NCBI RefSeq assembly: GCF_009617875.1
Contig: NZ_BLAV01000001.1
Span: 1,736,001-1,800,000, forward strand
Reading direction: 5' to 3'
Source: Prolixibacter sp. NT017
GTDB taxonomy: Bacteria; Bacteroidota; Bacteroidia; Bacteroidales; Prolixibacteraceae
Length of the DNA stretch: 64,000 nt
The notes below the pieces were generated by a model that did no database searches, was not told the DNA's origin, and saw only the letters and a program-made list of their open reading frames with translations. This document shows, in pieces, positions 1-64,000 of the stretch (positions within the stretch are counted from its first letter, which is position 1; the number at the start of each line of letters is the position of its first letter). Position numbers and translations under genes: made by a program.

Positions 1-1011
1 GCTATTCAGCATAGCCGATTCTCCTGTAATCTCAATAACCGTTTTGCTTGGTCCAGCTACGTTAAATTTCTCAATCAGGATAGGTACATCTTCCAGATAC
101 TCCTTCTCTTCAAATTCATTCCAGTCTATAAATACAGTTGTGGCCTCACTTTTTTTATTGTATGTCTCAAGGAATACTTGATTTCCCAAAATTGCAGTAG
201 CATATCTTCCAATTCCTTTTCTCCCTTGCATTAATCTGCCTGATGGACTATATTTTCGTATCAGCTTATCGTTAGTCGACGGGACCATCCACTTATTAGT
301 TACAGTGTCATAATCCATTCCGTGCCCATCGTCAGCAACAACTATTCTGAGATGCTTCTCTGCCCCAATATATATCGCCGAAAATAGTATTTCGACATTT
401 CGAGCATCAGCATCATAAGAATTTTTTACAAGCTCAACGATGGCTGCATAATTGTCTTTTATCAGATCTCGACCAATGGTCAAAATATGTCTTCCTGCAG
501 GCCTAATATGATAAATTCCCTCGTTGATTTTAGTTCTTACAGAATCTACTTTCTTCTTTGCCTTAAGGGGAAATAGGTCTTCCGTATTAAATATTTGGTT
601 TGTATCAGTTCGATCAAGAGATACTTGTTTTAGAAATTTTTCTCCGTCTTCTGGAGCAAGCAAAAAAGCTTTATACTCATTTTCGTTTTTGAGTAAAATA
701 AATAATTGACCAGTTGTTAGTTTGGCTCCTAGTCTTGTTATTCTGTATTCATTTCTACTTCCCTTTCCATAATAGATGAATCTCGATTTGCTTATTTTAC
801 CATTTGCCCATTCAATTGCAGCATACTTCTCTTTATTCATGCCTTTTTGCCCAGGTGTTTCGAATAAGATGGGGATCGCATTTTTGGGAATATATATTCC
901 ATCTTGGTGACCTCCAGTATCTCCCGAATCATTTGCAGAAACAAATTTTAAGAAGCATAAATTGTAGTTATTTAAAGACTCAATTGCATTTAATACAATG
1001 TTGGTGCTCAT
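1..1011 (-). CDS. EcoRII-N-like effector domain fused to GHKL ATPase (partial, C-terminus off the window)
   Basis: I translated 337 codons from the ATG at 1011; the gene runs off the left edge. Residues 25-43 (SANDSG..GGHQDGIYIPK) and 80-95 (YYGKGSRNEYRITRLG) closely resemble, from memory, the N-terminal B3-like effector-DNA-binding domain of the endonuclease EcoRII. A GHKL ATPase follows: N-box VELVKNSYDADA (about 193-204), G1 DDGHGMD (about 227-233) and G2 GRKGIGRYA (about 262-270). It therefore looks like a MutL/Hsp90-type ATPase steered by a DNA-sequence-binding head. It lies 103 bp downstream of the endonuclease gene on the same strand. A role in restriction or defence is inference from this context. 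Confidence 0.85.
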   Translation of the reverse strand, partial: MSTNIVLNAIESLNNYNLCFLKFVSANDSGDTGGHQDGIYIPKNAIPILFETPGQKGMNKEKYAAIEWANGKISKSRFIYYGKGSRNEYRITRLGAKLTTGQLFILLKNENEYKAFLLAPEDGEKFLKQVSLDRTDTNQIFNTEDLFPLKAKKKVDSVRTKINEGIYHIRPAGRHILTIGRDLIKDNYAAIVELVKNSYDADARNVEILFSAIYIGAEKHLRIVVADDGHGMDYDTVTNKWMVPSTNDKLIRKYSPSGRLMQGRKGIGRYATAILGNQVFLETYNKKSEATTVFIDWNEFEEKEYLEDVPILIEKFNVAGPSKTVIEITGESAMLNS

Positions 1012-1114
1012 CTTATGGATCCTTATTTATATCTGTTTAGGTTTTTATAGGTATCTATGATTTACTACTTCAATCACTATTTTAAATAAAATTTACTAGA
1101 AAGCAGCTATGAGA

Positions 1115-2338
1115 TTAAGGCATAATTCCAATTTTTTCTTGGTTGCTTTTCATTATTTCTAAAAAGTCTGAGAACGATAAAATATCTTTTTGTTGTTCTG
1201 GGGTGTATGTTGTTTTTATTTTGGTTGGCACAACCAATTTTACATTATGTGCTTTCATTTCATTGGTTTGCATGACACTGATGGATGGTTCCAAAGTGAT
1301 TAAGTGTTTATAGGAAATCCGATCAGCTTCCGAAAGAACCTGACGCCATCGGTCTTTTGCTGTGGTTTTGGAGCCAAGCATCTTTAGAAACGTAGGGTCA
1401 AATAGAGAATCACGATAATATTCAATTCCGGGGAAGAGAAAATCGGGTTTGCTTTTTCTTTCAGTTAACGCACCTCTGGAAAACAAAATTTTGTGGCTTA
1501 AAAAGATATATTCAAGATGATTTTCAAGGGAGTAGCCAGCTCGTGATTTTCGTCTGTTGTGGACACTTAATGAATAATTTATAAATTGATCTACATCCAA
1601 CCCGTCGTTTCCAAATCCCTGTTGTAATTTTTTTGAGACAAAGAATCGTTCCAGAAGTTTAAAAAGGTATTCTTCTCTCTTGAACGACACAAGGAGTGCT
1701 TCATCAGGATCTTCGAATACGGGTATGTTCTCCAATGTTTTTCTTGCATAATCCGAAAAAACAGCTGTTGGCGGAAAATGACTTCCAAATTTCAGCAGCA
1801 TTTCATTCAAAAGCTGTTCATTAGGAATAACTAATTCAATACCCAACATCTCAAGAATATAGTTTTGAGCAAATTCCTCATCTTTATCTCGAATAACATT
1901 GGTCACCCCAAGTCTGTAATTGGAGTTAAATTTATGCAAATCGAATAGCCAAATAAGTTGTTGCTCATTTGTTGAATCTTTGGGAGTTAATATGAGCCAT
2001 AAATCATCGTCACTTTTCCATAAAATAATGAGTAGATCATCTTCGTTAGCTCTCTGGAAAATACCATTACAGGAGTAAAAAAGCCTGAATTCTGTCCTCG
2101 TGGGATGGTTTTCTCTTGCATCATACCATGTACAGGTTCCTTCTTCTTCAAAAAACTGTTCTTTATCATCAGGTAGGTAAATAAATCTTCCCTTGAACGA
2201 CTTTTTTTCAACTCCAAATAACTTTTTAAAAGGTGAAATTCCATTAAGCTCATGTTGGTTGGATTTCAACGGATTGATTTCAACAGAAGAGACCCGCTTA
2301 AACCCCACACCTCTAAACAGTTCCTGAAGTTTTTTCAT
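1115..2338 (-). CDS. EcoRII-like type II restriction endonuclease
   Basis: The protein has 407 residues, close to EcoRII (about 404). The C-terminal half is EcoRII-C-like: [18 protein letters not shown] (262-279), KPDFLFPG (297-304) and [13 protein letters not shown] (323-335). D299, Y308, K324, K328, R330 and E337 fall at the same numbers I remember for the EcoRII PD-(D/E)XK active site. The N-terminal region (about 1-170, with SNQHE at 26-30 and RTEFRLFY at 81-88) looks like a diverged B3-type effector domain. Its ATG overlaps the methyltransferase stop by 4 bp (ATGA), so the two are probably translationally coupled. The expected target is CCWGG or a close relative, inferred from the partner methyltransferase. 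Confidence 0.92.
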
Positions 2339-3516
2339 GATATTGCTCTAATAATTTTTTTAGCCACTGCGTTCATCAATGGCATAACTACCGAGTTTCC
2401 AAACTGTCTGTATGCCTGTGTATCTGATACCGGAATAACGAACTCATCCGGAAATCCCTGCAATCTGGCGCTTTCCCGGGGCGTGAGTCGCCTCGGTGTT
2501 AAGCCGGGGCCTTGAGGAATAAGTATTTCAGCTCCATCCTTGTAATACCTTGCACTCATGGTTCTGCTAATACCATCAAAATCAACTAGACCATATCCAA
2601 AGCCGTTGCCTTTTGCTTTATGCTTGGCTGCATATTCCTGCAGATATTTCCATAAATTATCTGTCAGGGTGTATTTGGGTGCAACCTCAGGTTCCAATAT
2701 CTCTTCAATAGTTCTGTTTGCTTTCGGTAGTTCAGGAAAGTCAAACTTTTCCTCTCCGTTGAATATTTCTTTATCAAATCCAACAATAATTATACGTTCC
2801 CGGTGCTGAGGAACAAAGTGCTTCCCATCGAGAACATCAACGTGTAAATTATAACCTAATTCTTTTAGGGTATTATGTATAACCCTGTAAGTGTTTCCTT
2901 TATCGTGGGACCTAAGGTTTTTTACATTTTCCAGCATAAATGCCTTTGGCCTCTTTTCTTTTAGAATTCGGGCAATATCAAAGAACAATGTTCCTTGCGT
3001 TTCATCAAGAAACCCGTGATTTCGACCTAAACTGTTTTTTTTCGACACTCCGGCGATGGAGAATGGCTGGCATGGAAAGCCTCCCAGAAGAATATCGTGA
3101 TTGGGAATAAACTTTTCGTCAATCTTCGTGATATCACCGAATGGAATCTCTCCAAAGTTGGCTTCATAGGTCACCTTCGCAAACTTGTTATATTCCGATG
3201 AGAAAACGCATTTCCCACCCTCTAACTGGTAGGCCAGCCGTATTCCTCCAATACCCGCAAAGAGATCGATAAAGGTAAATTTGGGGTCTTCAGGAGGAGG
3301 AAAAGGAACATCCCATTTCAAAGGGAGTTTTAAAGCTGTTTCTTCAACCTTGTTTAACTTCGAACCATTAAGTTGTTCCTCCAGAGGTTTGTAATAATCG
3401 TCACGACTGTATTCTTGCGGACTATGTAGATAATGTGTGAAGCCGGCAAGTTGATCATCAAGTTCTTTTTTTTGTTCGAACTCTAACCGTTTTCGTATTT
3501 CAGAATATTTAATCAT
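2335..3516 (-). CDS. Dcm/M.EcoRII-like DNA (cytosine-5) methyltransferase
   Basis: The 393-residue protein contains the C5-methyltransferase motifs in order: motif [13 protein letters not shown] (82-93), the catalytic PCQPFS loop with C149, ENVKN (196-200), QHRERI (237-242), and the C-terminal [14 protein letters not shown] and QFGNSVVMP motifs. The recognition region contains GFGYG and [16 protein letters not shown], which match my memory of E. coli Dcm, so methylation of the inner C of CCWGG is the best guess. The stop shares 4 bp with the endonuclease start, and the start shares 1 bp with the controller gene, giving a tightly packed C-M-R operon. It protects host DNA from the endonuclease. 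Confidence 0.95.
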
Positions 3517-3737
3517 CAGGCATCAAAAAGATTAGAGGTGAAAAACTCAGAGAATGAAACATCGAGTCCCTTGACGATTTTTTGAATAGCCTGAATGGAA
3601 ACATTCCGTTTTCCATTTTCCACACTAGTGATATATGTTCGATCAAGCTCAGCTTTATGACTTAACGCTTCCTGGCTAAGTCCTTTTACTGCCCTTAGTT
3701 CTTTGATTCTTAGTCCAAAGTTCTTTTGAATATCCAT
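3516..3737 (-). CDS. Controller (C) protein of the restriction-modification system, XRE-type HTH
   Basis: This 73-residue protein is almost entirely one XRE-family helix-turn-helix ([20 protein letters not shown], then [16 protein letters not shown] and a leucine-rich end), the usual size and form of type II controller proteins. It begins the C-M-R operon, with 1-bp overlap to the methyltransferase. A double C-box sits 23-48 bp upstream of its ATG, so it should activate and then repress its own operon, delaying endonuclease expression on entry into a new host. The family timing role is known; its operation here is inferred. Confidence 0.9.
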
Positions 3738-3759
3738 GACTTAAAACTATCCCTATGTT

Positions 3760-3785
3760 GATTATGGGTCAACGGACTATGAGTC
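3760..3785 (-). promoter_or_regulatory. Double C-box operator of the controller protein
   Basis: On the minus strand two near-identical 11-bp boxes, GACTCATAGTC (3775-3785) and GACCCATAATC (3760-3770), are separated by CGTT. This is the two-dimer arrangement seen upstream of known controller genes such as C.Esp1396I and C.AhdI, and the overall sequence closely resembles what I remember of those operators. It lies between vsr and the controller gene. Confidence 0.88.
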
Positions 3786-3841
3786 ACAACGTGGATTAGT
3801 TTTCAACAAATTGAACTGGAAATATAATAGGGAAGGAGGAG

Positions 3842-4258
3842 TCAGTCATGAAGGGAGGAAAGTAAATTCAGAAGAGTTTTCTCTAACTGTTTACTTTTTA
3901 ACTCACATTCCCAAATCGTAATCACTTTCCACCCGGCCACTTGCAAGGCCATTTCCGCCTCCTTGTCACGCTTCTGCGTGTCTTTGATTTTTTGCAACCA
4001 CCATTCGGTGCGGGTTTTGGGAAGGACAAAATAACGGCAGCCTTTGTGACCGTGCCAGAAGCAGCCGTTAATAAAAATGACTGTTTTGTATTTGGGTAAT
4101 ACAATGTCCGGTTTTCCCGGCAGGTTTTTCACATTCAGCCGGTACCGGAAACCATTGGCAAACAGGAAGCGCCGGACCAGCATTTCAGGTTTCGTGTCTT
4201 TCCCTTTAATGCGGCTCATGTTGTAGCTCCGGGTTGCTTTGTCGTGTACATCGGCCAT
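3842..4258 (-). CDS. vsr: Very short patch repair endonuclease Vsr
   Basis: The 138-residue protein is full length and shows the Vsr signature: MADVHDKATRSYNMSRIKGKDTKPE at the N-terminus (described here in part), PGKPDIVLPKYK with the catalytic Asp, FINGCFWHGHKGC with zinc and active-site residues, and TIWECELK near the end. Vsr nicks 5' of the T in T:G mismatches produced when 5-methylcytosine deaminates at Dcm sites. Its presence supports a CCWGG-type methyltransferase next door. It is on the same strand as the C-M-R operon but upstream of the C-box, so it is probably transcribed separately. Minisatellite DNA begins 76 bp upstream of its start. Confidence 0.95.
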   Translation of the reverse strand: MADVHDKATRSYNMSRIKGKDTKPEMLVRRFLFANGFRYRLNVKNLPGKPDIVLPKYKTVIFINGCFWHGHKGCRYFVLPKTRTEWWLQKIKDTQKRDKEAEMALQVAGWKVITIWECELKSKQLEKTLLNLLSSLHD

Positions 4259-4333
4259 GTGTCAAAAGTAGGAATAACACGGGTAAAAAAGTAAATCACC
4301 GCGTTTGTAATCGGAACAACCCCATGCAGAACA

Positions 4334-4585
4334 GAAACAAGCTACCGTAAAATAGAAACAGCCACCGGTAAATTGGCAATAACAACCTGTAGAATGGAAA
4401 CAGGCACGGTAAAAATGGAAACAACTATCCGCAAAATGGAAACAGGCACATGTGAAAAAGAAACAAGCATCGGGCAAGTGGAAGTACCAACCTGTTGAAT
4501 GGAAACAAGCATTGGTAAAACGGAAACAAGTACATGTAAAATGGAAACAGGTATCCGTCAATCAGAAACGGCCTTCAGTTGCCTG
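4334..4585. repeat. 21-bp minisatellite, 12 degenerate units
   Basis: The anchor GAAAC or a one- to two-base variant recurs at 4334, 4355, 4376, 4397, 4418, 4439, 4460, 4481, 4502, 4523, 4544 and 4565, exactly 21 bp apart with no indel. A typical unit is AATGGAAACAGGCACGGTAAA. Each unit splits into three 7-mers. Because 21 is a multiple of three a long frame stays open on the minus strand (4262-4561), but the product would be an improbable Cys/Phe-rich heptad string, so I do not call it a gene. Confidence 0.9.
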
Positions 4586-4662
4586 GAAATAGCGTAGGTT
4601 CATTTCAAAACCCGGAGGGGGCTGCTGCGGAGCACACTCGCTTTTGTCCGGAGCGGTGGCAC

Positions 4663-4956
4663 AAACATGTTAAGCATACATACTTTTCTTCGCAGCGATG
4701 GTCAAAACATGTTAAGCATACATACTTTTTCGCGCAGCAGTGGCTAAAACATGTTAAGCATACATACTTTTCTTCGCAGCGATGGCTAAAACATGTTAAG
4801 CATACATACTTTTTCAAACGGGACACCTCAAAAAATGTTCCGGGGACATACTTTTTCACACGGCACACCCTAAAATATGTTCTGGGTACATACTTTTTCA
4901 CACGGCGCACCTTAAAATATGTTCGGGGGACATACTTTTCTCTACGGGGCACCCCG
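4663..4956. repeat. 42-bp minisatellite, seven units plus a partial
   Basis: Seven consecutive 42-bp units begin near 4663 with AAACATGTTAAGCATACATA followed by a CTTTTTC-type stretch and a variable GC-rich tail. The first four are nearly identical; the last three are diverged (ATGTTCCGGGGACATAC type). A partial unit precedes the array (about 4638-4662), and one isolated unit recurs near 5522-5556. Frames open on both strands are an effect of the period being a multiple of three. Confidence 0.92.
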
Positions 4957-4960
4957 CCGG

Positions 4961-5072
4961 AGAATCTTCTTCATCTCGCCGGATAAACTTCTTCAACTTT
5001 GCCAGGAAAGTTCTTGAACTTTGCACAGAAACTTCTTCAACTTCGTCGGGAAAGTCCTTCATCTTTCGGAGG
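4961..5072. repeat. 22-bp minisatellite, five units
   Basis: Units begin at 4961, 4985, 5007, 5029 and 5051, for example AAACTTCTTCAACTTTGCCAGG and AAAGTTCTTGAACTTTGCACAG (given as separate units). Spacing is 22 bp apart from a 2-bp insertion after the first unit. The array directly abuts the 42-bp array with only 4 bp between. Confidence 0.85.
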
Positions 5073-5180
5073 TGAGAAGCGCATCGCAATCGCAGGGCGT
5101 TTTATATCGTTTATTAAGCCGGTTTGAAACAGCGACATTTTATGAAAGTGTAGCCGTGTCATCGGTGGACGTTTTTGCGC

Positions 5181-5417
5181 CCTTTGCGAAAATCTTTGCG
5201 GTCCTAGCGTGGAGCCTTTTGTGAAACTCCTACGGAGTATGTTGGCACGTGAGGTGCTATCTGCTACAATACCGGATGCCCTACGGGCAATTCAGCTAGT
5301 GTTGTTCAGGCATGGACAAACACTCAATCCAGACGAAAAAGCTGCTGAAAGAGCTGTAGTTCGCGCATGTGTCCTCCTCTTCGGAGGAGGTGGCCGATAG
5401 GCCGGAGGAGGATTTTC
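5181..5417. repeat. Isolated copy of the 385-bp repeat core with three hairpins
   Basis: This stretch is nearly identical to parts of the tandem unit at 7954-8971. It contains ACTCC-TAC-GGAGT (5226-5238), TGCCC-TAC-GGGCA further on, and CCTCCTC-TTCG-GAGGAGG (5373-5390), all perfect stems with small loops. The reading frame open across it is conserved only because the copies are recent, and I see no ribosome binding site or recognisable protein. Confidence 0.85.
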
Positions 5418-5521
5418 AATGCACAATGGGGCACTATCCGGAATTTAACCGTTTGTCACCGGCCCAAAATCCCCTTCAGGGAATAAAGAGGTGAAATTCC
5501 AAACAGCCCCTTGTGATTTTC

Positions 5522-5582
5522 CTGCGGCACACCCCAAAACATGTTCGGGGCGCATACCCTTCCAAAGTTCCAAACTTTGGAA
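5522..5582. repeat. Stray 42-bp-family unit and perfect 10-bp hairpin
   Basis: Positions 5534-5556 repeat the CATGTTCGGGG..CATAC form of the 42-bp minisatellite. Directly after it, TTCCAAAGTT-CCA-AACTTTGGAA (5560-5582) is a perfect inverted repeat with a 3-nt loop, 72 bp beyond the DUF89 stop. It could act as a transcription terminator or REP-like element; there is no clear U-tract. Confidence 0.7.
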
Positions 5583-5653
5583 AAGTTGGGACGGTTTCAT
5601 CGGGAGCACGTTAGGTTTTGGGGCAAAACAATCGTGGAATATTGCTTGTGCTT

Positions 5654-6616
5654 CTAGAATCGCGGTCCCGGAAATACATTTTGTGTGCAGATTGTTTGTT
5701 GTTGAACCGCGTCGTTGGAACGGCGTTTCAGTGCCGGACGCTTTTCCTGGGCGGCTGTCCTTCGCCGGTACTGTTCCTGGTGCATCACAACGGTGTGCCC
5801 TTTCCGGACGTGGAGCAGTTTGGATACAACCTGGCAGTTCACGGAGACTAAAAAGAAGATATCCCTCTTTCCTTCCTGGTGCAATCTCCAGAAGTTGTGT
5901 TCTCCTTTGGAAATGATGACATCTGCCTCGCGGTAGATTTTCCCTGCTTCGGTATCTTCGGGTACTTCACTGAATGATTTGATATCGCCGGGAATTCCAA
6001 TAATACGGGCTACCTTGTCGATTCCGGCCTGGTAGGCATCGTCGACGGTTGCTTCGTACAGCACCCCTTTTTGACGAACAGCGTAATACATCCGGGGATG
6101 TCTTAGTTGTTCCATAAGCAGTTTGTCAGTTACCGTTTCGCCGGCTTTGTCACCAATGAATAGCACCGTTCGGGCATTTTTCACCTGGGCAAACAGCCTG
6201 TCCGAATCGTCAATAACCGGCATTTGGGCGGCTGCTGTTCTCATGGCATCTTCTGTCACATCCAGCGGATTCAGGTAATTCATGATCGAATTGCCGGCCA
6301 GTGAATATTGCAGGGCTTTTTGGGCCGGACGAGTGGCCCGGGAAATGCTGTCGCGGATAATCTCTTCCAGATGCAGAAGATGATCGTTTATCAGACGACG
6401 TTCATTTTTAAGGGCTGTATCGATGCGAAACCGATCGTTCAGCAAATTGTTCATATAGGCCGGTAAAGCCGGAGCAGCCTTCGCCTCGTCTTCTCCACCG
6501 GCCATAAAGCGGAGAAGGTCCAGTACAACCTCATTAGCCTGCTCTTTATCGACAGAATTTCTTTGAAGTAACTGCTCTGCCTGATTAACGATACATTTAA
6601 CACATTCCGGAAACAT
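5654..6616 (-). CDS. DUF89/ARMT1-like damage-control phosphatase family protein
   Basis: The 320-residue protein begins MFPECVKCIVNQAE with the C-x2-C and Gln typical of the archaeal/bacterial DUF89 branch. It contains GDKAGETVTDKLLMEQ (metal and phosphate site) and ADVIISKGEHNFW, where the family usually has SKGQ-N. DUF89 enzymes hydrolyse damaged or excess phosphometabolites. Family members usually end around residue 285; here an arginine-rich tail of about 35 residues after VVMHQEQ shows no family resemblance and runs into repeat-rich DNA, so the natural stop may have been lost. It stands alone, with no operon partner. Confidence 0.8.
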   Translation of the reverse strand: MFPECVKCIVNQAEQLLQRNSVDKEQANEVVLDLLRFMAGGEDEAKAAPALPAYMNNLLNDRFRIDTALKNERRLINDHLLHLEEIIRDSISRATRPAQKALQYSLAGNSIMNYLNPLDVTEDAMRTAAAQMPVIDDSDRLFAQVKNARTVLFIGDKAGETVTDKLLMEQLRHPRMYYAVRQKGVLYEATVDDAYQAGIDKVARIIGIPGDIKSFSEVPEDTEAGKIYREADVIISKGEHNFWRLHQEGKRDIFFLVSVNCQVVSKLLHVRKGHTVVMHQEQYRRRTAAQEKRPALKRRSNDAVQQQTICTQNVFPGPRF

Positions 6617-7135
6617 AGGCGCTCCTCATTAATAGTGAAGTGTAAAAGTAGGGAGGCTGCAGCAGGCTGTCAATCCTTATTTTTAATGAAATATTTACCA
6701 CAAACCATCATTGATGATGAAGAATTGTCCGGGATTTGTATTGCGACAGGTGCCCAATACGCCTTTTGTCGTTGGGGACATCTAACCCGGGGCCTGTCCC
6801 GGCGACCGTCGTGGGCGTCATCCCGGCTATACCGTGATTCCTTCCCCCGGGCTGAGGTCTTTCAGGCCTTCAGCCTGACAATGATAAAAACGCTTGTCGT
6901 TCGTTTCAAGGCCAACGGTCTTGCAGCAATAGCCTATGGCATCGCCATAGGTTATAATCCGGTCGGATTAAAAAGCGGTCGCGGGCCAACGCAGATTGAA
7001 ACGGTGAAGACATTCCGACCGCAATGGAGATGATGTTTATTAGAATGGAATCAACCGGAAGAAGCCATGCCACGAGGCAATTGTTAACGCCCACAACAAC
7101 ACAAACAACAGCAACTGCGTAGCTCCACCCGGATA
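6617..7135. other. Intergenic region with REP-like fragments, no gene seen
   Basis: About 520 bp without a convincing gene. It holds short palindromic pieces such as CAGGCCTTCAGCCTG-like repeats (near 6865-6880) and a decayed copy of the REP element found at 25164-26290 (AAGGCCAACGGTCTTGCAGC.. and CCTATGGCATCGCCATAGG, 6908-6956). An open frame at 6635-7033 crosses these repeats and is not credible. Confidence 0.6.
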
Positions 7136-7807
7136 TCAATAAACTACCTCATTCTCGCTATACTCGTTTCTGATTCTCACCAGTTTTTGATTGCTGAAGT
7201 ACAATCTGACGGACGATTTACCGACGATGTTCGAACTGACATCTTCCGTAAAACTAAACGCCCATTCGTCATAATTAGCCATGTCTGGGTCGAAAGGTTT
7301 GTCCAGCGATTTGTCGGGGAGGATAATCTGATAATCACTGTACGGAGAAACCTGGCAAATTGCCAGCAACTTTTCATACATCGTGTCAATTGGGTCGTCG
7401 ACGTGGATGGCCATCTCGTCAGGCTTATCCTTAGGCCATGCGGAAACAGCATCGAGCATAGCGCCACCTGTTTCGATGGAATTCACTTTGTCTTGATCGA
7501 ATTCGATAAGGGCCCGCTCCGTAACGCCCGATGTCGTTTCCAGGGTAACAGACCGGTAAAAACCAAAAATATTCTGAATGTCTTCGGGATTTGAATAAGG
7601 CTCTCTATACACAATGGCTACATTATCGAATTCTTTTTCGGTCCCTAATTCCTGAAGCTGGTTGTACACTTCCGTTGGAGAACTCCCTATTTGAAGCGTC
7701 CATTTTTCACCGTGTGTGGTATCTTCTATCCGGGGAAAGACATCATCCTGTTCACAGGATGTGAATAAAAACAAGGCAGGAATCGCCCATAATATCAGGT
7801 TTTTCAT
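7136..7807 (-). CDS. Hypothetical lipoprotein
   Basis: The 223-residue protein starts with a lipoprotein signal peptide, MKNLILWAIPALFLFTSCEQ, in which LFTSC is the lipobox and Cys18 the predicted lipidated residue. The rest is a soluble, acidic, probably extracytoplasmic domain without a family I recognise. It is alone between two repeat-rich regions, with no operon partner. The start is supported by the signal peptide beginning at the ATG. Confidence 0.75.
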   Translation of the reverse strand: MKNLILWAIPALFLFTSCEQDDVFPRIEDTTHGEKWTLQIGSSPTEVYNQLQELGTEKEFDNVAIVYREPYSNPEDIQNIFGFYRSVTLETTSGVTERALIEFDQDKVNSIETGGAMLDAVSAWPKDKPDEMAIHVDDPIDTMYEKLLAICQVSPYSDYQIILPDKSLDKPFDPDMANYDEWAFSFTEDVSSNIVGKSSVRLYFSNQKLVRIRNEYSENEVVY

Positions 7808-7953
7808 AGCTGGTTAGATTTAAAGTTTCGAATTTTACTTTTTAATAGATTGTATTCCCCTCCGTTTGGTTGCGCGAAGTTGTTGTTGTCCACCGGCGGT
7901 GACGAATGGTTTATCCCTTCGGGAATAATTTTGTGGAAATGGTGAAAATCTTT

Positions 7954-8971
7954 GCTGTAGCTCGCGAATGTCCTCCTCTCCGGAGGAGGTGGCCGAAGGC
8001 CGGAGGAGGATTCTTCAATTAAAAATGAACGATGAGAAATGAACAATCGAAAGGCCACTCTTTATCGTCTACCGTCTGGTGTCTAATGTCTGACGTCTTC
8101 TTTCTAACAACAGAAACAACCGCAACCTAAGCGGAAACCGGCGTCTCGTTGGGGCGTATTTTGGGGGCTTTGCGAAAACTTCGCGCACTTTGCGTGGAGC
8201 CTTTTGTGAAACTCCTACGGAGTATGTTGGCACGTGAGGTGCTATCTGCTACAATACCGGATGCCCTACGGGCAATTCAGCTAGTGTTGTTCAGGCATGG
8301 ACAAACACTCAATCCAGACGAAAAAGCTGCTGAAAGAGCTGTAGCTCGCGAATATCCTCCTCTTCGGAGGAGGTGGCCGAAGGCCGGAGGAGGATTTTTG
8401 AATGAAAAATGAACGATGAGAAATGAACAATCGAAAGGCCACTCTTTATCGTCTACCGTCTGGTGTCTAATGTCTGACGTCTTCTTTCTAACAACAGAAA
8501 TAACCGCAACCTAAGCGGAAACCGGCGTCTCGTTAGGGCGTATTTTGGGGGCTTTGCGAAAATCTTTGCGGTCTTAGCGTGGAGCCTTTTGCGAAACTCC
8601 TACGGAGTATGTTGGCACGTGAGGTGCTATCTGCTACAATACCAAATGCCCTACGGGCAATTCAGCTAGTGTTGTTCAGGCATGGACAAACACTCAATCG
8701 AGACGAAAAAGCTGCTGAAAGAGCTGTAGCTCGCAAATGTCCTCCTCTTCGGAGGAGGTGGCCAAAGGCCGGAGGAGGATTTTTGAATGAAAAATGAACG
8801 ATGAGAAATGAACAATCGAAAGGCCACTCTTTATCGTCTACCGTCTGGTGTCTAATGTCTGACGTCTTCTTTCTAACAACAGAAATAACCGCAACCTAAG
8901 CGGAAACCGGCGTCTTGTTGGGGCGCATTTTGGTGGTTTTGCGAAAACTTCGCGCACTTTGCGTGGAGCCT
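7954..8971. repeat. Tandem array of a 384-385 bp unit, about 2.6 copies
   Basis: GCTGTAGCTCGC recurs at 7954, 8338 and 8723, and GGAGCC at 8196, 8581 and 8965, giving a period of 384-385 bp. Each unit contains CCTCCTC-(TTCG or TCCG)-GAGGAGG hairpins (7972-7989, 8356-8373, 8741-8758), a GGCC-GAA-GGCC stem, a 7-bp-phased tract (AATGAAC.., GTCTAAT.., AACAACA..) and, in two units, the ACTCC-TAC-GGAGT and TGCCC-TAC-GGGCA hairpins. Copies are nearly identical, so amplification is recent. Frames at 8149-8412 and 8579-8797 lie inside it and are rejected as genes. Confidence 0.92.
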
Positions 8972-8989
8972 TTTTTACCACTAATAACA

Positions 8990-9150
8990 CAAAGAAGTCC
9001 TCCATCGAAGCCGAACCATAGTAACCACAGAAACGACAATAACAATTAGTAATGAAAAATGAGTAATGAACAATCGAAAGATCGCTCTATATCGTCTCAT
9101 GTCTGGAGTCTGATGTCTTTTTTCGAACAACAGTAACCGCGCAGTACAAC
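8990..9150. repeat. Degenerate heptanucleotide-phased tract
   Basis: Sequence such as TTAGTAA-TGAAAAA-TGAGTAA-TGAACAA (from about 9042) followed by TCTCATG-TCTGGAG-TCTGATG reads as consecutive imperfect 7-mers in one register. It separates the 385-bp array from the end of the P-type ATPase gene and shows no coding potential. Confidence 0.75.
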
Positions 9151-9158
9151 CCGAAAAC

Positions 9159-11240
9159 TTACTCCCGGAGGACGCGTATCGAGTTGAACACCGCCAGCAG
9201 TGCTACGCCCATATCACCGAAAACGGCCTCCCACATGTTGGCGACACCGGCAATTCCCAGGAGGATGAAGATGCCCTTCACGCCCAGGGCAAAGATGATG
9301 TTCTGCCAGACAATCCGGCGCGTTTTCCCGGCCACGTCGATGGCATCGACCACTTTGGCGGGCGAGTCGGTCATCAACACCACGTCGGCCGTTTCGATGG
9401 CGGCATCGGAACCCAGCGCACCCATCGCCATGCCCACGTCGGCACGGGCAATCACCGGCGCATCATTGATGCCGTCGCCTACAAAAGCTACTTTGTGTTC
9501 GCCGTCGAGCAATGCTTCGATGTGCCGTACTTTGTCTTCCGGAAGGAGCTCCGCATAGTAGCTGTCGAGCTGTAGCTTCTCGGCCACCGATTGCGCTACC
9601 GATGTCTCGTCGCCGGTCAGCATCACGGTTTTCACCCCTCGCTTCTTCAGTTTCCGAATGGCTTCCGCGGCATCCTCCTTGATGCGGTCGGCAATCACCA
9701 GGTAGCCGGCATACGTCTTATCGACGGCCACATGCACCACCGTTCCTTCCACATCGCAGCTATCGTGTTCGATGAGTTCGCGGTGCAGCAACTTGTCGTT
9801 TCCGGCCATGATGGTGTTGCCATTCGCGGTAGCCACCACTCCATGACCCGATATCTCTTTCACGGTTGAAATATGGGCCGCGTCGACCGGTTTTCCCCAG
9901 GCTTCGAGGATGGATTGGGCGATGGGGTGGTTCGAGCCCGACTCGGCGATGGCGGCATATTCCAGAAGCTGTTGCTCATCGTAGCCATTCACGGTAACGA
10001 CATTCGTGACCTTGAATTCACCTTTGGTCAGGGTCCCGGTTTTATCGAAGACCACTGTTCTTACCTGCGTCAGAGCGTCGAGGAAGTTCGAGCCTTTCAC
10101 CAGGATACCGTGTTTGGAAGCACGGCCCACGCCGCCGAAGTAGCCCAGCGGAATGCTGATGACCAGGGCGCAGGGGCAGGAGATAACCAGCACGACCAGC
10201 GCGCGGTAAATCCATTCGCTGAAGGTGGCTCCGGCGATGAACAGCGGCGGCAATACGGCCAGCAACAGGGCACCGATAACCACCACCGGCGTGTAGTATT
10301 TGGCAAAGGTGGTGATGAACTTCTCGGTTTTGGCTTTCCGGGCCGTCGCATTTTCGACCAGCTCCAGTATCTTCGAGATGGATGATTCGCTAAAGGTTTT
10401 GTTCACCCGGATGGTGAGCAAACCTGACTGGTTGATCATGCCGGCCATAATTTCGTCGTTGGCATTTACCTTGCGGGGAACGCTCTCGCCCGTCAGCGCT
10501 GCCGTATCGACAAACGAGCTGCCTTCGAGCACCGTTCCGTCGAGCGGGACTTTCTCGCCGGCTTTCACCAGAATCACATCGCCCACCTGTACCTCTTCAG
10601 GCGACACTTTCCGGATCTCCGTCCCTTGTTTGACGTTGGCAAATTCGGGCTTGATTTCCAGCAATGCTTTGATGGATTTCCGGGAGCGGCCCACGGCAAT
10701 ATCCTGGAACAGTTCGCCCACCACGTAAAAGAGCATCACGGCAACGGCTTCGGGCATCTCACCAATGGCAAACGCGCCCAGCGTGGCGACGGTCATCAAA
10801 AACTGCTCGTCGAAAACACGCCCTTTGACGATGTTCCGGACAGCGCCGGCAATTATTTTCCAGCCGCTGATGAGCCACGCCGCGACAAAGACGGCATATT
10901 CCGCCAGGTGGTAGGGTGTTTGGGCCAGCACGTCCTTGAATATGATTCCCAAAACTAACAGTGCCGTTGCTACACCTGCTTTGATGAGTGTTCCGCGGTT
11001 TTCGGCCAGTTCGCTTTTGGCAATCAGTTGCGGGGCATCGTCGTTATCGGTGACTTCGACGTCTGGCTCGAGCTCGCGAATCTTTTTCCGCACCAGTTCG
11101 ATGTCGTCGGTTTCGATGGTCATCGACAGGTTGGCAAAGTTGACATTCACAAATTGCACTTCGTTGAGTTTGCCCACGCCATCTTCTATTTTGGCGGCGC
11201 AGTTGGCACAATCGAGATTCTTCAGCTGATATTTTTTCAT
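9159..11240 (-). CDS. zntA: Heavy-metal translocating P-type ATPase (ZntA/CadA type)
   Basis: The 693-residue inner-membrane pump has an N-terminal HMA domain with the soft-metal motif LDCANCA (C11, C14), TGES (250-253), the membrane metal site CPC (C355-P-C357), the phosphorylated Asp399 in DKTGT, and GDGINDAPVIA in the P-domain. The last membrane segments contain GVKGIF and GDMGVALL; the Lys/Asp pair there fits Zn/Cd/Pb export (P1B-2) rather than copper. A Fur-family gene lies 102 bp upstream of the coding region on the same strand, and a TGCAAC-CGG-GTTGCA palindrome sits in the promoter, so metal-dependent control is likely. Base composition is richer in GC than the flanking repeats. Confidence 0.93.
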   Translation of the reverse strand: MKKYQLKNLDCANCAAKIEDGVGKLNEVQFVNVNFANLSMTIETDDIELVRKKIRELEPDVEVTDNDDAPQLIAKSELAENRGTLIKAGVATALLVLGIIFKDVLAQTPYHLAEYAVFVAAWLISGWKIIAGAVRNIVKGRVFDEQFLMTVATLGAFAIGEMPEAVAVMLFYVVGELFQDIAVGRSRKSIKALLEIKPEFANVKQGTEIRKVSPEEVQVGDVILVKAGEKVPLDGTVLEGSSFVDTAALTGESVPRKVNANDEIMAGMINQSGLLTIRVNKTFSESSISKILELVENATARKAKTEKFITTFAKYYTPVVVIGALLLAVLPPLFIAGATFSEWIYRALVVLVISCPCALVISIPLGYFGGVGRASKHGILVKGSNFLDALTQVRTVVFDKTGTLTKGEFKVTNVVTVNGYDEQQLLEYAAIAESGSNHPIAQSILEAWGKPVDAAHISTVKEISGHGVVATANGNTIMAGNDKLLHRELIEHDSCDVEGTVVHVAVDKTYAGYLVIADRIKEDAAEAIRKLKKRGVKTVMLTGDETSVAQSVAEKLQLDSYYAELLPEDKVRHIEALLDGEHKVAFVGDGINDAPVIARADVGMAMGALGSDAAIETADVVLMTDSPAKVVDAIDVAGKTRRIVWQNIIFALGVKGIFILLGIAGVANMWEAVFGDMGVALLAVFNSIRVLRE

Positions 11241-11264
11241 GGTTGTATCCTCTTCTTATGGACA

Positions 11265-11306
11265 CAAAGATACGGCGAGAGCCTGTGCAACCGGGTTGCA
11301 AAAGTA
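11265..11306 (-). promoter_or_regulatory. Promoter with Fur-family palindrome ahead of the metal pump
   Basis: On the minus strand two Bacteroidota-type -7 elements are visible, TATCTTTG (11265-11272) and TACTTTTG (11299-11306). Between them TGCAAC-CGG-GTTGCA (11286-11300) is a perfect 6+6 inverted repeat, similar to Fur/Zur-type operators described in Bacteroidota. Placement between the Fur-family gene and the exporter suggests this is the operator. Confidence 0.65.
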
Positions 11307-11342
11307 CACAGCAGTTGTGAAGCGCGATGAAAATGAGTGATT

Positions 11343-11753
11343 TTACCGGCAGTCGGAGCAGAGGCCTTTCACCACCATGTTGACGCTGTCGAGACTAAAA
11401 TCGGTCGGCAGGTTGATTTGGGGGATGGGCGTGTCGTTCAGGCAGAATGTTTTGTTGCAGACCGTGCAGAGGAAATGGACATGCAAATCTTCCGGGGCGC
11501 AATCGCAGGTTTCCTCGCACAGCGCATATTTCAGGGCGCCCGTCCCGTCGTCGATGCTGTGGATGAGCTTGTGCTCTTCGAAGGTTTTCAGGGTACGATA
11601 CAGGGTCGTTTTGTCGGCATGGTCGAACCGGTTTTCCAGGTCCGCCAGACCGATAGCCGCCTCCTGCGCCATAAACGCCTTCAATACCAGCAACCGCACT
11701 GCCGTGGGTTTGATATTCCGTTCTGTCAGCCGATGATCGAGCGTTTCCTGCAT
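11343..11753 (-). CDS. Fur-family transcriptional regulator (Zur/Fur-like)
   Basis: The protein has a winged-helix N-terminus (RNIKPTAVRLLVLKAF; DKTTLYRTLKTFEE) and a C-terminal metal-binding half with HVHFLC, CTVC and a final CSDC motif, which suggest a structural zinc site. I place the start at the ATG at 11753, which has AAGGAA about 8 bp upstream; a GTG at 11789 would add 12 residues. It precedes the ZntA-like pump in the same direction and probably senses its substrate metal. Whether it is a true Zur, Fur or a repressor of export cannot be decided from sequence. Confidence 0.88.
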   Translation of the reverse strand: MQETLDHRLTERNIKPTAVRLLVLKAFMAQEAAIGLADLENRFDHADKTTLYRTLKTFEEHKLIHSIDDGTGALKYALCEETCDCAPEDLHVHFLCTVCNKTFCLNDTPIPQINLPTDFSLDSVNMVVKGLCSDCR

Positions 11754-11835
11754 GGTGTGTTGTTCCTTTATGACGTTGTTTTCTTCCACACCTAAATAAA
11801 CTGAAATTTTTTGGAAAGGTTTCAGCGCGGCGAAG

Positions 11836-12116
11836 TTTTAAGTGTTATGTGTTAAGTTTTAAGAATAATGGAGCGATGTTGTCCTTGTGAATCATTCGGT
11901 GGCAAAATAGTAAAAACAATGGCCAAATAAAAAGAGCGACACGATGATATATTCCGGTCACGATTTATTGTGACCCTACCATGGTACACCAGCGTTGCGA
12001 ATGGCAGCAACGTCATAGGGCCACGACATGTCGTGGCCGCTGCACGCCCCCCTTGTTTCGTTTGTAGTGGCCGCTGAATCCGACCAGCCTGTTTTATTTT
12101 CAAATAAAAAAAAGGG
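11836..12116. repeat. Intergenic region with paired 20-bp palindromes and a short 7-bp tract
   Basis: GTTTTAA-GTGTTAT-GTGTTAA-GTTTTAA (from about 11836) is a short heptamer tract. GGTCACGAT-TT-ATTGTGACC (11958-11977) and the perfect palindrome GGCCACGACATGTCGTGGCC (12019-12038) are two versions of one element, and a third copy lies at 28142-28161. No gene is visible. Confidence 0.75.
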
Positions 12117-12683
12117 TCAGTCATAACGTGGTTTGTAACTCAAAACAGTTTTGCCACCGGAATATAACCTGGATTGTATAGGAGTGAATCGCTGTATTTC
12201 TTTTAGCGAATTAAAAACAGTAACACCGCTGCTGATAGCTGTTGGATTGACAATAAAATGATACTCGTCAATTAGTCTCTCCTTTACCAGCGAGGAAACA
12301 AAACTGACACCACCAAAAACAAGTAGGTCTTTCCCGTTTTGCTGTTTTAACTCGGCAATTTCTTCTCTAAGATTTCCTTTGGTCAAAGTGGTATTGTTCC
12401 AGGTTGATTTGTCGAGTGTTGATGTGAAAACAACCTTGTGGATCGAAGCTATCTTTTTTGCAAATGGGTGGGTGGGATTTTCTGCTGCCGTATCCTCCCA
12501 ATATTTTAGAATCGTTTCTGCCGTTTTTCTGCCAAGTAAGAGCGTGTCGGAGGTCTCGAGGAGTGAACTCATAAACTCCATCAGTTCATTATCCGGATTT
12601 AGGGTCATCCAGTCTTTTTCTCCGTTTCGTCCTGCAACACAACCGTTGATTGTCATTTGCATTTGTAGTTTTAATTTCCTCAT
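12117..12683 (-). CDS. RibD-C/dihydrofolate reductase-like family protein
   Basis: The 188-residue protein has the RibD C-terminal/DHFR-like fold signature: MRKLKLQMQMTINGCVAG at the start, TLLLGRKTAETILKYW (nucleotide-binding region), KVVFTSTLDKSTWNNT, LLVFGGVSFVSSLV and a C-terminal YHFIVNPTAISSG. Such proteins are predicted NADPH-dependent reductases of unknown substrate and are not the housekeeping DHFR. It is the first of three paralogues between 12117 and 15329, mixed with VOC and DoxX proteins, which suggests a shared stress or detoxification role (inference). Confidence 0.85.
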   Translation of the reverse strand: MRKLKLQMQMTINGCVAGRNGEKDWMTLNPDNELMEFMSSLLETSDTLLLGRKTAETILKYWEDTAAENPTHPFAKKIASIHKVVFTSTLDKSTWNNTTLTKGNLREEIAELKQQNGKDLLVFGGVSFVSSLVKERLIDEYHFIVNPTAISSGVTVFNSLKEIQRFTPIQSRLYSGGKTVLSYKPRYD

Positions 12684-12827
12684 CGTTATCTTGATTTTAA
12701 AAATCTGTATCTGTTGTTCTTATTCTTCGTTAGCAATTGCGGAATTAAAGTGCTTATACGACCCCGGAGGTGGGGGCGCATGTTAATTTGATATCCGTTC
12801 TTCCTATAATCCGTAATCCTGGCAGGA

Positions 12828-13211
12828 TTATTTTGAGAAAGCAAAAACGGCTGTTTGCATCTTGTGGTAGCTGAAGTAGGAGAGTGCCAGTACGGCCAAC
12901 ACCACCAATGGGAACAGAGCTTGTCCGCCTATCCCGTCGACGACAGCGTGAGAAACGGCAGCGCTGATAAAATCGAAGGTAAAGCCTGCATACGCCCACT
13001 CCTTGATACGTTCCTTAAATGCCGGGAGAATGAGTACAATGGCTCCGGCGACTTTGAAGCAAACGAGCATGACACCGAAGTATTCGGGGTACCCTAAATG
13101 ACTAATTCCCTGTTTGGCCAAATCGGTCTGAAAAGTAAAGGCGGGCAGTACACCATCAAACAGAACGATCAAACTGGTGGTAATCCAGTAAATAATTTTT
13201 GTTGTTTTCAT
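12828..13211 (-). CDS. DoxX-like membrane protein
   Basis: The 127-residue protein has four predicted membrane helices (IIYWITTSLIVLFDGVLPAF; FGVMLVCFKVAGAIVLILP; WAYAGFTFDFISAAVSHAVV; LFPLVVLAVLALSYFSY), the length and hydrophobic pattern of small DoxX/DUF4870-type proteins. The region GYPEYFGVMLVCFKVAGA is characteristic of the DoxX-like family. Exact biochemical function is unknown. It lies in a row of small stress-type genes on the same strand but is separated by gaps of more than 100 bp, so it may have its own promoter. Confidence 0.8.
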   Translation of the reverse strand: MKTTKIIYWITTSLIVLFDGVLPAFTFQTDLAKQGISHLGYPEYFGVMLVCFKVAGAIVLILPAFKERIKEWAYAGFTFDFISAAVSHAVVDGIGGQALFPLVVLAVLALSYFSYHKMQTAVFAFSK

Positions 13212-13214
13212 CTT

Positions 13215-13618
13215 CTTTAATTTTTAATACTTAACACTTCTATTGAAACCTGAAATACTGTAACCTCGAAGCCGAACCTGAAACCCTTTAAAAAATTAAT
13301 GATGAATAATGAACAATGAAAGAGTCGAAAGTCGAAGGTCCAACGTCGAAGGTCTAATGTCTGGAGTCTAATGTCTTTTTTCCAACAACAGTAACGATAG
13401 GAACCATAGCAACCTCAAAGCGCAACTTGTAACCTGAAACCCTTTAAAAATTAATAATGAATAATGAACAATGAAAGAATCGAAAGTCGAAGGTCTAACG
13501 TCTAACGTCTCATGTCTCATTTCTGGAGTCTAGTGTCTTTTACTTAACACTTAACACTTAAAACTCTTTCAACCTGAAACCGCGAAGCTGAACCTGAAAC
13601 CTGAAACCTTTTCACATT
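13215..13618. repeat. Long heptanucleotide-phased intergenic tract (two related blocks)
   Basis: Nearly the whole 400-bp gap reads as degenerate 7-mers in one register, for instance ATTAATA-ATGAATA, GGTCTAA-CGTCTAA, CGTCTCA-TGTCTCA, TACTTAA-CACTTAA-CACTTAA and GAACCTG-AAACCTG-AAACCTT. Two blocks of about 155 bp beginning near 13275 and 13430 are alignable to each other. No start codon with a ribosome binding site or credible frame is present. Confidence 0.85.
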
Positions 13619-13624
13619 TTCTTC

Positions 13625-14095
13625 TTACGCCTGTTTCAGCCTTTCAATATCGAATTTCTTCATTTGCATAAATGCTTTCATCACACGGGGAGCGCGTTCG
13701 GCGTCGCTCATCAGTTCGCCCAGGATGGTTGGAACGATTTGCCACGAAACGCCGTATTTATCCTTCAGCCAGCCGCACTGCTCCGCTTCGGGTACAGCCG
13801 ACAGCTTTTCCCAGTAGTAGTCAATCTCTTCCTGGGTATCACAATTCACTATAAACGAAACGGCTTCGTTAATTTGGAAGACGGGACCGCCATTCAGCGC
13901 CATGAACTTTTGTCCGTTGATTTGAAAGTTGACGGTGAGAACTGTTCCCTCTTTTTGTCCGTGTATTTCCTGTCCTTCGCTTCCGTAATAGGAGATGTTT
14001 TCAATTTTTGAATTCCGGAAAACGGACGTATAAAAACGTGCCGCTTCTTCCGCCTGGTGGTCGAACCAGAGGCAGGGAGTAATCTGATCTTTCAT
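13625..14095 (-). CDS. PhnB-like VOC family protein
   Basis: The 156-residue protein begins MKDQITPCLWFDHQAEEAA, followed by FYTSVFRNSKIENISYYG, KFMALNGGPVF, EIDYYWEKLS and CGWLKDKYGVSWQIVP, the pattern of the 3-demethylubiquinone methyltransferase-like/PhnB branch of the vicinal-oxygen-chelate superfamily. Real enzymatic activity is unproven for this branch. It is the first of two VOC genes in the stress-type cluster and ends close to heptamer-repeat DNA. Confidence 0.88.
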   Translation of the reverse strand: MKDQITPCLWFDHQAEEAARFYTSVFRNSKIENISYYGSEGQEIHGQKEGTVLTVNFQINGQKFMALNGGPVFQINEAVSFIVNCDTQEEIDYYWEKLSAVPEAEQCGWLKDKYGVSWQIVPTILGELMSDAERAPRVMKAFMQMKKFDIERLKQA

Positions 14096-14130
14096 GTTAT
14101 CTGTTTTTATAGGTGAGCGTTATTTTATTC

Positions 14131-14724
14131 TTACACTTCAACAAGACCGGTCTTTACTTTTCCGGCCCGTTTGTAATGGACCATTATCACCCCGGTGGAA
14201 GTAATGATACTATCAATTAATTCAAATGAGGCGGGTATCGTTCCGTTATCAAATAGTTTTTTTCCATGGCCAAGTGTCAGCGGGTGAATTTTGATTTTGA
14301 GTTCGTCTGCCAGGTCATTTTGTAGCAGTAGTTGGATGAGCTCACTGCTTCCCCAGACCTGAAGGTCGGAACCTGTCGAATTTTTTAGCTTTTTGATATC
14401 GGCTACACTTTGAATGAATATGGTGTTCTTCCAGGCCGTTTTTTTTCGGGTTTTCGACAGTACGTATTTGGTACCCTCATTGATGCCCGTCCAAAAATCG
14501 GCGTGATGCGGCCAGTAGTCCTCCCATATCTCAAAGGTTTTTCTACCGAGAAGATAGTCTGCCGGTTTCAGTTCATCCTGCACTGCCTGACCATAGATTT
14601 CGTCGCCATAGGGTTCCGTCCAGCCACCATATTTGAAACTGCCTGACGTATCCTCTTCCGGGCCACCCGGTGCCTGCATGACTCCATCCAGCGTAATCAT
14701 CGATAAGACGGTTATTTTTCTCAT
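14131..14724 (-). CDS. RibD-C/dihydrofolate reductase-like family protein
   Basis: The protein has about 197 residues when started at the ATG at 14724, which gives the family-typical N-terminus MRKITVLSMITLDGVMQAPGG. It has YLLGRKTFEIWEDYWP, TKYVLSKTRKKTAWKNT, LQVWGSSELIQLLLQ and LKIKIHPLTLGHGKKLF. A longer start at 14769 would add an unlikely tail and overlap the neighbouring gene. It is a predicted NAD(P)H-dependent reductase of unknown substrate, the second of three paralogues here. Confidence 0.87.
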   Translation of the reverse strand: MRKITVLSMITLDGVMQAPGGPEEDTSGSFKYGGWTEPYGDEIYGQAVQDELKPADYLLGRKTFEIWEDYWPHHADFWTGINEGTKYVLSKTRKKTAWKNTIFIQSVADIKKLKNSTGSDLQVWGSSELIQLLLQNDLADELKIKIHPLTLGHGKKLFDNGTIPASFELIDSIITSTGVIMVHYKRAGKVKTGLVEV

Positions 14725-14768
14725 GATATTTACATTTTGTCGGGGGCGAATGATTTCCTGTGTGAACA

Positions 14769-15329
14769 CTAGTCCCGGACCAACGGCCGGTAGCTAAGCA
14801 ATACCACGCCGCTTTTAAAGGATTGAACGTTGGTCAGTTCCAGATTTAGCTTTTGCGATATACCGCCGAAAATGGCCGAGCCTGCTCCGATGGCTACCGG
14901 ATCAATCATGATCATATATTGATCGATTAAATTGGCTTCCGCGAACTGTGTCAGGATGGTTCCGCTTCCCAGCAGGGTGAAGTTGCCATCGGATGTTTTC
15001 TTCAACTGTTTCATTTCTTCCACGGCATCGTTGACTATCAACGTGTTTTCCCATCCGGCCTGTTTCAGGGTACGCGAAAAGACGATTTTTTTCGCGGCGT
15101 TCATCTTTTGCGCTACTTCCGGACTGCTTTCCATAGCTGCTGGTGTTGGCCAGAAAGAAGCCATCATTTCGTAGGTTTTCCTCCCAAACAGAAGAGTCGT
15201 ACCGGACTGCATGCTATCGGAGGCGAACTGGTTTTCTTCGGTACCATGCCGGTGCCAGCTGAAATCACCGTTGGGATCGTTCAGAAATCCGTTCAGGGTT
15301 ATGAATTGGAATGAGTGTAATTTTCCCAT
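14769..15329 (-). CDS. RibD-C/dihydrofolate reductase-like family protein
   Basis: Started at the ATG at 15329 the protein has 186 residues beginning MGKLHSFQFITLNGFLND. It shows LLFGRKTYEMMASFWP, KKIVFSRTLKQAGWENT, FTLLGSGTILTQFA and MIMIDPVAIGAGSAIF. An upstream start at 15464 would overlap the VOC gene and read its 3' end in another frame, so it is rejected. It lies 8 bp after the VOC stop at 15337, indicating co-transcription from 15780. This is the third paralogue of the cluster. Confidence 0.87.
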   Translation of the reverse strand: MGKLHSFQFITLNGFLNDPNGDFSWHRHGTEENQFASDSMQSGTTLLFGRKTYEMMASFWPTPAAMESSPEVAQKMNAAKKIVFSRTLKQAGWENTLIVNDAVEEMKQLKKTSDGNFTLLGSGTILTQFAEANLIDQYMIMIDPVAIGAGSAIFGGISQKLNLELTNVQSFKSGVVLLSYRPLVRD

Positions 15330-15336
15330 GACGGAC

Positions 15337-15780
15337 TTAACTTGCTTTTTCGGTACAGTCAAACATCCAGTGCACGCCGAATTTATCGGTGCAGCTGCCG
15401 TAGTAGTCACCCCAAAACATGTCCTGCAGCTCCTGCTCAATGGTTCCGCCTTTCGAAAGGGCATCGAACAGTTTCCGGGTTTCCTTGCGGGTATCGGGTT
15501 GCAGCATAATGTATACGTTGTTGCCCTGTGTTATCTGCGATTGCATGGATCTGGGGACATCGGTTCCCATTAACAGATGCCCGTCGAGAATGGGCAGTTC
15601 CACGTGCATGATCAGGTTCTTTTCATCTTCCGGACAGGGCTGCATTCCTTCCTGAACGGGAATGTCGCCGTAGCGCATGAATCCGGGCTCCATCAACTCG
15701 GTTCCGAAGATTTCTTTATAGAAATTGAAAGCTTTCTCCGTATCCTGAAGAAAATTAAGGTACGTGCTCACTTTTGACAT
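15337..15780 (-). CDS. PhnB-like VOC family protein
   Basis: The 147-residue protein begins MSKVSTYLNFLQDTEKAF and contains FYKEIFGTELME, ILDGHLLMGTDVP, RKLFDALSKGGTIEQELQ and YGSCTDKFGVHWMFDC, typical of the PhnB-like VOC branch. It is the upstream gene of a pair with the RibD-C protein that ends at 14769. Function of the branch is not established; a small-molecule-binding or detoxification role is inferred from the fold. Confidence 0.88.
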   Translation of the reverse strand: MSKVSTYLNFLQDTEKAFNFYKEIFGTELMEPGFMRYGDIPVQEGMQPCPEDEKNLIMHVELPILDGHLLMGTDVPRSMQSQITQGNNVYIMLQPDTRKETRKLFDALSKGGTIEQELQDMFWGDYYGSCTDKFGVHWMFDCTEKAS

Positions 15781-15885
15781 GGTGATGAATTTTATTGGTT
15801 ATAATGGCTCTTTTGTAAGCTTTTTACTTTTTGTTTTATCCCTCCTCCGCGATATCCATCGGAACTCGCCAAAAGGAGCATCTTA

Positions 15886-15912
15886 AAGTCCCCTTCAGGG
15901 GATTTAGGGGTG
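15886..15912. repeat. Short CCCCTTCAGGGG hairpin element
   Basis: CCCCTTCAGGGG (15890-15901) followed by ATTTAGGGGTG overlaps the end of the AHSA1-like gene (stop at 15904). Similar CCCCTTCAGGG-type elements occur at 5470-5481 and in the REP copies at 25164 and 25895. It may help terminate transcription of the AHSA1-like gene. Confidence 0.55.
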
Positions 15913-16335
15913 ATTTTCTTCCACGTACCTCTTGAAGTTATCGAGGATGGATTGCCAACCGAATTGCTGCTGTTCGATGGTATTCGTGTTTTCTGCTTCG
16001 AAGCGTTCAGTTACACTTGTCGCACCACCTCCCGACCCGAAGGATACCTCTACTTTCCTGCCGTCTTCCATGGTGTAAGAGATGAATTGGTTGTTTTTCA
16101 CCTCGTCGTATACGCCTTCGAAATCGAAGCCAATACTGCCGTCTTTGGCTTCCATACGTGAGGTGAATCGTCCACCGGGCCGCAAATCATTTTCCGCTTT
16201 GGGCGTATGCCAGTCATCCGATGCTGCGTTCCACTGAACAATGTGCTTTGGGTTGGTCCACGCGTCCCATACTTTATCAACCGGTGCGTTGATGATGGCC
16301 TGAACGGTAATGATGGTTTTTGCTTTTGTTTCCAT
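15904..16335 (-). CDS. SRPBCC/AHSA1 family protein
   Basis: The 143-residue protein begins METKAKTIITVQAIINAPVDKVWDAW, the typical opening of AHSA1 (activator of Hsp90 ATPase homologue 1-like) START-fold proteins, and has WNAASDDWHTPKAEND, PGGRFTSRMEAKDGSIGFDF and a C-terminal GWQSILDNFKRYVE. Bacterial members probably bind small hydrophobic ligands rather than Hsp90. It is divergent from the GlxA-type regulator at 16510, with a 174-bp shared promoter region, so that regulator may control it. Confidence 0.88.
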   Translation of the reverse strand: METKAKTIITVQAIINAPVDKVWDAWTNPKHIVQWNAASDDWHTPKAENDLRPGGRFTSRMEAKDGSIGFDFEGVYDEVKNNQFISYTMEDGRKVEVSFGSGGGATSVTERFEAENTNTIEQQQFGWQSILDNFKRYVEENHP

Positions 16336-16509
16336 TATGTTCTTATTTAGTTTTTTGCTATCATCCTGTTGTTTTGTACAAACTTACGGCGATCAACCGG
16401 CAGCTGAGATGTACGAAAGCGACAAATGAAAGTCTATTTCCGACAAGAACGTCTTATATTTGATGTTATACGCAGTTAGCTTTTTCATGGATACACAAAA
16501 AACACCAAT

Positions 16510-17496
16510 ATGAAGAAAATAGCCATTCTGGTTCCCGAGAGCTCCGTTTTGCAGGCCATTGCCGACCCGCAGTATTGTTTCAGCGCCGTGAATCAGTTTT
16601 GTTTGGAGGCGGGGAGAGAGCCTTTGTTTCAGGTGGAACTGGTGGGAGTGAAAAGAGAGGTTCAACTGGGGAACGGGAGTTTTTCTGTTCGTCCCGATAA
16701 GTTGCTGCCAGAAGCCGACCAACCCGATTTGATCATCATCCCGGCCCTGTTTGGCGACATGGAGGAAGCGATAGCTGCCAATAAGGAAATGCTCCCCTGG
16801 ATTATCGATCACTACAACGACGGGGCAGAGGTGGCTTCCCTGTGTGTGGGAGCCTTCCTGCTGGCTTCTACGGGATTGCTGGACGGAAAGAAATGCTCTA
16901 CTCACTGGGGCTTTACCGGTTTGTTCCGGGAAATGTTCCCGACGGTGGATGTACAGGATGGTTTGATTGTGACGGAGGAGAACGGGATTTATTCCAGCGG
17001 CGGGGCTAACTCGTACTGGAACCTGTTGCTTCATTTGGTGGAGAAGTTTGCCGGCAGGGAAATGGCTATCTTAACATCCAAGTATTTTGCCATCGATATC
17101 GGCCGGAACAGTCAGTCACCGTTTGCCATGTTCAAAGGCCAAAAGAAGCACGATGACGATCTGGTCAGGAGAGCGCAGAATTATATCGAAAAAAACATCG
17201 ACGATCGGATAACGGTCGACGAACTGGCGGATAAGCTATCGGTCGGCCGGCGCAGTTTTGAGCGGCGGTTCAAAAGGGCGACCAACAATTCGGTGCTGGA
17301 ATACATTCAGCGGGTAAAGATGGAAGTAGCCAAGCGCAACTTCGAAACCAGCCACAAAAACATCAGCGAGGTAATGTTCGAAGTGGGGTATACCGATAGC
17401 AAGGCTTTTCGAAATACCTTCCGGAAGATCACCGGTCTGACACCGGTCGAGTACCGGAACCGGTATAATAAGATGGTGGTGCCGGCGGAAGGGTAG
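16510..17496 (+). CDS. GlxA-type AraC-family transcriptional regulator (DJ-1/PfpI domain)
   Basis: The 328-residue protein couples an N-terminal DJ-1/PfpI-like domain (about 1-185; nucleophile-elbow-like SLCVGAFLLAS near residue 112) to a C-terminal AraC-type double helix-turn-helix (about 220-325; ITVDELADKLSVGRRSFERRF and ISEVMFEVGYTDSKAFRNTF). The amidase-like domain in this family senses ligands rather than catalysing. It starts at an ATG right after AACACCAAT and is divergent from the AHSA1 gene, so control of the 12117-16335 cluster is plausible but unproven. Confidence 0.92.
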   Translation: MKKIAILVPESSVLQAIADPQYCFSAVNQFCLEAGREPLFQVELVGVKREVQLGNGSFSVRPDKLLPEADQPDLIIIPALFGDMEEAIAANKEMLPWIIDHYNDGAEVASLCVGAFLLASTGLLDGKKCSTHWGFTGLFREMFPTVDVQDGLIVTEENGIYSSGGANSYWNLLLHLVEKFAGREMAILTSKYFAIDIGRNSQSPFAMFKGQKKHDDDLVRRAQNYIEKNIDDRITVDELADKLSVGRRSFERRFKRATNNSVLEYIQRVKMEVAKRNFETSHKNISEVMFEVGYTDSKAFRNTFRKITGLTPVEYRNRYNKMVVPAEG

Positions 17497-17514
17497 TTGT
17501 TTCAGTTTTATTCG

Positions 17515-17578
17515 TAAAAAATGAGAAATGAACAATGGGAGTAAAGTTCATTTCTCATTTCTAACTTTTCAATGTTAT
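17515..17578. repeat. Short heptamer-phased tract
   Basis: AAAATGA-GAAATGA-ACAATGG and GTTCATT-TCTCATT-TCTAACT fill the gap between the AraC and fabF genes in 7-bp register. The two halves are roughly inverse complements (ATGAGAAATGAAC versus GTTCATTTCTCAT), so the tract could also fold into a hairpin serving both convergent genes. Confidence 0.7.
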
Positions 17579-17580
17579 TA

Positions 17581-18819
17581 TCAGATTTTCTTGAACACCA
17601 GCGTAGCGTTATGTCCGCCAAAACCGAAGCTGTTGGTCATGGCCACATCCACCTGGGCATCGATGCTTTCGCCGGTAATGATACGCACATCTTTCGGGAT
17701 GGCCGGATCGAGGTTCACCGTGTTGATAGTGGGAGGCACGATGTTATCAGTAATGGCCTTAATGCATAAAATCGACTCGGCAGCGCCGGCTGCTCCCAGC
17801 AAGTGTCCGGTCATCGATTTGGTTGCACTGATGTTCAACAGCGGTTTTTCGCCAAATACTTTTTGCACGGCTGTAACTTCACTCGGGTCGCCCACAGGAG
17901 TGGAGGTCGCGTGCACATTCAGGTAATCTACCTTGTCGGGATTGATTTGGGCCTCTTCCAGCGCCAGCTCCATGGCTTTAATGGCTCCGATTCCTTCAGG
18001 ATGAGTAGCCGTCATGTGGAAAGCGTCCGCTGTCATTGCCGCACCGACCATCTCAGCATAGATGTGTGCTCCGCGTGCTTTGGCGTGCTCGTATTCTTCG
18101 AGAATCAAAGCACCGGCTCCTTCGCCCATCACAAAGCCATCGCGGTCCACGTCGAACGGACGGCTGGCTGCTTCGGGATGTTCGTTGTTGGTCGACATCG
18201 CTTTCAGGGCACTGAATCCGCCCATCGATGCCGGAGTTATCGGTGCTTCTGAACCACCTGTCACAAATGCTTTCGCTTTTCCCATCCGGATGTAATTGAA
18301 AGCATCCATGATGGAAGTATTGGAAGTAGCGCAAGCCGACACAGTGGTGTAGTTCATTCCCTGCAGACCGTATTTCATCGAAATCATTCCTGACGCCATG
18401 TTGACGATCAGCTTGGGTACAAAGAACGGACTGAAACGGGGTTCAAAGTTGTTTTGCACATACTTGGTTACCTCTTCTTCGAATGTTCCCATTCCGCCTT
18501 GTCCGGACCCCCAGATAACGCCGACATCGAACGGATCCATTTTCGATAAATCCAGACCGGAATCTTCCATGGCCTGGGCGGCGGCGTACAATGCATATTG
18601 AGTGAAAAGATCACTGCGCTTGATTTCGTTGCGTTCGAGGTATTCTGCCGGATTGAAATCCTTTACTTCACAGGCAAACCGCGTTTTAAATTTCGACGGG
18701 TCGAAGCGGGTGATGGTGGCGGCCGCACTTTTCCCGGCAACGGCATTTTGCCAGAAGTCCTGAATATTATTGCCTAGTGGGGTTACCGCTCCCAGTCCGG
18801 TAATAACTACTCTCTTCAT
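17581..18819 (-). CDS. fabF: Beta-ketoacyl-ACP synthase II
   Basis: The 412-residue enzyme shows the KAS II Cys-His-His triad: C163 in SACATS, H303 in NVHATSTPVGD and H339 in KSMTGHLLGAAGA, with K334. It condenses malonyl-ACP with acyl-ACP in fatty acid elongation. It stands alone rather than in a fab cluster, and its upstream region carries a 16-bp palindrome identical to one at the adjacent tetR promoter, so this copy appears to be a regulated extra FabF. Substrate range cannot be told from sequence. Confidence 0.95.
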   Translation of the reverse strand: MKRVVITGLGAVTPLGNNIQDFWQNAVAGKSAAATITRFDPSKFKTRFACEVKDFNPAEYLERNEIKRSDLFTQYALYAAAQAMEDSGLDLSKMDPFDVGVIWGSGQGGMGTFEEEVTKYVQNNFEPRFSPFFVPKLIVNMASGMISMKYGLQGMNYTTVSACATSNTSIMDAFNYIRMGKAKAFVTGGSEAPITPASMGGFSALKAMSTNNEHPEAASRPFDVDRDGFVMGEGAGALILEEYEHAKARGAHIYAEMVGAAMTADAFHMTATHPEGIGAIKAMELALEEAQINPDKVDYLNVHATSTPVGDPSEVTAVQKVFGEKPLLNISATKSMTGHLLGAAGAAESILCIKAITDNIVPPTINTVNLDPAIPKDVRIITGESIDAQVDVAMTNSFGFGGHNATLVFKKI

Positions 18820-18851
18820 AAGGATATTGGTTTTTGTTTCTTTAATATGTT

Positions 18852-18867
18852 TATACCAATTGGTATA
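18852..18867. promoter_or_regulatory. TetR operator upstream of fabF
   Basis: TATACCAATTGGTATA is a perfect 16-bp palindrome 33 bp upstream of the fabF start. The same sequence occurs at 19498-19513 at the tetR promoter, and I noticed no third full copy in the window. Confidence 0.85.
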
Positions 18868-18892
18868 TTCATGATTAAAAAAATTTATTTAT

Positions 18893-19483
18893 TCAGATTA
18901 CTATTTGTTCTATCTGTGTTTTCAGCTGTTCCAGATTCGACAACAAGGGCTTTTCGGTGCCCAGCGTTTTCGCAATCAAGATGCCTCCTTCCACCAGCGA
19001 TATGAATACATCGGCGAAAGCTTCGGGTTCGACATCTGGTTTTACCTGCCCGTTATCAAGGCCCTCCTCAATGATCGAAATGAGATTGTTACGCCAGCTT
19101 TCAAGTGCCGAACTTGCCTTTTCGAAAAGCGCAGGATGTGCATCGTCGGAATCGGAAGCAGCATTCAAAATCGGGCAGCCTCCCCATTCAAAGATGGTAG
19201 GGTAGTACTCTTCGTAAAACGAAACGTAAGCCATCAGCTTCTCGCGGGTATTTTCGGCTTGCTGCAGCCCGGTATGAACCGTTTTTCGTATCTGTCCGTA
19301 GTTGAAAGCGAATGCAGCCAGCGCCACCGCATCCTTGTTGGCAAAGTTCCCGTAAATGGCCCCTTTGGTTAAACCCGTGGCCCCGGTAATATCGGCCATA
19401 GAAGTTCCAACAAACCCTTTTTTGTTGAAAATAGCGGCGGTTTGCGCAATAATGAACTGCTTTGTCCTTTCCGATTTCTTCAT
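18893..19483 (-). CDS. TetR-family repressor, predicted regulator of fabF
   Basis: The 196-residue protein has an N-terminal TetR helix-turn-helix (IIAQTAAIFNKKGFVGTSMA; GLTKGAIYGNFANKDA) and a ligand domain containing FEWGGCPILNAASDSDD, as in the TetR branch that also includes fatty-acid or quinone-responsive repressors. It lies directly upstream of fabF on the same strand. A perfect palindrome overlaps its own -7 element and a second copy precedes fabF, so autorepression and fabF repression are likely. Confidence 0.9.
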   Translation of the reverse strand: MKKSERTKQFIIAQTAAIFNKKGFVGTSMADITGATGLTKGAIYGNFANKDAVALAAFAFNYGQIRKTVHTGLQQAENTREKLMAYVSFYEEYYPTIFEWGGCPILNAASDSDDAHPALFEKASSALESWRNNLISIIEEGLDNGQVKPDVEPEAFADVFISLVEGGILIAKTLGTEKPLLSNLEQLKTQIEQIVI

Positions 19484-19491
19484 ACCAATGA

Positions 19492-19513
19492 CAAATATAT
19501 ACCAATTGGTATA
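19492..19513 (-). promoter_or_regulatory. tetR promoter with overlapping operator
   Basis: On the minus strand TATATTTG (19492-19499) matches the Bacteroidota -7 TAnnTTTG. The palindrome TATACCAATTGGTATA (19498-19513) overlaps its upstream edge, a position that would block RNA polymerase. A half site, ATACCAAT (19482-19489), overlaps the start codon. Confidence 0.8.
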
Positions 19514-19586
19514 AAAACAAAAAAAGGAACTCTTCTTTTTCTGGATTCCTTTTGTCTTCAGATTACATATAGCCCCGGAAACTTCC

Positions 19587-19594
19587 TATTTTTG
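19587..19594 (+). promoter_or_regulatory. -7 element of the lipoate ligase gene
   Basis: TATTTTTG matches TAnnTTTG and lies 16 bp before the ATG at 19610, implying a very short leader. A matching -33 TTTG at the usual distance is not obvious. Confidence 0.55.
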
Positions 19595-19609
19595 CAAAAA
19601 AATTCATTC

Positions 19610-20596
19610 ATGCTGATTATCGATTCGCCCTCAAATAACGCTTATTTCAATATCGCTTCCGAAGAGTATTTGCTGAATACATATCCGAACGACGAGATCT
19701 TCCTGCTCTACGTAAATGCGCCTTCCATTATTGTGGGACGGTTCCAGAATACGCTGGCAGAAATCAACCTCGACTATGTCACGGAAAACAAAATCAAGGT
19801 AGTTCGCCGGATGTCAGGCGGTGGTGCGGTGTATCACGACCTGGGTAATCTGAATTTCTCATTTCATACCCCCCTCGGTGACGACGATTTTTCCGATTTC
19901 TCTAAGTTCACCCAGCCGGTGGTCGATTTGCTGAACAACCTGGATGTGCCGGCTAAACTCGAAGGACGGAATGATTTGGTGGTCGACGGCAAGAAATTCA
20001 GCGGTAACGCCAAGTTGGCCCGAAAAGGGAAGATGATTCAGCACGGTACTATTTTGCTGGACTCCGAGATGAGGGTATTGAGTGAGGCGTTGAAAATTAA
20101 TCCGCTAAAATTCCGAGACAAAGCGGTGAAGTCGGCCCGTGCCCGCGTTACAAACCTAATCGACTATTTCCCGGGAGGTATCACCGTCGATAAGTTCAAG
20201 GAACTGCTCATCGGGCAAATCATCAAAGAGAACGAACAGAGTGCAACCATCCACCAATTAAGACCGGATGAAGTAGCGAAAATTGAACAACTGGCCGCGG
20301 AAAAGTACAGCACCTGGGACTGGAATTTTGGTGGTTCACCCAGCTACGATTTTAACAAAGCCATTAAGATACCCGCGGGTTTCATCGAACTACACATGGA
20401 TGTGAAGAAGGGTGTCATTCAGGACGTGAAGATTTTCGGCGATTTCTTTGCATCGCAACCCATCGAAGAGCTCGAAGAAAAGCTCGTCGGTGTGCCGCAC
20501 GAAACCGAAAACCTCCGGCAAATCCTTTCAACGGTGAACCTGACCGATTACTTCGGGAAGGTTACCGGGGAGGAGATTCTGGAGTTGTTTGTGTAG
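19610..20596 (+). CDS. lplA: Lipoate-protein ligase A
   Basis: From the ATG at 19610 the protein has 328 residues: MLIIDSPSNNAYFNIASEEY, then VGRFQNTLAEINLDYV, VVRRMSGGGAVYHDLGNLNF (lipoate/ATP-binding loop), GRNDLVVDGKKFSGNAK with the catalytic Lys region, and a C-terminal accessory domain. It attaches free lipoate to the E2 subunits of 2-oxoacid dehydrogenases and to GcvH. An upstream in-frame start at 19442 is rejected because it would read through the tetR start and operator. It is divergent from tetR but its own promoter lies about 75 bp from the operator. Confidence 0.92.
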   Translation: MLIIDSPSNNAYFNIASEEYLLNTYPNDEIFLLYVNAPSIIVGRFQNTLAEINLDYVTENKIKVVRRMSGGGAVYHDLGNLNFSFHTPLGDDDFSDFSKFTQPVVDLLNNLDVPAKLEGRNDLVVDGKKFSGNAKLARKGKMIQHGTILLDSEMRVLSEALKINPLKFRDKAVKSARARVTNLIDYFPGGITVDKFKELLIGQIIKENEQSATIHQLRPDEVAKIEQLAAEKYSTWDWNFGGSPSYDFNKAIKIPAGFIELHMDVKKGVIQDVKIFGDFFASQPIEELEEKLVGVPHETENLRQILSTVNLTDYFGKVTGEEILELFV

Positions 20597-20663
20597 TGGT
20601 GACCGGTTTACCGTGAACGTGTCATTGGAATTTTGTAGCGCCTGTATGGCTATGGGAACGACC

Positions 20664-21848
20664 TTAATAATTGAAATCACGCGGCTCACCACACATTTCC
20701 CGGGCATCCAATATGGCTTCCCGCCATTTATCCTGTATCATTTTGAATGTCCCGATAATATCATGCCTGTCGTCTGATTCGTACGAGAGGCCCAGTTCTT
20801 TGTATGTAACATATTGTTCATAAACCGGATCGAGTGCTTCAGCCACTTTTAGATTCTCATACTGAAATGCGGCCTTGTGAATCGCTTTGTACCATACGAG
20901 TTGACTATCGAGGTATACAGGGCGGTCGGCATTCTGTAACGTACTGATGGGACCATCCAGTTCCATATTACCCGACTCGCTATCTATTTTCCGCAAGTGA
21001 ATTTCCATTCCGTCAAATAGTTTCAGAATATATGGGTCGGTCTCTGTTTCGCGGGCAAATTCAATGTAGGAATTGCTGAAGCCTGATAACATTGGGCGTT
21101 TTTCTGGCGGTTTAGGCTTAGCTTTTTTTGCTGGGGTTGATTCCTTTTGCTTTTCCCTTGCCAGTTCCAGGTACATTTCCTCTTTCGGCCCTTTCTTGTC
21201 GGGCAACAAAAGCAACAGGTTCGTTCCCATACGACTGTCGTAATACTCATACCATTCGGGCATGTACGCATAGCCACCGGTTTCATCTTTTTCCATCACA
21301 CGGCCGTAATCCGACATGTGCAGATCCCACGGGTCTCCCATATACCAATCGTCGAGCGACAAGAGAAAGCTTTTCATTAATACGATTTCTTCCGGGGTAA
21401 TCATTGGGATAAAGGGGCAGGCCATAATGTTTTGATGCCAGTACAGGAAGTCGAACGATATCTTAACCTCTTCAATTTTAATTTGTCCGGCCCGCCATTG
21501 CAGTTCCAGGTTGAACAGTTTCTTTTTCAGAATACTCCGCAGCGCTTCCAGTGCATAATTCTGGTACCGGAGTTCCAGGCTCTCGCGCTCGCTCAGCAGA
21601 CCAATGTAGTAGTTATACGATTTTACGAGAGATACCTTCCAATTAACATATCTCTTGATAAAACCCTCTTTGTTGTGGTCGGAATACTTCTCCAGGTAGC
21701 TTTTTACCTTTTCCGATTCTTTTAACTCGTTGATGAATTGGGTTGTCAGCTTTTTGAAGAACTGTTCATATTCCACTTTGTCCTCGGGAATCATTTCTTT
21801 CCGGTACGGAAAATGATCGAAGTTGGCGAAGTGTCCTTTCTTTTTCAT
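20664..21848 (-). CDS. Hypothetical protein
   Basis: I do not recognise this family. Started at the ATG at 21848 (MKKKGHFANFDHFPYRKE) it has 394 residues and no signal peptide or membrane helix. It is rich in aromatic and charged residues and has a Lys/Pro-rich linker (TPAKKAKPKPPEKRP) at about residue 245 that separates two parts, suggesting two domains. A longer start at 21914 would add 22 residues without a ribosome binding site. It is downstream of, and on the same strand as, another unknown gene at 21975, but a terminator separates them. Confidence 0.65.
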   Translation of the reverse strand: MKKKGHFANFDHFPYRKEMIPEDKVEYEQFFKKLTTQFINELKESEKVKSYLEKYSDHNKEGFIKRYVNWKVSLVKSYNYYIGLLSERESLELRYQNYALEALRSILKKKLFNLELQWRAGQIKIEEVKISFDFLYWHQNIMACPFIPMITPEEIVLMKSFLLSLDDWYMGDPWDLHMSDYGRVMEKDETGGYAYMPEWYEYYDSRMGTNLLLLLPDKKGPKEEMYLELAREKQKESTPAKKAKPKPPEKRPMLSGFSNSYIEFARETETDPYILKLFDGMEIHLRKIDSESGNMELDGPISTLQNADRPVYLDSQLVWYKAIHKAAFQYENLKVAEALDPVYEQYVTYKELGLSYESDDRHDIIGTFKMIQDKWREAILDAREMCGEPRDFNY

Positions 21849-21932
21849 TGGCGATAATTCTTCGTTAAACGTTGGTCTGACCAGGAAAATAAAATCAGGA
21901 TACGCATTTCCCACATCCCTAAAAACAGCAAG

Positions 21933-21955
21933 AAAGCCCCGGTTTCGGGGCTTTT
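21933..21955 (-). terminator. Rho-independent terminator
   Basis: AAGCCCCG-GTTT-CGGGGCTT type hairpin with a 7-8 bp GC-rich stem, flanked by runs of A and T. It follows the stop at 21975 on the minus strand and would terminate that gene before the hypothetical gene at 21848. Confidence 0.8.
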
Positions 21956-21974
21956 GTGAATCACTATCGGGAGT

Positions 21975-22685
21975 TTACGATTCGGTTGCGGCACCATCTA
22001 CGGTCTCTTCACCTTCTTCCACGGGCTCGTCCTCTTCAATGGAGTCTTTCGAGCCGTAAATTACATAATCGTTATAATAGGCCTCGTTTACACCTTCCCA
22101 TATATCTTTGCCGGCCTCGCATATTTCCGAAATGGTTTGGTAAATATCGTTAGCGGCCTTTTCGCGTTCCACCGTTTTGGCCTCGCGGGTCGATATCATT
22201 GTTTGCTGTTCATCGATAGCATCGTCGAGGACTGTTACCGCCGATTCGATTTCCGTCAGCGTCTCTCCGGTAATGTTGCGCGAAGCCAGTTTGTCGAGCA
22301 TCTCCCGGCAGGTGGTACAGATGTGGTTAGCCAGGTTGATCAAGTCGGCTGCTTTAACATCCTTCAGCTTATTAAACCGGATGGCTTTGTACTCGACCGA
22401 TTGTTCTCCCAAGGCATATTTGCAGCGAAAACGTAAGGTCGATAGCAGCTCTTTCACCTGGGCGTAGGCCGTGTTTTTCGCATCGGTTTTCAGGGTTTGC
22501 TGTCCCAGCCAGTAGTTATCCGACGGCATTTGCCTGAAGGCCGTTACCTTGGTTTTGAAATTGGTCCGGAAAGTTTCATCGTATCCCAGAGGGGAGAGTT
22601 GTTCCGCATCGCGTTCTAACAAATTATCGATACGGTCGGCACGCTGAGTTAGCGTACCCATGCTAAAATTAAAGCTAGTTTTCAT
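21975..22685 (-). CDS. Hypothetical helical protein
   Basis: The 236-residue protein has no family I can name. It is predicted helical throughout, with a heptad-like stretch (TEIESAVTVLDDAIDEQQTM; TREAKTVEREKAANDIYQTI) and a very acidic C-terminus (EEDEPVEEGEETVDG). CTTCREM near residue 127 gives two Cys. There is no signal peptide. The ATG at 22685 follows an AT-rich region. Neighbours give no functional clue apart from another unknown gene beyond the terminator. Confidence 0.65.
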   Translation of the reverse strand: MKTSFNFSMGTLTQRADRIDNLLERDAEQLSPLGYDETFRTNFKTKVTAFRQMPSDNYWLGQQTLKTDAKNTAYAQVKELLSTLRFRCKYALGEQSVEYKAIRFNKLKDVKAADLINLANHICTTCREMLDKLASRNITGETLTEIESAVTVLDDAIDEQQTMISTREAKTVEREKAANDIYQTISEICEAGKDIWEGVNEAYYNDYVIYGSKDSIEEDEPVEEGEETVDGAATES

Positions 22686-22832
22686 GTTAATTAATTTTTA
22701 TTGGTTGTCTTAGTTGCTAACCAAATAGCTTTTTGAAATTACAACGATTTACCGCTATATGCAACCCAATCGCACCACTTTTTTATATGTTTTTTAATAT
22801 AAAAGTTAATATTTTCAAAGTTTTAATAATCA

Positions 22833-22964
22833 TTGCAGTGCTTTTCTGTTACTATTTTTGCGAAAATGAATACAATAAATATTACGGGTATGCGTGTACT
22901 TTCCTCCTTTTCTTTATCGCACTTTTCCCTGTTCAGTTATCCCCATGTTAGCAGCCATTTGTCT
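22833..22964 (+). other. Promoter and start of a reading frame cut by the IS3 element
   Basis: TTG (22833-22835), 17 bp, then TATTTTTG (22853-22860) gives a good Bacteroidota promoter, followed by an ATG at 22866. The frame (MNTINITGMRVLSSFSLSHF..) runs straight into the left end of the IS element at 22965, where it soon stops. No matching continuation is visible beyond 24557. It may be a gene broken by the insertion or a coincidental frame. Confidence 0.4.
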
Positions 22965-22999
22965 TGTCCTGAAATAGCTTGACGTAAAAAGTCAGGAAA

Positions 23000-23407
23000 A
23001 TGAAGAAAGGAAAAGAGGCCATGTTAAGCGATCACATGGAAGGATTTCAGGAAAAACCGATTAATTACAATGCTTACGAAGTTAGTTTCAGGCGCTGGTT
23101 GGTCGGCCAGATAGATGCAGAAAAGATGAGTTTTCAGCAGGCACGCGACCGGTTTGATTTAGGTTCCCAGTACCGGCGCATTATCAGGAACTGGCAGGAA
23201 CGTTATTCCGATGATATTCACTTATCTTTACAGGCGATGAGTGGAAAAGAAAGAACAGATGTAAAAGCGCTGGAGAAGCGTATCAAAGAGCTGGAAAAAC
23301 AGCTTGAACTGGCGAAGATGAAAAATGTGGGCCTGAATACGATGATTGACATTGCTGAGCAGGACTACAAATTAGAGATTCGAAAAAAGTCTGGCCCCAA
23401 ACAGTAG
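23000..23407 (+). CDS. IS3-family transposase OrfA
   Basis: The 135-residue protein has an N-terminal helix-turn-helix region (VSFRRWLVGQIDAEKMSFQQ.. with YRRIIRNWQERY) and a C-terminal coiled coil with leucine heptads (KALEKRIKELEKQLELAKMK), the standard IS3 OrfA architecture. AGGAAA immediately precedes the ATG. It binds the element's ends, and on its own tends to limit transposition. An A-rich slippery site near its 3' end would give the OrfAB fusion transposase. Confidence 0.9.
   Translation: MKKGKEAMLSDHMEGFQEKPINYNAYEVSFRRWLVGQIDAEKMSFQQARDRFDLGSQYRRIIRNWQERYSDDIHLSLQAMSGKERTDVKALEKRIKELEKQLELAKMKNVGLNTMIDIAEQDYKLEIRKKSGPKQ
23383..23389 (+). other. Programmed -1 frameshift site of the IS
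   Basis: A-AAA-AAG in the OrfA frame is the classical X-XXY-YYZ slippery heptamer. The OrfB frame is open through this point (reading AAA-AAA-GTC-TGG..), so a -1 shift would join OrfA to OrfB. Confidence 0.8.
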
Positions 23408-23421
23408 AAGTACTGGCACAC

Positions 23422-24315
23422 ATGTACCCGTTGGTATCCAAATCGGTACTGTGTGAACTGTTTGGGTTTAGCCGTCAGGCCTGGTACGATAGCAAAAAGC
23501 GTCACTCAGTAAAACAAATGCAGGAGGTGTTCATTTTGAAGCAGGTAAAAATACTTCGCCGCGAACATCCCCGCATGGGAGCAGAGAAACTCCTTTTATT
23601 ACTGACTTCCACACTACAGGAACACAACATCAAATACGGAAGAGACAAGTTTTTCAACCTGCTCGGGGAGCACGGTTTGTTGGTGCGGCGCCGTAAGCGG
23701 GGCCCGAAAACCACTAATTCGAACCATTTTTACCGTAAATATCCCAATCTAATCCGGGATATCGAACTGGTCAGTTCAGGCAGACTCTGGGTCAGTGATA
23801 TTACTTACCTGCGAACCGAAAAAGGCTTTGTCTACCTGTCCCTGGTAACCGATGCCTATTCGAAGAAAATTGTCGGATGGAGCCTCTGGCCCGACCTGAC
23901 CAGTGAAGGGGCCTTAAATGCCCTAAGAATGGCCGTTGCCGGCGAAGGTGTAAAGCCGAACCTGATTCATCACTCCGACAGGGGGATTCAGTATTGCTGC
24001 AATGATTACGTGAACTACCTGAAAGGAGCTAAAATCAACATATCTATGACTGAAAACGGAGACCCTTATGAAAATGCGGTAGCCGAACGTGTTAATGGTA
24101 TTCTGAAGGGAGAGTACAGCTTACAGGACACTTTTGCCGATTATCACGCAGCCCTGGAAGCGGTAAAACTCGCTGTATACAAATACAATCATAAACGGCC
24201 GCATCGTAGTGTGGACATGATGTTCCCCACTGATGCACATAAGCAAACCGGAACATTAAAGAAACACTGGAAAAAGCGGTCCTATCCGTTGAAGCGTGAA
24301 TCAGGTGATACATAA
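23422..24315 (+). CDS. IS3-family transposase OrfB (DDE integrase)
   Basis: The 297-residue part from the first ATG includes an HTH_21-like region (HPRMGAEKLLLLL; GLLVRRRKRGPKTT) and the rve integrase core with the DDE triad: D in WVSDITYLRT, D in LIHHSDRGIQY and E in NAVAERVNGILKGEY. The frame is complete, so the enzyme may be active. Translation probably begins in OrfA and reaches this frame by -1 slippage; independent initiation at 23422 is also possible. Confidence 0.93.
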   Translation: MYPLVSKSVLCELFGFSRQAWYDSKKRHSVKQMQEVFILKQVKILRREHPRMGAEKLLLLLTSTLQEHNIKYGRDKFFNLLGEHGLLVRRRKRGPKTTNSNHFYRKYPNLIRDIELVSSGRLWVSDITYLRTEKGFVYLSLVTDAYSKKIVGWSLWPDLTSEGALNALRMAVAGEGVKPNLIHHSDRGIQYCCNDYVNYLKGAKINISMTENGDPYENAVAERVNGILKGEYSLQDTFADYHAALEAVKLAVYKYNHKRPHRSVDMMFPTDAHKQTGTLKKHWKKRSYPLKRESGDT

Positions 24316-24573
24316 AAATCTGTCGAACGAACCCGGTGTAAGAGAAAACCTGTGATGAGAGAACAGGAATAACAGAGAGAGTTTCCGGCTACTTCAGGGT
24401 TTAGAAACAATCTGAACTCTGTTTTCAGGTTTTACTCTTACAAACGACGGACCGGGCAGGAAGATAAAAAGAAGTATATTTGGAATCCAGTTGTTACGAA
24501 ATAACAAGCAACCGGACTCACCAATTAAGTATAAATCTGTCAAGCTATTTTAGGGGAGGTCAATTTTCCGGTG

Positions 24574-24888
24574 GAGGAAAACACTGCTAACAGCGAGGAA
24601 GACACTGCTAACAGCGAGGAAGACACTGCTAACAGCGAGGAAGACACTGCTAACGGCTGGGAAAACATCGAAAGAGTGGAGGAAGACACCGAAAGAGGCG
24701 AGGAAACCATCGAAAAACAGGAGAACAATACGAAAAGAGGCGGGAAACACATTGAAAAAGAGGAGAACAACACCGAAAGAAGTGCGACAAACACAACCAG
24801 AAAGGTGACCAAGATCGCGGAAGCCGCGGATAACTCTACCAACAATGAGAACGTTTCAGCCAACACGGCGAAAAGAGTTACCAGAGAA
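24574..24888. repeat. 21-bp minisatellite, 15 units
   Basis: The anchor GAGGAA or a variant recurs every 21 bp at 24574, 24595, 24616, 24637, 24658, 24679, 24700, 24721, 24742, 24763, 24784, 24805, 24826, 24847 and 24868 with no indel. The first four units (GAGGAAGACACTGCTAACAGC) are nearly identical; later ones are strongly diverged. A frame of 123 codons is open on the plus strand (heptads such as EEDTANS), with no ribosome binding site, so coding is doubtful. Confidence 0.9.
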
Positions 24889-25163
24889 GAGGAAGGGGAT
24901 GGGAGTGGGAAATGGTGTACCGCATTCTGGCTATTACCCTGATTTCATTGTGCAGTTAGCGTAGGAGTCGAAGTTAGTAGACGTTTGAAGAAAATAACGA
25001 TATTTGTTTATAGGGCGAAAGGGCTTAGCATTAACTCGCGGCATAGTCATTGAAATGAAATTATAAACGGGAATATTTGCTCTGTAGGAGCAGAATCCAA
25101 TAACAACAATGAAATGGATGGATATTAAAAAACGGTTTGCAGGTTGGGATTTAGGATATTGGT

Positions 25164-25441
25164 GAATTGCTTACGCCCCTTCAGGGCTTGGGCTGTCTCC
25201 ACATTTCCCGGCAACCGGGCGTTGCCCGGCCCTGGTGCTGTTGCACCGTTGGTGCAAAAAGAAGGTGACCGGAATCGATGACAGGCCAACGGCCTGAGAA
25301 CAATATCCGGTGGAAAGCCACAGGAACGGAGCAAGGCCGAAGGTCTTGCAGCAATAGCCCATAGCATCGCTATGGGGATATGAACCAAATAAAAAACCTT
25401 GCCCTGAAAGGGCAACAGCCAAATAACCAAACAAACGCCAC
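25164..25441. repeat. REP-like multi-hairpin element, copy 1
   Basis: Begins GAATTGCTTACGCCCCTTCA and contains CCCGGCAACCGGGCGTTGCC-type palindromes, TTGCACCGTTGGTGCAA, AGGCCAACGGCCT and CCATAGCATCGCTATGG. It ends at the start of a decayed RAYT-type transposase. Copies 2 and 3 lie at 25895 and 26195, and a fragment at about 6908-6956. Confidence 0.85.
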
Positions 25442-25442
25442 C

Positions 25443-25894
25443 ATGCCACAATCATTATCGAAGGTGTATTACACATCGCCTTTAGCACTAAAAACCGGGA
25501 GAAAACGATCGGTGAAAATATTCAATCCGCCCTTTTCGAATACCTTGGAGGAATTTGCAAAGGTTTGGATTGCAATCCTGTTAGGGTAGGAGGAACCGAT
25601 GATCATATTCATATCCTGTGTACGTTATCGCGAAAGATAACCCAGGCCAACCTGATTGAGCAATTGAAAAAAGAATCCTCGAAATGGATAAAGACAAAAG
25701 GAGGACACTATCGTCATTTTTAATGGCAACATGGCTACGGAGTTTTCTCTGTCAATCCCACCGAAATAGAGAAGGTTGTAGAGTACATCAACAACCAAAA
25801 GGAACATCACAAAATGAAAACCTTTCAGGAGGAGCTGCGGGCCTTCCTCAAAAAATATGGTGTTGATTACGACGAACGATATATGTGGGATTGA
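25443..25894 (+). pseudogene. Decayed RAYT/IS200-like Y1 transposase
   Basis: Reading through two lesions recovers a complete Bacteroidota-type REP-associated tyrosine transposase: MPQSLSKVY, [frameshift, one base missing in GTGTATTACACATC near 25468], LHIAFSTKNREK, LGGICKGLDCNPVRVGG, the HUH metal motif DHIHIL, and YGVFSVNPTEIEKVVEYI with the candidate catalytic Tyr, ending DERYMWD. A TAA interrupts HF-[stop]-WQHGYG at about 25722, where relatives have Tyr. With both a frameshift and a nonsense codon it cannot make a normal protein. REP-like elements flank it on both sides. Confidence 0.88.
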
Positions 25895-26071
25895 ATTGCT
25901 TACGCCCCTTCAGGGCTTAGGCCATACGCGCATTCCCGGCAACAGGGCGTTGCCCTGCCCTAATGCTTTTGCACCGTTGGCGCAAAAAAGAAGGTACCCG
26001 GAATCCGTGAAAGGCCAACGGCCTGAGAGCAAAAGCCCATAGCGCCGCTATGGGAACAAAAATGTGGTAAG
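25895..26071. repeat. REP-like multi-hairpin element, copy 2
   Basis: Starts within 3 bp of the RAYT pseudogene stop and repeats the TTACGCCCCTTCAGGGCTTA start, the GGCAACAGGGCGTTGCCCTG palindrome, the TTTGCACCGTTGGCGCAAAA stem, AGGCCAACGGCCT and CCCATAGCGCCGCTATGGG. Same orientation as copy 1. Confidence 0.85.
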
Positions 26072-26194
26072 GTGAATACGGTCGCGCACCAGCCTGGATT
26101 GAAATGGGAAGATTGTTTCGACCGTAATAACGCCGTCGCTCATTAGAAATAAATGTTAGAAGGATGATTGGCTAATAACCGGGTTGTTATTCGG

Positions 26195-26290
26195 GTTACC
26201 GCCCTTTCAGGGCTTGGGCCATCTGCGCATTACCCGGCAACAGGGCGTTGCCCTGCCCTGGTGCTTTTGCACCGTTGGCGCAAAGGCAAA
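26195..26290. repeat. REP-like multi-hairpin element, copy 3 (shorter)
   Basis: Contains GCCCTTTCAGGGC, GGCAACAGGGCGTTGCC and TTTGCACCGTTGGCGCAAA in the same order as the other copies but lacks the last two stems; heptamer-phased DNA follows directly. Confidence 0.8.
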
Positions 26291-26452
26291 GAAACAACAG
26301 GAACAGTAGCAACCACAGTAACCTTCAGGCGCAACTTGAAACAATTAATAATGAATAATGTGTAGTGAGTAATTAAGAGGTCTAAGGTTCACTCTCATGT
26401 CTCGCATCTACCGTCTTGCGTCTTTCTTAATACTTAACACTTGAAACTGCCT
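26283..26452. repeat. Heptamer-phased tract downstream of mnmE
   Basis: Reads in 7-bp register as AATAATG-AATAATG, TCACTCT-CATGTCT-CGCATCT-ACCGTCT-TGCGTCT, then TACTTAA-CACTTGA. It fills the gap between REP copy 3 and the mnmE stop. Confidence 0.78.
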
Positions 26453-27853
26453 TTATTTACCGATACAAAAATTCCGGAAAATATTCCCCAGCACCTCGTC
26501 CGTGCTAATCTCACCGGTGATGAGGCCCAAGTAATGCATGCATTCACGGATATCCTGCGAGAGGAAGTCGCCGGTAATACCATTTTCGATGCCATCCAAT
26601 ACGCGCTGAATGGATTCGCGGGCCTGGGTGAGCGCTTCATAGTGACGCGCATTGGTGACAATCACATCTTCTTCATTGTTGAGTTTCGCCAGATTGACTG
26701 TTTCGAGCAGCAGACTCTTCAGACTATCGATGTTATGGCCCATCTTGGCGGAGATGAAGACCATATCTTCATTATCGGCCAGGGTAATGTCCATTAGCAT
26801 CTTTCGGACAACGCCCTCATCTACCTGGTCAGCTTTGTTACCGACGATAATCAGGTTCTGTTGACTGATATGCTGGCGCACATCTTCCAGGTTTTGCAGG
26901 TATTTTTCCGGCTCGCGGGTCAGGTCAAGCAGTAGTAATACAATGCTAGCCTGTTTGATCTTCTGGTACGTCCGCTCGATACCCATACTCTCGATTTTAT
27001 CGGCGGTGGTCCGGATGCCGGCCGTATCGATGAACCGGAAACTGACACCGCGGATGTTGATGATATCCTCGATGACGTCGCGGGTGGTTCCTTCAATCTC
27101 GGATACGATGGCGCGTTCGTCATTCAACAGGGCATTCAGCAGGGTCGATTTCCCCACGTTGGTCTCGCCGGCGATGGTGACCGGAATGCCGTTCTTGATG
27201 ACATTTCCCAGCTTGAATGAGTCGGCCAGCTTGCCAATCATTTCCTCGATGCGGGTAGCCAGTTCGAGCAATTGGGTACGGTCGGCAAATTCCACATCTT
27301 CCTCGCTAAAATCAAGCTCCAGCTCGATGAGGGAGACAAAGCTGAGCAATTCACCACGCAGTTTGATGAGTTCCTGTGAGAAGCCTCCGCGCATTTGGTT
27401 CAATGCCAGTTTATGCGAAGCGGCAGACGTGGAAGCAATCAGGTCGGCCACGGCTTCGGCCTGGGAGAGGTCCATTTTGCCATTCAAGAAAGCCCGTTGG
27501 GTAAACTCCCCCGGACCGGCCATGCGTGCTCCTTTCGAGAGCAACAGTTCGAGAATAGCTTGCTGTATGTATTGCGAGCCGTGACACGAGATTTCTACCA
27601 CATCTTCTCCTGTAAAGGAATGAGGAGCGCGGAACAAACTCACCACCACCTCGTCGATAATCTTCTCGCCGGTGCGGATGGTGCCGAAATGAAGGGTGTT
27701 GGCTGGTTGGTCGGCCAGTTTTTTCTCTTGATTAGGGGATATAAAAACTTCCTCGGTAATGGCGACGGCCTTTTGTCCTGAAAGGCGGATTACCGCGATG
27801 CCACCCACGCCCGGTGGGGTGGAAATGGCGCATATGGTTGATTGATCGATCAT
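26453..27853 (-). CDS. mnmE: tRNA uridine-5-carboxymethylaminomethyl modification GTPase MnmE
   Basis: The 466-residue protein has the formyl-THF-binding N-terminal domain (STICAISTPPGVGGIAVIRL), a helical middle, an embedded G domain with GETNVGKS (229-236), DTAGIR and NKAD motifs, and the C-terminal FCIGK with the conserved Cys463. With MnmG it makes the cmnm5 modification at wobble U34 of tRNAs. Length and motifs are full. Start ATG at 27853 fits the family N-terminus. It is isolated, bordered by repeat-rich DNA on both sides. Confidence 0.97.
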   Translation of the reverse strand: MIDQSTICAISTPPGVGGIAVIRLSGQKAVAITEEVFISPNQEKKLADQPANTLHFGTIRTGEKIIDEVVVSLFRAPHSFTGEDVVEISCHGSQYIQQAILELLLSKGARMAGPGEFTQRAFLNGKMDLSQAEAVADLIASTSAASHKLALNQMRGGFSQELIKLRGELLSFVSLIELELDFSEEDVEFADRTQLLELATRIEEMIGKLADSFKLGNVIKNGIPVTIAGETNVGKSTLLNALLNDERAIVSEIEGTTRDVIEDIINIRGVSFRFIDTAGIRTTADKIESMGIERTYQKIKQASIVLLLLDLTREPEKYLQNLEDVRQHISQQNLIIVGNKADQVDEGVVRKMLMDITLADNEDMVFISAKMGHNIDSLKSLLLETVNLAKLNNEEDVIVTNARHYEALTQARESIQRVLDGIENGITGDFLSQDIRECMHYLGLITGEISTDEVLGNIFRNFCIGK

Positions 27854-27894
27854 CTTTCTGGTCTCCTTTTTAAGGGGAACAAAGATACAAATTC

Positions 27895-28000
27895 TGAAGA
27901 CATGAGACGAAAGACGCTTACATGTTACGCTGCGCGGTTACTGTTGTTCCTATGGTTACTCTTGTTCCTGTTGTTCGGCTTCGATGTATGCGTCGTCTTT
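27895..28000. repeat. Heptamer-phased tract, inverted orientation
   Basis: On the minus strand it reads ACCATAG-GAACAAC-AGTAACC and TCTTTCG-TCTCATG-TCTTCAG in 7-bp register, the same words as at 9100-9140 and 13390 but reversed. The following bases (28010-28085) contain an imperfect inverted repeat of CTTTGTGG/CCACAAGG. Confidence 0.7.
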
Positions 28001-28141
28001 GTGTTCCTGGCGGTAAAGCCTTGTGTCCTTTGTGGTAAAAAAAATAAACCACAAGGAACACAAAGAAAGCACAAAGTTCACAAAGGCATTATCTGAATAG
28101 AGGGTGAGCTAAACCATTCAAAATGGATGCCGACCTGGTAG

Positions 28142-28161
28142 GGCCACGATACATCGTGGCC
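28142..28161. repeat. 20-bp palindrome of the GGCCACGA family
   Basis: GGCCACGAT-AC-ATCGTGGCC has 9-bp arms and a 2-bp centre. It matches the elements at 11958-11977 and 12019-12038. The region from 28162 to 28493 contains other GC-rich palindromic pieces and no gene. Confidence 0.8.
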
Positions 28162-28493
28162 GCGCATTAACCCGGTTTCAGGCTGCGCTGTCCCTCCCGA
28201 ATTCAGAGCATGAAAGGGCTTTTGGCATTTCATAGCAACGCCGGCGTGTGCGGCGCAAGAGCGTCACCATTCCGATCCACAATAGAACGTGCGCCGCTGT
28301 TTACCGGGGTATCGTTACCCGGGGCGGCGTCGTGCCTCCTTGCCCCGGGCTATGAGCTTGCGGCCCTTCAGGCCTGCTTGTACACAACATCGAAGCAATT
28401 GACTTCCTCGAACTTCGTTTCGTGTAATTAGCAAAAATTAGCGTAATCCTTATCCCCAATATTATCGTACTGTCCCTTGTAAACAACTACTCG

Positions 28494-28592
28494 CTATCTC
28501 ACAAAATACACCTTCTTCAGCCGGAAGGCCACATTCACCAATGCAATCATCACCGGTATTTCTACTATCGGACCAATTGCCTTCAGATTATC
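28494..28592 (-). pseudogene. Remnant of a second acr3 gene (C-terminal fragment)
   Basis: Directly after the acr3 stop (TGA TAA), the same frame continues as 32 sense codons reading KAIGPIVEIPVMIALVNVAF followed by a short basic end and TAG. This aligns with the intact Acr3 C-terminus ([19 protein letters not shown]), so it is a homologous but distinct 3' end. There is no start or upstream part. I infer that two tandem acr3 genes once existed and that recombination deleted most of one. Confidence 0.75.
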
Positions 28593-28595
28593 TTA

Positions 28596-29627
28596 TCAGT
28601 ATTTCCAGCGATTAGCAAGACGTACAAGAGAGAGCATGACCGGTACTTCTACCAGTACACCCACAACTGTCACCAAAGCAGCAGGGGACTGTAATCCGAA
28701 CAGGGAAATAGCCACAGCCACCGCCAGTTCGAAGAAGTTGCTGGCGCCAATCATTGCAGCCGGAGCGCAAACAGTATGTGGTAATTTCAGTCTTCGGCCG
28801 CCAAACCAGGTAATAAAGAAGATGAAATAGGTCTGAATGATCAGTGGTATCGCTACCAATAGAATGATGAGCGGATTGTGGGTAATATTCGTTCCCTGGA
28901 AGGCAAATAACAGTACCAGTGTGCTAAGCAAGGCGACGATGGAAACGGGTTTAAACCGGGGAAGAAATACAGTCTTAAACCATTCTTCGCCTTTGCGGCG
29001 AATGAGTCGCTTATTTGTGGTGTATCCGGCTGCCAGAGGAATGACTACAAATATCAGAATGCTGGCGATAAGCGTATTATAAGGAATGTGGACATTGGTA
29101 ATACCCAGCAACAGCCCTACAATAGGCACAAAGGCAACCAAAATAATAAGGTCATTTACCGAAACCTGTACGAGTGTATAGTTAGGATCTCCATCAGTGA
29201 GGTAACTCCATACAAATACCATTGCCGTACATGGTGCGGCCCCCAGCAAAATGGCACCGGCAATATACTCACCGGCCATATCCGGATTAATGAACGCTGA
29301 GTAAAGCTTGGAAAAGAAAATCCAGGCAAAGAAAGCCATCGTGAAAGGCTTGATCAGCCAGTTGACTACCAACGTGAGAATTAATCCCTTCGGTCGTTTC
29401 CCAACTTTTTTGAGACTGGAAAAGTCAATTTGCAACATCATAGGGTAAATCATCAACCAGATGAGCACCGCCACCGGGATATTGACATGAAAAAGCTCCA
29501 TCTTGCTCAAAAATTGAATGCTGTCACCGGCAAAACGGCCTATTGCGATTCCTCCCGCAATGCACAGAGCTACCCAAAGGGTGAGATATTTCTCAAAAAA
29601 ACCGATACGTTTTTTTTCTTGATTCAT
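28596..29627 (-). CDS. acr3: ACR3-family arsenite efflux transporter
   Basis: The 343-residue inner-membrane protein has ten predicted helices and the ACR3 signature [20 protein letters not shown] containing the conserved Cys. It exports arsenite, using the proton-motive force. It is the last gene of arsR-arsC-arsM-acr3, beginning 8 bp after the arsM stop. A fragment of a second acr3 C-terminus follows its stop codon. Confidence 0.95.
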
Positions 29628-29635
29628 ATCTAAAA

Positions 29636-30445
29636 TTATTTGTTAGCGGTAACGGTAATGCTGAAAATGCCGGTTCCGGAAGTCTTATACTCCTCCATCT
29701 CCTGCTCCGACAGGTAATTGCTCAGGATATCATCCGGGATGGTGATGGCTTTGTTCTTTTCGACCTTGATATCGAAAAAGCCTTTCTCTTCAATAATGGA
29801 AAGATATTGCTCACGCTGAATCGCGCCCGATACACATCCTGCATACAGTTCGGCTTCCTTGATTAAGCCTTCCGGCAGATCACCGTCCAGCACTACATCG
29901 GAGATACAAAAGTGGCCTCCGGGTTTCAGTACCCTGAAAATACTGCTAAAGGCTTTTTCCTTATCGGGAACCAGGTTCAGTACGCAGTTGCTGATGACCA
30001 CATCGAAGGTATTTTCCGGCAACGGCATCTCTTCGATGTCGCCTTTCACAAATTCGACATTGGTGAAACCGGTTTTCTCCAGGTTCTTCCGGGCTTTTTC
30101 GAGCATGGCATCAGTAAAATCGAGGCCGGTTACTTTCCCGGTTTCGCCGGTGATGGCGCGGGCCACAAAGCAGTCATTTCCGGCACCACTTCCCAGATCG
30201 AGTACATGGTCACCTTCTTTGATGCGGGCAAATTCAGTGGGCAAACCACAACCCAGTCCCAGGTCGGCGTCAGCATTATAACCTTTCAGCATGGTGTAAT
30301 CGTCACTGAAAATGGTATAGGTGGAATCACCGCAGCAACTGGTTCCGCCGCAGCATGATGACTGGTTTGTTTCTTTACTCTGCGAGGCAATCTCGCCGTA
30401 TTTTTCCTGCACCAACAGTTTTAAATCTTCAGGTTTTACTTGCAT
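29636..30445 (-). CDS. arsM: Arsenite S-adenosylmethionine methyltransferase
   Basis: The 269-residue protein has a Rossmann SAM-binding motif ([15 protein letters not shown]) and the arsenic-binding Cys set: CGLP in [11 protein letters not shown] in [11 protein letters not shown] and C in LYAGCVSGA. The N-terminus has an extra Cys-rich segment ([12 protein letters not shown]). It converts arsenite to methylated forms, some volatile. It lies 5 bp downstream of arsC and 8 bp upstream of acr3 in one operon. ArsM products feed naturally into the organoarsenical genes at 34630-37072. Confidence 0.93.
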
Positions 30446-30450
30446 GACAA

Positions 30451-30876
30451 TTATAATTGAGGTTTGATATCTTCGGTATACAGCTTGTAAAAAGCCTCTT
30501 TAATTTCGTCGCGTACGCGGATAAATTCACCCCAAATGAATTCGTCGGTTCCGGTAGCATGCGACGGATCATCGAAGCCGATGTGAAGACGGTGTTTTAC
30601 TTTTCCCATGAAGGCGGGGCAGGTCTCGTTCGCGCCTCCGCAAACGGTAATCACATAGTCCCATTCGTCGTTCAGGTATTTGTCTACCGGGTCGGAAGTA
30701 TGGTGGCTGATATCGATGCCTATTTCCTTCATGGCGGCTACAGCTTTTTCATTCAGCTTGCCTGAGGCCTCTGTTCCGGCCGATTGCACGTTGATGCGTT
30801 TATCGAATGATTGAAGGAAACCGTGGGCCATTTGACTGCGGCAGGAGTTTCCGGTGCATAAAATAAGTACGTTCAT
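30451..30876 (-). CDS. arsC: Arsenate reductase (LMW-phosphatase/thioredoxin type)
   Basis: The 141-residue protein begins MNVLILCTGNSCRSQMAHGF with the CX5R phosphatase-like loop (C7, C12, R13) and has VCGGANETC, giving the second redox Cys pair used by thioredoxin-coupled ArsC enzymes. It reduces arsenate to arsenite for export or methylation. It is second in the arsR-arsC-arsM-acr3 operon, 40 bp after arsR. Confidence 0.94.
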   Translation of the reverse strand: MNVLILCTGNSCRSQMAHGFLQSFDKRINVQSAGTEASGKLNEKAVAAMKEIGIDISHHTSDPVDKYLNDEWDYVITVCGGANETCPAFMGKVKHRLHIGFDDPSHATGTDEFIWGEFIRVRDEIKEAFYKLYTEDIKPQL

Positions 30877-30916
30877 ATAGTCGAGAGGATTTTAATGGAT
30901 GACTGATTTGTATCGG

Positions 30917-31249
30917 TTATTCGCAACAATAATTTTCGATGTTTAAACCGTCGATAAAGCCACCTAATTCTTTCTGCAAGCGTTTCACATTGTCCATGTC
31001 CAGACAGTATTTGGTTTTGACCCCTTCGATGTGCCCGGTAATCAGACCGGCCGCTTTCAGCTCTTTTAGGTGCTGGTTAACGGTGGTTCGTCCCAGGGGC
31101 AGCTCATCGGAAATATCACCTGTTATGCACGATTGCGTGGCAGCCAGGAACCGGAGGATATGCAACCGGGCCGGATGAGCCAGAGCCTTGAAAAGTGCGG
31201 CCTTTTCGATGAGCTCCTGCTCGAATAGTTCGGTTTTACTTTGTACCAT
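30917..31249 (-). CDS. arsR: ArsR-family repressor of the ars operon
   Basis: From the ATG at 31249 the protein has 110 residues with a winged helix (LFKALAHPARLHILRFLAA; LPLGRTTVNQHLKELKAAGL) and Cys at CITGD and the terminal ENYCCE, possible As(III) ligands. A TTG upstream at 31270 would place the start inside the operator, so I reject it. Inverted repeats of TGACG/CGTCA lie just upstream. It leads the arsR-arsC-arsM-acr3 operon. Confidence 0.93.
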   Translation of the reverse strand: MVQSKTELFEQELIEKAALFKALAHPARLHILRFLAATQSCITGDISDELPLGRTTVNQHLKELKAAGLITGHIEGVKTKYCLDMDNVKRLQKELGGFIDGLNIENYCCE

Positions 31250-31261
31250 CTTGTATTTCTT

Positions 31262-31308
31262 TTGACGCAAATATACGTCAAATATTTAAATGACGTAATT
31301 ATACGTCA
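31262..31308 (-). promoter_or_regulatory. ars promoter with two ArsR operator palindromes
   Basis: TGACGTA-ATTA-TACGTCA (31291-31308) is a perfect 7+7 inverted repeat; TTGACG-N8-CGTCAA (31262-31281) is a second site. On the minus strand a -7 element TATATTTG (31268-31275) lies inside the second site, so repressor binding would occlude it. Confidence 0.8.
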
Positions 31309-31376
31309 TAAAAATGCAATTTTTTTCCTTTAGCAGAAAAGGAGAGGAGAAGGTGCAAAAGTTAAGGGACGAAGAA

Positions 31377-31419
31377 ACCCGGTATTTGCTTGGGTGTGTT
31401 CCCTTTCAAGATACCGGGT
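31377..31419 (-). terminator. Possible terminator after fmdE-like gene
   Basis: ACCCGGTAT (31377-31385) and ATACCGGGT (31411-31419) are perfect inverted repeats separated by a 25-nt loop, 38 bp beyond the stop at 31458 on the minus strand. The loop is large and the U-tract weak, so function is uncertain. Confidence 0.45.
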
Positions 31420-31457
31420 TTGCAAGTATGACAGAAAATTATGAAAAGCAGAAATCT

Positions 31458-32060
31458 TTATTTAGCCGCACAATCGATGCAAACCTTTTTGTCGCCTTTT
31501 ATACGGCCATATTCCATGACCGTCATTTCACCACACTCTTCACAAACAAAGCTGTTGAAGCTGTGGGGATGCTGTTTCAAATCGTAATCAAATACCTCCG
31601 ACACGATCAGAATTTTATCGGCAGGAGCATTCATCACGTTTTTAACGAGTGGTTCAACCGTTTCATCCGGAACTTTACTGGCCGGAATCCCTTTTTCACG
31701 GTAGTCTTTGAAGAAGGAGGTCTGTTTATTGGCAAGCATCTCTTCAGCCCGGGGAGTCACCCGCACAGCTTTGCCACTGGCTTTGTCGACAACAATAACA
31801 GCCCATTTACCTTTGTGTGTTTTTTTAATGTTTCCCTTGCCGAAAGTGGTTCCCATGATGACCTGCAAACCATCGGCAAAACAGGTAGCACAGTGGTCAT
31901 CGCCCAGGTCAACAAAAGCGATGAGTTGTCCGTCGCGGGCGCGTTCAACACCCAGTGCGTTCATGGCAGCTGCACCAACGCGCAGTCCCATAGGCATAGC
32001 CGGACATTTGTGTCCGTGAAACTTTTGCCCGAATTCGAGCCATTCTTGTGGATTGATCAT
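31458..32060 (-). CDS. FmdE-family protein with C-terminal zinc ribbon
   Basis: From the ATG at 32060 (MINPQEWLEFGQKFHGHKCP) the protein has 200 residues. It has the FmdE-type motifs GHKCPAMPMGLRVG and DDHCATCFADGLQ, GTTFGKGN, and a C-terminal zinc ribbon CEECG..CIDC. FmdE-like proteins occur next to molybdenum/tungsten or sulfur enzymes, but their role outside methanogens is unclear. It is the last gene of tauE-porin-fmdE, 45 bp after the porin. An in-frame upstream start at 32102 is unlikely. Confidence 0.85.
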   Translation of the reverse strand: MINPQEWLEFGQKFHGHKCPAMPMGLRVGAAAMNALGVERARDGQLIAFVDLGDDHCATCFADGLQVIMGTTFGKGNIKKTHKGKWAVIVVDKASGKAVRVTPRAEEMLANKQTSFFKDYREKGIPASKVPDETVEPLVKNVMNAPADKILIVSEVFDYDLKQHPHSFNSFVCEECGEMTVMEYGRIKGDKKVCIDCAAK

Positions 32061-32105
32061 GATGTTGATTTTTAAGTTTGACAATTCGCTATTACAGTAC
32101 ACTTC

Positions 32106-33095
32106 CTATCGAAAGAGTAACTGCAGTTGGATATTGGCCGAATAAACCGGATTCTGATTCAGATCGCTGCATTTAAAATCGGCCATCAGTTTTGTTTTTT
32201 CTGTAATGAGATAGTTGAATCCCAATCCATACCAGGGCTGATCCGATGTTGCGGAATTCAGGTCCGTGTATTTTTCGGTAAAAGCGGTGAGTTGGTAATG
32301 AGTATTGAAATCGTACCAGCCCAGCAGATAGTAACCGTCTGCTTTGTCACTGTTCAATAATGCCTGAATATATTCGGCCTGCAGATGGAAATGGTTGCAA
32401 TGGAGCAAGGCTTCTGTACCCCAGCGGAAATCGTTTCCGGAAAGGAGTGAGTCAGCGGTGTAAATCGTTGGCAGGCTCATTTTGGTGATGTTCCGGTAGG
32501 CGACCGAACCGCCCAAAGTAATATCGGATTTGTCAGTAAAATTGAATTTCCGGTTTATACGCGATGTAACCAGCAGTGAGTTGCTGTTATGCCCGGGTTT
32601 GTCCGCGTTTCCATTGAACAACCCAACACTGGCATGCCACGGTTGATCGGGTTGGCTGTAAAGGTATTCGAGTCCAATCATTCGGGCTCCGTACTTCGGG
32701 TTCATATTCAATGCATTGATGACAGATGCCCGCTCCAAAACAGGAATTTGGTAATCGGGCTGCATGCGTTGCATCATGAAGTCCGGCACAAACCGTCCGA
32801 GCCGGAACAGCCCGTCTCCTTTTAGATGAATATCCGCCAACGCATCCTGGAAAATGAAATTCTGGTCCTTGTACGAGCGATAAACCACCTGCATCTTATA
32901 ACTAATGAAATTGGCAGTCGGCACCTCGCCTTTGAGCCACAGTTTAGCCCGTCGAACCATGAATTCCGAAGTGGTATTCAGATTGCTCGAAAACCGGGTT
33001 TGTATGTAGCCGTTTAGCTGAGGACCCTTGTTTTCCTGTGCCTGAACGGCCACAGCAACGAATAGGAGCAATGTTAATAATCTCAATCTCTTCAT
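32106..33095 (-). CDS. Outer-membrane porin, phosphate-selective porin O/P-like
   Basis: About 329 residues start MKRLRLLTLLLFVAVAVQAQ, a signal peptide. The mature part alternates strands typical of OprO/OprP-type barrels (FMVRRAKLWLKGEV, YKMQVVYRSYKDQNFIFQDA, GLFRLGRFVPDFM, RMIGLEYLYSQ, LLGWYDFNTHYQLTAF) and ends in LQLQLLFR. It would pass small anions through the outer membrane. Its start lies 14 bp after the tauE stop at 33109, so the pair is coupled, joining an outer-membrane channel to an inner-membrane exporter. An ATG at 33107 would add four residues. Confidence 0.85.
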   Translation of the reverse strand: MKRLRLLTLLLFVAVAVQAQENKGPQLNGYIQTRFSSNLNTTSEFMVRRAKLWLKGEVPTANFISYKMQVVYRSYKDQNFIFQDALADIHLKGDGLFRLGRFVPDFMMQRMQPDYQIPVLERASVINALNMNPKYGARMIGLEYLYSQPDQPWHASVGLFNGNADKPGHNSNSLLVTSRINRKFNFTDKSDITLGGSVAYRNITKMSLPTIYTADSLLSGNDFRWGTEALLHCNHFHLQAEYIQALLNSDKADGYYLLGWYDFNTHYQLTAFTEKYTDLNSATSDQPWYGLGFNYLITEKTKLMADFKCSDLNQNPVYSANIQLQLLFR

Positions 33096-33108
33096 GACAC
33101 GATGCATA

Positions 33109-33861
33109 TTAATGGATGACGCCGTACACCATTTTAGCGGCAATTATCAGCAAAACGATGGCATAAATTACCTTTACCTGTTTCGATTTGGCCTTTTGCG
33201 TCATATACCGTCCTCCTAGTTGAGAGCCGATAATAACGGCGATGACGACAATGATGGTCAATGGCCAATTCATGTGTCCCTGTGAAACATGGCCCAGGTA
33301 TCCCGATATGGAAGAGAATGTGACGACAAACGCGGTGGTAGCTGCCGCTTCTTTGGTTTTGTAGCCCATCATCATAAGGATGGGGGCAATGATGAATCCG
33401 CCGCCCAGCCCGAGCATTCCGCCAACGAAACCGGCAAAACCGCCGACAAAGAACCCGATGATGCTTCGCTTCTTCATGGACATCATCTCGTCCGGCTCAG
33501 CCATCTTGGAGGCGTATATCATACGAATAGCTGCCGCGACAACCATGATGGCAAACAGGATTTTTAACGTAGCTACCGGAACTTTGTCGCTGGTCATGGC
33601 TCCCAGCGGCGAGGCGACTAAAGCTGTAACAGCCATAACGGCGCCGCCTTTCCAGTCAACCATCTTTTTCCGTGCAAACGGAATAAGGACCAAACCAGTG
33701 TTTAAGCCATTCAACAGCAAACCGAGCGGAATGGCCACAGAAACCATATCAAAACCAGCCCAATTTAGGACCGGTACGTACACCATTCCTCCGCCAAGAC
33801 CCAGCATGGCAAAGATGAATGATGCTACCGCGATGATGAAAAAAACGATTCCGTACAACAT
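33109..33861 (-). CDS. TauE/SafE-family (sulfite exporter-like) permease
   Basis: The 250-residue inner-membrane protein has seven to eight predicted helices and the two TauE/SafE repeats, with glycine-rich FAMLGLGGGMVYVPVLNWAG near the start and GGMLGLGGGFIIAPILMMMG in the middle. The family moves sulfonates, sulfite, sulfoacetate or related anions. It is the first gene of tauE-porin-fmdE and its promoter carries the operator of the adjacent TetR regulator. Substrate is unknown; an oxyanion is likely given the porin and the arsenic neighbours. Confidence 0.9.
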   Translation of the reverse strand: MLYGIVFFIIAVASFIFAMLGLGGGMVYVPVLNWAGFDMVSVAIPLGLLLNGLNTGLVLIPFARKKMVDWKGGAVMAVTALVASPLGAMTSDKVPVATLKILFAIMVVAAAIRMIYASKMAEPDEMMSMKKRSIIGFFVGGFAGFVGGMLGLGGGFIIAPILMMMGYKTKEAAATTAFVVTFSSISGYLGHVSQGHMNWPLTIIVVIAVIIGSQLGGRYMTQKAKSKQVKVIYAIVLLIIAAKMVYGVIH

Positions 33862-33876
33862 GACTAAAAAGTTTAA

Positions 33877-33892
33877 GTAAGTATTTACTTAC
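33877..33892. promoter_or_regulatory. TetR operator upstream of tauE
   Basis: GTAAGT-ATTT-ACTTAC, a perfect 6+6 inverted repeat 16 bp upstream of the tauE ATG. It matches the operator at 34509-34524 (GTAAGT-AATC-ACTTAC) at the regulator's own promoter. Confidence 0.85.
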
Positions 33893-33908
33893 ATTAGATG
33901 CAAAAAAA

Positions 33909-34499
33909 TTATCGCTTCAGTAATTTAAGCATAAGACTCAGCATCTTCTTGCAGAAATTGTCAACCTGTGATTCTCCCCGGTTGAGTATCAGCTCAATGT
34001 TTAGTGATACCGGAATGCCCATGTATAGCATAGCGAGATTCTCAACGGGTATCTCTTCATCCCAGGTTCCTTCGGTAATTCCGTCAAGAAAGATTTTGTT
34101 AACCAGTGATTTTTGGTTATTGAAGATTTGACGAAGTGTTGATTTCAGTTGCTCGTCGTTATTGTGTGATGCTTCAGAAAAGAGAAGCATGGTAATTCCT
34201 TTGTTGTCCGTCAGGTATTGGACTGTCGAGCAAATGAACTTTTGCAAACGTTCTTCCGGCTCCAGCGAAGATGTAGCAATTTTTCGCAACTGCCCTATGA
34301 AATCGGTCTGTACATCGTTGATAATCGACAGTATGATATCCTGCTTGGTAGCAAAATGGCGGAAGATGGCACCTTCGCTCATGCCAATACGCTTGGCCAG
34401 ATTGCGTGTCGACAGGTTCTTCAGACCATCGGTGTAGATGATGTCGAGTACTGCCTGTTTGATTTGGCCTTGCCTTGTTTCGCTATTTTGCCGTTCCAT
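33909..34499 (-). CDS. TetR-family repressor of the tauE-porin-fmdE operon
   Basis: From the ATG at 34499 (MERQNSETRQGQIKQAVLDI) the protein has 196 residues: an N-terminal HTH (LSTRNLAKRIGMSEGAIFRHF) and a ligand/dimerisation domain. It lies directly upstream of tauE on the same strand. Identical palindromic arms at its promoter and at the tauE promoter point to autorepression and control of the downstream operon. Its inducer is unknown. A start at 34520 would lie inside the operator and is rejected. Confidence 0.9.
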   Translation of the reverse strand: MERQNSETRQGQIKQAVLDIIYTDGLKNLSTRNLAKRIGMSEGAIFRHFATKQDIILSIINDVQTDFIGQLRKIATSSLEPEERLQKFICSTVQYLTDNKGITMLLFSEASHNNDEQLKSTLRQIFNNQKSLVNKIFLDGITEGTWDEEIPVENLAMLYMGIPVSLNIELILNRGESQVDNFCKKMLSLMLKLLKR

Positions 34500-34508
34500 G
34501 ACTTTGAT

Positions 34509-34531
34509 GTAAGTAATCACTTACAAAGCTA
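34509..34531 (-). promoter_or_regulatory. tetR promoter with overlapping operator
   Basis: On the minus strand TAGCTTTG (34524-34531) matches TAnnTTTG, and the operator GTAAGT-AATC-ACTTAC (34509-34524) lies directly downstream, over the transcription start. Confidence 0.82.
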
Positions 34532-34629
34532 ATTCTTTTATGAGAAATGCAAACGTTTATTGAACTATTTTTGGGTATGATTTAATTTTTTTTCGTTGAA
34601 AGCTAGTCGAATATACCGTTCCGGAAGTT

Positions 34630-35673
34630 TTACATCACATGATTGAAGACGAATCCGACGATGAGTATGCCGACGGTAACAATGCCGACAAAAACTGAAA
34701 TCAATTGCCATTTAAGCACTTTTTTCAGAATGATGATCTCCGGCAGGGAAAGAGCAATGACCGACATCATAAAAGCGAGTGCTGTACCGAGAGAGACGCC
34801 TTTCTCCAAAAGCACACTGACAATGGGAATGATTCCGGCTGCATTGGAGTACATCGGGACACCAAGTAAAATGGCCACCGGAACGCCATACCAGTTTTGG
34901 TTGCCCAACAGGGAACCGAGAAAGTTTTCGGGTACATAGCCGTGAGCACCGGCTCCGACAGCAATACCGACGAGAATGTAAATCCAAATTTTTCCTACAA
35001 TCTCCTTTACTGCTTCGTACCCCGATTGTATTCTTTCCTGAAAGTGTACTCGTCCTTCTGCATCTTCGTTGTGGCCGGCTTTTACTTCATAAACCCATTC
35101 CGCCACATACTTTTCCAATCCCAGTTTTCCTAATATCCAACCCGCCAGGATGGCAATGATAAGGCCGGTTCCTACGTAGATGAGCGCTACTTTCCAGCCA
35201 AACATTCCAATCAACAGTACGAGTGCTACTTCGTTAATCATCGGGGCAGCAATGAGGAATGAGAAGGTGACGCCCAGCGGAACACCCGTTTCTACAAAGC
35301 CCAGAAACAGCGGAATCGCGGAGCAGGAGCAAAAAGGAGTAACGATTCCCAGCAGTGAAGCCAGAATGTTACCGGTAAACAAGGATTTTCCCTCCAGTAT
35401 TTTTCTTGTTTTCTCCGGTGTGAAATACGTTCTAAGAATGCCAACTACAAAGATGATGAGTACAAGTAATAACAGCACCTTGGGCACCTCGAAGATGAAA
35501 AAACGAAGGGTTTCTGTCAGATGCTTACCGGTTGCCATTCCCAACACATCATCGATGAAAAAATCGGCTACGTGCTTCAGCTGCCAGTAAAGAACAATCC
35601 ATAGTGGTAACAGAATCGCCGGAAACAACCAGCCATGCATATTTCGGTTCAGTGCAATTACTTTTTCTCTCAT
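34630..35673 (-). CDS. ArsP-like permease (DUF318/SO_0444 family)
   Basis: The 347-residue membrane protein has about eight helices and the DUF318 signature VTPFCSCSAIPLFLGF (two Cys in CSC) plus FLIAAPMINEVAL. Members include ArsP, which exports trivalent methylarsenicals, and related Cu/Zn exporters. It starts 15 bp after the arsG stop and is last in arsR2-arsE-arsF-arsG-permease. Context favours an organoarsenical exporter; a metal exporter remains possible. Confidence 0.82.
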   Translation of the reverse strand: MREKVIALNRNMHGWLFPAILLPLWIVLYWQLKHVADFFIDDVLGMATGKHLTETLRFFIFEVPKVLLLLVLIIFVVGILRTYFTPEKTRKILEGKSLFTGNILASLLGIVTPFCSCSAIPLFLGFVETGVPLGVTFSFLIAAPMINEVALVLLIGMFGWKVALIYVGTGLIIAILAGWILGKLGLEKYVAEWVYEVKAGHNEDAEGRVHFQERIQSGYEAVKEIVGKIWIYILVGIAVGAGAHGYVPENFLGSLLGNQNWYGVPVAILLGVPMYSNAAGIIPIVSVLLEKGVSLGTALAFMMSVIALSLPEIIILKKVLKWQLISVFVGIVTVGILIVGFVFNHVM

Positions 35674-35688
35674 TTCTTTTCCATTTTC

Positions 35689-36390
35689 CTAAAAGTAAAC
35701 CGTCATCACATAATAGAAACCGACCCCGATGAATACGACCGAAATAACCCGCCGAAACCAAATTTCGAAAACTTTTAGCCGGTTATACAAGGTGCCGACT
35801 CCCGAAATGGCAAAGGCTATGAGCCAGGCAAAAATGATGACAGGTATGCCGGTGGCAATGGCAAAAACGACCGGAAGATACAGTCCGGAAGCACTACTAA
35901 TGGTCAACGGGATGAGCATGCCAAAGTACAGTACACCGCTGTAAGGGCAGAAAGCCAGCGCAAACAAAACACCGAGCAGGAGAACATCCCAGTAGGTTTT
36001 GTTGCCTTTTTCCTCGAAATGCCGGGTTAGCTTTTCCATTCCGGGGAATTTTATTTTCAGAATATCCAGCATGAACAGGCCAATCAAAATCAACAACGGG
36101 CCAATTATTTTCTCGCCGTAGCGTTGGAAAGATCCCGAAAGGGCCAATTGGTCAGCTCCCAAAAAAATGATGAAAGCCAGGTCGGTGTAACCGACGGCTC
36201 TACCCAGCGTATAGACCAGTCCATTATAAAATACCCTCTTCCGGTTCTCCAGATCCTTGCCAATAAACCCGATGGCGGTAATATTGGTGGCCAGCGGGCA
36301 GGGACTGATAGCCGTCATCAATCCCAGGATCAATGCCGTAACAACCGGAAGTGAGCTACTTTCCAAAAGACTGCTCAGAAATTCTTCCAT
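35689..36390 (-). CDS. arsG: ArsG-family permease (aromatic arsenical efflux)
   Basis: The 233-residue membrane protein has six to seven helices and the CcdA/TauE-like Cys-Pro motifs ISPCPLATNITAIGF and AFCPYSGVLYFG, which mark the ArsG branch. In the known arsEFG system ArsG exports aminobenzylarsenicals produced by ArsE/ArsF nitroreduction. It starts 2 bp after the arsF stop. Assignment rests on motif and gene order; CcdA-type redox transport is the alternative. Confidence 0.85.
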   Translation of the reverse strand: MEEFLSSLLESSSLPVVTALILGLMTAISPCPLATNITAIGFIGKDLENRKRVFYNGLVYTLGRAVGYTDLAFIIFLGADQLALSGSFQRYGEKIIGPLLILIGLFMLDILKIKFPGMEKLTRHFEEKGNKTYWDVLLLGVLFALAFCPYSGVLYFGMLIPLTISSASGLYLPVVFAIATGIPVIIFAWLIAFAISGVGTLYNRLKVFEIWFRRVISVVFIGVGFYYVMTVYF

Positions 36391-36392
36391 CG

Positions 36393-36800
36393 CTATAGCA
36401 ACGGTTTAATCTTTTCCTCGATAATCTGCCGGAACTTTTTCGGATTGGTCCGGGCATACATAAAACCTTCGGTCGTGATATTGAATTGCTGGTTTCCTTT
36501 TACAATTAGAAGTGTCTGGCCTGAAACACCCAGCTCTTTACCTTTTGCTTCACCGGCTTTTTCATCCAGGTTATAGGAAGCGAAACTGACGTCGTTGCCA
36601 AACAGTTCCTTCACGTCAGCTTGTGCTTCCGATTCGACCGCACGGCAAGTAGCACAGCGCACATTGAAATGAAAATAATAGACATTTACTTTGGCTTGTT
36701 TTTCCGGTGCTTTGGACGTATTGGCTGATGTTTGGGAAAAGGTGAAGGTCCCTGCTATGAATACAAGCAAAGCAACGAATGCAATTTTCGGTGATTTCAT
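36393..36800 (-). CDS. arsF: ArsF-family exported thioredoxin-like protein
   Basis: The 135-residue protein begins with a signal peptide (MKSPKIAFVALLVFIAGTFT..) and carries NVRCATCRAVE, a CxxC redox centre, in a thioredoxin-like fold (VNVYYFHF; VSFASYNLD; LLIVKGNQQFNI). ArsF is described as part of the nitrophenyl-arsenical reductase ArsEF. It sits 2 bp from both arsE and arsG, as expected for a tight operon. Confidence 0.85.
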   Translation of the reverse strand: MKSPKIAFVALLVFIAGTFTFSQTSANTSKAPEKQAKVNVYYFHFNVRCATCRAVESEAQADVKELFGNDVSFASYNLDEKAGEAKGKELGVSGQTLLIVKGNQQFNITTEGFMYARTNPKKFRQIIEEKIKPLL

Positions 36801-36802
36801 GT

Positions 36803-37072
36803 TTAGTGTTTTTGGATTAGTAGCTTTTTCAGTTCCTTAACCGACGGTACTTTCCCTTTTACGACCACTTTTCCATCAACCACCAGTGCCGGTGTTGTCA
36901 TAACGCCCATTTTCATAATCTCCACGATATCTTCCACTTTGGAGACTGTAGCATTCAATCCGGCTTCCGCCACGGCGTCATTGGTTGCTTTTTCCAGCGC
37001 CCGACATTTGGGGCAACCCGTTCCCAGGACTCTAATGTCCATGTGGATGGGCTTTACATTTTGAAAATCCAT
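36803..37072 (-). CDS. arsE: ArsE-like small thioredoxin-family protein
   Basis: The 89-residue protein contains VLGTGCPKCRALE with CxxC, MKMGVMTTPALVVDGKVV with the cis-Pro, and KELKKLL at the end: the redox-active disulfide protein 2-type thioredoxin fold. It is first in arsE-arsF-arsG and is preceded by a perfect ArsR-type palindrome. The ATG at 37072 is used here; MDIRVLG at 37042 matches the usual family start and may be the true one. Confidence 0.85.
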   Translation of the reverse strand: MDFQNVKPIHMDIRVLGTGCPKCRALEKATNDAVAEAGLNATVSKVEDIVEIMKMGVMTTPALVVDGKVVVKGKVPSVKELKKLLIQKH

Positions 37073-37095
37073 TGATTTTTTGGTTTTAATTCGTT

Positions 37096-37113
37096 GTTCG
37101 TAAAAATACGAAC
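37096..37113. promoter_or_regulatory. ArsR2 operator upstream of arsE
   Basis: GTTCGTA-AAAA-TACGAAC is a perfect 7+7 inverted repeat, 24 bp upstream of arsE. On the minus strand its centre reads TATTTTTA, a near-match to the -7 element, so binding would block transcription. Confidence 0.85.
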
Positions 37114-37117
37114 AGAA

Positions 37118-37414
37118 TTATTCATTCCAAAACTTTTCAAACAGGATTTTCGCTTCGGACCATTTTTCGCGGTTCAGGCAGTATTTGATCTTGGGCGCTT
37201 CGATTTCTCCCTGGATGAGACCGGCGTCTTTCAGTTCCTTGAGATGCTGGGAGAGGGTAGACTTGGCGATGGGAAGCTCTTCTGAAAGATCACCGCTGTA
37301 ACAGCACGATTGGCGCGATAGCAGGTCGAGTATATAAATGCGTACCGGATGCCCGAGAGCTTTGGCGACGCGTGCCAACCGGTGCTGCTCTTCCGTAAAA
37401 ATATCTTTGATCAT
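37118..37414 (-). CDS. ArsR/SmtB-family repressor of the arsEFG operon
   Basis: From the ATG at 37414, which has an ideal AAGGAG 5 bp upstream, the protein has 98 residues. It shows a winged helix (ALGHPVRIYILDLLSRQ; LPIAKSTLSQHLKELKDAGL) and RQSCCYSGD, whose vicinal Cys pair fits As(III) or Sb(III) sensing. Upstream in-frame starts at 37426 and 37465 lack such a site, and the latter sits on the operator. It is followed after 45 bp by arsE. Confidence 0.92.
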   Translation of the reverse strand: MIKDIFTEEQHRLARVAKALGHPVRIYILDLLSRQSCCYSGDLSEELPIAKSTLSQHLKELKDAGLIQGEIEAPKIKYCLNREKWSEAKILFEKFWNE

Positions 37415-37445
37415 GTTCTCCTTCATAATAGTGAAATAGCTACTT

Positions 37446-37463
37446 GTTCGTAAAAATACGGAC
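37446..37463. promoter_or_regulatory. ArsR2 operator at its own promoter
   Basis: GTTCGTA-AAAA-TACGGAC matches the arsE operator at 17 of 18 positions (one arm mismatch). It lies 31 bp upstream of the arsR2 start, so arsR2 is probably autoregulated. Confidence 0.82.
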
Positions 37464-37583
37464 AATATTTAAAAACCTGTCGCGGGCCGGCATGTAAATA
37501 TTTCTTAAACTATTCGTTTTCGCGGAGCTGTATCAAAACATTATCGGTGTGGATTGTTTACTTTAGTAAAAACCTGAATTCTT

Positions 37584-38663
37584 ATGTTCGATAATAATTA
37601 CCTGAATGCGTTGGTGTTGCTTGCTGGCCTGGTTGTTGGTTTTTTCGGTGCTCACCTTGTTATTCGCCTGGTTAAACGCCGGTTGAATGAGAAGAAAGAT
37701 GCCGGATGGATTCAAACGCTGACCCGTATCACCCGTCCGCTGACCTTTTTGGCGGCTTTGTTAGTGCTGTTGTCCGTTCAGCCTCTGATGGATATGGGAA
37801 AGAAACTACCTTTCGATTTGCAGCACGTTTATACGTTACTTACCATATTTCTGGTTACGTGGCTCATCATCAACGCCATCCGAAGTATTCGCTCGATATT
37901 GCTTCGCCGCTATAACCTGGACACGAAGGACAACCTGAAGGCAAGGAAAATGCATACGCAGCTCCGGGTTTTCGAACGTCTGCTTATCGCCATTGTGCTG
38001 GTGATTGCCATCGGCATCGCTTTGATGAGTTTCGACAAGATTCACAAACTGGGTGTCAGTTTGCTGGCCTCCGCCGGAATAGCAGGAATTATTATTGGTT
38101 TTGCAGCGCAGAAAAGTATTGGTCTGATACTGGCTGGTTTCCAGATTGCCATTACGCAGCCTATCCGCTTGGAAGATGTGGTGATTGTAGAAAATGAGTG
38201 GGGCTGGATTGAGGAGATTACCCTGACCTATGTGGTGGTTCGTATTTGGGATAAAAGGCGTCTCATTCTTCCGATTAGCTATTTCATCGAGAAGCCGTTT
38301 CAAAACTGGACGCGGACAACGGCTGAAATTCTGGGTACGGTTTTCATTTATGTCGATTATCGTTTTCCTGTCGATAAAATGCGGGAGGCGCTGACTGAAA
38401 TTCTGAACGATACCGATTTATGGGACGGACAAGTGAACGTGCTCCAGGTGACCGATGCGAAAGAGCATACGCTGGAATTACGTGCGCTGGTCAGTGCTTC
38501 CGATTCACCAACAGCCTGGGATTTGCGTGTACTGGTCAGAGAAAAACTGGTAGAATTTGTCCAAAAGAACTATCCTGAATATCTTCCGCAAACGCGTGTT
38601 CTGTTTCCGGAACAAAAGATAAATCCGGAAAAGGAACCTGAAGCCGGAGAGGAAAAATCCTGA
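37584..38663 (+). CDS. MscS-family mechanosensitive ion channel
   Basis: The 359-residue protein has several N-terminal helices, the pore-lining TM3 region with ALA/Gly-rich GVSLLASAGIAGIIIGFAAQ, the beta domain QPIRLEDVVIVENEWGWIEEI, and VVRIWDKRRLILPISYFIE. MscS channels open under membrane tension and release solutes on osmotic downshock. It is divergent from the arsR2 module and is followed directly by a sir2 gene. Confidence 0.93.
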   Translation: MFDNNYLNALVLLAGLVVGFFGAHLVIRLVKRRLNEKKDAGWIQTLTRITRPLTFLAALLVLLSVQPLMDMGKKLPFDLQHVYTLLTIFLVTWLIINAIRSIRSILLRRYNLDTKDNLKARKMHTQLRVFERLLIAIVLVIAIGIALMSFDKIHKLGVSLLASAGIAGIIIGFAAQKSIGLILAGFQIAITQPIRLEDVVIVENEWGWIEEITLTYVVVRIWDKRRLILPISYFIEKPFQNWTRTTAEILGTVFIYVDYRFPVDKMREALTEILNDTDLWDGQVNVLQVTDAKEHTLELRALVSASDSPTAWDLRVLVREKLVEFVQKNYPEYLPQTRVLFPEQKINPEKEPEAGEEKS

Positions 38664-38687
38664 TTGACCTTTTTGAATGATTTAGAT

Positions 38688-39440
38688 ATGATTGATTATC
38701 TCGACAAAGCGGCCCGGCTCATCCGAGAGTCGGGCTATACAGTGGCATTTACCGGAGCCGGCATTTCCGTGGAGAGTGGAATTCCTCCCTTTCGGGGGAA
38801 AAACGGGCTCTGGAGCCGTTACGATCCGAAAGTACTTGATTTGGACTATTTCTATTCGAATCCGCACGATTCGTGGGTGAAAATCAAAGAGATATTTTAC
38901 GATTTCTTTGGGAAAGCCCAACCCAACCCCGGGCACATTGCCTTGGCCGGACTGGAACAAAAAGGCTGGCTCGAAAGTGTGATCACGCAAAACATCGATA
39001 ATCTGCACCAGGAAGCGGGGAGCAAAACAGTTTGGGAGTTTCATGGTAATTCACAGTGGGTGGTTTGTCCGCGTTGTGGTGCCCGTCATTTTGCTACCGA
39101 GATTGATATGAGCGAACTTCCACCACGTTGTCACGAAGACGGTTCGGTTTTGAAACCTGACTTCATTTTCTTTGGGGAAGGTATTCCGCGCGAAGCGTAC
39201 GATCAGTCGTTTGCAGCAGCTCGCAAAGCGGAAGTGATGTTGGTGATTGGCACGACCGGCGAGGTGATGCCGGCTTCGATGGTTCCCTACGAAGCGGCCC
39301 GAAGCGGAGCGACCATTATTGAGATCAATCCGGAAACAACGCCTTTTACCAACCAGATTACACACATTTTTCTGGAAGGGAAAGCAGGTGAGGTACTTCC
39401 AGAGTTGTTGCAACGGGTAAGTCAGTTGATAGTCGATTGA
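38688..39440 (+). CDS. Sir2-family NAD-dependent deacylase
   Basis: From the ATG at 38688 (MIDYLDKAARLI) the protein has 250 residues. It shows GAGISVESGIPPFRG, QNIDNLHQEAG with the catalytic His region EFHGN, and FFGEGIP. The zinc module has CPRC and a third Cys in PPRC, but the usual fourth Cys appears replaced (CHEDGS where relatives have CxxC). It removes acyl groups from lysines using NAD. An upstream TTG at 38664 is possible. It follows mscS by 24 bp. Confidence 0.9.
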   Translation: MIDYLDKAARLIRESGYTVAFTGAGISVESGIPPFRGKNGLWSRYDPKVLDLDYFYSNPHDSWVKIKEIFYDFFGKAQPNPGHIALAGLEQKGWLESVITQNIDNLHQEAGSKTVWEFHGNSQWVVCPRCGARHFATEIDMSELPPRCHEDGSVLKPDFIFFGEGIPREAYDQSFAAARKAEVMLVIGTTGEVMPASMVPYEAARSGATIIEINPETTPFTNQITHIFLEGKAGEVLPELLQRVSQLIVD

Positions 39441-39551
39441 ATTTTCAACGCGTAAGTTCGAATTTTACTGCGAAAGACAATTTTGGATGCAATATGGATG
39501 AATTTATCCCGAGAAATGATCACTTGAAAATTTATCCTTAGGAAAGATTTA

Positions 39552-39559
39552 TATTTTTG
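39552..39559 (+). promoter_or_regulatory. -7 element of fabG
   Basis: TATTTTTG matches TAnnTTTG and lies 86 bp before the fabG ATG. The flanking DNA is AT-rich; a TTG at 39524 is a weak -33 candidate. Confidence 0.55.
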
Positions 39560-39645
39560 TTTTTCGTTAACAAAATCCTTCCGGTTACTTTCCGGAAAGA
39601 AATGTGGGCATTTCTTGATGACCATTAAAGTAAACTATAGAACAC

Positions 39646-40392
39646 ATGAAACTTTTAGAAGGAAAAACTGCCATTGTTACCGGTGCTGCCAGAGGAATCG
39701 GTAAAGCCATTGCACTGCGTTTTGCACAAGAGGGTTGCAACATTGCTTTTACCGATCTGGTAATCAACGAAGCGGCTGAAGCAACCGAAAAAGAGATTGC
39801 TGCTTTGGGTGTAAAAGCAAAAGGCTATGCATCCAACGCTGCCAATTACGAGGAAACTCAAACGGTTGTAAAGCAAATCGCTGAAGATTTTGGTCGCATT
39901 GATATTTTGGTCAACAATGCCGGAATCACGAAAGACGGTGCATTGAAAAGAATGACTGAAGATCAGTGGGACGCGGTAATCGCCGTGAATCTGAAATCGG
40001 TTTTCAACTTCACCAAAGCTGTTCAGCCGGTCATGTGGAAACAAGCTTCAGGTAGCGTTATCAACATGAGTTCAGTTGTTGGCGTTTCGGGAAATGCAAA
40101 CCAGTGTAACTATTCTGCATCAAAAGCAGGAATCATCGGTTTCACTAAGTCAGCTGCCAAGGAGATGGGCTTACGGGGTATTCGCCACAATGCGGTTGCT
40201 CCCGGATTCATCATTACCGAAATGACCGGCGTACTTCCTGAAGACGTGAAAAAAGCATGGGAAGCACAAATCCCGATGCGTCGGGGCGGAACTCCGGAAG
40301 ATGTAGCGAACACCTGCGTTTTCCTTGCATCCGATCTTTCTTCCTATGTAACCGGACAGGTGGTAAATGTTTGCGGTGGAATGAATACCTGA
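39646..40392 (+). CDS. fabG: 3-oxoacyl-ACP reductase
   Basis: The 248-residue short-chain dehydrogenase has TGAARGIGKAIA (nucleotide binding), VNNAGITKDGALKRM (FabG-specific), Ser in NMSSVVGVSGN, and the catalytic YSASKAG. It carries out the first reduction in fatty acid elongation. It has its own -7 element and a strong terminator immediately downstream, so it is monocistronic. Confidence 0.95.
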   Translation: MKLLEGKTAIVTGAARGIGKAIALRFAQEGCNIAFTDLVINEAAEATEKEIAALGVKAKGYASNAANYEETQTVVKQIAEDFGRIDILVNNAGITKDGALKRMTEDQWDAVIAVNLKSVFNFTKAVQPVMWKQASGSVINMSSVVGVSGNANQCNYSASKAGIIGFTKSAAKEMGLRGIRHNAVAPGFIITEMTGVLPEDVKKAWEAQIPMRRGGTPEDVANTCVFLASDLSSYVTGQVVNVCGGMNT

Positions 40393-40419
40393 TACCGAAA
40401 TTGAATAGCATTCTATATG

Positions 40420-40450
40420 AAGGGCTGCCGTTGGGCGGCCCTTTTTTTTG
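40420..40450 (+). terminator. Terminator of fabG
   Basis: AAGGGCTGCC-GTTG-GGCGGCCCTT followed by a run of eight T, 28 bp after the stop. Strong intrinsic terminator. Confidence 0.9.
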
Positions 40451-40550
40451 GTTCAATGTGAAATGGTGTAGAAATATTTCGATCGTTTGAACACAATTTT
40501 CTATAAATTTTAAGGCTGTTGTTAAAAAATATGTTTTTGATGCAGTTTAG

Positions 40551-40577
40551 TAAGGTCGTCATGATTGGCGGCCTTTT
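40551..40577 (+). terminator. Second intrinsic terminator with no gene before it
   Basis: AAGGTCGTC-ATGATT-GGCGGCCTT followed by TTTATTTT. It lies 100 bp beyond the fabG terminator and 51 bp before the PfkB gene, with no coding frame in between; it could end a small RNA. Confidence 0.7.
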
Positions 40578-40627
40578 TATTTTCTATATTCGCGGCTGAA
40601 TTTTAATTGTATCATTTTTGTTACATC

Positions 40628-41482
40628 ATGAAAGGCTTATTCTTAGGCTTGACCACGATAGATATTCATCACATTATTGATCAGTTTCCTACACCTGACA
40701 ATAAAGTTAAATCGCCCGATGCACCCGATATTCTGGTAGGTGGCCCTGCTACGAATGCGGCTGTCACCTATTCTCACCTGGGAGGAAGAGCCCATCTGGT
40801 TTCCGCTTTTGGTCAAAATGCTTTCAAATCTTTTTTACAGGAAGATTTACGTAAGTTCAACATTGAACATCACGATTTGGCGGCTCATCTTGAAGAAAAG
40901 CCGGTTATAGCCTCGGTTGTAACAACATCAGACAGTGGTGATCGAACGATTTTCACCAACCATCCGGCCGACTATGATATCAGTTTCGATAGCCGTGGCT
41001 TGATGGAGGACAATCAGTTCGATTTTGTACTTCTCGATGGCTTTTACATTCAAAAAGCGACAGAGGTTGCCTGCGAAGCCCGGAGACGTGATATTCCCGT
41101 CATTTTGGATGGCGGAAGCTGGAAAGATGGTTTGGAACGACTGCTTCCGCATGTAAATTATGCCATCTGCTCCGAAAAATTTATGCCGCCGTGGTGTAAC
41201 AATAAAGATGAGCTGTTTCGTTACCTGTCTGAGAAAGGAATTCACCACGTGGCTGTTACCCGGGGAGGGAAGCCTATTTTGTACAAAGATGGCTTTGATG
41301 TAGTGGAACTTCCTGTTCCTGAAGTCGAACCCGTCGATACGTTAGGGGCCGGAGATATTTTTCATGGTGCATTTGCTTACTACCTTCATCGTCTGCACGA
41401 TTTTGTGCCTGCACTAGAAAAAGCGGCTAAAATTGCAGCACATTCCTGCCAGTTTGCCGGTACCCGGGTCTGGATGCAGTAA
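40628..41482 (+). CDS. PfkB-family carbohydrate kinase
   Basis: From the ATG at 40628 (MKGLFLGLTTIDIHHI) the protein has 284 residues: LVGGPATNAAVTYSHLGG (PfkB signature 1 type), and EVEPVDTLGAGDIFHGAFAYY with the GAGD catalytic Asp. It phosphorylates a sugar or nucleoside; the substrate is not predictable. It is followed 58 bp later by a SpoIIE-type phosphatase gene. Confidence 0.92.
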   Translation: MKGLFLGLTTIDIHHIIDQFPTPDNKVKSPDAPDILVGGPATNAAVTYSHLGGRAHLVSAFGQNAFKSFLQEDLRKFNIEHHDLAAHLEEKPVIASVVTTSDSGDRTIFTNHPADYDISFDSRGLMEDNQFDFVLLDGFYIQKATEVACEARRRDIPVILDGGSWKDGLERLLPHVNYAICSEKFMPPWCNNKDELFRYLSEKGIHHVAVTRGGKPILYKDGFDVVELPVPEVEPVDTLGAGDIFHGAFAYYLHRLHDFVPALEKAAKIAAHSCQFAGTRVWMQ

Positions 41483-41540
41483 TTTATAATTTGAAGTTAA
41501 TTTTGATTTTCATAATTTTAGAAAAGTCAATTCGATTTCT

Positions 41541-43448
41541 ATGAAAAATCAAAATATAGCTTTTCACCTAAGCTTCTATCTCTTACTGGCAGGGTTTACG
41601 CTAACCATGCTGATTGTAGCCATCGGTTACCGCTTTACCCGCGACACCATTCTAGACGGACTGGCCGACCGTGCCCAGACGGTCACACACACGGCTTCGT
41701 TGTTGGTAAACGATGCAGTTGTACATGCACGTAAATCTGCAGAAATCATTGAATCAGGCACTAAGCAGATGAATAGTGCGCAGGAGATGGAAGATCTGCT
41801 GCAGCTCGTTTTAAAGTCAAATCCTCATCTGGAAGCTGTCCAGCTGAAAGAAAATCTCAACAGTTCAGAAGAAGTTGACCATTTTTTTTACCGAAAAGAC
41901 TCAACCATCATCGGCTCGGATAGTGACCTGCCAATGTGTACTCAGTTGCAGGACTGGTATCATCAGGTGTTTGTTTCCGGTAAGGCAGGTTGGTCCGACC
42001 CATTCTGGGTGGAGGGGCATAAAACACAATGTATTGCTTATGCTATTCCATTTCATGTGAAGAAAAACGGGAAGGAAGTACCAGCCATCGCTTGTTCGGT
42101 GATGTCATTGGAGGATGTTTACAACGAGTTATCCGGAATTCAAATTTACAAGAGTGGATTTCCCATTCTGTTTTCTTCGAAAGGGAAGGTGGTTTATCAT
42201 CCGCAACCCGCTTTTCTGAATGAGAATGTCGATACACTGAGTCACTGTTTTTCTCTGGGCGACTTGAGTAAGATAAAACGAATTATTTCCCGTGGAGTGG
42301 GTGGAAGAACGTTGTTGAATCCTGCCTGCTACGGCGGAAGACGTGCCACGGCCGTTTATTGGCCGGTAACCGAGAACGGTTGGTTGATGATGGTGTTGGT
42401 TCCTTATTCCGAATTATTGGGAGAGTTGCGGAAGGTAATTATACTGGTAATGTTTCTTGTTTTAATAGGAACCGGAGTGATGGTATCGGTAACTATTCTG
42501 CTTTCCCGCTCGGTAACAACTCCCATCACGCAGTTGGCCGACGAAGCGCGCCGAATTATGGAGGAGGAAGGTGAGCCGCTGGAAGTTGTCGGAAACGAGT
42601 TTGAGGTGCTGGCGGGAGGTCTGGCACATATGAAACAGCGGATGGAGAACTACCATGCCCGGTGGGTTCAGAGCCGCCGCGACCAGGAAGAGTTGGACCG
42701 GGAGCTGGATTTGGCTCGTTCTATCGAGATGAGTATTGTGCCCTCGCGCTTCCCGATTTTTCCCGACAGGAAAGAATTCGATTGCTTCGGAAAACTTATT
42801 CCGGCCCGCTCGGTTGGAGGCGACTTGTTCGATGTCTTTTTCCTGGATGAAGATAAACTTTGCATTTCCATTTGTGACACGCTGGGAAAAGGCATTCCGG
42901 CGGCCATGTTCTCAGTAATGACCCGGACGCTGATGCGTGGAATTGCCACGGCCAATATTCAGGTCGGGAGTATCATGGAGCGTCTGAACGAAGAGTTGTG
43001 TTCTGATGCTGAATCAGATATGTTTGTTACGGTTTTTCTTTCCGTACTTGAAATATCGACCGGCACATTTACCTATTGCAACGCTGGCCACCCGCATCCG
43101 TACCTCCTCCGGCGTGATGGCGCTGTAGAGGAGCTGCAACATTCACACGGAATCCCGGTAGGTGTGATGCCTCGTCAGACATTTGATGAAACGAAGATGG
43201 TTTTCAAGCCGGGCGAAATGCTGATTACTTATACCGATGGAGTAACCGAAGAGCAAAACGAGAGCGGTAAGATGTTCGGTCAGGATCGGCTTCGCTATGA
43301 AATTGCCCAGGTGGGACAGGTTGAACCGGAAGCCATGGTGGAACGCATTTTGGATTCGTTGTTGAATTTCCGTGGCCGCCTCGAGCAACGTGACGATACC
43401 ACGTTGTTTGCTGTTAAGTACTTCGGAAATATCGGGCAGGATGAGTAA
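41541..43448 (+). CDS. Membrane sensor with HAMP and SpoIIE-type PP2C phosphatase
   Basis: The 635-residue protein has an N-terminal helix (FHLSFYLLLAGFTLTMLIVA), an extracytoplasmic Cache-like domain (WYHQVFVSGKAGWSDPFW; MVLVPYSELLGELR), a second helix (VIILVMFLVLIGTGVMV), a HAMP linker, and a C-terminal PP2C/SpoIIE domain (about 400-635) with GGDLFDVFFLDEDKL, GKGIPAAMFSVMT, CNAGHPHPYLLR and ITYTDGVTE. It likely dephosphorylates an anti-anti-sigma-type partner in response to an external ligand. No partner gene is seen next to it. Confidence 0.9.
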   Translation: MKNQNIAFHLSFYLLLAGFTLTMLIVAIGYRFTRDTILDGLADRAQTVTHTASLLVNDAVVHARKSAEIIESGTKQMNSAQEMEDLLQLVLKSNPHLEAVQLKENLNSSEEVDHFFYRKDSTIIGSDSDLPMCTQLQDWYHQVFVSGKAGWSDPFWVEGHKTQCIAYAIPFHVKKNGKEVPAIACSVMSLEDVYNELSGIQIYKSGFPILFSSKGKVVYHPQPAFLNENVDTLSHCFSLGDLSKIKRIISRGVGGRTLLNPACYGGRRATAVYWPVTENGWLMMVLVPYSELLGELRKVIILVMFLVLIGTGVMVSVTILLSRSVTTPITQLADEARRIMEEEGEPLEVVGNEFEVLAGGLAHMKQRMENYHARWVQSRRDQEELDRELDLARSIEMSIVPSRFPIFPDRKEFDCFGKLIPARSVGGDLFDVFFLDEDKLCISICDTLGKGIPAAMFSVMTRTLMRGIATANIQVGSIMERLNEELCSDAESDMFVTVFLSVLEISTGTFTYCNAGHPHPYLLRRDGAVEELQHSHGIPVGVMPRQTFDETKMVFKPGEMLITYTDGVTEEQNESGKMFGQDRLRYEIAQVGQVEPEAMVERILDSLLNFRGRLEQRDDTTLFAVKYFGNIGQDE

Positions 43449-45230
43449 TTACCGAAGGTAAGTAAGCCCCAAAATGGTTACCGTTGCGGCCATGTAAAGT
43501 ATCGTCAGCGGAAATCCAATCTTGAAGAAATCGCGGAATGAATAACCTCCCGGACCATAAACCATCAAGTTGGTCTGGTAGCCGATGGGCGTCATGAAGT
43601 TGGCAGCAGCGGCAAATGCTACGACCAAAATAAACGGTTGCGGAGGTAAACTCAGGTTGGATGCCATCGTCAGCGAAATGGGAAATATTAGCGCGACTGC
43701 CGCCTTGTTAGTTATGAGATTCGCTAATAATGACGTTATTAGGAATATACCCGCCAAAAGAGCCACTTTCCCGAAAGGTAAAAATATGGAGATAAGGCTG
43801 TTGGCCAGCATTTCGGCTACACCAGTCTTCAACATGGCGGTTCCCAGCGCCAGCGATAAAGCAATCACCATGGCCAGCTCGTAATCAATGCTCTTCGGTA
43901 TGTCTTTGGGAGGATAGATCTTGAGCATGTTGATGAGAATGATGAGCACCAGCAGTGACGTGAAGAGCGGCACGAGCCGCAGTGCGGAGAGCAGAATGGC
44001 CAGCCCGGTTCCTCCGAAAAGAACAAAATACTGCCACTTGGCCAGTTTTCTGTGGGCCTTTACTTTGGAAATGTAGTAGAAGTCAAGTGTTCCGGCCGAC
44101 CGGCTTTCAAAACTTTTACCTACAAAGAGCAGCAAAACGTCACCGGCTTTCAGTTTCTGGAAAGTGATTTTACCCGAAATACGTTCTCCGTTACGGTGGA
44201 TGGCGATAATCGCTGCATCGTAGCGTCCGCGGAAATTGGCTTCCATTACGGTTTTCCCGATAAGGGAAGAGTTATGCGAGATGACCACTTCCACCACCTC
44301 ACTGTTTTTACTTTCCTGGAGCGATCCTAACGTTGGAAAGGAGAGTCCTGAATCCGTTTGGGTAATGATATCAGCAATGGTTTCGGTGTCACCAGCAAAC
44401 ACCAGCTGGTCGTTGACGCGAAGCTGTGTGGTGAGCGAGATGGCCGGGATTCGTTCGTTATCACGAATCACTTCTACCAGGTACAAACCTTTCAACCGAT
44501 CGAGATTTTCATTCCGGATATCTTTTCCCGCAAGAGGAGAACCTTCGTTAATCTGTGTCTGCAGAATATATTCGCGGTTACGCGACCGGAACTGCGACAT
44601 GGCATCTTTCCTTTCGGGAAGTAATTTCTTGCTAAACAAAAGCATGTAGGCTATACCGATGACCGCCATGGCTGCACCTACCGGGAAGAAATCAAACATG
44701 TCGAGCGAAGGCAGGCCTGGAATGATTTCCTGGTCCAGAACCATGCCGTTTACAATCAGGTTGGTGGAGGTACCAATCAATGTGGCACAACCTCCGAGAA
44801 TGGCTGCGTACGAAAGCGGTATTAATAATTTGGACGGGGAAGTGTTGTTTCGCTTGCTCCAGTTGTGCACATAGGGCATCATGATGGCTACCAACGGAGT
44901 ATTGTTCAAAAAAGCCGAAAAACCGGCCACCAGTGTCATCATTCGAAGCATGAAGCCTTTGTAGGTTCTCGCTCCTTTGAAGACTTTATCGAAGAGCATT
45001 TCCATGATGGGCGTTTGCCGGAAAATATCGCCAAGCAGCAGCAGTAGCAAAATGACGACCAGCTGCACATTGGCAAAGCCGCTCAGGATTTCAGCAGGGG
45101 TGAGAATGCGTGAAACGCCCAGAACCGAGATGGCAATGACGAACGTAAAGGATGGCCCCAGTATCTCAAAGTAGAGGGATACCAGTATGAATGCCAGGAC
45201 AACAAATACTATGAGTACTTCGAAATTCAA
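43449..45230 (-). CDS. SLC13/DASS-type transporter with two TrkA-C (RCK_C) domains
   Basis: The 593-residue membrane protein has CitT/SLC13-type helices in two halves (SAFLNNTPLVAIMMPYVHNW; GGCATLIGTSTNLIVNGMVL; ANFMTPIGYQTNLMVYGPGG) with two TrkA-C regulatory domains between (about 210-290 and 300-380). Such proteins carry sulfate, di- or tricarboxylates with sodium. The frame starts at a TTG at 45230; no nearby ATG fits the first helix. It is convergent with the SpoIIE gene, the two stops being adjacent. Confidence 0.9.
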   Translation of the reverse strand: MNFEVLIVFVVLAFILVSLYFEILGPSFTFVIAISVLGVSRILTPAEILSGFANVQLVVILLLLLLGDIFRQTPIMEMLFDKVFKGARTYKGFMLRMMTLVAGFSAFLNNTPLVAIMMPYVHNWSKRNNTSPSKLLIPLSYAAILGGCATLIGTSTNLIVNGMVLDQEIIPGLPSLDMFDFFPVGAAMAVIGIAYMLLFSKKLLPERKDAMSQFRSRNREYILQTQINEGSPLAGKDIRNENLDRLKGLYLVEVIRDNERIPAISLTTQLRVNDQLVFAGDTETIADIITQTDSGLSFPTLGSLQESKNSEVVEVVISHNSSLIGKTVMEANFRGRYDAAIIAIHRNGERISGKITFQKLKAGDVLLLFVGKSFESRSAGTLDFYYISKVKAHRKLAKWQYFVLFGGTGLAILLSALRLVPLFTSLLVLIILINMLKIYPPKDIPKSIDYELAMVIALSLALGTAMLKTGVAEMLANSLISIFLPFGKVALLAGIFLITSLLANLITNKAAVALIFPISLTMASNLSLPPQPFILVVAFAAAANFMTPIGYQTNLMVYGPGGYSFRDFFKIGFPLTILYMAATVTILGLTYLR

Positions 45231-45321
45231 AATCCAGGTTCAGTTGATCTTCGAAATGTGAAGATATAATATTTTAACAAAATGTGATTACCTGCACGCC
45301 TTTTTCGGTAAGGCATACAAA

Positions 45322-45348
45322 GAAAACGGCCGGAATCAATCCGGCCGT
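45322..45348 (-). terminator. Terminator of the outer-membrane barrel gene
   Basis: ACGGCCGGA-ATCAA-TCCGGCCGT is a perfect 9-bp stem; on the minus strand it is followed by TTTTCTTT. It lies 26 bp after the stop at 45374. Confidence 0.9.
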
Positions 45349-45373
45349 TATATCAACAGTATGAAATGTTTTC

Positions 45374-46078
45374 TTAGAACAATCTGATGCCCAGCGATAA
45401 GATCAGTGAATTGCCTTTGTTTTTAAAGCCAATAACTGTCGGGTCATTGTTGGATACACCTTCCGAAACATTGGTCAAAGCCCAAGCGTAGCGGACATCA
45501 AAAGAGAGCATGGCTACATCAACGCCGGCTCCCAACTGCCAGTCCCAGGTATTGTTTTTAAAGTTATTCGGGTCGTACAGACTTGGGTCAACAGCTACAC
45601 CACTTTGTTTGTTGAAGCTTATTTCGCTGCCATTCAGAATAAATGACATAGCAGGGCCAGTCATCAGGTTGACAGAGGCAACTTTCAAATCAAGAACTTT
45701 TACTCCCAACAATATCGGAACTTGGATCGATTTAACATCCATGTGCTGGGTAACAGCTCCCTGGAAATCATCAGTAGTCGAATTTGGATCCAAATTTGAA
45801 CCATCGAAAGTTGTTTTTCCTTTTTGCACACTGTACAGCAATTCAGGCTGAAGAAAAACCTTATTATGTTTCAGTCGCAGAAATGCACCCACATTGAAGC
45901 CGTTGGCTGCGTCTGCCTTCAGGTCATTGAGGGTGTAGCTTGATGCGCCGGCAATGGCATTGTCGGTCGTAATTTTTGTAGAGTTAATACTTCCCTTGAT
46001 ACCAAGGCTAATCGGGAGTTGAGCAAACAGTGAGGTGGTCAGAGCCACCAATACGAATGACAGAAGTAGTCGTTTCAT
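45374..46078 (-). CDS. Outer-membrane beta-barrel protein (PorT-like)
   Basis: The 234-residue protein has a signal peptide (MKRLLLSFVLVALTTSLFAQ) and barrel-type repeats with GFNVGAFLRLKHNKVFLQPE, LLGVKVLDLKVASVNLMTGP, WDWQLGAGVDVAMLSFDVRY and a terminal Phe (LILSLGIRLF), as in the porin-family/PorT-type outer-membrane_beta-brl_2 proteins of Bacteroidota. Function is structural or unknown. It is monocistronic, with a strong terminator. Confidence 0.88.
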   Translation of the reverse strand: MKRLLLSFVLVALTTSLFAQLPISLGIKGSINSTKITTDNAIAGASSYTLNDLKADAANGFNVGAFLRLKHNKVFLQPELLYSVQKGKTTFDGSNLDPNSTTDDFQGAVTQHMDVKSIQVPILLGVKVLDLKVASVNLMTGPAMSFILNGSEISFNKQSGVAVDPSLYDPNNFKNNTWDWQLGAGVDVAMLSFDVRYAWALTNVSEGVSNNDPTVIGFKNKGNSLILSLGIRLF

Positions 46079-46247
46079 AAGATTAAAAATTAATGTTTGT
46101 AGAGATAAACGGATAAATTACATATGCTATTGTCTTGTGTCTTGTCTTATTTTCGTTGGCCAATTTAACAATTTTAGCGATTGATTCCCGTCATTTTCCG
46201 TCGAATTTGTACTTTCGTTGCATAACGAAAATAAAAATACTATTTCC

Positions 46248-47711
46248 ATGAGAAAGTTAAATAAGCTCTCTCCGCAGCCTGTATGGGGCTATTTTGAAGA
46301 CATTTGCCAGGTTCCCAGGCCATCGAAAAAGGAGGAGCAGATTATTCAGTTCCTGCTGGAATTTGCTGAAAAACATAATTTGGATGCCAAAACGGATGAG
46401 GCAGGAAATGTTTTAATCTCCAAACCGGCTACTCCCGGAAAGGAAAAAGTCAAGAAGGTGATTCTGCAGTCGCATATCGATATGGTGTGCGAAAAGAATT
46501 CAGATACCGAACATGATTTCGAGAAAGACGCTATTAAAGCCTATGTTGACGGAGAATGGGTGACGGCCGAAGGTACGACACTTGGTGCCGACTGTGGAAT
46601 TGGTATGGCTGCTGCCATGGCGGTTCTCACGGTCAACGATTTCGAGCATGGACCAATCGAAAGCCTTTTCACGGTAGATGAAGAGACCGGACTGACTGGT
46701 GCATTTGCACTTCAGCCTGGATTTTTGACCGGCTCGATTCTTTTGAACCTTGATTCGGAAGACGAAGGGGAGTTGTTCATCGGCTGTGCCGGTGGCGTCG
46801 ATACTGTTGCTACGTTCAATTATCAACCGGAAGCTTCTCCTGCCGGGATGTTTGCCGTTAAATTGTCGGTAACCGGATTGTTAGGCGGTCATTCGGGCGA
46901 TGATATTCATAAAGGCAGGGGGAATGCCAACAAAATTTTGAACCGCTTCATTTGGGACGCTACACAGAAATATGGAGCACGTCTGGCTTCGTTTGATGGC
47001 GGAAACCTGCGTAACGCGATTGCACGTGAAGCATTTGGTATTATCCTGGTGCCTTCGGGTAAAAAGGAACAATTAACCGCTGATTTTAATGTATTCCGTT
47101 CAACGTTACAGAACGAATTGGCGATTACTGAACCGAAGCTGAAGCTTGATCTGGAAAGCACGGAGGCTCCGCCAACGGTAATGGATGAGGATACTCAGCG
47201 TCGGTTGTTGCTTGCATTGTATGCTTGTCCGCATGGCGTGTTGGGAATGAGTTTCCGGATGCCGGGAATGGTGGAAACGTCTACTAACCTGGCTTCGGTG
47301 AAGTTCAAGGAAGGAAATCAAATTGAGATAACTACCAGCCAGCGTAGCGACCTGAACAGTGGCAAAGAGGATGCAGCTGCCATGGTTAAATCGGTTTTCC
47401 AGCTGGCTGGTGCCGAAGTTCGCCACAGCGATGGTTACCCGGGCTGGACTCCTAATCCCGATTCCGAAATCATGGAGATTACCCGCACTGCTTACAGCAA
47501 ACTCTTTACGCAAGAGCCCATTGTTCGCTCTATTCATGCCGGATTGGAGTGCGGATTATTCCTGGAAAAGTACCCTTCGTTGGATATGATTTCATTCGGC
47601 CCCACCATTCGGGGAGCGCATTCACCTGATGAGAAGATTGAAATTGAAACAGTGACTAAGTTCTGGGATTTACTGGTTGAAGTATTGACTAAAATTCCGG
47701 AAGCGAAATAA
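46248..47711 (+). CDS. pepD: Aminoacyl-histidine dipeptidase (cytosol non-specific dipeptidase)
   Basis: From the ATG at 46248 the protein has 487 residues. M20-family metal ligands are visible: QSHIDMVCEK, LGADCGIGMA, DEETGLTGA, NLDSEDEGE, VTGLLGGHSGDD and the late FGPTIRGAHSPDE. It hydrolyses Xaa-His and other dipeptides in the cytoplasm. An in-frame start at 46218 is not needed. TACTTTCG (46211-46218) is a plausible weak -7 element. A terminator follows. Confidence 0.94.
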   Translation: MRKLNKLSPQPVWGYFEDICQVPRPSKKEEQIIQFLLEFAEKHNLDAKTDEAGNVLISKPATPGKEKVKKVILQSHIDMVCEKNSDTEHDFEKDAIKAYVDGEWVTAEGTTLGADCGIGMAAAMAVLTVNDFEHGPIESLFTVDEETGLTGAFALQPGFLTGSILLNLDSEDEGELFIGCAGGVDTVATFNYQPEASPAGMFAVKLSVTGLLGGHSGDDIHKGRGNANKILNRFIWDATQKYGARLASFDGGNLRNAIAREAFGIILVPSGKKEQLTADFNVFRSTLQNELAITEPKLKLDLESTEAPPTVMDEDTQRRLLLALYACPHGVLGMSFRMPGMVETSTNLASVKFKEGNQIEITTSQRSDLNSGKEDAAAMVKSVFQLAGAEVRHSDGYPGWTPNPDSEIMEITRTAYSKLFTQEPIVRSIHAGLECGLFLEKYPSLDMISFGPTIRGAHSPDEKIEIETVTKFWDLLVEVLTKIPEAK

Positions 47712-47733
47712 AACGCTTGATTGCAGTAAAACG

Positions 47734-47766
47734 AAAAGGGGGCTGAAGTAATTCAGTCCCCTTTCT
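47734..47766 (+). terminator. Terminator of pepD
   Basis: AAAAGGGGGCTGAA-GTAA-TTCAGTCCCCTTT forms a long stem (one bulge) ending in a T-rich stretch, 23 bp after the pepD stop. Confidence 0.85.
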
Positions 47767-48251
47767 TGTCCTAATCATAAACTAAAAACACCAAAGCATA
47801 AAAACCGACGACTGTCTGTTTGGTACAGCCATCATTAAGAAACAATGTTGAATATTTTTCGACTTACCAATACTTTAACTAAGTTATGGAATAATCTGAA
47901 TTATGAAAAGATAACCGATAATTATTATTTCTAATGCTTCCGGTTATCCCGAACAATAAAACAGCTTCTTTATTTGAGTGCGCAAAATAGTAAAGTTTTC
48001 AAAGGCAGCCACCCAATCCTTTTATGTTCAAAAACAACTTTTATAAATATCATCATGTTTTACATGCATAAAACCAGAGGATAGGGCGGTTTGCTGTGAT
48101 TTTCTTTATAATCAGAGCCGGGGTGTTCTGGTGAATTATGTGAAGAATCATTTTTCCGTTTGGTTTCTTTTCTTTCTTATTACATTTTCCTTAATATTTT
48201 TCCTGATGTTAAATAAATCAGGCATCTTTGAGTGATAAAAAATGGTCAGGA
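47767..48251. other. AT-rich intergenic region, nothing recognised
   Basis: About 480 bp between the pepD terminator and the VTC gene. It is AT-rich with no credible frame, no heptamer phasing and no repeat seen elsewhere. The promoter of the VTC operon must lie in it; I could not pick a convincing -7 element. Confidence 0.5.
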
Positions 48252-49016
48252 ATGTCAGTTGATTTGCAGCAATTACTTAATCATTTTGAGCCGATTAGTT
48301 TGAATGATGCAGACAAAGCGCGTTTGATGAATCGGGTGGATTCGAAGTTTGTGGTTTCTGTAGATAAACTGGAAGAGATCCTGTCGGAAATATGGTCGGA
48401 TTACCAGGTGCTTAGTATTGATGGAGTCCGAAATTTGCCTTACCGGACAAAATATCTCGATACGCCCGATTTTGCCATGTTTAAAGCGCATGTCAACGGT
48501 AAATTAAATCGTTACAAAGTCCGTTTCCGGGAATATCCTCTGACGGGAATGCGCTTTCTGGAATCGAAGTTCAAACTGAACCGCGGCCGGACCATTAAAA
48601 AACGCATTTCGCGACAAGAACGAATTCCGGAAGAAAATGAGGTGGAAGATCAATTTGTGTCGGAACAAACGCCTTATAATCGGGAAGATCTGGAAACGAA
48701 ACTCTACAATAAGTTTAATCGAATTTCGTTGATTCATAAAAGGGTAAACGAGCGAATTACGATTGATACGGACATTCATTTTTCACTTGATAAGGAAGAG
48801 TGGAAAGCACTGGGCGATGTGTCGGTTATTGAACTAAAGCAGGAGCAGTTCAGCCGACATGCCGGTTTTACCCACATTCTGCGAAAACACGGAATCAGGC
48901 CTGTTGGCTTTTCAAAATACTGCATCGGTGTTTCGATGTTGTATCCCGACACGAAAATCAACCGAATGAAGCAGAAGATTCTGTTGCTGAATAAACTAAC
49001 TAAACACCTATCATGA
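48252..49016 (+). CDS. VTC-domain protein, polyphosphate-polymerase-like
   Basis: About 254 residues with the VTC/triphosphate-tunnel pattern: LMNRVDSKFVV, YRTKYLDTPDFAMFKAH, KLNRYKVRFREY, RFLESKFKLNRGRTIKKRI and VIELKQEQFSRHAGF. Yeast VTC4 homologues polymerise polyphosphate from ATP; bacterial proteins of this type are uncharacterised. I use the ATG at 48252; a TTG at 48228 would add eight residues. Its stop overlaps the next start by 4 bp (ATGA). Confidence 0.85.
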   Translation: MSVDLQQLLNHFEPISLNDADKARLMNRVDSKFVVSVDKLEEILSEIWSDYQVLSIDGVRNLPYRTKYLDTPDFAMFKAHVNGKLNRYKVRFREYPLTGMRFLESKFKLNRGRTIKKRISRQERIPEENEVEDQFVSEQTPYNREDLETKLYNKFNRISLIHKRVNERITIDTDIHFSLDKEEWKALGDVSVIELKQEQFSRHAGFTHILRKHGIRPVGFSKYCIGVSMLYPDTKINRMKQKILLLNKLTKHLS

Positions 49017-49690
49017 CTACCATTGCGCATTTACTTACATCCATTCCTTTGGTTTCGTCCGTCACCGGCATGTTTGGCATCGAGTGGCTGAACGGGCCGG
49101 ATACGCTGGAGTTATTACTCCGGTTTCTGTTCAACCTGCTCGTAATAACGATTATTGGCCGGTATCTTTACTACCGGATTTCACGGCGGAAAGAGTACTA
49201 TTTCACTTACATCCTCATCGGTACAACGGTATTCTTCATCTCGTTTCTGCTGGAAAGTGTAAAGCTGGAAATTGGTTTTGCACTGGGCTTGTTTGCTGTT
49301 TTTGGGATTCTCCGCTACCGTACAGATACCATTCCCATCAAAGAGATGACTTTCCTCTTTGTGATTATCGCTATTTCGGTTATTAATGCCCTTGCCGGAG
49401 CGGAAATCAGCTATGGAGAGTTGTTTATGACCAACGTTGCCATCGTTCTTGTAACCTGGGCAATGGAGCGTTTGTGGTCGTATCGGCAGGAAACACAGAA
49501 GAAGATTATTTACGAACGGATTGAGCTGATAAAGCCTGAAAACTACGGTGCATTGTTGGCTGATCTGGAGGAACGAACGGGTTTGAAAATCAATCGAATC
49601 GAAGTTGGCGATATCAACTTTCTTCGCGATACAGCCGAAATTACCATTTTTTACCACCCTTATCAGGAAAAAGCTTCCCGAAAGCCTTAA
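49013..49690 (+). CDS. DUF4956 membrane protein
   Basis: The 225-residue protein has three to four N-terminal helices followed by a soluble C-terminal part. FALGLFAVFGILRYRTDTIP and KEMTFLFVIIAISVINAL match the DUF4956 core. DUF4956 proteins are regularly found next to VTC-domain genes in bacteria, suggesting a membrane partner of the polyphosphate polymerase (inference). The start overlaps the VTC stop by 4 bp. Confidence 0.88.
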   Translation: MTTIAHLLTSIPLVSSVTGMFGIEWLNGPDTLELLLRFLFNLLVITIIGRYLYYRISRRKEYYFTYILIGTTVFFISFLLESVKLEIGFALGLFAVFGILRYRTDTIPIKEMTFLFVIIAISVINALAGAEISYGELFMTNVAIVLVTWAMERLWSYRQETQKKIIYERIELIKPENYGALLADLEERTGLKINRIEVGDINFLRDTAEITIFYHPYQEKASRKP

Positions 49691-49701
49691 GCACTTTTAC
49701 T

Positions 49702-50364
49702 ATGAAGAAGATGATTGCTTTCGCAGGAATGATTCTTTTCCTGTTTGGTGTCAGGCCAGTGGTTGCAGCCGATAATTATGGTGTGTGGACCAGTGCTGGC
49801 ATCCGTAAAGATTTTCACAAATGGAAATTTGAATTGAACGAGGAGTTTCGATTTTCGGATGAAACTCCGAGTCTGGGGCGCTATTTTACCGAGATTGGTG
49901 CCGGATACGATGTTTCAGACTGGTTTAGCCTGGGAGCGGGGTATCGCTTTGCCCGGGATCGCGATAAAAACAATGACTGGCGAACGCTTCATCGCTTTAT
50001 TGTTGATGCTGAGTTGAGCAAGGATGTTAAGCAGATGGAGTTTTCTTATCGCCTGCGTTTTACCAACGAAGATGATTTTATTGCAGGTGGTAACGATGCC
50101 AGTGCGTTTCTGAGGCAAAAAATCAAGGCAGAGTACCATATCTCCAATAGTCGTTGGGACCCTTATTTCTCGGGAGAGCTTTACTACCAGTTGCCGGAAG
50201 ACAAAGCCGGTGAATTCAACAAAGTAAGATACACTGTGGGAACCAAATTCTCATTGAATAAGAGGAATCATTTTGGTCTGTTTATCAGATTACAGCACGA
50301 AATCAATGTGTCTAAACCCGACCGGGATTTCATTACTGGTTTGGCCTACACCTACCGTCTGTGA
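49702..50364 (+). CDS. DUF2490-family outer-membrane protein
   Basis: The 220-residue protein has a signal peptide (MKKMIAFAGMILFLFGVRPVVA) and short amphipathic strands typical of DUF2490 barrels (FKFELNEEFRFSDE is approximate; WFSLGAGYRFARDRD; FSYRLRFTNEDDF; GLFIRLQHEINVS; ending ITGLAYTYRL). It begins 11 bp after the DUF4956 gene and closes the three-gene operon. Function is unknown. Confidence 0.82.
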   Translation: MKKMIAFAGMILFLFGVRPVVAADNYGVWTSAGIRKDFHKWKFELNEEFRFSDETPSLGRYFTEIGAGYDVSDWFSLGAGYRFARDRDKNNDWRTLHRFIVDAELSKDVKQMEFSYRLRFTNEDDFIAGGNDASAFLRQKIKAEYHISNSRWDPYFSGELYYQLPEDKAGEFNKVRYTVGTKFSLNKRNHFGLFIRLQHEINVSKPDRDFITGLAYTYRL

Positions 50365-50420
50365 GTTTTCAGGACAAGAACTTTTTTCTCGGTGAGAAAA
50401 TTCTCAACAGCATCTCGCTC

Positions 50421-50446
50421 AGGGCGGATTGATGCCGTCCCTTTTT
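50421..50446 (+). terminator. Terminator of the VTC operon
   Basis: AGGGCGG-ATTGATG-CCGTCCCT with a one-base bulge, followed by five T. The rest of the gap to 50877 is AT-rich and shows no gene. Confidence 0.7.
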
Positions 50447-50877
50447 GAATCTTCAGTTATTAATTCTCTTATTTATGTAACCATTTTAAGTTGATGACAT
50501 GCAATAAGATATGTCATAATATGTTTGTTGTTCTGATTTCGTTGAGCTGGTTTGAGGACAAGCTAAATATTGTTAAATATAGCGTTGATTTTCAACCAGA
50601 TTTAGTCGGTTTTCGTTTAGAAAATAGAAGGTTGGGAAAACAAATGTTTACTGGGAAGACTTCTCGTTGTCGACGTGCTATGGTAAACTGAACAACCTGA
50701 AAAACCAAAGGATTGAAATGAATAAAGCATGTTTTCTTTCTTCGTTTTCAGTTGATTTTCATAATGTATTTTGTTAAATTTATAGTAGCCGCAGGGCAAA
50801 GCCAAAAGCAACGTTCTTCACTTTTGTCGAAAGCCAGTTGCGGCCATTCAAGTTCGTAAACTCTAAATTCTAAAGCT

Positions 50878-52008
50878 ATGACTGATAAGTTAGTTACCGT
50901 TGCCCGTTTTAGCTATCTGCACCGCGCTTACCTGATGAAAGGTTGGCTCGATTCGGCCGGTATCGAAAGCTGCATCCTGAACCAGGGATTACGATATGCT
51001 ATCCGATCCGAAGCCCAGAACCGGGTTGAACTTCAGGTAAGAGAAGGAGATGTGGAGAAAGCTTTGGAAATCATCGACCAGGTAAACGAAAAGTACGGGC
51101 CCGAATTTCAGGAACCCGATGATATGGTTTCTGCCATCCGGAGGATTCTGGTACCGATAGATTTTTCCTCTTTCGCGCTCAATGCCGCAAAATATGCCGT
51201 TCATGTTGCCAAACAAAAGAAAGCCGAGCTGGTGTTGGTTCACGCCTTCTTCAACCCGATTGTTAGTCCGTGGGGATATGACAATACATACATCTATCCG
51301 AGTAGTGTGACCGATGCACTTCATGAAATCGAAGAACATGCTACGAGGGGAATGACCAAGTTTGTGAGTGACCTCCGGGCTTACATGGAAGAAAAAGATT
51401 TGTTGGACATCACCCTGACCACAAGGCTGGTCGGAGGAATTGCTGAAGAGACCATTTTGGAACTGGCTGACAGCGAGAACTTCGATCTGATCATTCTGGG
51501 GGCCAAAGGAAAATCACGGTCCGACTATTGGTACGGTAGTGTAACAGCCAAGATTATTCAGAAAGCTAAAATCCCGGTTTTGGCTATTCCGGAAAAATCA
51601 ACTTACAAGGATGAGATGTTCAAGCGCATCATGTATGCGACCAACTTTGACAAATCGGATGGTCCGGCGATACGGATGTTGCTGAATATTGCCCGCCCGC
51701 TCGATGTTCATGTGCACGTGGTACACATCGATACATCTGGTGAGAACCCATTTGCCAATTACGATTTAAATCATTTCAAAGAGAAATATGCCGGGATTCC
51801 CGAAGACGTCCCGATGGATTTCGACATGATCAAAAATGACAACCAGGTGAAGGGAATCGAGCAATATATCAAGGACAAAGAGATTGATATTATCTCACTT
51901 ACTACGCATAAGCGGAATTTGATTACGTCTATCCTGAAACCCAGTGTGGCTCGCGAACTGCTGTTTCATACAACGATTCCGCTTTTGGTTTTTCATTCGA
52001 AGGATTGA
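50878..52008 (+). CDS. Tandem universal stress protein with N-terminal DUF2007-like domain
   Basis: The 376-residue protein has a short N-terminal signal-transducing domain (VTVARFSYLHRAYLMKGWLD; VEKALEIIDQ, about 1-70), then two UspA domains (about 85-235 and 240-376): RRILVPIDFSSFALNAAKYA, LIILGAKGKSRSDYWYGSVT with the ATP-loop pattern, then MYATNFDKSDGPAIRML. Usp proteins bind ATP or AMP and act in stress survival. Monocistronic, with a terminator 45 bp downstream. Confidence 0.9.
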   Translation: MTDKLVTVARFSYLHRAYLMKGWLDSAGIESCILNQGLRYAIRSEAQNRVELQVREGDVEKALEIIDQVNEKYGPEFQEPDDMVSAIRRILVPIDFSSFALNAAKYAVHVAKQKKAELVLVHAFFNPIVSPWGYDNTYIYPSSVTDALHEIEEHATRGMTKFVSDLRAYMEEKDLLDITLTTRLVGGIAEETILELADSENFDLIILGAKGKSRSDYWYGSVTAKIIQKAKIPVLAIPEKSTYKDEMFKRIMYATNFDKSDGPAIRMLLNIARPLDVHVHVVHIDTSGENPFANYDLNHFKEKYAGIPEDVPMDFDMIKNDNQVKGIEQYIKDKEIDIISLTTHKRNLITSILKPSVARELLFHTTIPLLVFHSKD

Positions 52009-52052
52009 ATTGAAATATAGTAAATTACATGTTTGATTTGAATTGATACTTA

Positions 52053-52080
52053 AGGGCTGCGGAGATTGTGGCCCTTTTTT
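52053..52080 (+). terminator. Terminator of the usp gene
   Basis: AAGGGC-TGCGGAGATTGTG-GCCCTT with a run of six T following; short stem but a good U-tract. Confidence 0.75.
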
Positions 52081-52083
52081 ATG

Positions 52084-52112
52084 TTTGGAATGATGGTTTG
52101 TTGTTATTTTTG
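52084..52112 (+). promoter_or_regulatory. Promoter of the VWA membrane-protein gene
   Basis: TTTG (52084-52087), 17 bp, TATTTTTG (52105-52112) fits the Bacteroidota -33/-7 consensus. Predicted transcription start is near 52119, just before the TTG or GTG start codon. Confidence 0.7.
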
Positions 52113-52127
52113 TGTCTTAACGAATGA

Positions 52128-54221
52128 TTGACAGGTGTGATTTTCTCTACAGCATATCCCGAAATATTCATCCTTCTTTGCCTGGCTTTTGCCTGGTTTC
52201 TGATGCGTTTGCTCTACCGTCATGCTTCTGCGTTTGAAAATCTGGGGCGTTGGCAACTATGGACATTAAAGGGCTTACGGTTTGCTGTACTTTTCCTGAT
52301 GACTGTGTTGCTGCTTTCGCCTGTTGTTAAGTTGAAGAAAAAGATAAAGAACAAACCAGTAGTTCTGGTGCTGCAGGATAATTCCTCTTCCATGCTCAAT
52401 CATCCCGATTCGCTGAAGATTCGCTCCACGCTGGATTCACTGAAAACGCAAATTGCTTCTAATCTTTCGGGCTTAGCGAATTTGAAATGGTTCCTGTTTG
52501 CCGATTCTGTTCAGGAGGGGACTGCTCCGGATTACAAAGGTAATTTGTCTGATTATTCAGATGCTATTCAGTCGGTTGCGGCGCAGCATGGCTACGAAAA
52601 ACCGACTGCTATACTGATTGTTGGTGACGGAATTTACAACGCCGGACAAAATCCGGTGAACACTGTAAGGACGCTGGGATATCCTGTTTATTCGGTTATC
52701 GAAGGTGATACAACAGTACACAGCGACATTCGCATCAGCCAGGTGCGGGCGAATACAACGGCCTTTCCGGGGAAGGCATTTCCGGTAGAGATAGAGATAA
52801 CCGGAAACGGATTGAAATCGGGGCAAACCCGCATTTCTATTACCCACGATGGAAAGGTGATTGAACAACGAACCGTTCCAATTACGGAAGCATCTGTTTT
52901 TCGTAGGGAATCCTTTCGGCTGAAAAGTGAAAAGCCGGGATTGCAACATTATAAAATTCAGTTAAGCCCTGTTTCAGGAGAGCAGAATACTGCTAACAAT
53001 ACTCGCGTACTCACGGTTGATGTATTGAACAGCCAGCGAAAAATATTGATATTGGCTGGGGCGCCACATCCCGATATCGGTGCGCTTACAGAGGCTTTGG
53101 AGTCTGATCCACAGTTCAAGGTTGTGGTCGCTCCGTTTGGCCATTTTGATGACTATTCTCCGGAGAAATTTAATTTACTTATATTTTATCAGGTTCCTGA
53201 ATCAAAAGGTGTTGGCGTATCTGACTTAAAGAGATTTATCGATTCCAGAACTTCCCGCTGGTATTTTCTGGGAGCACAAAGCAGTATTTCGGCTTTTAAT
53301 AAGTTAAATGCTGGTATGAAAATTGTTAGTGAGAATAAGCAGCTGACAGATGTCCAGATGAAGGTTAATCCCGGCTTTGGGTTATTTCATCCCGATATAC
53401 GACTGAACGATTGGTTGGGCGCACAAACGCCTCTGGTTATCCCGGAAGGGAAGGTCGAAACAGAGCCTTTTATGGAAACGCTGCTTTACCAATCGGGAAG
53501 TGGAGAGGAGAAACCGGCCATGATCATGGGTGAGCAGAATGGTGTTAAAAAAGCTGTTTTTGATGGAGAAGGAATCTGGAGGTGGCGTATCTCGGCGCGG
53601 TCAGTCGACGGAGATAAAGCTCTTTTTAATGATTGGATTGTTAATACGGCACGGTATCTGGCGTTAAAGCGAAATGAAGATCAGTTCAATGTTCACTTTA
53701 ACCGAATGGTACAGGCCAACGAAGCGGTTCATTTTTCGGTTACGTTGTTTAATGCCATATACGAACCGGTTCATAATTCGGCGGTTACACTGGATTTGAC
53801 AGATGCTTCCGGCAAGCTGTTTCACTATGTTTTCACGGAAGGTAATGACGGTTATGAGTTGAATGCCGGCCATTTGCCACCGGGAAATTATCATTTTTCT
53901 GCTGCCGCGAAGGTCGGAGCTGACTCGTTGAAAGAATCCGGTAACTTTGAGGTGATGGCTGCTCAAACGGAGATGTTGGAAACAAGAGCCAATCAGCAAA
54001 TGATGACGGCTGTAGCGCAGTATTCGGGAGGCAAAGCATATTTTGCCAATCAATTGGAACAGTTATTCCCGGATTTGAAAAAGCAGCTACTGCAGAGCGG
54101 AAGTGAGCAAACAGAAGAGGTGGTGATGATGGATGCTATCCGGTATGAGTTTGTTCTGTTTCTTTTAATCGCCCTGTTGGCTGTTGAATGGTTTTTGCGT
54201 CGTTACTGGGGCGGTTATTGA
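52128..54221 (+). CDS. VWA-like membrane protein
   Basis: The 697-residue protein has two N-terminal helices (IFILLCLAFAWFLMRLLYRH; LKGLRFAVLFLMTVLLLSPV), a VWA-like domain with the MIDAS-type VLVLQDNSSSML, beta-sandwich regions and one C-terminal helix (FVLFLLIALLAVEWFLRRYW). This resembles Bat-type or glutamine-amidotransferase-like membrane VWA proteins of Bacteroidota. The start codon is a TTG at 52128 or GTG at 52137; there is no early ATG. Function unknown, possibly envelope stress. Confidence 0.8.
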   Translation: MTGVIFSTAYPEIFILLCLAFAWFLMRLLYRHASAFENLGRWQLWTLKGLRFAVLFLMTVLLLSPVVKLKKKIKNKPVVLVLQDNSSSMLNHPDSLKIRSTLDSLKTQIASNLSGLANLKWFLFADSVQEGTAPDYKGNLSDYSDAIQSVAAQHGYEKPTAILIVGDGIYNAGQNPVNTVRTLGYPVYSVIEGDTTVHSDIRISQVRANTTAFPGKAFPVEIEITGNGLKSGQTRISITHDGKVIEQRTVPITEASVFRRESFRLKSEKPGLQHYKIQLSPVSGEQNTANNTRVLTVDVLNSQRKILILAGAPHPDIGALTEALESDPQFKVVVAPFGHFDDYSPEKFNLLIFYQVPESKGVGVSDLKRFIDSRTSRWYFLGAQSSISAFNKLNAGMKIVSENKQLTDVQMKVNPGFGLFHPDIRLNDWLGAQTPLVIPEGKVETEPFMETLLYQSGSGEEKPAMIMGEQNGVKKAVFDGEGIWRWRISARSVDGDKALFNDWIVNTARYLALKRNEDQFNVHFNRMVQANEAVHFSVTLFNAIYEPVHNSAVTLDLTDASGKLFHYVFTEGNDGYELNAGHLPPGNYHFSAAAKVGADSLKESGNFEVMAAQTEMLETRANQQMMTAVAQYSGGKAYFANQLEQLFPDLKKQLLQSGSEQTEEVVMMDAIRYEFVLFLLIALLAVEWFLRRYWGGY

Positions 54222-54348
54222 TGAAAAAGCAGTTTTCATCAGGTAATGAATGTATTGAATTAGTTGTTTTGTTGATTTGGATAAATGCCTTGTATATTAG
54301 TTGAATATAGAATATTTGAAATTTTAAGAATTCTCGAATAGGTTGCAA

Positions 54349-55416
54349 ATGAATAGAGTCCGTATCGTATTTTATTTTCTTTTCATGCTGGCAGGTGTTT
54401 CCCTGCTTGGTGGTTGTTCGGCAGTTCGCACGATCAATATTCAGTTGTTGCAGCCGCCGCCTACTTTTGTTTCTGATTCTGTTCAGAGCCTGACGGTTTT
54501 CAACCGGAGTATGACGCCGGACTTTAAGAACTGGGATCGCGATTCCCTGGAGCAATTGCTGGCCAATCGGCATTTAGAACTGGACACGACCCTTCGTGAC
54601 AGTATTGCGGCTGACACAGTGATTCAGGTCGCAGCGCATCAGCTTTTCAATTCAGGCCGGTTCGACGTGGTGATTCCCAAAGAGAGTAACTTGACGAATT
54701 ACCTTCCGGCGACGATTAGTCCGGAACCGTTGGATTGGAATTTCGTGGCAACGATGTGTCAAAACTTCAATACCGATGCACTTTTAGTATTGGAAAGCTT
54801 TAACGAGGAAGTGAATACGGATTTTGATAGTGGTTATGAGCAAGATTTTTCGGGAAACATGGTAGAGACCTATTACGGAGCTTTGGACCTAACTTATCAT
54901 TCCCGATGGAGACTTTATGATCCGAAACACCGCGAAAGAATCAGGACTTTCGACGTCACGGATACGATTTTTTGGGACTCATACGGATATACTGCGGAGG
55001 AGATGTATTACAAGCTGCCGTCCATTAAGGAAGCTCTGATCGAGGGAGGAGTAGTAACGGGGCAAGATTTGGCAAAAAAGATTGCGCCTCAATGGAAAGA
55101 TGCCCGCAGGCGTTTGTTTACGACCGGCAAAAAAGATATCGATAAGGCCATACCGTTGGCAGAAAAGGGAGATTGGGAAGCCGCTCAAAAGATTTGGGAG
55201 CAGTATGCTGATGAGGGGGCGAAGGGCAGAAGGAGTAAAGTGGAGTTTAACCTGGCATTGGCTAACGAAATGAACGGCCATATCGAAAAAGCAATCGAAT
55301 GGGGTGTTAAGTCGTACAAGACTTATTACCGGCATCAAACTGACGAATACCTGAGAATACTGGATAAACGAAGAAAATTACTGAACAAGATCGACGAAGA
55401 GAAGGAGACCGATTAG
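54349..55416 (+). CDS. DUF6340-family lipoprotein, copy 1
   Basis: From the ATG at 54349 (MNRVRIVFYFLFMLAG) the protein has 355 residues, with lipobox LLGGCSAV. It contains the family pattern VQSLTVFNRS, GRFDVVIP, a Tyr/Trp-rich middle and a C-terminal TPR-like segment (KDIDKAIPLAEKGDWEAAQK; EFNLALANEMNGHIEKAIEW). DUF6340 proteins are Bacteroidota outer-envelope lipoproteins of unknown function. It is the first of three tandem paralogues. Confidence 0.82.
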   Translation: MNRVRIVFYFLFMLAGVSLLGGCSAVRTINIQLLQPPPTFVSDSVQSLTVFNRSMTPDFKNWDRDSLEQLLANRHLELDTTLRDSIAADTVIQVAAHQLFNSGRFDVVIPKESNLTNYLPATISPEPLDWNFVATMCQNFNTDALLVLESFNEEVNTDFDSGYEQDFSGNMVETYYGALDLTYHSRWRLYDPKHRERIRTFDVTDTIFWDSYGYTAEEMYYKLPSIKEALIEGGVVTGQDLAKKIAPQWKDARRRLFTTGKKDIDKAIPLAEKGDWEAAQKIWEQYADEGAKGRRSKVEFNLALANEMNGHIEKAIEWGVKSYKTYYRHQTDEYLRILDKRRKLLNKIDEEKETD

Positions 55417-55469
55417 TTGTCGGTCAGGTAGGGGGCTCATCTCGCCGGTCAAAATAAATACCTTGAATC

Positions 55470-56504
55470 ATGAAAACATGTCGGTTTATTTTGGCGATAA
55501 TGGCCAGTGCGCTGATTTTTGCTTCATGCACTACCACGCAATCGGTTCCTATTGAAGTGTTGAAATCAGGTAAGGTTAACTTGCTTGCCCAAAAGCGGAA
55601 TTTGGCGTTTTTAGTCCGAAATTTTAAATATAACGTCGATACACTGGGGAATTACTTCAGTTACAATTATAAGCTAAAAAAAGCTCCTGAAAAGGAAAAT
55701 GGAGGGCTGGATAGCCTGGCAGTCCAGTCGGCATTGGGTCGTCTTCAGAAGAAATTGCTGGCAACCGGTCGCTACGATACGATTGTGACTTATCCTTTCA
55801 ATGCAATTCGACCACATCGCGGTAAGCATGTTTTGCCGCTCTCTCCGGGCTTCGTTACCAAAGTTTGCCAGGAAAGCCACGTTGACGGCTTGGTGGCGTT
55901 AGAAATGCTCAGCTACTTCTATTCCAAAACAACACCCGACATGAGAGATCAATCGGGCGAATCCACTGTGAAAATCAACGCACTTTGGGCTCTTTACCTA
56001 CCGGGAAAAGAAAAACCCGTCGACCATTTTGGCTATACAGACCAGTTGGTTTGGGACCGGTATAACCAGGACGGCGTTCTTGATTTGAGTAAGAAAATCC
56101 CTGACCGGACAGCGGCGGTGGAAATGGCAGCCCAAATTGCCGGAGAACAATACGCCCGTCATATGGGGCCTTTCTGGGCGACAGCGAACCGGAGGATTAT
56201 TACACCTTCGGTCGATGAATGGAAGAAAGCGACGCAAATGGCGCAACATAACCAATGGGAGGAAGCCGCTGCCATTTGGAATAAGCTGGCTTCGGTTTCC
56301 AACGAGAGGAACCGTGGTATCGCGGAACTTAATCTGGCAGTTGCATCTGAAATGATGAACCAAATTGATTTAGCGGTCAGCTGGGCATCAAAGGCAGTGA
56401 AATTAATGGACGGAAAACGGTACGGGCCAGTTGCCGGACAATATCTGGCGATTTTGATGGCTCGCCAAAAACAAATTTCAAGACTAAACCAACAAATAAA
56501 ATAA
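55470..56504 (+). CDS. DUF6340-family lipoprotein, copy 2
   Basis: The 344-residue protein has a lipoprotein signal (MKTCRFILAIMASALIFASC) with the lipid Cys at 20. It shares the family arrangement: NLAFLVRNFKYN, GRYDTIVTYP, VDGLVALEML, and a C-terminal WKKATQMAQHNQWEEAAAIW / AELNLAVASEMMNQIDLAVSW repeat. It is 53 bp downstream of copy 1 and overlaps copy 3 by one base. Confidence 0.82.
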   Translation: MKTCRFILAIMASALIFASCTTTQSVPIEVLKSGKVNLLAQKRNLAFLVRNFKYNVDTLGNYFSYNYKLKKAPEKENGGLDSLAVQSALGRLQKKLLATGRYDTIVTYPFNAIRPHRGKHVLPLSPGFVTKVCQESHVDGLVALEMLSYFYSKTTPDMRDQSGESTVKINALWALYLPGKEKPVDHFGYTDQLVWDRYNQDGVLDLSKKIPDRTAAVEMAAQIAGEQYARHMGPFWATANRRIITPSVDEWKKATQMAQHNQWEEAAAIWNKLASVSNERNRGIAELNLAVASEMMNQIDLAVSWASKAVKLMDGKRYGPVAGQYLAILMARQKQISRLNQQIK

Positions 56505-57505
56505 TGACCACTAAAAGTCTACTAACTAGTCTGTTGATTCTATTTTTTCTTTCGGGATGTTATACCACAAATAATTTTGGTTTTGTCGACATGCAGGTGA
56601 TGGAACCGGCTACAGTTTCCTTGCCTGACAGCATCGTGGACCTGGCTATTGTTGACTTTCACCGAACTCAGAAAGCAGATGAAACTGACCTCAAAACGAA
56701 TGCAGACAGCATTGTAGACCGATATGCTGCAGAAACCTTAAAAGGATTTAAATCACAGACAGATAGTGTTCGGTATTTTAACCATGTTGAAGTAGTTTCC
56801 AACGGGCTAGACATTATGCCGAAAGGACTGTTGCTGCCCGATTCCATATTGCGTCAAAAGTTGTCGGCCTATTGTGACTCGCTTGGAGTCCAGACTTTGG
56901 TTGCACTTGATACTGTTTGGTTAAGCGATAACAGTAAAAAGACTCAGTTGGTAAAAAAGGTTGTTCTCGGCTCCCGCTGGGGTTTCTTCAACGCTCTTGG
57001 AGATTCAAAGACCTATTGGAAAATCTATACGGATACCATGCTTTGGATTCCCAACCGGACAGAGTCGATTGCTTATGAGAAAAATAACCGGTATCCAAAG
57101 ACCTTTGTGGATGTACTTGACACTTACGGTGAAAACAACGGTACCAGGGTAGCAATGCTGTTTGTACCTTCCTGGAAATGGACTGACCGGTTGATTTATT
57201 ATTCGGGAAACGATGAAATGAAGAAGGCTGATACTCTGGCAACGAAAAATCAGTGGAAAGAAGCTGCTGAAATCTGGACTAAAATGTCGAAGAGTGACAA
57301 TAAAAATATCCGGGCGAAAGCAACTTTCAATATGGCTTTGGCGTGTGAAATGCTGGGGCATATTGAACTGGCGCTTGAGTGGGTTTCCAAATCATATCAC
57401 GTGTACGACAATGAGGACCACAAACAGAAGTGCATGGACTATATCAATATCCTCGCCACACGCCTGCAGCAAGAGCGAAAGCTGAAAAAACAGTTTGGTG
57501 GTTGA
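56504..57505 (+). CDS. DUF6340-family lipoprotein, copy 3
   Basis: The 333-residue protein has a lipoprotein signal (MTTKSLLTSLLILFFLSGC). It keeps VDLAIVDFHR, VQTLVALDTVW, and the C-terminal MKKADTLATKNQWKEAAEIW / ATFNMALACEMLGHIELALEW segment. It starts in the stop codon of copy 2 (TAATG), so translation is coupled. The three copies are diverged, indicating an old duplication. Confidence 0.82.
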   Translation: MTTKSLLTSLLILFFLSGCYTTNNFGFVDMQVMEPATVSLPDSIVDLAIVDFHRTQKADETDLKTNADSIVDRYAAETLKGFKSQTDSVRYFNHVEVVSNGLDIMPKGLLLPDSILRQKLSAYCDSLGVQTLVALDTVWLSDNSKKTQLVKKVVLGSRWGFFNALGDSKTYWKIYTDTMLWIPNRTESIAYEKNNRYPKTFVDVLDTYGENNGTRVAMLFVPSWKWTDRLIYYSGNDEMKKADTLATKNQWKEAAEIWTKMSKSDNKNIRAKATFNMALACEMLGHIELALEWVSKSYHVYDNEDHKQKCMDYINILATRLQQERKLKKQFGG

Positions 57506-57570
57506 TGTCTGGTTGCGGTGGAAGGTGATATTTTGTACATTCGCTCCGCACAAATTAATTCTCGCGACTG

Positions 57571-58800
57571 ATGCATAATTCTGTCTATTACATCATATTG
57601 ATAATCATTGTTCTGGATTTTCTATTTGAACGTTATCTTGAATATTTGAATTCAAATTCCTTGTCGGTTCAACTTCCCGATCAACTGAAAGGAATTTACA
57701 ATGAAGAGCAATATGCCCGTTCGCAGGAATATGAAAAGGTAAAAAGTCGCTTTTCACTGATTACTGCCTCCCTGAGTTTTCTGGTTATTATCTTAATGTT
57801 TGCCCTGGGTGGTTTTGGCTGGCTCGATAATTATTTACGCGAATGGACCAATAGTCCAATCTGGCTGGGACTGTTGTTTTTCGGCGTTATTGGCTTGGCT
57901 TCCGACATCCTTACTTTGCCATTTGGTTGGTACAGCACCTTTGTTATCGAGGAACGGTTCGGTTTTAATAAAACTACCGTGAAGACTTTCATTTTCGATC
58001 ACATCAAAAGTTTGTTGCTTGCGGCAGTGATCGGTGGTGGTTTATTGGCTCTGGTGATTTGGATATATGAGCAGACGCAGGGAATGTTCTGGGTTTACAC
58101 TTTAATTGTCATTACGACTTTCTCGCTGTTTATGACCATGTTCTATTCGACATTGATAGTTCCACTTTTCAATAAACAGAAACCACTGCAAGACGGTGAG
58201 TTACGTGATGCTATTCAACGCTTTTCTGAAAGAGCTGGATTCAAACTGGACAACATTTTTGTTATCGATGGTTCCAAACGCTCGACGAAAGCCAATGCTT
58301 ATTTTACAGGTTTTGGTGCGAAGAAACGAATTGTGCTTTACGATACGTTGATGGATGAAATGGAAAACGAAGAGATTGTAGCTGTTTTAGCTCACGAAAT
58401 TGGCCACTACAAGAAGAAGCACATTGTTTCCGGCCTTCTGTTGTCGTTGCTGAATACGGCGGTCATGCTATATATTTTCTCTTTGGTTGTCGGGCGACCA
58501 GAACCTGCGTTAGCGTTAGGTGCTCATCAGGCGAGCTTTCATGTTGGTTTGGTCGCTTTTGGAATCTTGTATACGCCGCTTTCTTTCCTTATCGGGATGG
58601 GGATGAATGTCTTTTCCCGGAAAAATGAGTACCAGGCCGATAGTTTCGCTGCCAGTTATGGACTGGCTGAAGCGTTGGGGAATTCGTTGAAAAAGCTTTC
58701 GGTGAAAAACCTGAGTAATCTGACGCCACACAAAGCGTATGTCTTTTTCCATTACTCGCATCCACCTTTGCTGGCTCGTTTGAAGAATCTGAAAAAGTAG
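57571..58800 (+). CDS. M48-family (Ste24-like) membrane zinc peptidase
   Basis: The 409-residue protein has several helices and the zinc motif VLAHEIGHYKKKH (HExxH), with the third ligand region EYQADSFAASYG. The N-terminal family domain (FLFERYLEYLNSNSLSVQLP) matches Ste24/CAAX prenyl protease 1 proteins, which in bacteria take part in membrane protein quality control. It lies 65 bp after the DUF6340 genes and may be read from the same transcript; it is convergent with the GH16 gene. Confidence 0.93.
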   Translation: MHNSVYYIILIIIVLDFLFERYLEYLNSNSLSVQLPDQLKGIYNEEQYARSQEYEKVKSRFSLITASLSFLVIILMFALGGFGWLDNYLREWTNSPIWLGLLFFGVIGLASDILTLPFGWYSTFVIEERFGFNKTTVKTFIFDHIKSLLLAAVIGGGLLALVIWIYEQTQGMFWVYTLIVITTFSLFMTMFYSTLIVPLFNKQKPLQDGELRDAIQRFSERAGFKLDNIFVIDGSKRSTKANAYFTGFGAKKRIVLYDTLMDEMENEEIVAVLAHEIGHYKKKHIVSGLLLSLLNTAVMLYIFSLVVGRPEPALALGAHQASFHVGLVAFGILYTPLSFLIGMGMNVFSRKNEYQADSFAASYGLAEALGNSLKKLSVKNLSNLTPHKAYVFFHYSHPPLLARLKNLKK

Positions 58801-58809
58801 CTGGTGTTT

Positions 58810-59586
58810 TTATTCCTTCCACTGGTAAATCCGCACGTAGTCAATTTGGTATTCGGCCGGGAAAATCGAATCGTCGACTCCTTGCTGACCGCCCCACGAA
58901 CCGCCAATGGCCAGGTTGATGAGTAAGAATTGCGGTTTGTTGAACGGCCAGGCGCCTTCACCTTCACCATTGTCCTTGCAGGTAAAATAGGGCACTCCTT
59001 CTATCGAGAAGATGAGTTGGTCGTGGTACCAGTCAACGCCAAATACGTGAAATTCTTCTGATAGATGTTCATGGCAGATTTTGTCACCCCTTCCGGTTCC
59101 CAGATTGTGATTATAATCGCGGGTGTGAACATTGGCATAAATGGTATCGGGATTGAAGCCGACATATTCCATGATGTCGATTTCACCACAGGCAGGCCAG
59201 CCTATGCTGTCAATATTACTTCCAAGTGTCCAGATGGCAGGCCACACTCCGCGCCCTTTCGGAAGGCGGGCCCGTACTTCAATTCTTCCGTAAGTAAAGT
59301 TGAAAGTTTTCTTCGTGTTTAAACTGGCCGAAGTGTATTCAGCACCTTCATAGGGTTCCTTCCTTGCTGTAATAATTAGTTTGCCGTCTTCCACGCGCGC
59401 ATTCTCCAGTCTATGGTCTGTGTAGTATTGTGCTTCGTTGTTTCGAACAAATCCTGTTTCATAATTCCATTTGGTGGAGTCGGGAAGTCCTTCATAGTCA
59501 AATTCGTCAGACCAGACTAATTGTAATTCTTGTGCATTGATAATCAACGGAAAACAGCATAAGAGTAAAGCAAGGAAGCATTTCAT
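58810..59586 (-). CDS. Secreted GH16 beta-glucanase (laminarinase-like)
   Basis: The 258-residue enzyme has a signal peptide (MKCFLALLLCCFPLIINAQ) and the GH16 core: LVWSDEFDYEGLPDSTKWNY, WPAIWTLG, and the catalytic GEIDIMEYVG (E-x-D-x-x-E), then HVFGVDWYHDQLIFSIEG and WPFNKPQFLLINLAIGG. It probably cleaves beta-1,3- or mixed-linkage glucans such as laminarin. No other carbohydrate-active gene is nearby, so it is not in a typical PUL. Confidence 0.92.
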   Translation of the reverse strand: MKCFLALLLCCFPLIINAQELQLVWSDEFDYEGLPDSTKWNYETGFVRNNEAQYYTDHRLENARVEDGKLIITARKEPYEGAEYTSASLNTKKTFNFTYGRIEVRARLPKGRGVWPAIWTLGSNIDSIGWPACGEIDIMEYVGFNPDTIYANVHTRDYNHNLGTGRGDKICHEHLSEEFHVFGVDWYHDQLIFSIEGVPYFTCKDNGEGEGAWPFNKPQFLLINLAIGGSWGGQQGVDDSIFPAEYQIDYVRIYQWKE

Positions 59587-59676
59587 AACAGTTGGTTTCG
59601 TTTGGGTTTATCCAAAAATAGTGATTTGCTTGATTAATATTTAGTTATATAGAGGTTTTCTTTTGGGAAAATTAAA

Positions 59677-59716
59677 ATCCCGACAGATGCTTCTACGAGA
59701 AACATACTGCCGGGAT
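59677..59716 (-). terminator. Terminator of the Spy-like gene
   Basis: ATCCCG-A-CAG and CTG-C-CGGGAT form a stem with one mismatch and a large loop; on the minus strand it is followed by ATTTTAATTTT. It lies 32 bp after the stop at 59749. Confidence 0.75.
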
Positions 59717-59748
59717 GTACAACCAGTGGCCGGAATCATTGTCTCATT

Positions 59749-60384
59749 TTATTCATAGTATGGCCTCTGATAAAACTTGGGGTCATTGCGATTTGCTTTT
59801 CTTTCGTTTAGCATTTTGGAAATCATATGGTCGAGCTTTTTCTGTTGCTCAGGTTTCATCAGGTTTCTCATTTTTTGAACCGTCGAATAGGCAGCCATCA
59901 TCACACTGGCTTTCGTTTCAGTTATTGAGCTGAGTTGCTCTTTCACGGCTTTATTGGCTGTGTTGTTCAATAATTCGTTGTGTAACAACTGATTCATTTT
60001 ACTGAGTTCGCCTTCCAGTCCATCCTTTTTCTGCAGGTACTCTGTTCGTAGGTCTACCAGTTCTTCATATTGCTTGTCGGAAAGAGAAAGCTCCATTCGC
60101 AATTCCGGTATTTGATTCACGATGAACAAATAGGGTTTCATCACTTTCGGGTAGGATGGTCCCTGGTAGCGTGACATCATCAAACTATGGCCATGGTGCA
60201 TCATTTGGTGGGCGCGCATCATGTCGGGTTGCATCACACCGGGTCCCATCATGTGAGGCGGGTACATCATTGATGAGAGCGTATCTTTTTGTGCTCTTTT
60301 GATACTGCTTGTGCTTGCCATCGAAGAAGTGCCAAACGTCATAATAATGAGCATGACGAGAAGCGTTAAGACGTTCTTTTTCAT
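59749..60384 (-). CDS. Spy/CpxP-like periplasmic metal-stress protein
   Basis: From the ATG at 60384 the protein has 211 residues: signal peptide (MKKNVLTLLVMLIIMTFGTS), a Met/His-rich stretch (MYPPHMMGPGVMQPDMMRA then HQMMHHGHSLMM), and a helical Spy-type part with LSLSDKQYEELVDLRTEYLQ and LMKPEQQKKLDHMI. Spy-family proteins chaperone periplasmic proteins and respond to zinc or copper; the Met/His stretch could bind Cu(I). An upstream start at 60435 lacks a signal-peptide fit. Monocistronic. Confidence 0.83.
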   Translation of the reverse strand: MKKNVLTLLVMLIIMTFGTSSMASTSSIKRAQKDTLSSMMYPPHMMGPGVMQPDMMRAHQMMHHGHSLMMSRYQGPSYPKVMKPYLFIVNQIPELRMELSLSDKQYEELVDLRTEYLQKKDGLEGELSKMNQLLHNELLNNTANKAVKEQLSSITETKASVMMAAYSTVQKMRNLMKPEQQKKLDHMISKMLNERKANRNDPKFYQRPYYE

Positions 60385-60578
60385 GATATCTGAATTTTTG
60401 AGTCCATCATATTTGCATTCTGCCCGCAAGGGCATTGTGTTTTGCTATATTGAACAAGTGGGGCAAAAAAATGACGGACGCAGAAGTCTTAAAGCTTGCT
60501 ATATTTTGTTAAGCTGCGTTAATTAGAGGACTCTTTTGAAGGAATTTATGTCGTAATCGACAAAAAGATAGGTGAGAA

Positions 60579-61259
60579 CTAACCGGCGAGATTGATTTTC
60601 TCCAGCCTTTCGTCACTCAGTATGGTGATGTCTTTTCCGTGCACCTCAATCAGTTTTTCCGTTACGAAATCAGTCAAAATACGACTAACGGTTTCCCTGG
60701 AGGTTCCCAACAAATCGGCCATATCATTGCGGGTCAGGGTCAACTGAAAGTGATTACTGCCGTAAAGATTTTTGGAGAAATCGAGCAACATGCCGGCAAC
60801 ACGGCCTGTCACTTGCGTTTGAATATGGTTGACACAATTCTGGAATTGTCGGAGTTCGATCTTGCTGATGGTGGTCAGTATTTCGTAAGCAAACTTCCCG
60901 TTTGATTCCACAAAATTTTTGAAAGTCGCCCGGTCAATAAAACAGCACGATACCGGCGTAAGTGCAACAGCTGAATAGTTATTTACATTGTCGCCGATGG
61001 TGGTTGGAATGCCCAGGTAGGTGGGGGCTTTTACTACTTTCAGGATTTGCTCGCGGTTGTGTCCGCGCATGACCAGCTTGACAATTCCTTCGCGCAGGTA
61101 AACAATATTACTGGCAAATGCATCTTGCTTAAAAATGACTTCATCTTTGTCAAACTCGACTTCGACACTTCGTTTTCCCAGCAGATCAAGCTCATCTATC
61201 GAAAGGTGGTTTGCTGCCGCCGAACGTACTTTACAATTCAGGCACAGACACTGACTCAT
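60579..61259 (-). CDS. Crp/Fnr-family regulator with N-terminal Cys cluster
   Basis: The 226-residue protein has a cNMP-binding-type beta-roll (FDKDEVIFKQDAFASNIVYL; GIPTTIGDN) and a C-terminal HTH (MADLLGTSRETVSRILTDFV). The N-terminus MSQCLCLNCKVRSAAA has Cys4, Cys6 and Cys9, as in FNR-type Fe-S sensors, so it may sense oxygen or redox state. It is divergent from the sulfur operon at 61437. A perfect TGTGA-N6-TCACA box lies in the shared promoter, so it probably controls both. Confidence 0.92.
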   Translation of the reverse strand: MSQCLCLNCKVRSAAANHLSIDELDLLGKRSVEVEFDKDEVIFKQDAFASNIVYLREGIVKLVMRGHNREQILKVVKAPTYLGIPTTIGDNVNNYSAVALTPVSCCFIDRATFKNFVESNGKFAYEILTTISKIELRQFQNCVNHIQTQVTGRVAGMLLDFSKNLYGSNHFQLTLTRNDMADLLGTSRETVSRILTDFVTEKLIEVHGKDITILSDERLEKINLAG

Positions 61260-61293
61260 GGTAATAAATACTATTGCTAAACCTTATTGACGC

Positions 61294-61326
61294 CAAATTT
61301 AGCAAAAAAATGTGATCGATGTCACA
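61294..61326. promoter_or_regulatory. CRP/FNR-type box and promoter of the regulator gene
   Basis: TGTGA-TCGATG-TCACA (61311-61326) is a perfect CRP consensus palindrome. On the minus strand TAAATTTG (61294-61301) is a -7 element for the regulator, with the box at about its -33 position, suggesting autorepression. The box lies 110 bp before the first sulfur gene, where it could act as an activator site. Confidence 0.82.
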
Positions 61327-61436
61327 CCGAAACAAAATAAACCTCACACCGATTTCTTTTCACCCTACTTCGTATGTCTATACTTTTACCCCTGTTAATA
61401 TGTCAATGTTTACATAATTATTAAAGCAAGAGAATC

Positions 61437-61859
61437 ATGCCTAAAAGAATGACCATGGCGCTTTTTTCCGGAAGTATCGATAAGCTCACTGCAGCTGGTG
61501 TGGTACTGACGGGTGCAGCAGCCGATGACATGGATGTTGATATTTACGTGCTTCTGCAAGGAGCGCGTGCCTTCAGAAAAGATGTAGCTGCAGACGCAAC
61601 AAAACTGGAAATGGCTGAAAATCCTCAGCTGAAACAGGAATTTCTGGATTCGCTGAAGAAACTGAATGTCAATCCCTGGCTGGAGTTTTTCCGCGAAGCC
61701 AAAGAAATAACCAAAGTGAAAATTCATGTGTGTGGTTTGGCCGGAAAAATCTGGGGAGCCGAGAAAATGGAGGATTTTAATGAATTAGTCGACGATATCG
61801 TGGGTATCAGTGAATACATCACCGCCGCCCAGGAATCTGACGTACACTTATTTATATAA
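61437..61859 (+). CDS. DsrE-family sulfur-carrier protein
   Basis: The 140-residue protein begins MPKRMTMALFSGSIDKLTAAG and has a DsrE/F-like fold with a single candidate Cys (VCGLAGKIWG) and a closing ITAAQESDVHLFI. DsrE-type proteins pass persulfide sulfur between carriers. It is the first gene of an operon in which the second is a related protein, four base pairs downstream. Confidence 0.85.
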   Translation: MPKRMTMALFSGSIDKLTAAGVVLTGAAADDMDVDIYVLLQGARAFRKDVAADATKLEMAENPQLKQEFLDSLKKLNVNPWLEFFREAKEITKVKIHVCGLAGKIWGAEKMEDFNELVDDIVGISEYITAAQESDVHLFI

Positions 61860-61862
61860 GTT

Positions 61863-62411
61863 ATGGAATTAGTTGACGAAGAGAAAATACTGGAACTGGA
61901 ACGTCGAATCAAGCAGCTCGAAGCCACCAAAAAGAAGGATCAACTTTCGATGGTCGTCTTTTCAGGTGAACTCGATAAACTCCTGGCTGCAATGATTATT
62001 GCCACCGGTGCCACAGCCATGGATATGGAAGTCAAGCTTTTCTTCACCTTCTGGGCCATTTCCGCTTTACGCGATAAAGAGAAAAGGGCAAAGAAGAAGG
62101 AGTTGACGTCTAAAATGTTCGGAGCCATGCTTCCCAGGGGAACCTCGGACGTGAAGCTTTCGAAAATGAACATGGCCGGAGCCGGATTATCCATGCTCAA
62201 GTCATTGATGAAGAAAAAGAATGTAGCCTCTCTGGATGATTTACTAAAAACCGCGGGAGAGTTAGGTGTCGAGATCAACATTTGTGAGATGTCGATGGAC
62301 CTGATGGGACTCAGTAAGGATGAGATGATTGATTATCCGAACCTGAATTACTGCGGGGTTGGAACCTATCTCGCTGACGCGGAAGAGAGTGCTATTCAGT
62401 TATTCATATAA
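61863..62411 (+). CDS. DsrE2-like protein
   Basis: The 182-residue protein has an N-terminal coiled coil (EEKILELERRIKQLEATKKK) and a DsrE2 core: MVVFSGELDKLLAAMIIATG, FFTFWAISALRDKEKRAKKK, GVEINICEMSMDLMGL (conserved Cys) and YLADAEESAIQLFI. It resembles the preceding gene at both ends and so arose by duplication. DsrE2 partners with TusA in persulfide transfer, and the tusA gene follows 14 bp later. Confidence 0.87.
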   Translation: MELVDEEKILELERRIKQLEATKKKDQLSMVVFSGELDKLLAAMIIATGATAMDMEVKLFFTFWAISALRDKEKRAKKKELTSKMFGAMLPRGTSDVKLSKMNMAGAGLSMLKSLMKKKNVASLDDLLKTAGELGVEINICEMSMDLMGLSKDEMIDYPNLNYCGVGTYLADAEESAIQLFI

Positions 62412-62425
62412 TAAAACTCAAAGTT

Positions 62426-62677
62426 ATGTCACAGGAAGAATTAGTTGCCATTCAGGCAGACAAAGTTGTTGATGCTCGTGGTACTGCTTGTCCCGGACCG
62501 CTGTTGGCTGCTAAAAAAGCCATCGCTGAAATCAAATCAGGCGAAGTAATGGAAATATTATCAGCTGACGAAGGTACCAAGAAGGATATTCCCAAATGGG
62601 CTACCAAGAAAAACCATGAATACATGGGCACCGTTGAAGAATCAGGCTTTTTCAAAATTTATCTACGCAAAGCGTAA
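62426..62677 (+). CDS. tusA: TusA-family sulfurtransferase
   Basis: The 83-residue protein has the TusA core VVDARGTACPGPLLAAKKAI with the persulfide-carrying Cys in CPGP, followed by EIKSGEVMEILSADEGTKKD. It passes sulfur to DsrE-type partners. It is third in the operon. In this context it more likely serves sulfur oxidation or reduction than tRNA thiolation. Confidence 0.93.
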   Translation: MSQEELVAIQADKVVDARGTACPGPLLAAKKAIAEIKSGEVMEILSADEGTKKDIPKWATKKNHEYMGTVEESGFFKIYLRKA

Positions 62678-62698
62678 GCTTTAAAACGAAAAACTAAA

Positions 62699-63094
62699 AT
62701 GGCGAATAAAGCTCCTAAAATTTTAGTGTTTTCAACGGAAAAGATTTCCGACCCCGCGATTGACCTCGCGGGGTTGTTGAAAATGCACTACCCGCCAACC
62801 ATTTATTCCATTCCGTTACGATGTTCAAGTTCCGTTAAATCCCGCTGGATTATGCATGCCTTTGAGCAGGGCTTTGACGGTGTTTTCATTGCAGCCGACG
62901 GGACCGACTGTTCATACGGTGAAAGTTGCGTGGACAAAACCGCGGCGATTATTGCCCAGACACACGAGATGATGAAAGCTAAGGGGATTGAACCGGCCCG
63001 GCTGAAAATGGCTGCTTTGTGTTCGGTATGCGCCGAACCATTCGTAAAACACATGAAATCGTTTTACGAAGCCCTTTCCAAAGTACCGGCGTAA
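62699..63094 (+). CDS. MvhD-like hydrogenase/heterodisulfide reductase iron-sulfur subunit
   Basis: The 131-residue protein resembles MvhD (the [2Fe-2S] electron-transfer subunit of heterodisulfide reductase complexes): RCSSSVKSRWIMHAFEQGFD, ADGTDCSYGESCVDKTAA and ALCSVCAEPF supply the Cys ligands. It should pass electrons to or from the HdrA-like flavoprotein 28 bp downstream. Confidence 0.88.
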   Translation: MANKAPKILVFSTEKISDPAIDLAGLLKMHYPPTIYSIPLRCSSSVKSRWIMHAFEQGFDGVFIAADGTDCSYGESCVDKTAAIIAQTHEMMKAKGIEPARLKMAALCSVCAEPFVKHMKSFYEALSKVPA

Positions 63095-63122
63095 CCGGAA
63101 TATTTTACAATAGAAATGTAAC

Positions 63123-64000
63123 ATGGAGAACGAAGTTTTATCATACGACGCACTGGTTATTGGTGGTGGAATCGCCGGTGAAGAGACAGCGCTGAACCTG
63201 GCCAAAATGGACTATAAGGTGCTGTTGGTGGAGAAGGAACTCTCGATTGGCGGCAAAATGATTCTGCTGAGTAAGGTTTTTCCTACCCTCGACTGTGCAG
63301 CGTGTATTACCACACCCAAAGTGTCGGAAACGGCCCGGCATCCCAACATTACCATCTTTACCGGTAGTGAAGTAAAAGGAGTCGAAAAGAAAGGCGAACG
63401 GAATTTCGAAGCGCGTATTTTACGCCAACCCCGTTATGTAAAGGAAGACGCTTGTACAGGCTGTCAGGAATGTGAGCCGGTTTGCCCTGTTGTGGTGAAG
63501 GATCAGTACCAGTTTAATCTGGTTGGCCGGAAAGCGGTGTTTGTTCCGTTCAGTATTGCGAACCCGCGTATTGCTGCCATCGATATCGAAAATTGCTCAT
63601 TGTGCGGTGCCTGCGAACGGGCTTGTCCGGCTGATGCCATTGACTTCTCACAAGAGCCGGAAGAGAAGACTTATCAATTTAAGAGTGTAGTGGTCGCTAC
63701 CGGGTACAAATTGTTCGACCCAATTAAAATGCCGCGCTACGGTTACGGCAAATACAAAAACATTATCACTTCCATGCAGATGGAGCGTGAGTTGGCTCCT
63801 ACACGTCCTTTCAACACGATTTTACGCCCGGGTGACGGTAAAATGCCCGACAACCTCGCTTACGTACTTTGTACCGGTTCACGAGACCATACCGTGGGAA
63901 ATCCCATTTGTTCGCAGGTTTGCTGTATGTATTCCATCAAGCAGGCTCAATTGCTGATGGGAGCATTGCCTATGGCCGATGTGACCATTTATTACCTGCA
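63123..64000 (+). CDS. HdrA-like FAD and iron-sulfur electron-transfer protein (partial)
   Basis: I translated 292 codons from the ATG at 63123; the gene leaves the window at the right edge. It has VIGGGIAGEETALNLAKM (FAD-binding), CAACITTPKVSETARHPN, two [4Fe-4S] motifs CTGCQECEPVCP and CSLCGACERACP, and a later VCCMYSIKQAQLLMG. This matches HdrA/QmoA-type proteins, which handle electrons for heterodisulfide or sulfur metabolism. The operon probably continues, for example with a second Hdr or Qmo subunit. Confidence 0.92.
   Translation, partial: MENEVLSYDALVIGGGIAGEETALNLAKMDYKVLLVEKELSIGGKMILLSKVFPTLDCAACITTPKVSETARHPNITIFTGSEVKGVEKKGERNFEARILRQPRYVKEDACTGCQECEPVCPVVVKDQYQFNLVGRKAVFVPFSIANPRIAAIDIENCSLCGACERACPADAIDFSQEPEEKTYQFKSVVVATGYKLFDPIKMPRYGYGKYKNIITSMQMERELAPTRPFNTILRPGDGKMPDNLAYVLCTGSRDHTVGNPICSQVCCMYSIKQAQLLMGALPMADVTIYYL

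Follow-up and report, generated by a model that had tools for sequence, protein, structure and literature searches.

The window, that is, the whole stretch of 64,000 nucleotides analysed here, is part of the genome of Prolixibacter sp. NT017 (contig NZ_BLAV01000001.1, positions 1,736,001 to 1,800,000). Its interval 13215-13618 lies between two minus-strand genes, one of them DoxX-like, whose start faces the interval, the other with a 3-dmu-9_3-mt domain, whose stop does. This interval and several others of the window contain arrays of degenerate 7-bp words (heptads), which are listed with their neighbouring features in Table 1.

Table 1. Heptad arrays and associated features of the window (window coordinates)
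Position	Strand	Feature	Remarks
8063-8098	+	GTCT heptads	copy 1 of the 384/385-bp unit
8447-8482	+	GTCT heptads	copy 2 of the 384/385-bp unit
8832-8867	+	GTCT heptads	copy 3 of the 384/385-bp unit
9040-9139	+	copy of the dispersed composite core	used as search query
11833-11863	-	AAGTGTT/AAGTTTT heptads	minus-strand form of the ACTTAAC family
13215-13618	.	two successive composite copies (AACCTGA, ATGAA, GTC and ACTTAA words)	interval of the finding
13295-13565	+	top-scoring lag-7 segment of the window (score 54; length 271 bp)	several word families; from the segment scan
13542-13565	+	ACTTAAC heptads	3.4 copies
13571-13609	+	AACCTGA heptads	5.7 copies
17515-17578	.	short lag-7 interval (0.53)	past the fabF stop
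26340-26448	+	heptad array	ends 4 bp from the mnmE stop
26453-27853	-	mnmE	anchor gene for the 80 named relatives
27898-27915	-	three GTCT heptads	
27937-27976	-	period-9 words GTTCCTGTT	rest of the interval claimed as reversed heptads

Periodicity of the window

Lag-7 identity was defined as the fraction of bases equal to the base 7 ahead and was compared with the mean over lags 1-30. In 13215-13618 it is 0.55 (mean 0.289), with most other lags at 0.20-0.33, and in the nested interval 13470-13618 it is 0.61 (mean 0.274); the signal of these intervals is echoed at lags 14, 21 and 28. Excesses were also identified at 8021-8143 (0.47; mean 0.278), 8403-8525 (0.48; mean 0.275), 8784-8911 (0.48; mean 0.278), 17515-17578 (0.53; mean 0.312) and 26283-26452 (0.47; mean 0.286). 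The 7-bp periodicity that had been claimed from the letters alone was thus recovered by autocorrelation, and seven of the ten intervals proposed for it (two of them nested) are clear. Of the remainder, 11836-11870 is strong (0.71; mean 0.355) over 35 bases only, 8990-9150 is weak (0.34 at lag 7 against 0.43 at lag 14), and 27895-28000 has no lag-7 excess (0.30), its peaks being lag 9 (0.41) and lag 18 (0.42). The last of these had been taken for an array of reversed heptads; three minus-strand GTCT heptads are indeed present, confined to its first bases (27898-27915), and the rest has a period of 9.

The whole window was scanned at lags 2-49 for maximal segments with a score of at least 14, with one shuffle per lag. 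Three such segments have lag 7, five have lag 14, and lags 21 and 42 have three each. Lags 6, 9, 18, 20, 22, 28 and 44 gave one segment each and the remaining lags none, and no segment was obtained from the shuffle of the window at any lag. The sequence-only reading held that the register is kept when one word family gives way to another, and this is partly so. The spacing of ATGAA to GTC words is a multiple of 7 in nine of 17 distinct junctions (28, 35 and 42 bp); in five it exceeds a multiple of 7 by one base (8, 15 and 29 bp), and in three it leaves some other remainder. For GTCT to ACTTA words, four of seven spacings are multiples of 7.

Longer periods of the window had been regarded as multiples of 7. 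For the "385-bp" unit this does not hold, as the array spacings are 384 and 385 bp and 384 is not divisible by 7. The unit occupies 7954-8974 in approximately 2.7 tandem copies, which contain three composite copies (see below) and TCCGGAGGA-type palindromes. The minisatellite at 24574-24780 does have a period of 21, with periods 20 and 22 beside it, and falls within an open frame that encodes repeats of seven residues (24571-24942, EEDTANS repeats); its period may be coding, driven by codons. The 21/42-bp minisatellites adjoin a gene for a Vsr mismatch endonuclease (3842-4258). Transposase-like remains with an internal stop, resembling the IS200/RAYT type, were seen at 25500-25895 and 26200-26283, next to GGGCGTTGCCCTGCCC-type palindromes (by eye).

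A composite repeat dispersed in the genus

BLAST of 13290-13620 against this genome (G000) gave at least 45 matches, in few clusters and in both orientations. The blocks of these matches have a common order, namely AACCTGA words, ATGAA words, often AATCGAAAG with a short linker, GTCT words and, as the last block, either ACTTAA words or period-9 AACAACAG words. The period-9 words AACAACAGN and GTTCCTGTT, at 13380-13440 and 27937-27976, adjoin heptad blocks and belong to this composite. Its 100-bp core (9040-9139) has at least 18 matches in this genome, at least eight in G002 and at least two in G001, both of the same genus, and none among the matches listed in the fourth genome of the genus, G003. 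Across the family, the core is present in three of the 60 genomes searched (this one included), all of one genus, with none among the matches listed in the other 56. The loci that had been listed as independent local products are, for the most part, copies of a single genus-only composite.

Many dispersed copies sharing a core are a trait of REP/MITE-like elements; terminal repeats were not seen in 14 aligned composite copies. Five copies, in three genomes, carry a 33-bp insert at an identical heptad boundary; in a sixth copy the insert has a variant form. The insert, which contains a CCCGACCGTGCGTCGGG hairpin, is located at approximately 1599.1 kb of G000, at 105.4 and 105.6 kb of contig C13 and 8.9 kb of contig C12 of G002, and at 0.2 kb of contig C13 of G001; the variant is in contig C5 of G001. 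RNA folding of the composite gave z -0.1 for the forward and z -4.5 for the reverse strand, the sole predicted helix of the latter being inside the insert. Carriage by plasmids or phages was rejected, as 13290-13620 had no match in the plasmid and phage collections.

Signals in the words themselves were also sought. Folding of three window strands gave nothing unusual (z +1.5, -1.5 and +2.0), and Rfam gave no match at the gathering threshold. A supply of stop codons in every frame (7 not being a multiple of 3) was rejected, the stop content of 50 words being that expected from shuffling. Purine/pyrimidine order is weak (z -2.5 in the named set described below, -1.4 in G000 and -0.7 in G001-G003), and keto/amino order departs from expectation in G001-G003 only (z -3.3, against 0.2 and -1.3 in the other sets). 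In 77 arrays the variable columns cluster slightly (mean invariant run 1.99 against 1.81, sd 0.06), which could mean a constrained core; a fixed core with a variable spacer, as in a binding site, was set aside because the effect is slight.

Distribution of arrays in the genome

A sample of 860 kb of the 5,141,405-bp genome (one contig), mostly chosen as holding or lying near BLAST hits, contained 40 lag-7 segments with a score of at least 13, one of them a poly-A run. Counts at further lags of this sample are 11 (lag 8), 19 (lag 9), two (lag 10), 24 (lag 14) and 28 (lag 21); within lags 4-13, lag 7 alone has more segments than lag 9. In five blindly chosen 20-kb stretches no lag-7 segment reached that score. 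With genes called by a simple coding model and arrays counted in the 860 kb from a score of 12, two of 47 arrays have more than half of their length inside a called gene. The share of intergenic intervals with an array is 0% at 60-150 bp (n=118), 0.9% at 150-300 bp (n=107), 12.9% at 300-600 bp (n=70) and 23.5% above 600 bp (n=85). Mean intergenic identity (175 kb) is 0.2762 at lag 7, 0.2782 at lag 6 and 0.2729 at lag 8, the means of lags 7 and 6 both being above those of shuffles. The lag-7 finding is therefore real but local, as arrays are found mostly in a few long intergenic regions and the intergenic lag-7 mean is not above that of lag 6; "much of the intergenic sequence", as it had been put, is an overstatement for a minority of long regions.

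Words of the arrays nearest a gene 5' end run along that gene in 15 cases and against it in four, and those nearest a 3' end run with the gene in 12 and against it in 14; nothing is built on these counts, since many of the arrays are related copies. In this genome, arrays touch stop codons at mnmE (4 bp), at 1715743 (-1 bp) and at 2613552 (-1 bp).

Length steps and turnover between copies and species

Twelve distinct composite copies, which share ancestry and whose lengths are not independent events, were measured between two conserved non-heptad anchors: seven without the insert are 26, 33, 33, 33, 39, 40 and 40 bp long, the 39-bp copy having a T-run before the right anchor that is one T shorter; four with the insert are 34, 34, 40 and 40 bp long after subtraction of its 33 bp; and one rearranged copy of 112 bp does not fit 7-bp steps. 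At mnmE, the orthologous array of the sister species G001 is longer by exactly 21 bp and otherwise approximately 95% identical (about five mismatches in the rest of the ~110-bp array). The whole interval on this side of mnmE differs by 103 bp between the two species, because DNA beside the array, on the side away from mnmE, is missing as well. No BLAST match to the mnmE array was obtained at the corresponding places of G002 and G003. The claimed steps of 7 nt are thus borne out inside the arrays, both in the dispersed copies (26/33/40 bp, one of 39) and at mnmE (21 bp).

The lengths of whole regions do not vary by whole units. Orthologous flanks were available for 34 of 51 merged arrays, which allowed 48 comparisons of region length. 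Three were unchanged, and seven of the other 45 differences (6 of 42 distinct intervals) are multiples of 7, with approximately six expected; the enrichment for multiples of 7 that the sequence-only reading had looked for in length differences is, for whole regions between species, no greater than chance. The blastn alignments with G001 and G002 total approximately 118 kb and contain 22 gaps of at least 5 bp, 10 of them with a length divisible by 7 (about three expected), and among nine of the ten that were looked at, four (approximately three events) lie within arrays and five outside.

Whole blocks come and go between species. Expansions confined to individual arrays of sister species include an ATCTGCT row in G002 (contig C6) and AAAAGTC and CAGGTTA rows in G003. 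Two arrays of the window stand where gene order breaks in a sister species: in the collinear contig of G002, the place corresponding to 11857-13625 lacks a match to it, and so does the place corresponding to 20591-26452. A 322-bp length difference between G000 and G002 has both ends inside matching AAGTTTTAAGTGTTA arrays. The breaks and the 322-bp difference are consistent with recombination between arrays, which would be our reading of these alignments. At 1824999-1825180 of G000, a 182-bp array region is identical in G002, in collinear DNA of approximately 93% identity; its left flank is 99% identical as well, which suggests a recent transfer.

Heptad arrays in other genomes

The best 80 of 588 relatives, named Bacteroidota loci around mnmE (1.33 Mb), gave 33 lag-7 segments in 18 loci at a score of at least 14, and 4, 10, 16, 12, 17 and 7 segments at lags 5, 6, 8, 9, 10 and 11, respectively. 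After masking of open frames of at least 100 codons (118 kb left, score at least 13), lag 7 had 21 segments (12 loci), lag 8 had 17 (10 loci), lag 10 had 12 (10 loci) and lag 14 had 20 (15 loci), whereas each lag had 0-2 in shuffles of the masked sets. Lag 7 leads, and periods of 8 and 10 occur too. A process acting in 7-nt steps, as had been put forward, is in keeping with the steps inside arrays, but does not cover the periods of 8, 9 and 10 that are also present. A non-Bacteroidota control (six loci, 300 kb, 8.4 kb after masking) had a single segment at each of lags 7 and 14; in a Trichormus plasmid (4.8 kb after masking) there was one at lag 7. These small controls thus have one lag-7 segment per ~8 kb and per ~5 kb, respectively, against 21 in 118 kb for the named loci, and restriction of heptad arrays to Bacteroidota may not hold; no phylum specificity is claimed, because the control density is not below that of the named loci.

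The consensus words differ between most of the named loci (50 locus-words in 80 loci). The pattern GTCTNNNGTCTNNNGTCT was found in 23 of 61 genomes, this one included, and AACYTGNAACYTGNAACYTG in 31 of 296 genomes of the phylum (this one included) and 17 of 140 genera, with a maximum of 167 overlapping matches in one genome; the reversed-pattern control of both searches is not clean, as a word read in reverse may be a heptad in its own right and is frequent in certain genomes (63 and 50 in G004, 31 and 50 in G137). In genome G006 all 26 GTCT-array matches are on the plus strand of their contigs, with eight contigs among the matches listed. The best case for a single register is genome G018, with lag-7 segments of 325 and 573 bp whose words change successively in phase (by eye). 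These lie at 581-905 and 1454-2026 of locus L166, score 126 and 142 and contain many word families. An association with GxxExxY genes was rejected, as none of 10 such loci (each ~3.3 kb or less) had a lag-7 segment with a score of at least 12; CACAAAG/CTTTGTG words were seen near the GxxExxY genes in seven of the 10 fetched loci (L275, L277-L282).

Relation to known heptad repeats

The STRR of cyanobacteria are heptanucleotide tandem repeats of intergenic DNA. The arrays described here are likewise intergenic tandem heptads, in another phylum and with other words. It had been stated that no equivalent is described in Bacteroidota, and this has to be corrected: MacGregor 2015 (PMC4679880) reports TAACTGA direct repeats from Beggiatoaceae, Cyanobacteria and some Bacteroidetes. 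Gramella and Aequorivita (A. sublithincola) are listed there with TAACTGA heptamers as well as "other heptamer direct repeats", and Elizabethkingia with "larger assemblages of heptamer repeats". The same paper describes intergenic tandem heptads in long arrays that are missing in close relatives, as here, and suggests a role in gene rearrangement (PMC4679880). The TAACTGA repeats are a single exact word, located in the main genome treated there mostly just upstream of start codons, whereas here the words are numerous and degenerate and a composite unit has been dispersed; neither the 33 consensus words of this genome's sample nor the listed arrays include TAACTGA.

The GGGAATC/(GGGANTN)n heptads of Xanthomonas and the GGGGA(C/T)T heptads of Nostoc are, according to Rehm et al. 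2015 (PMC4692102), heterogeneous, intergenic and in part inverted, with length and sequence varying among close species, all of which resembles the arrays here. They are G-rich and quadruplex-forming, whereas the present words have no such G-run. Heptanucleotides of Calothrix are mentioned in the same text (PMC4692102), and SSRs were surveyed by phylum in Huang and Mrazek 2014 (PMC4060949). As cited in PMC4679880 and PMC4692102, Mrazek et al. 2007 described long SSRs (LSSRs) with 7-nt units and hypothesised slippage related to polymerase contact. The favoured long unit of 7 and slippage as the cause are shared with the account given below. As in unit-7 LSSRs, 7-bp tandem units occur here beyond chance; near-perfect identity between units is absent, lag-7 identity being 0.34-0.61 in the signal-bearing window intervals longer than 100 bp, and Tandem Repeats Finder (score 40, this window) caught the 271-bp segment merely as short pieces. 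LSSRs are reportedly defined on near-perfect repeats, whereas the arrays here are degenerate and the word changes along the array. Arrays of this general kind are already accounted for by the published heptanucleotide repeats and ideas on slippage. What looks new is the degenerate form with its several words and the dispersal as a composite: for these, and for hairpins at gene 3' ends, no prior description was found among the open-licence papers searched.

Origin of the arrays

That AT-rich low-complexity DNA of a given base composition is simply being read as words has a negligible probability: intergenic self-match is raised at many short lags (including 3, 6 and 9), but lags 7, 14 and 21 stand out, shuffles of the masked sets give 0-2 segments at any lag against 21 and 22 at lag 7, and the shuffled window gives 0 against three. 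A dispersed, non-autonomous REP/MITE-like element carrying an old heptad array would be a more substantial alternative, the periodicity then being copied with the element and no 7-nt process being active. The shared block order, the core found in three of the genus' four genomes, the insert recurring at one heptad boundary and the lack of plasmid or phage matches all agree with it. Heptad number nevertheless still varies, both between copies and at an orthologous site, and terminal repeats were not seen in the 14 aligned copies. Furthermore, arrays of other genera have quite different words and the composite core was not found in the 56 other genomes of the family, so the composite is not needed for heptads to arise. 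We regard this explanation as quite unlikely.

It is unlikely, too, that the arrays are functional 3'-end elements, in which inverted AACYTGA repeats near stops would act as mRNA hairpins or terminators and the single-strand arrays of the present genus would be relatives or decayed forms of such hairpins. The idea comes from one Bacteroidota genus (g53, presumably Flavobacterium; GC 0.33-0.38), sampled in 15 fetched loci of eight genomes. There, an inverted match with a score of at least 15 contains or adjoins 16 of 32 lag-7 arrays (shuffles 0), a share inflated by the choice of loci for one word and, in several cases, for a visible inverted pair; about 10 of the 14 matches listed of these 16 have heptad arms. 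RNA folds of three of the hairpins gave z -11.5, -10.4 and -7.5. With gene ends set by a simple longest-frame rule, 19 of 19 AACYTGA arrays border a gene 3' end, usually no more than 50 bp away. Divergent genes flank 27 of the 169 intergenic regions, and not one of the arrays is in such a region, where about 3 of 19 would be expected; some arrays of the Prolixibacter genome abut stop codons as well. Against this, hairpin scoring gave 0 of 28 for the arrays of G000 that are not in the window, and those of the window fold in no unusual way. In the named set, 6 of 32 arrays scored as inverted repeats, three of them from one locus. The intrinsic-terminator combination of a stem-loop and a following T-run was found neither in the G000 arrays outside the window nor in g53, there being no T-run after the g53 stems in the sequences inspected by eye. 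The sense strand of eight hairpins, one counted twice through an overlapping locus, has 13 G.U against seven A.C wobble pairs, which is no clear bias, and arrays past stop codons are equally expected where unconstrained DNA alone tolerates arrays.

For the observed lag-7 periodicity, whole-heptad length differences, dispersal and block turnover, we favour, with a probability of about 0.6, degenerate heptad arrays produced by 7-nt slippage and point mutation, some of them dispersed as the composite of the genus. A heptad would be gained or lost through strand slippage, 7 nt at a time, a step that may reflect the contact length of the polymerase; copies in an array would then drift by point mutation, so that one word grades into another. 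Arrays would build up in DNA free of constraint, presumably without a function in this genome, and in this genus several arrays now form part of the composite of ordered word blocks, which is dispersed in both orientations. Slippage as the generator is supported by the whole-heptad steps between copies and at mnmE. Several points speak against the account: the lengths of whole regions do not follow 7-bp steps, some orthologous arrays are more alike than free drift predicts (the identical 182 bp), the variable columns cluster slightly, and the composite copies, being related, do not give independent lengths.

A wider form of this slippage account, in which a 7-nt-step process throughout Bacteroidota writes degenerate arrays with drifting vocabularies of each lineage, later giving composites or 3'-end hairpins, is tentative and in our view doubtful. 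The in-register change of words over 573 bp in one G018 array is an example of what it would produce; its odds are lowered because the small non-Bacteroidota control has a similar lag-7 density.

Implications

Degenerate arrays of this kind can be missed by tandem-repeat finders set for near-perfect units. The hairpin form of genus g53 provides a concrete, testable candidate for a 3'-end element. If 7-nt slippage is general in Bacteroidota, intergenic DNA of the phylum would be the product of one particular mutational process, from which differences between strains, mis-assembly and the shuffling of genes through repeats could be read in these bacteria.
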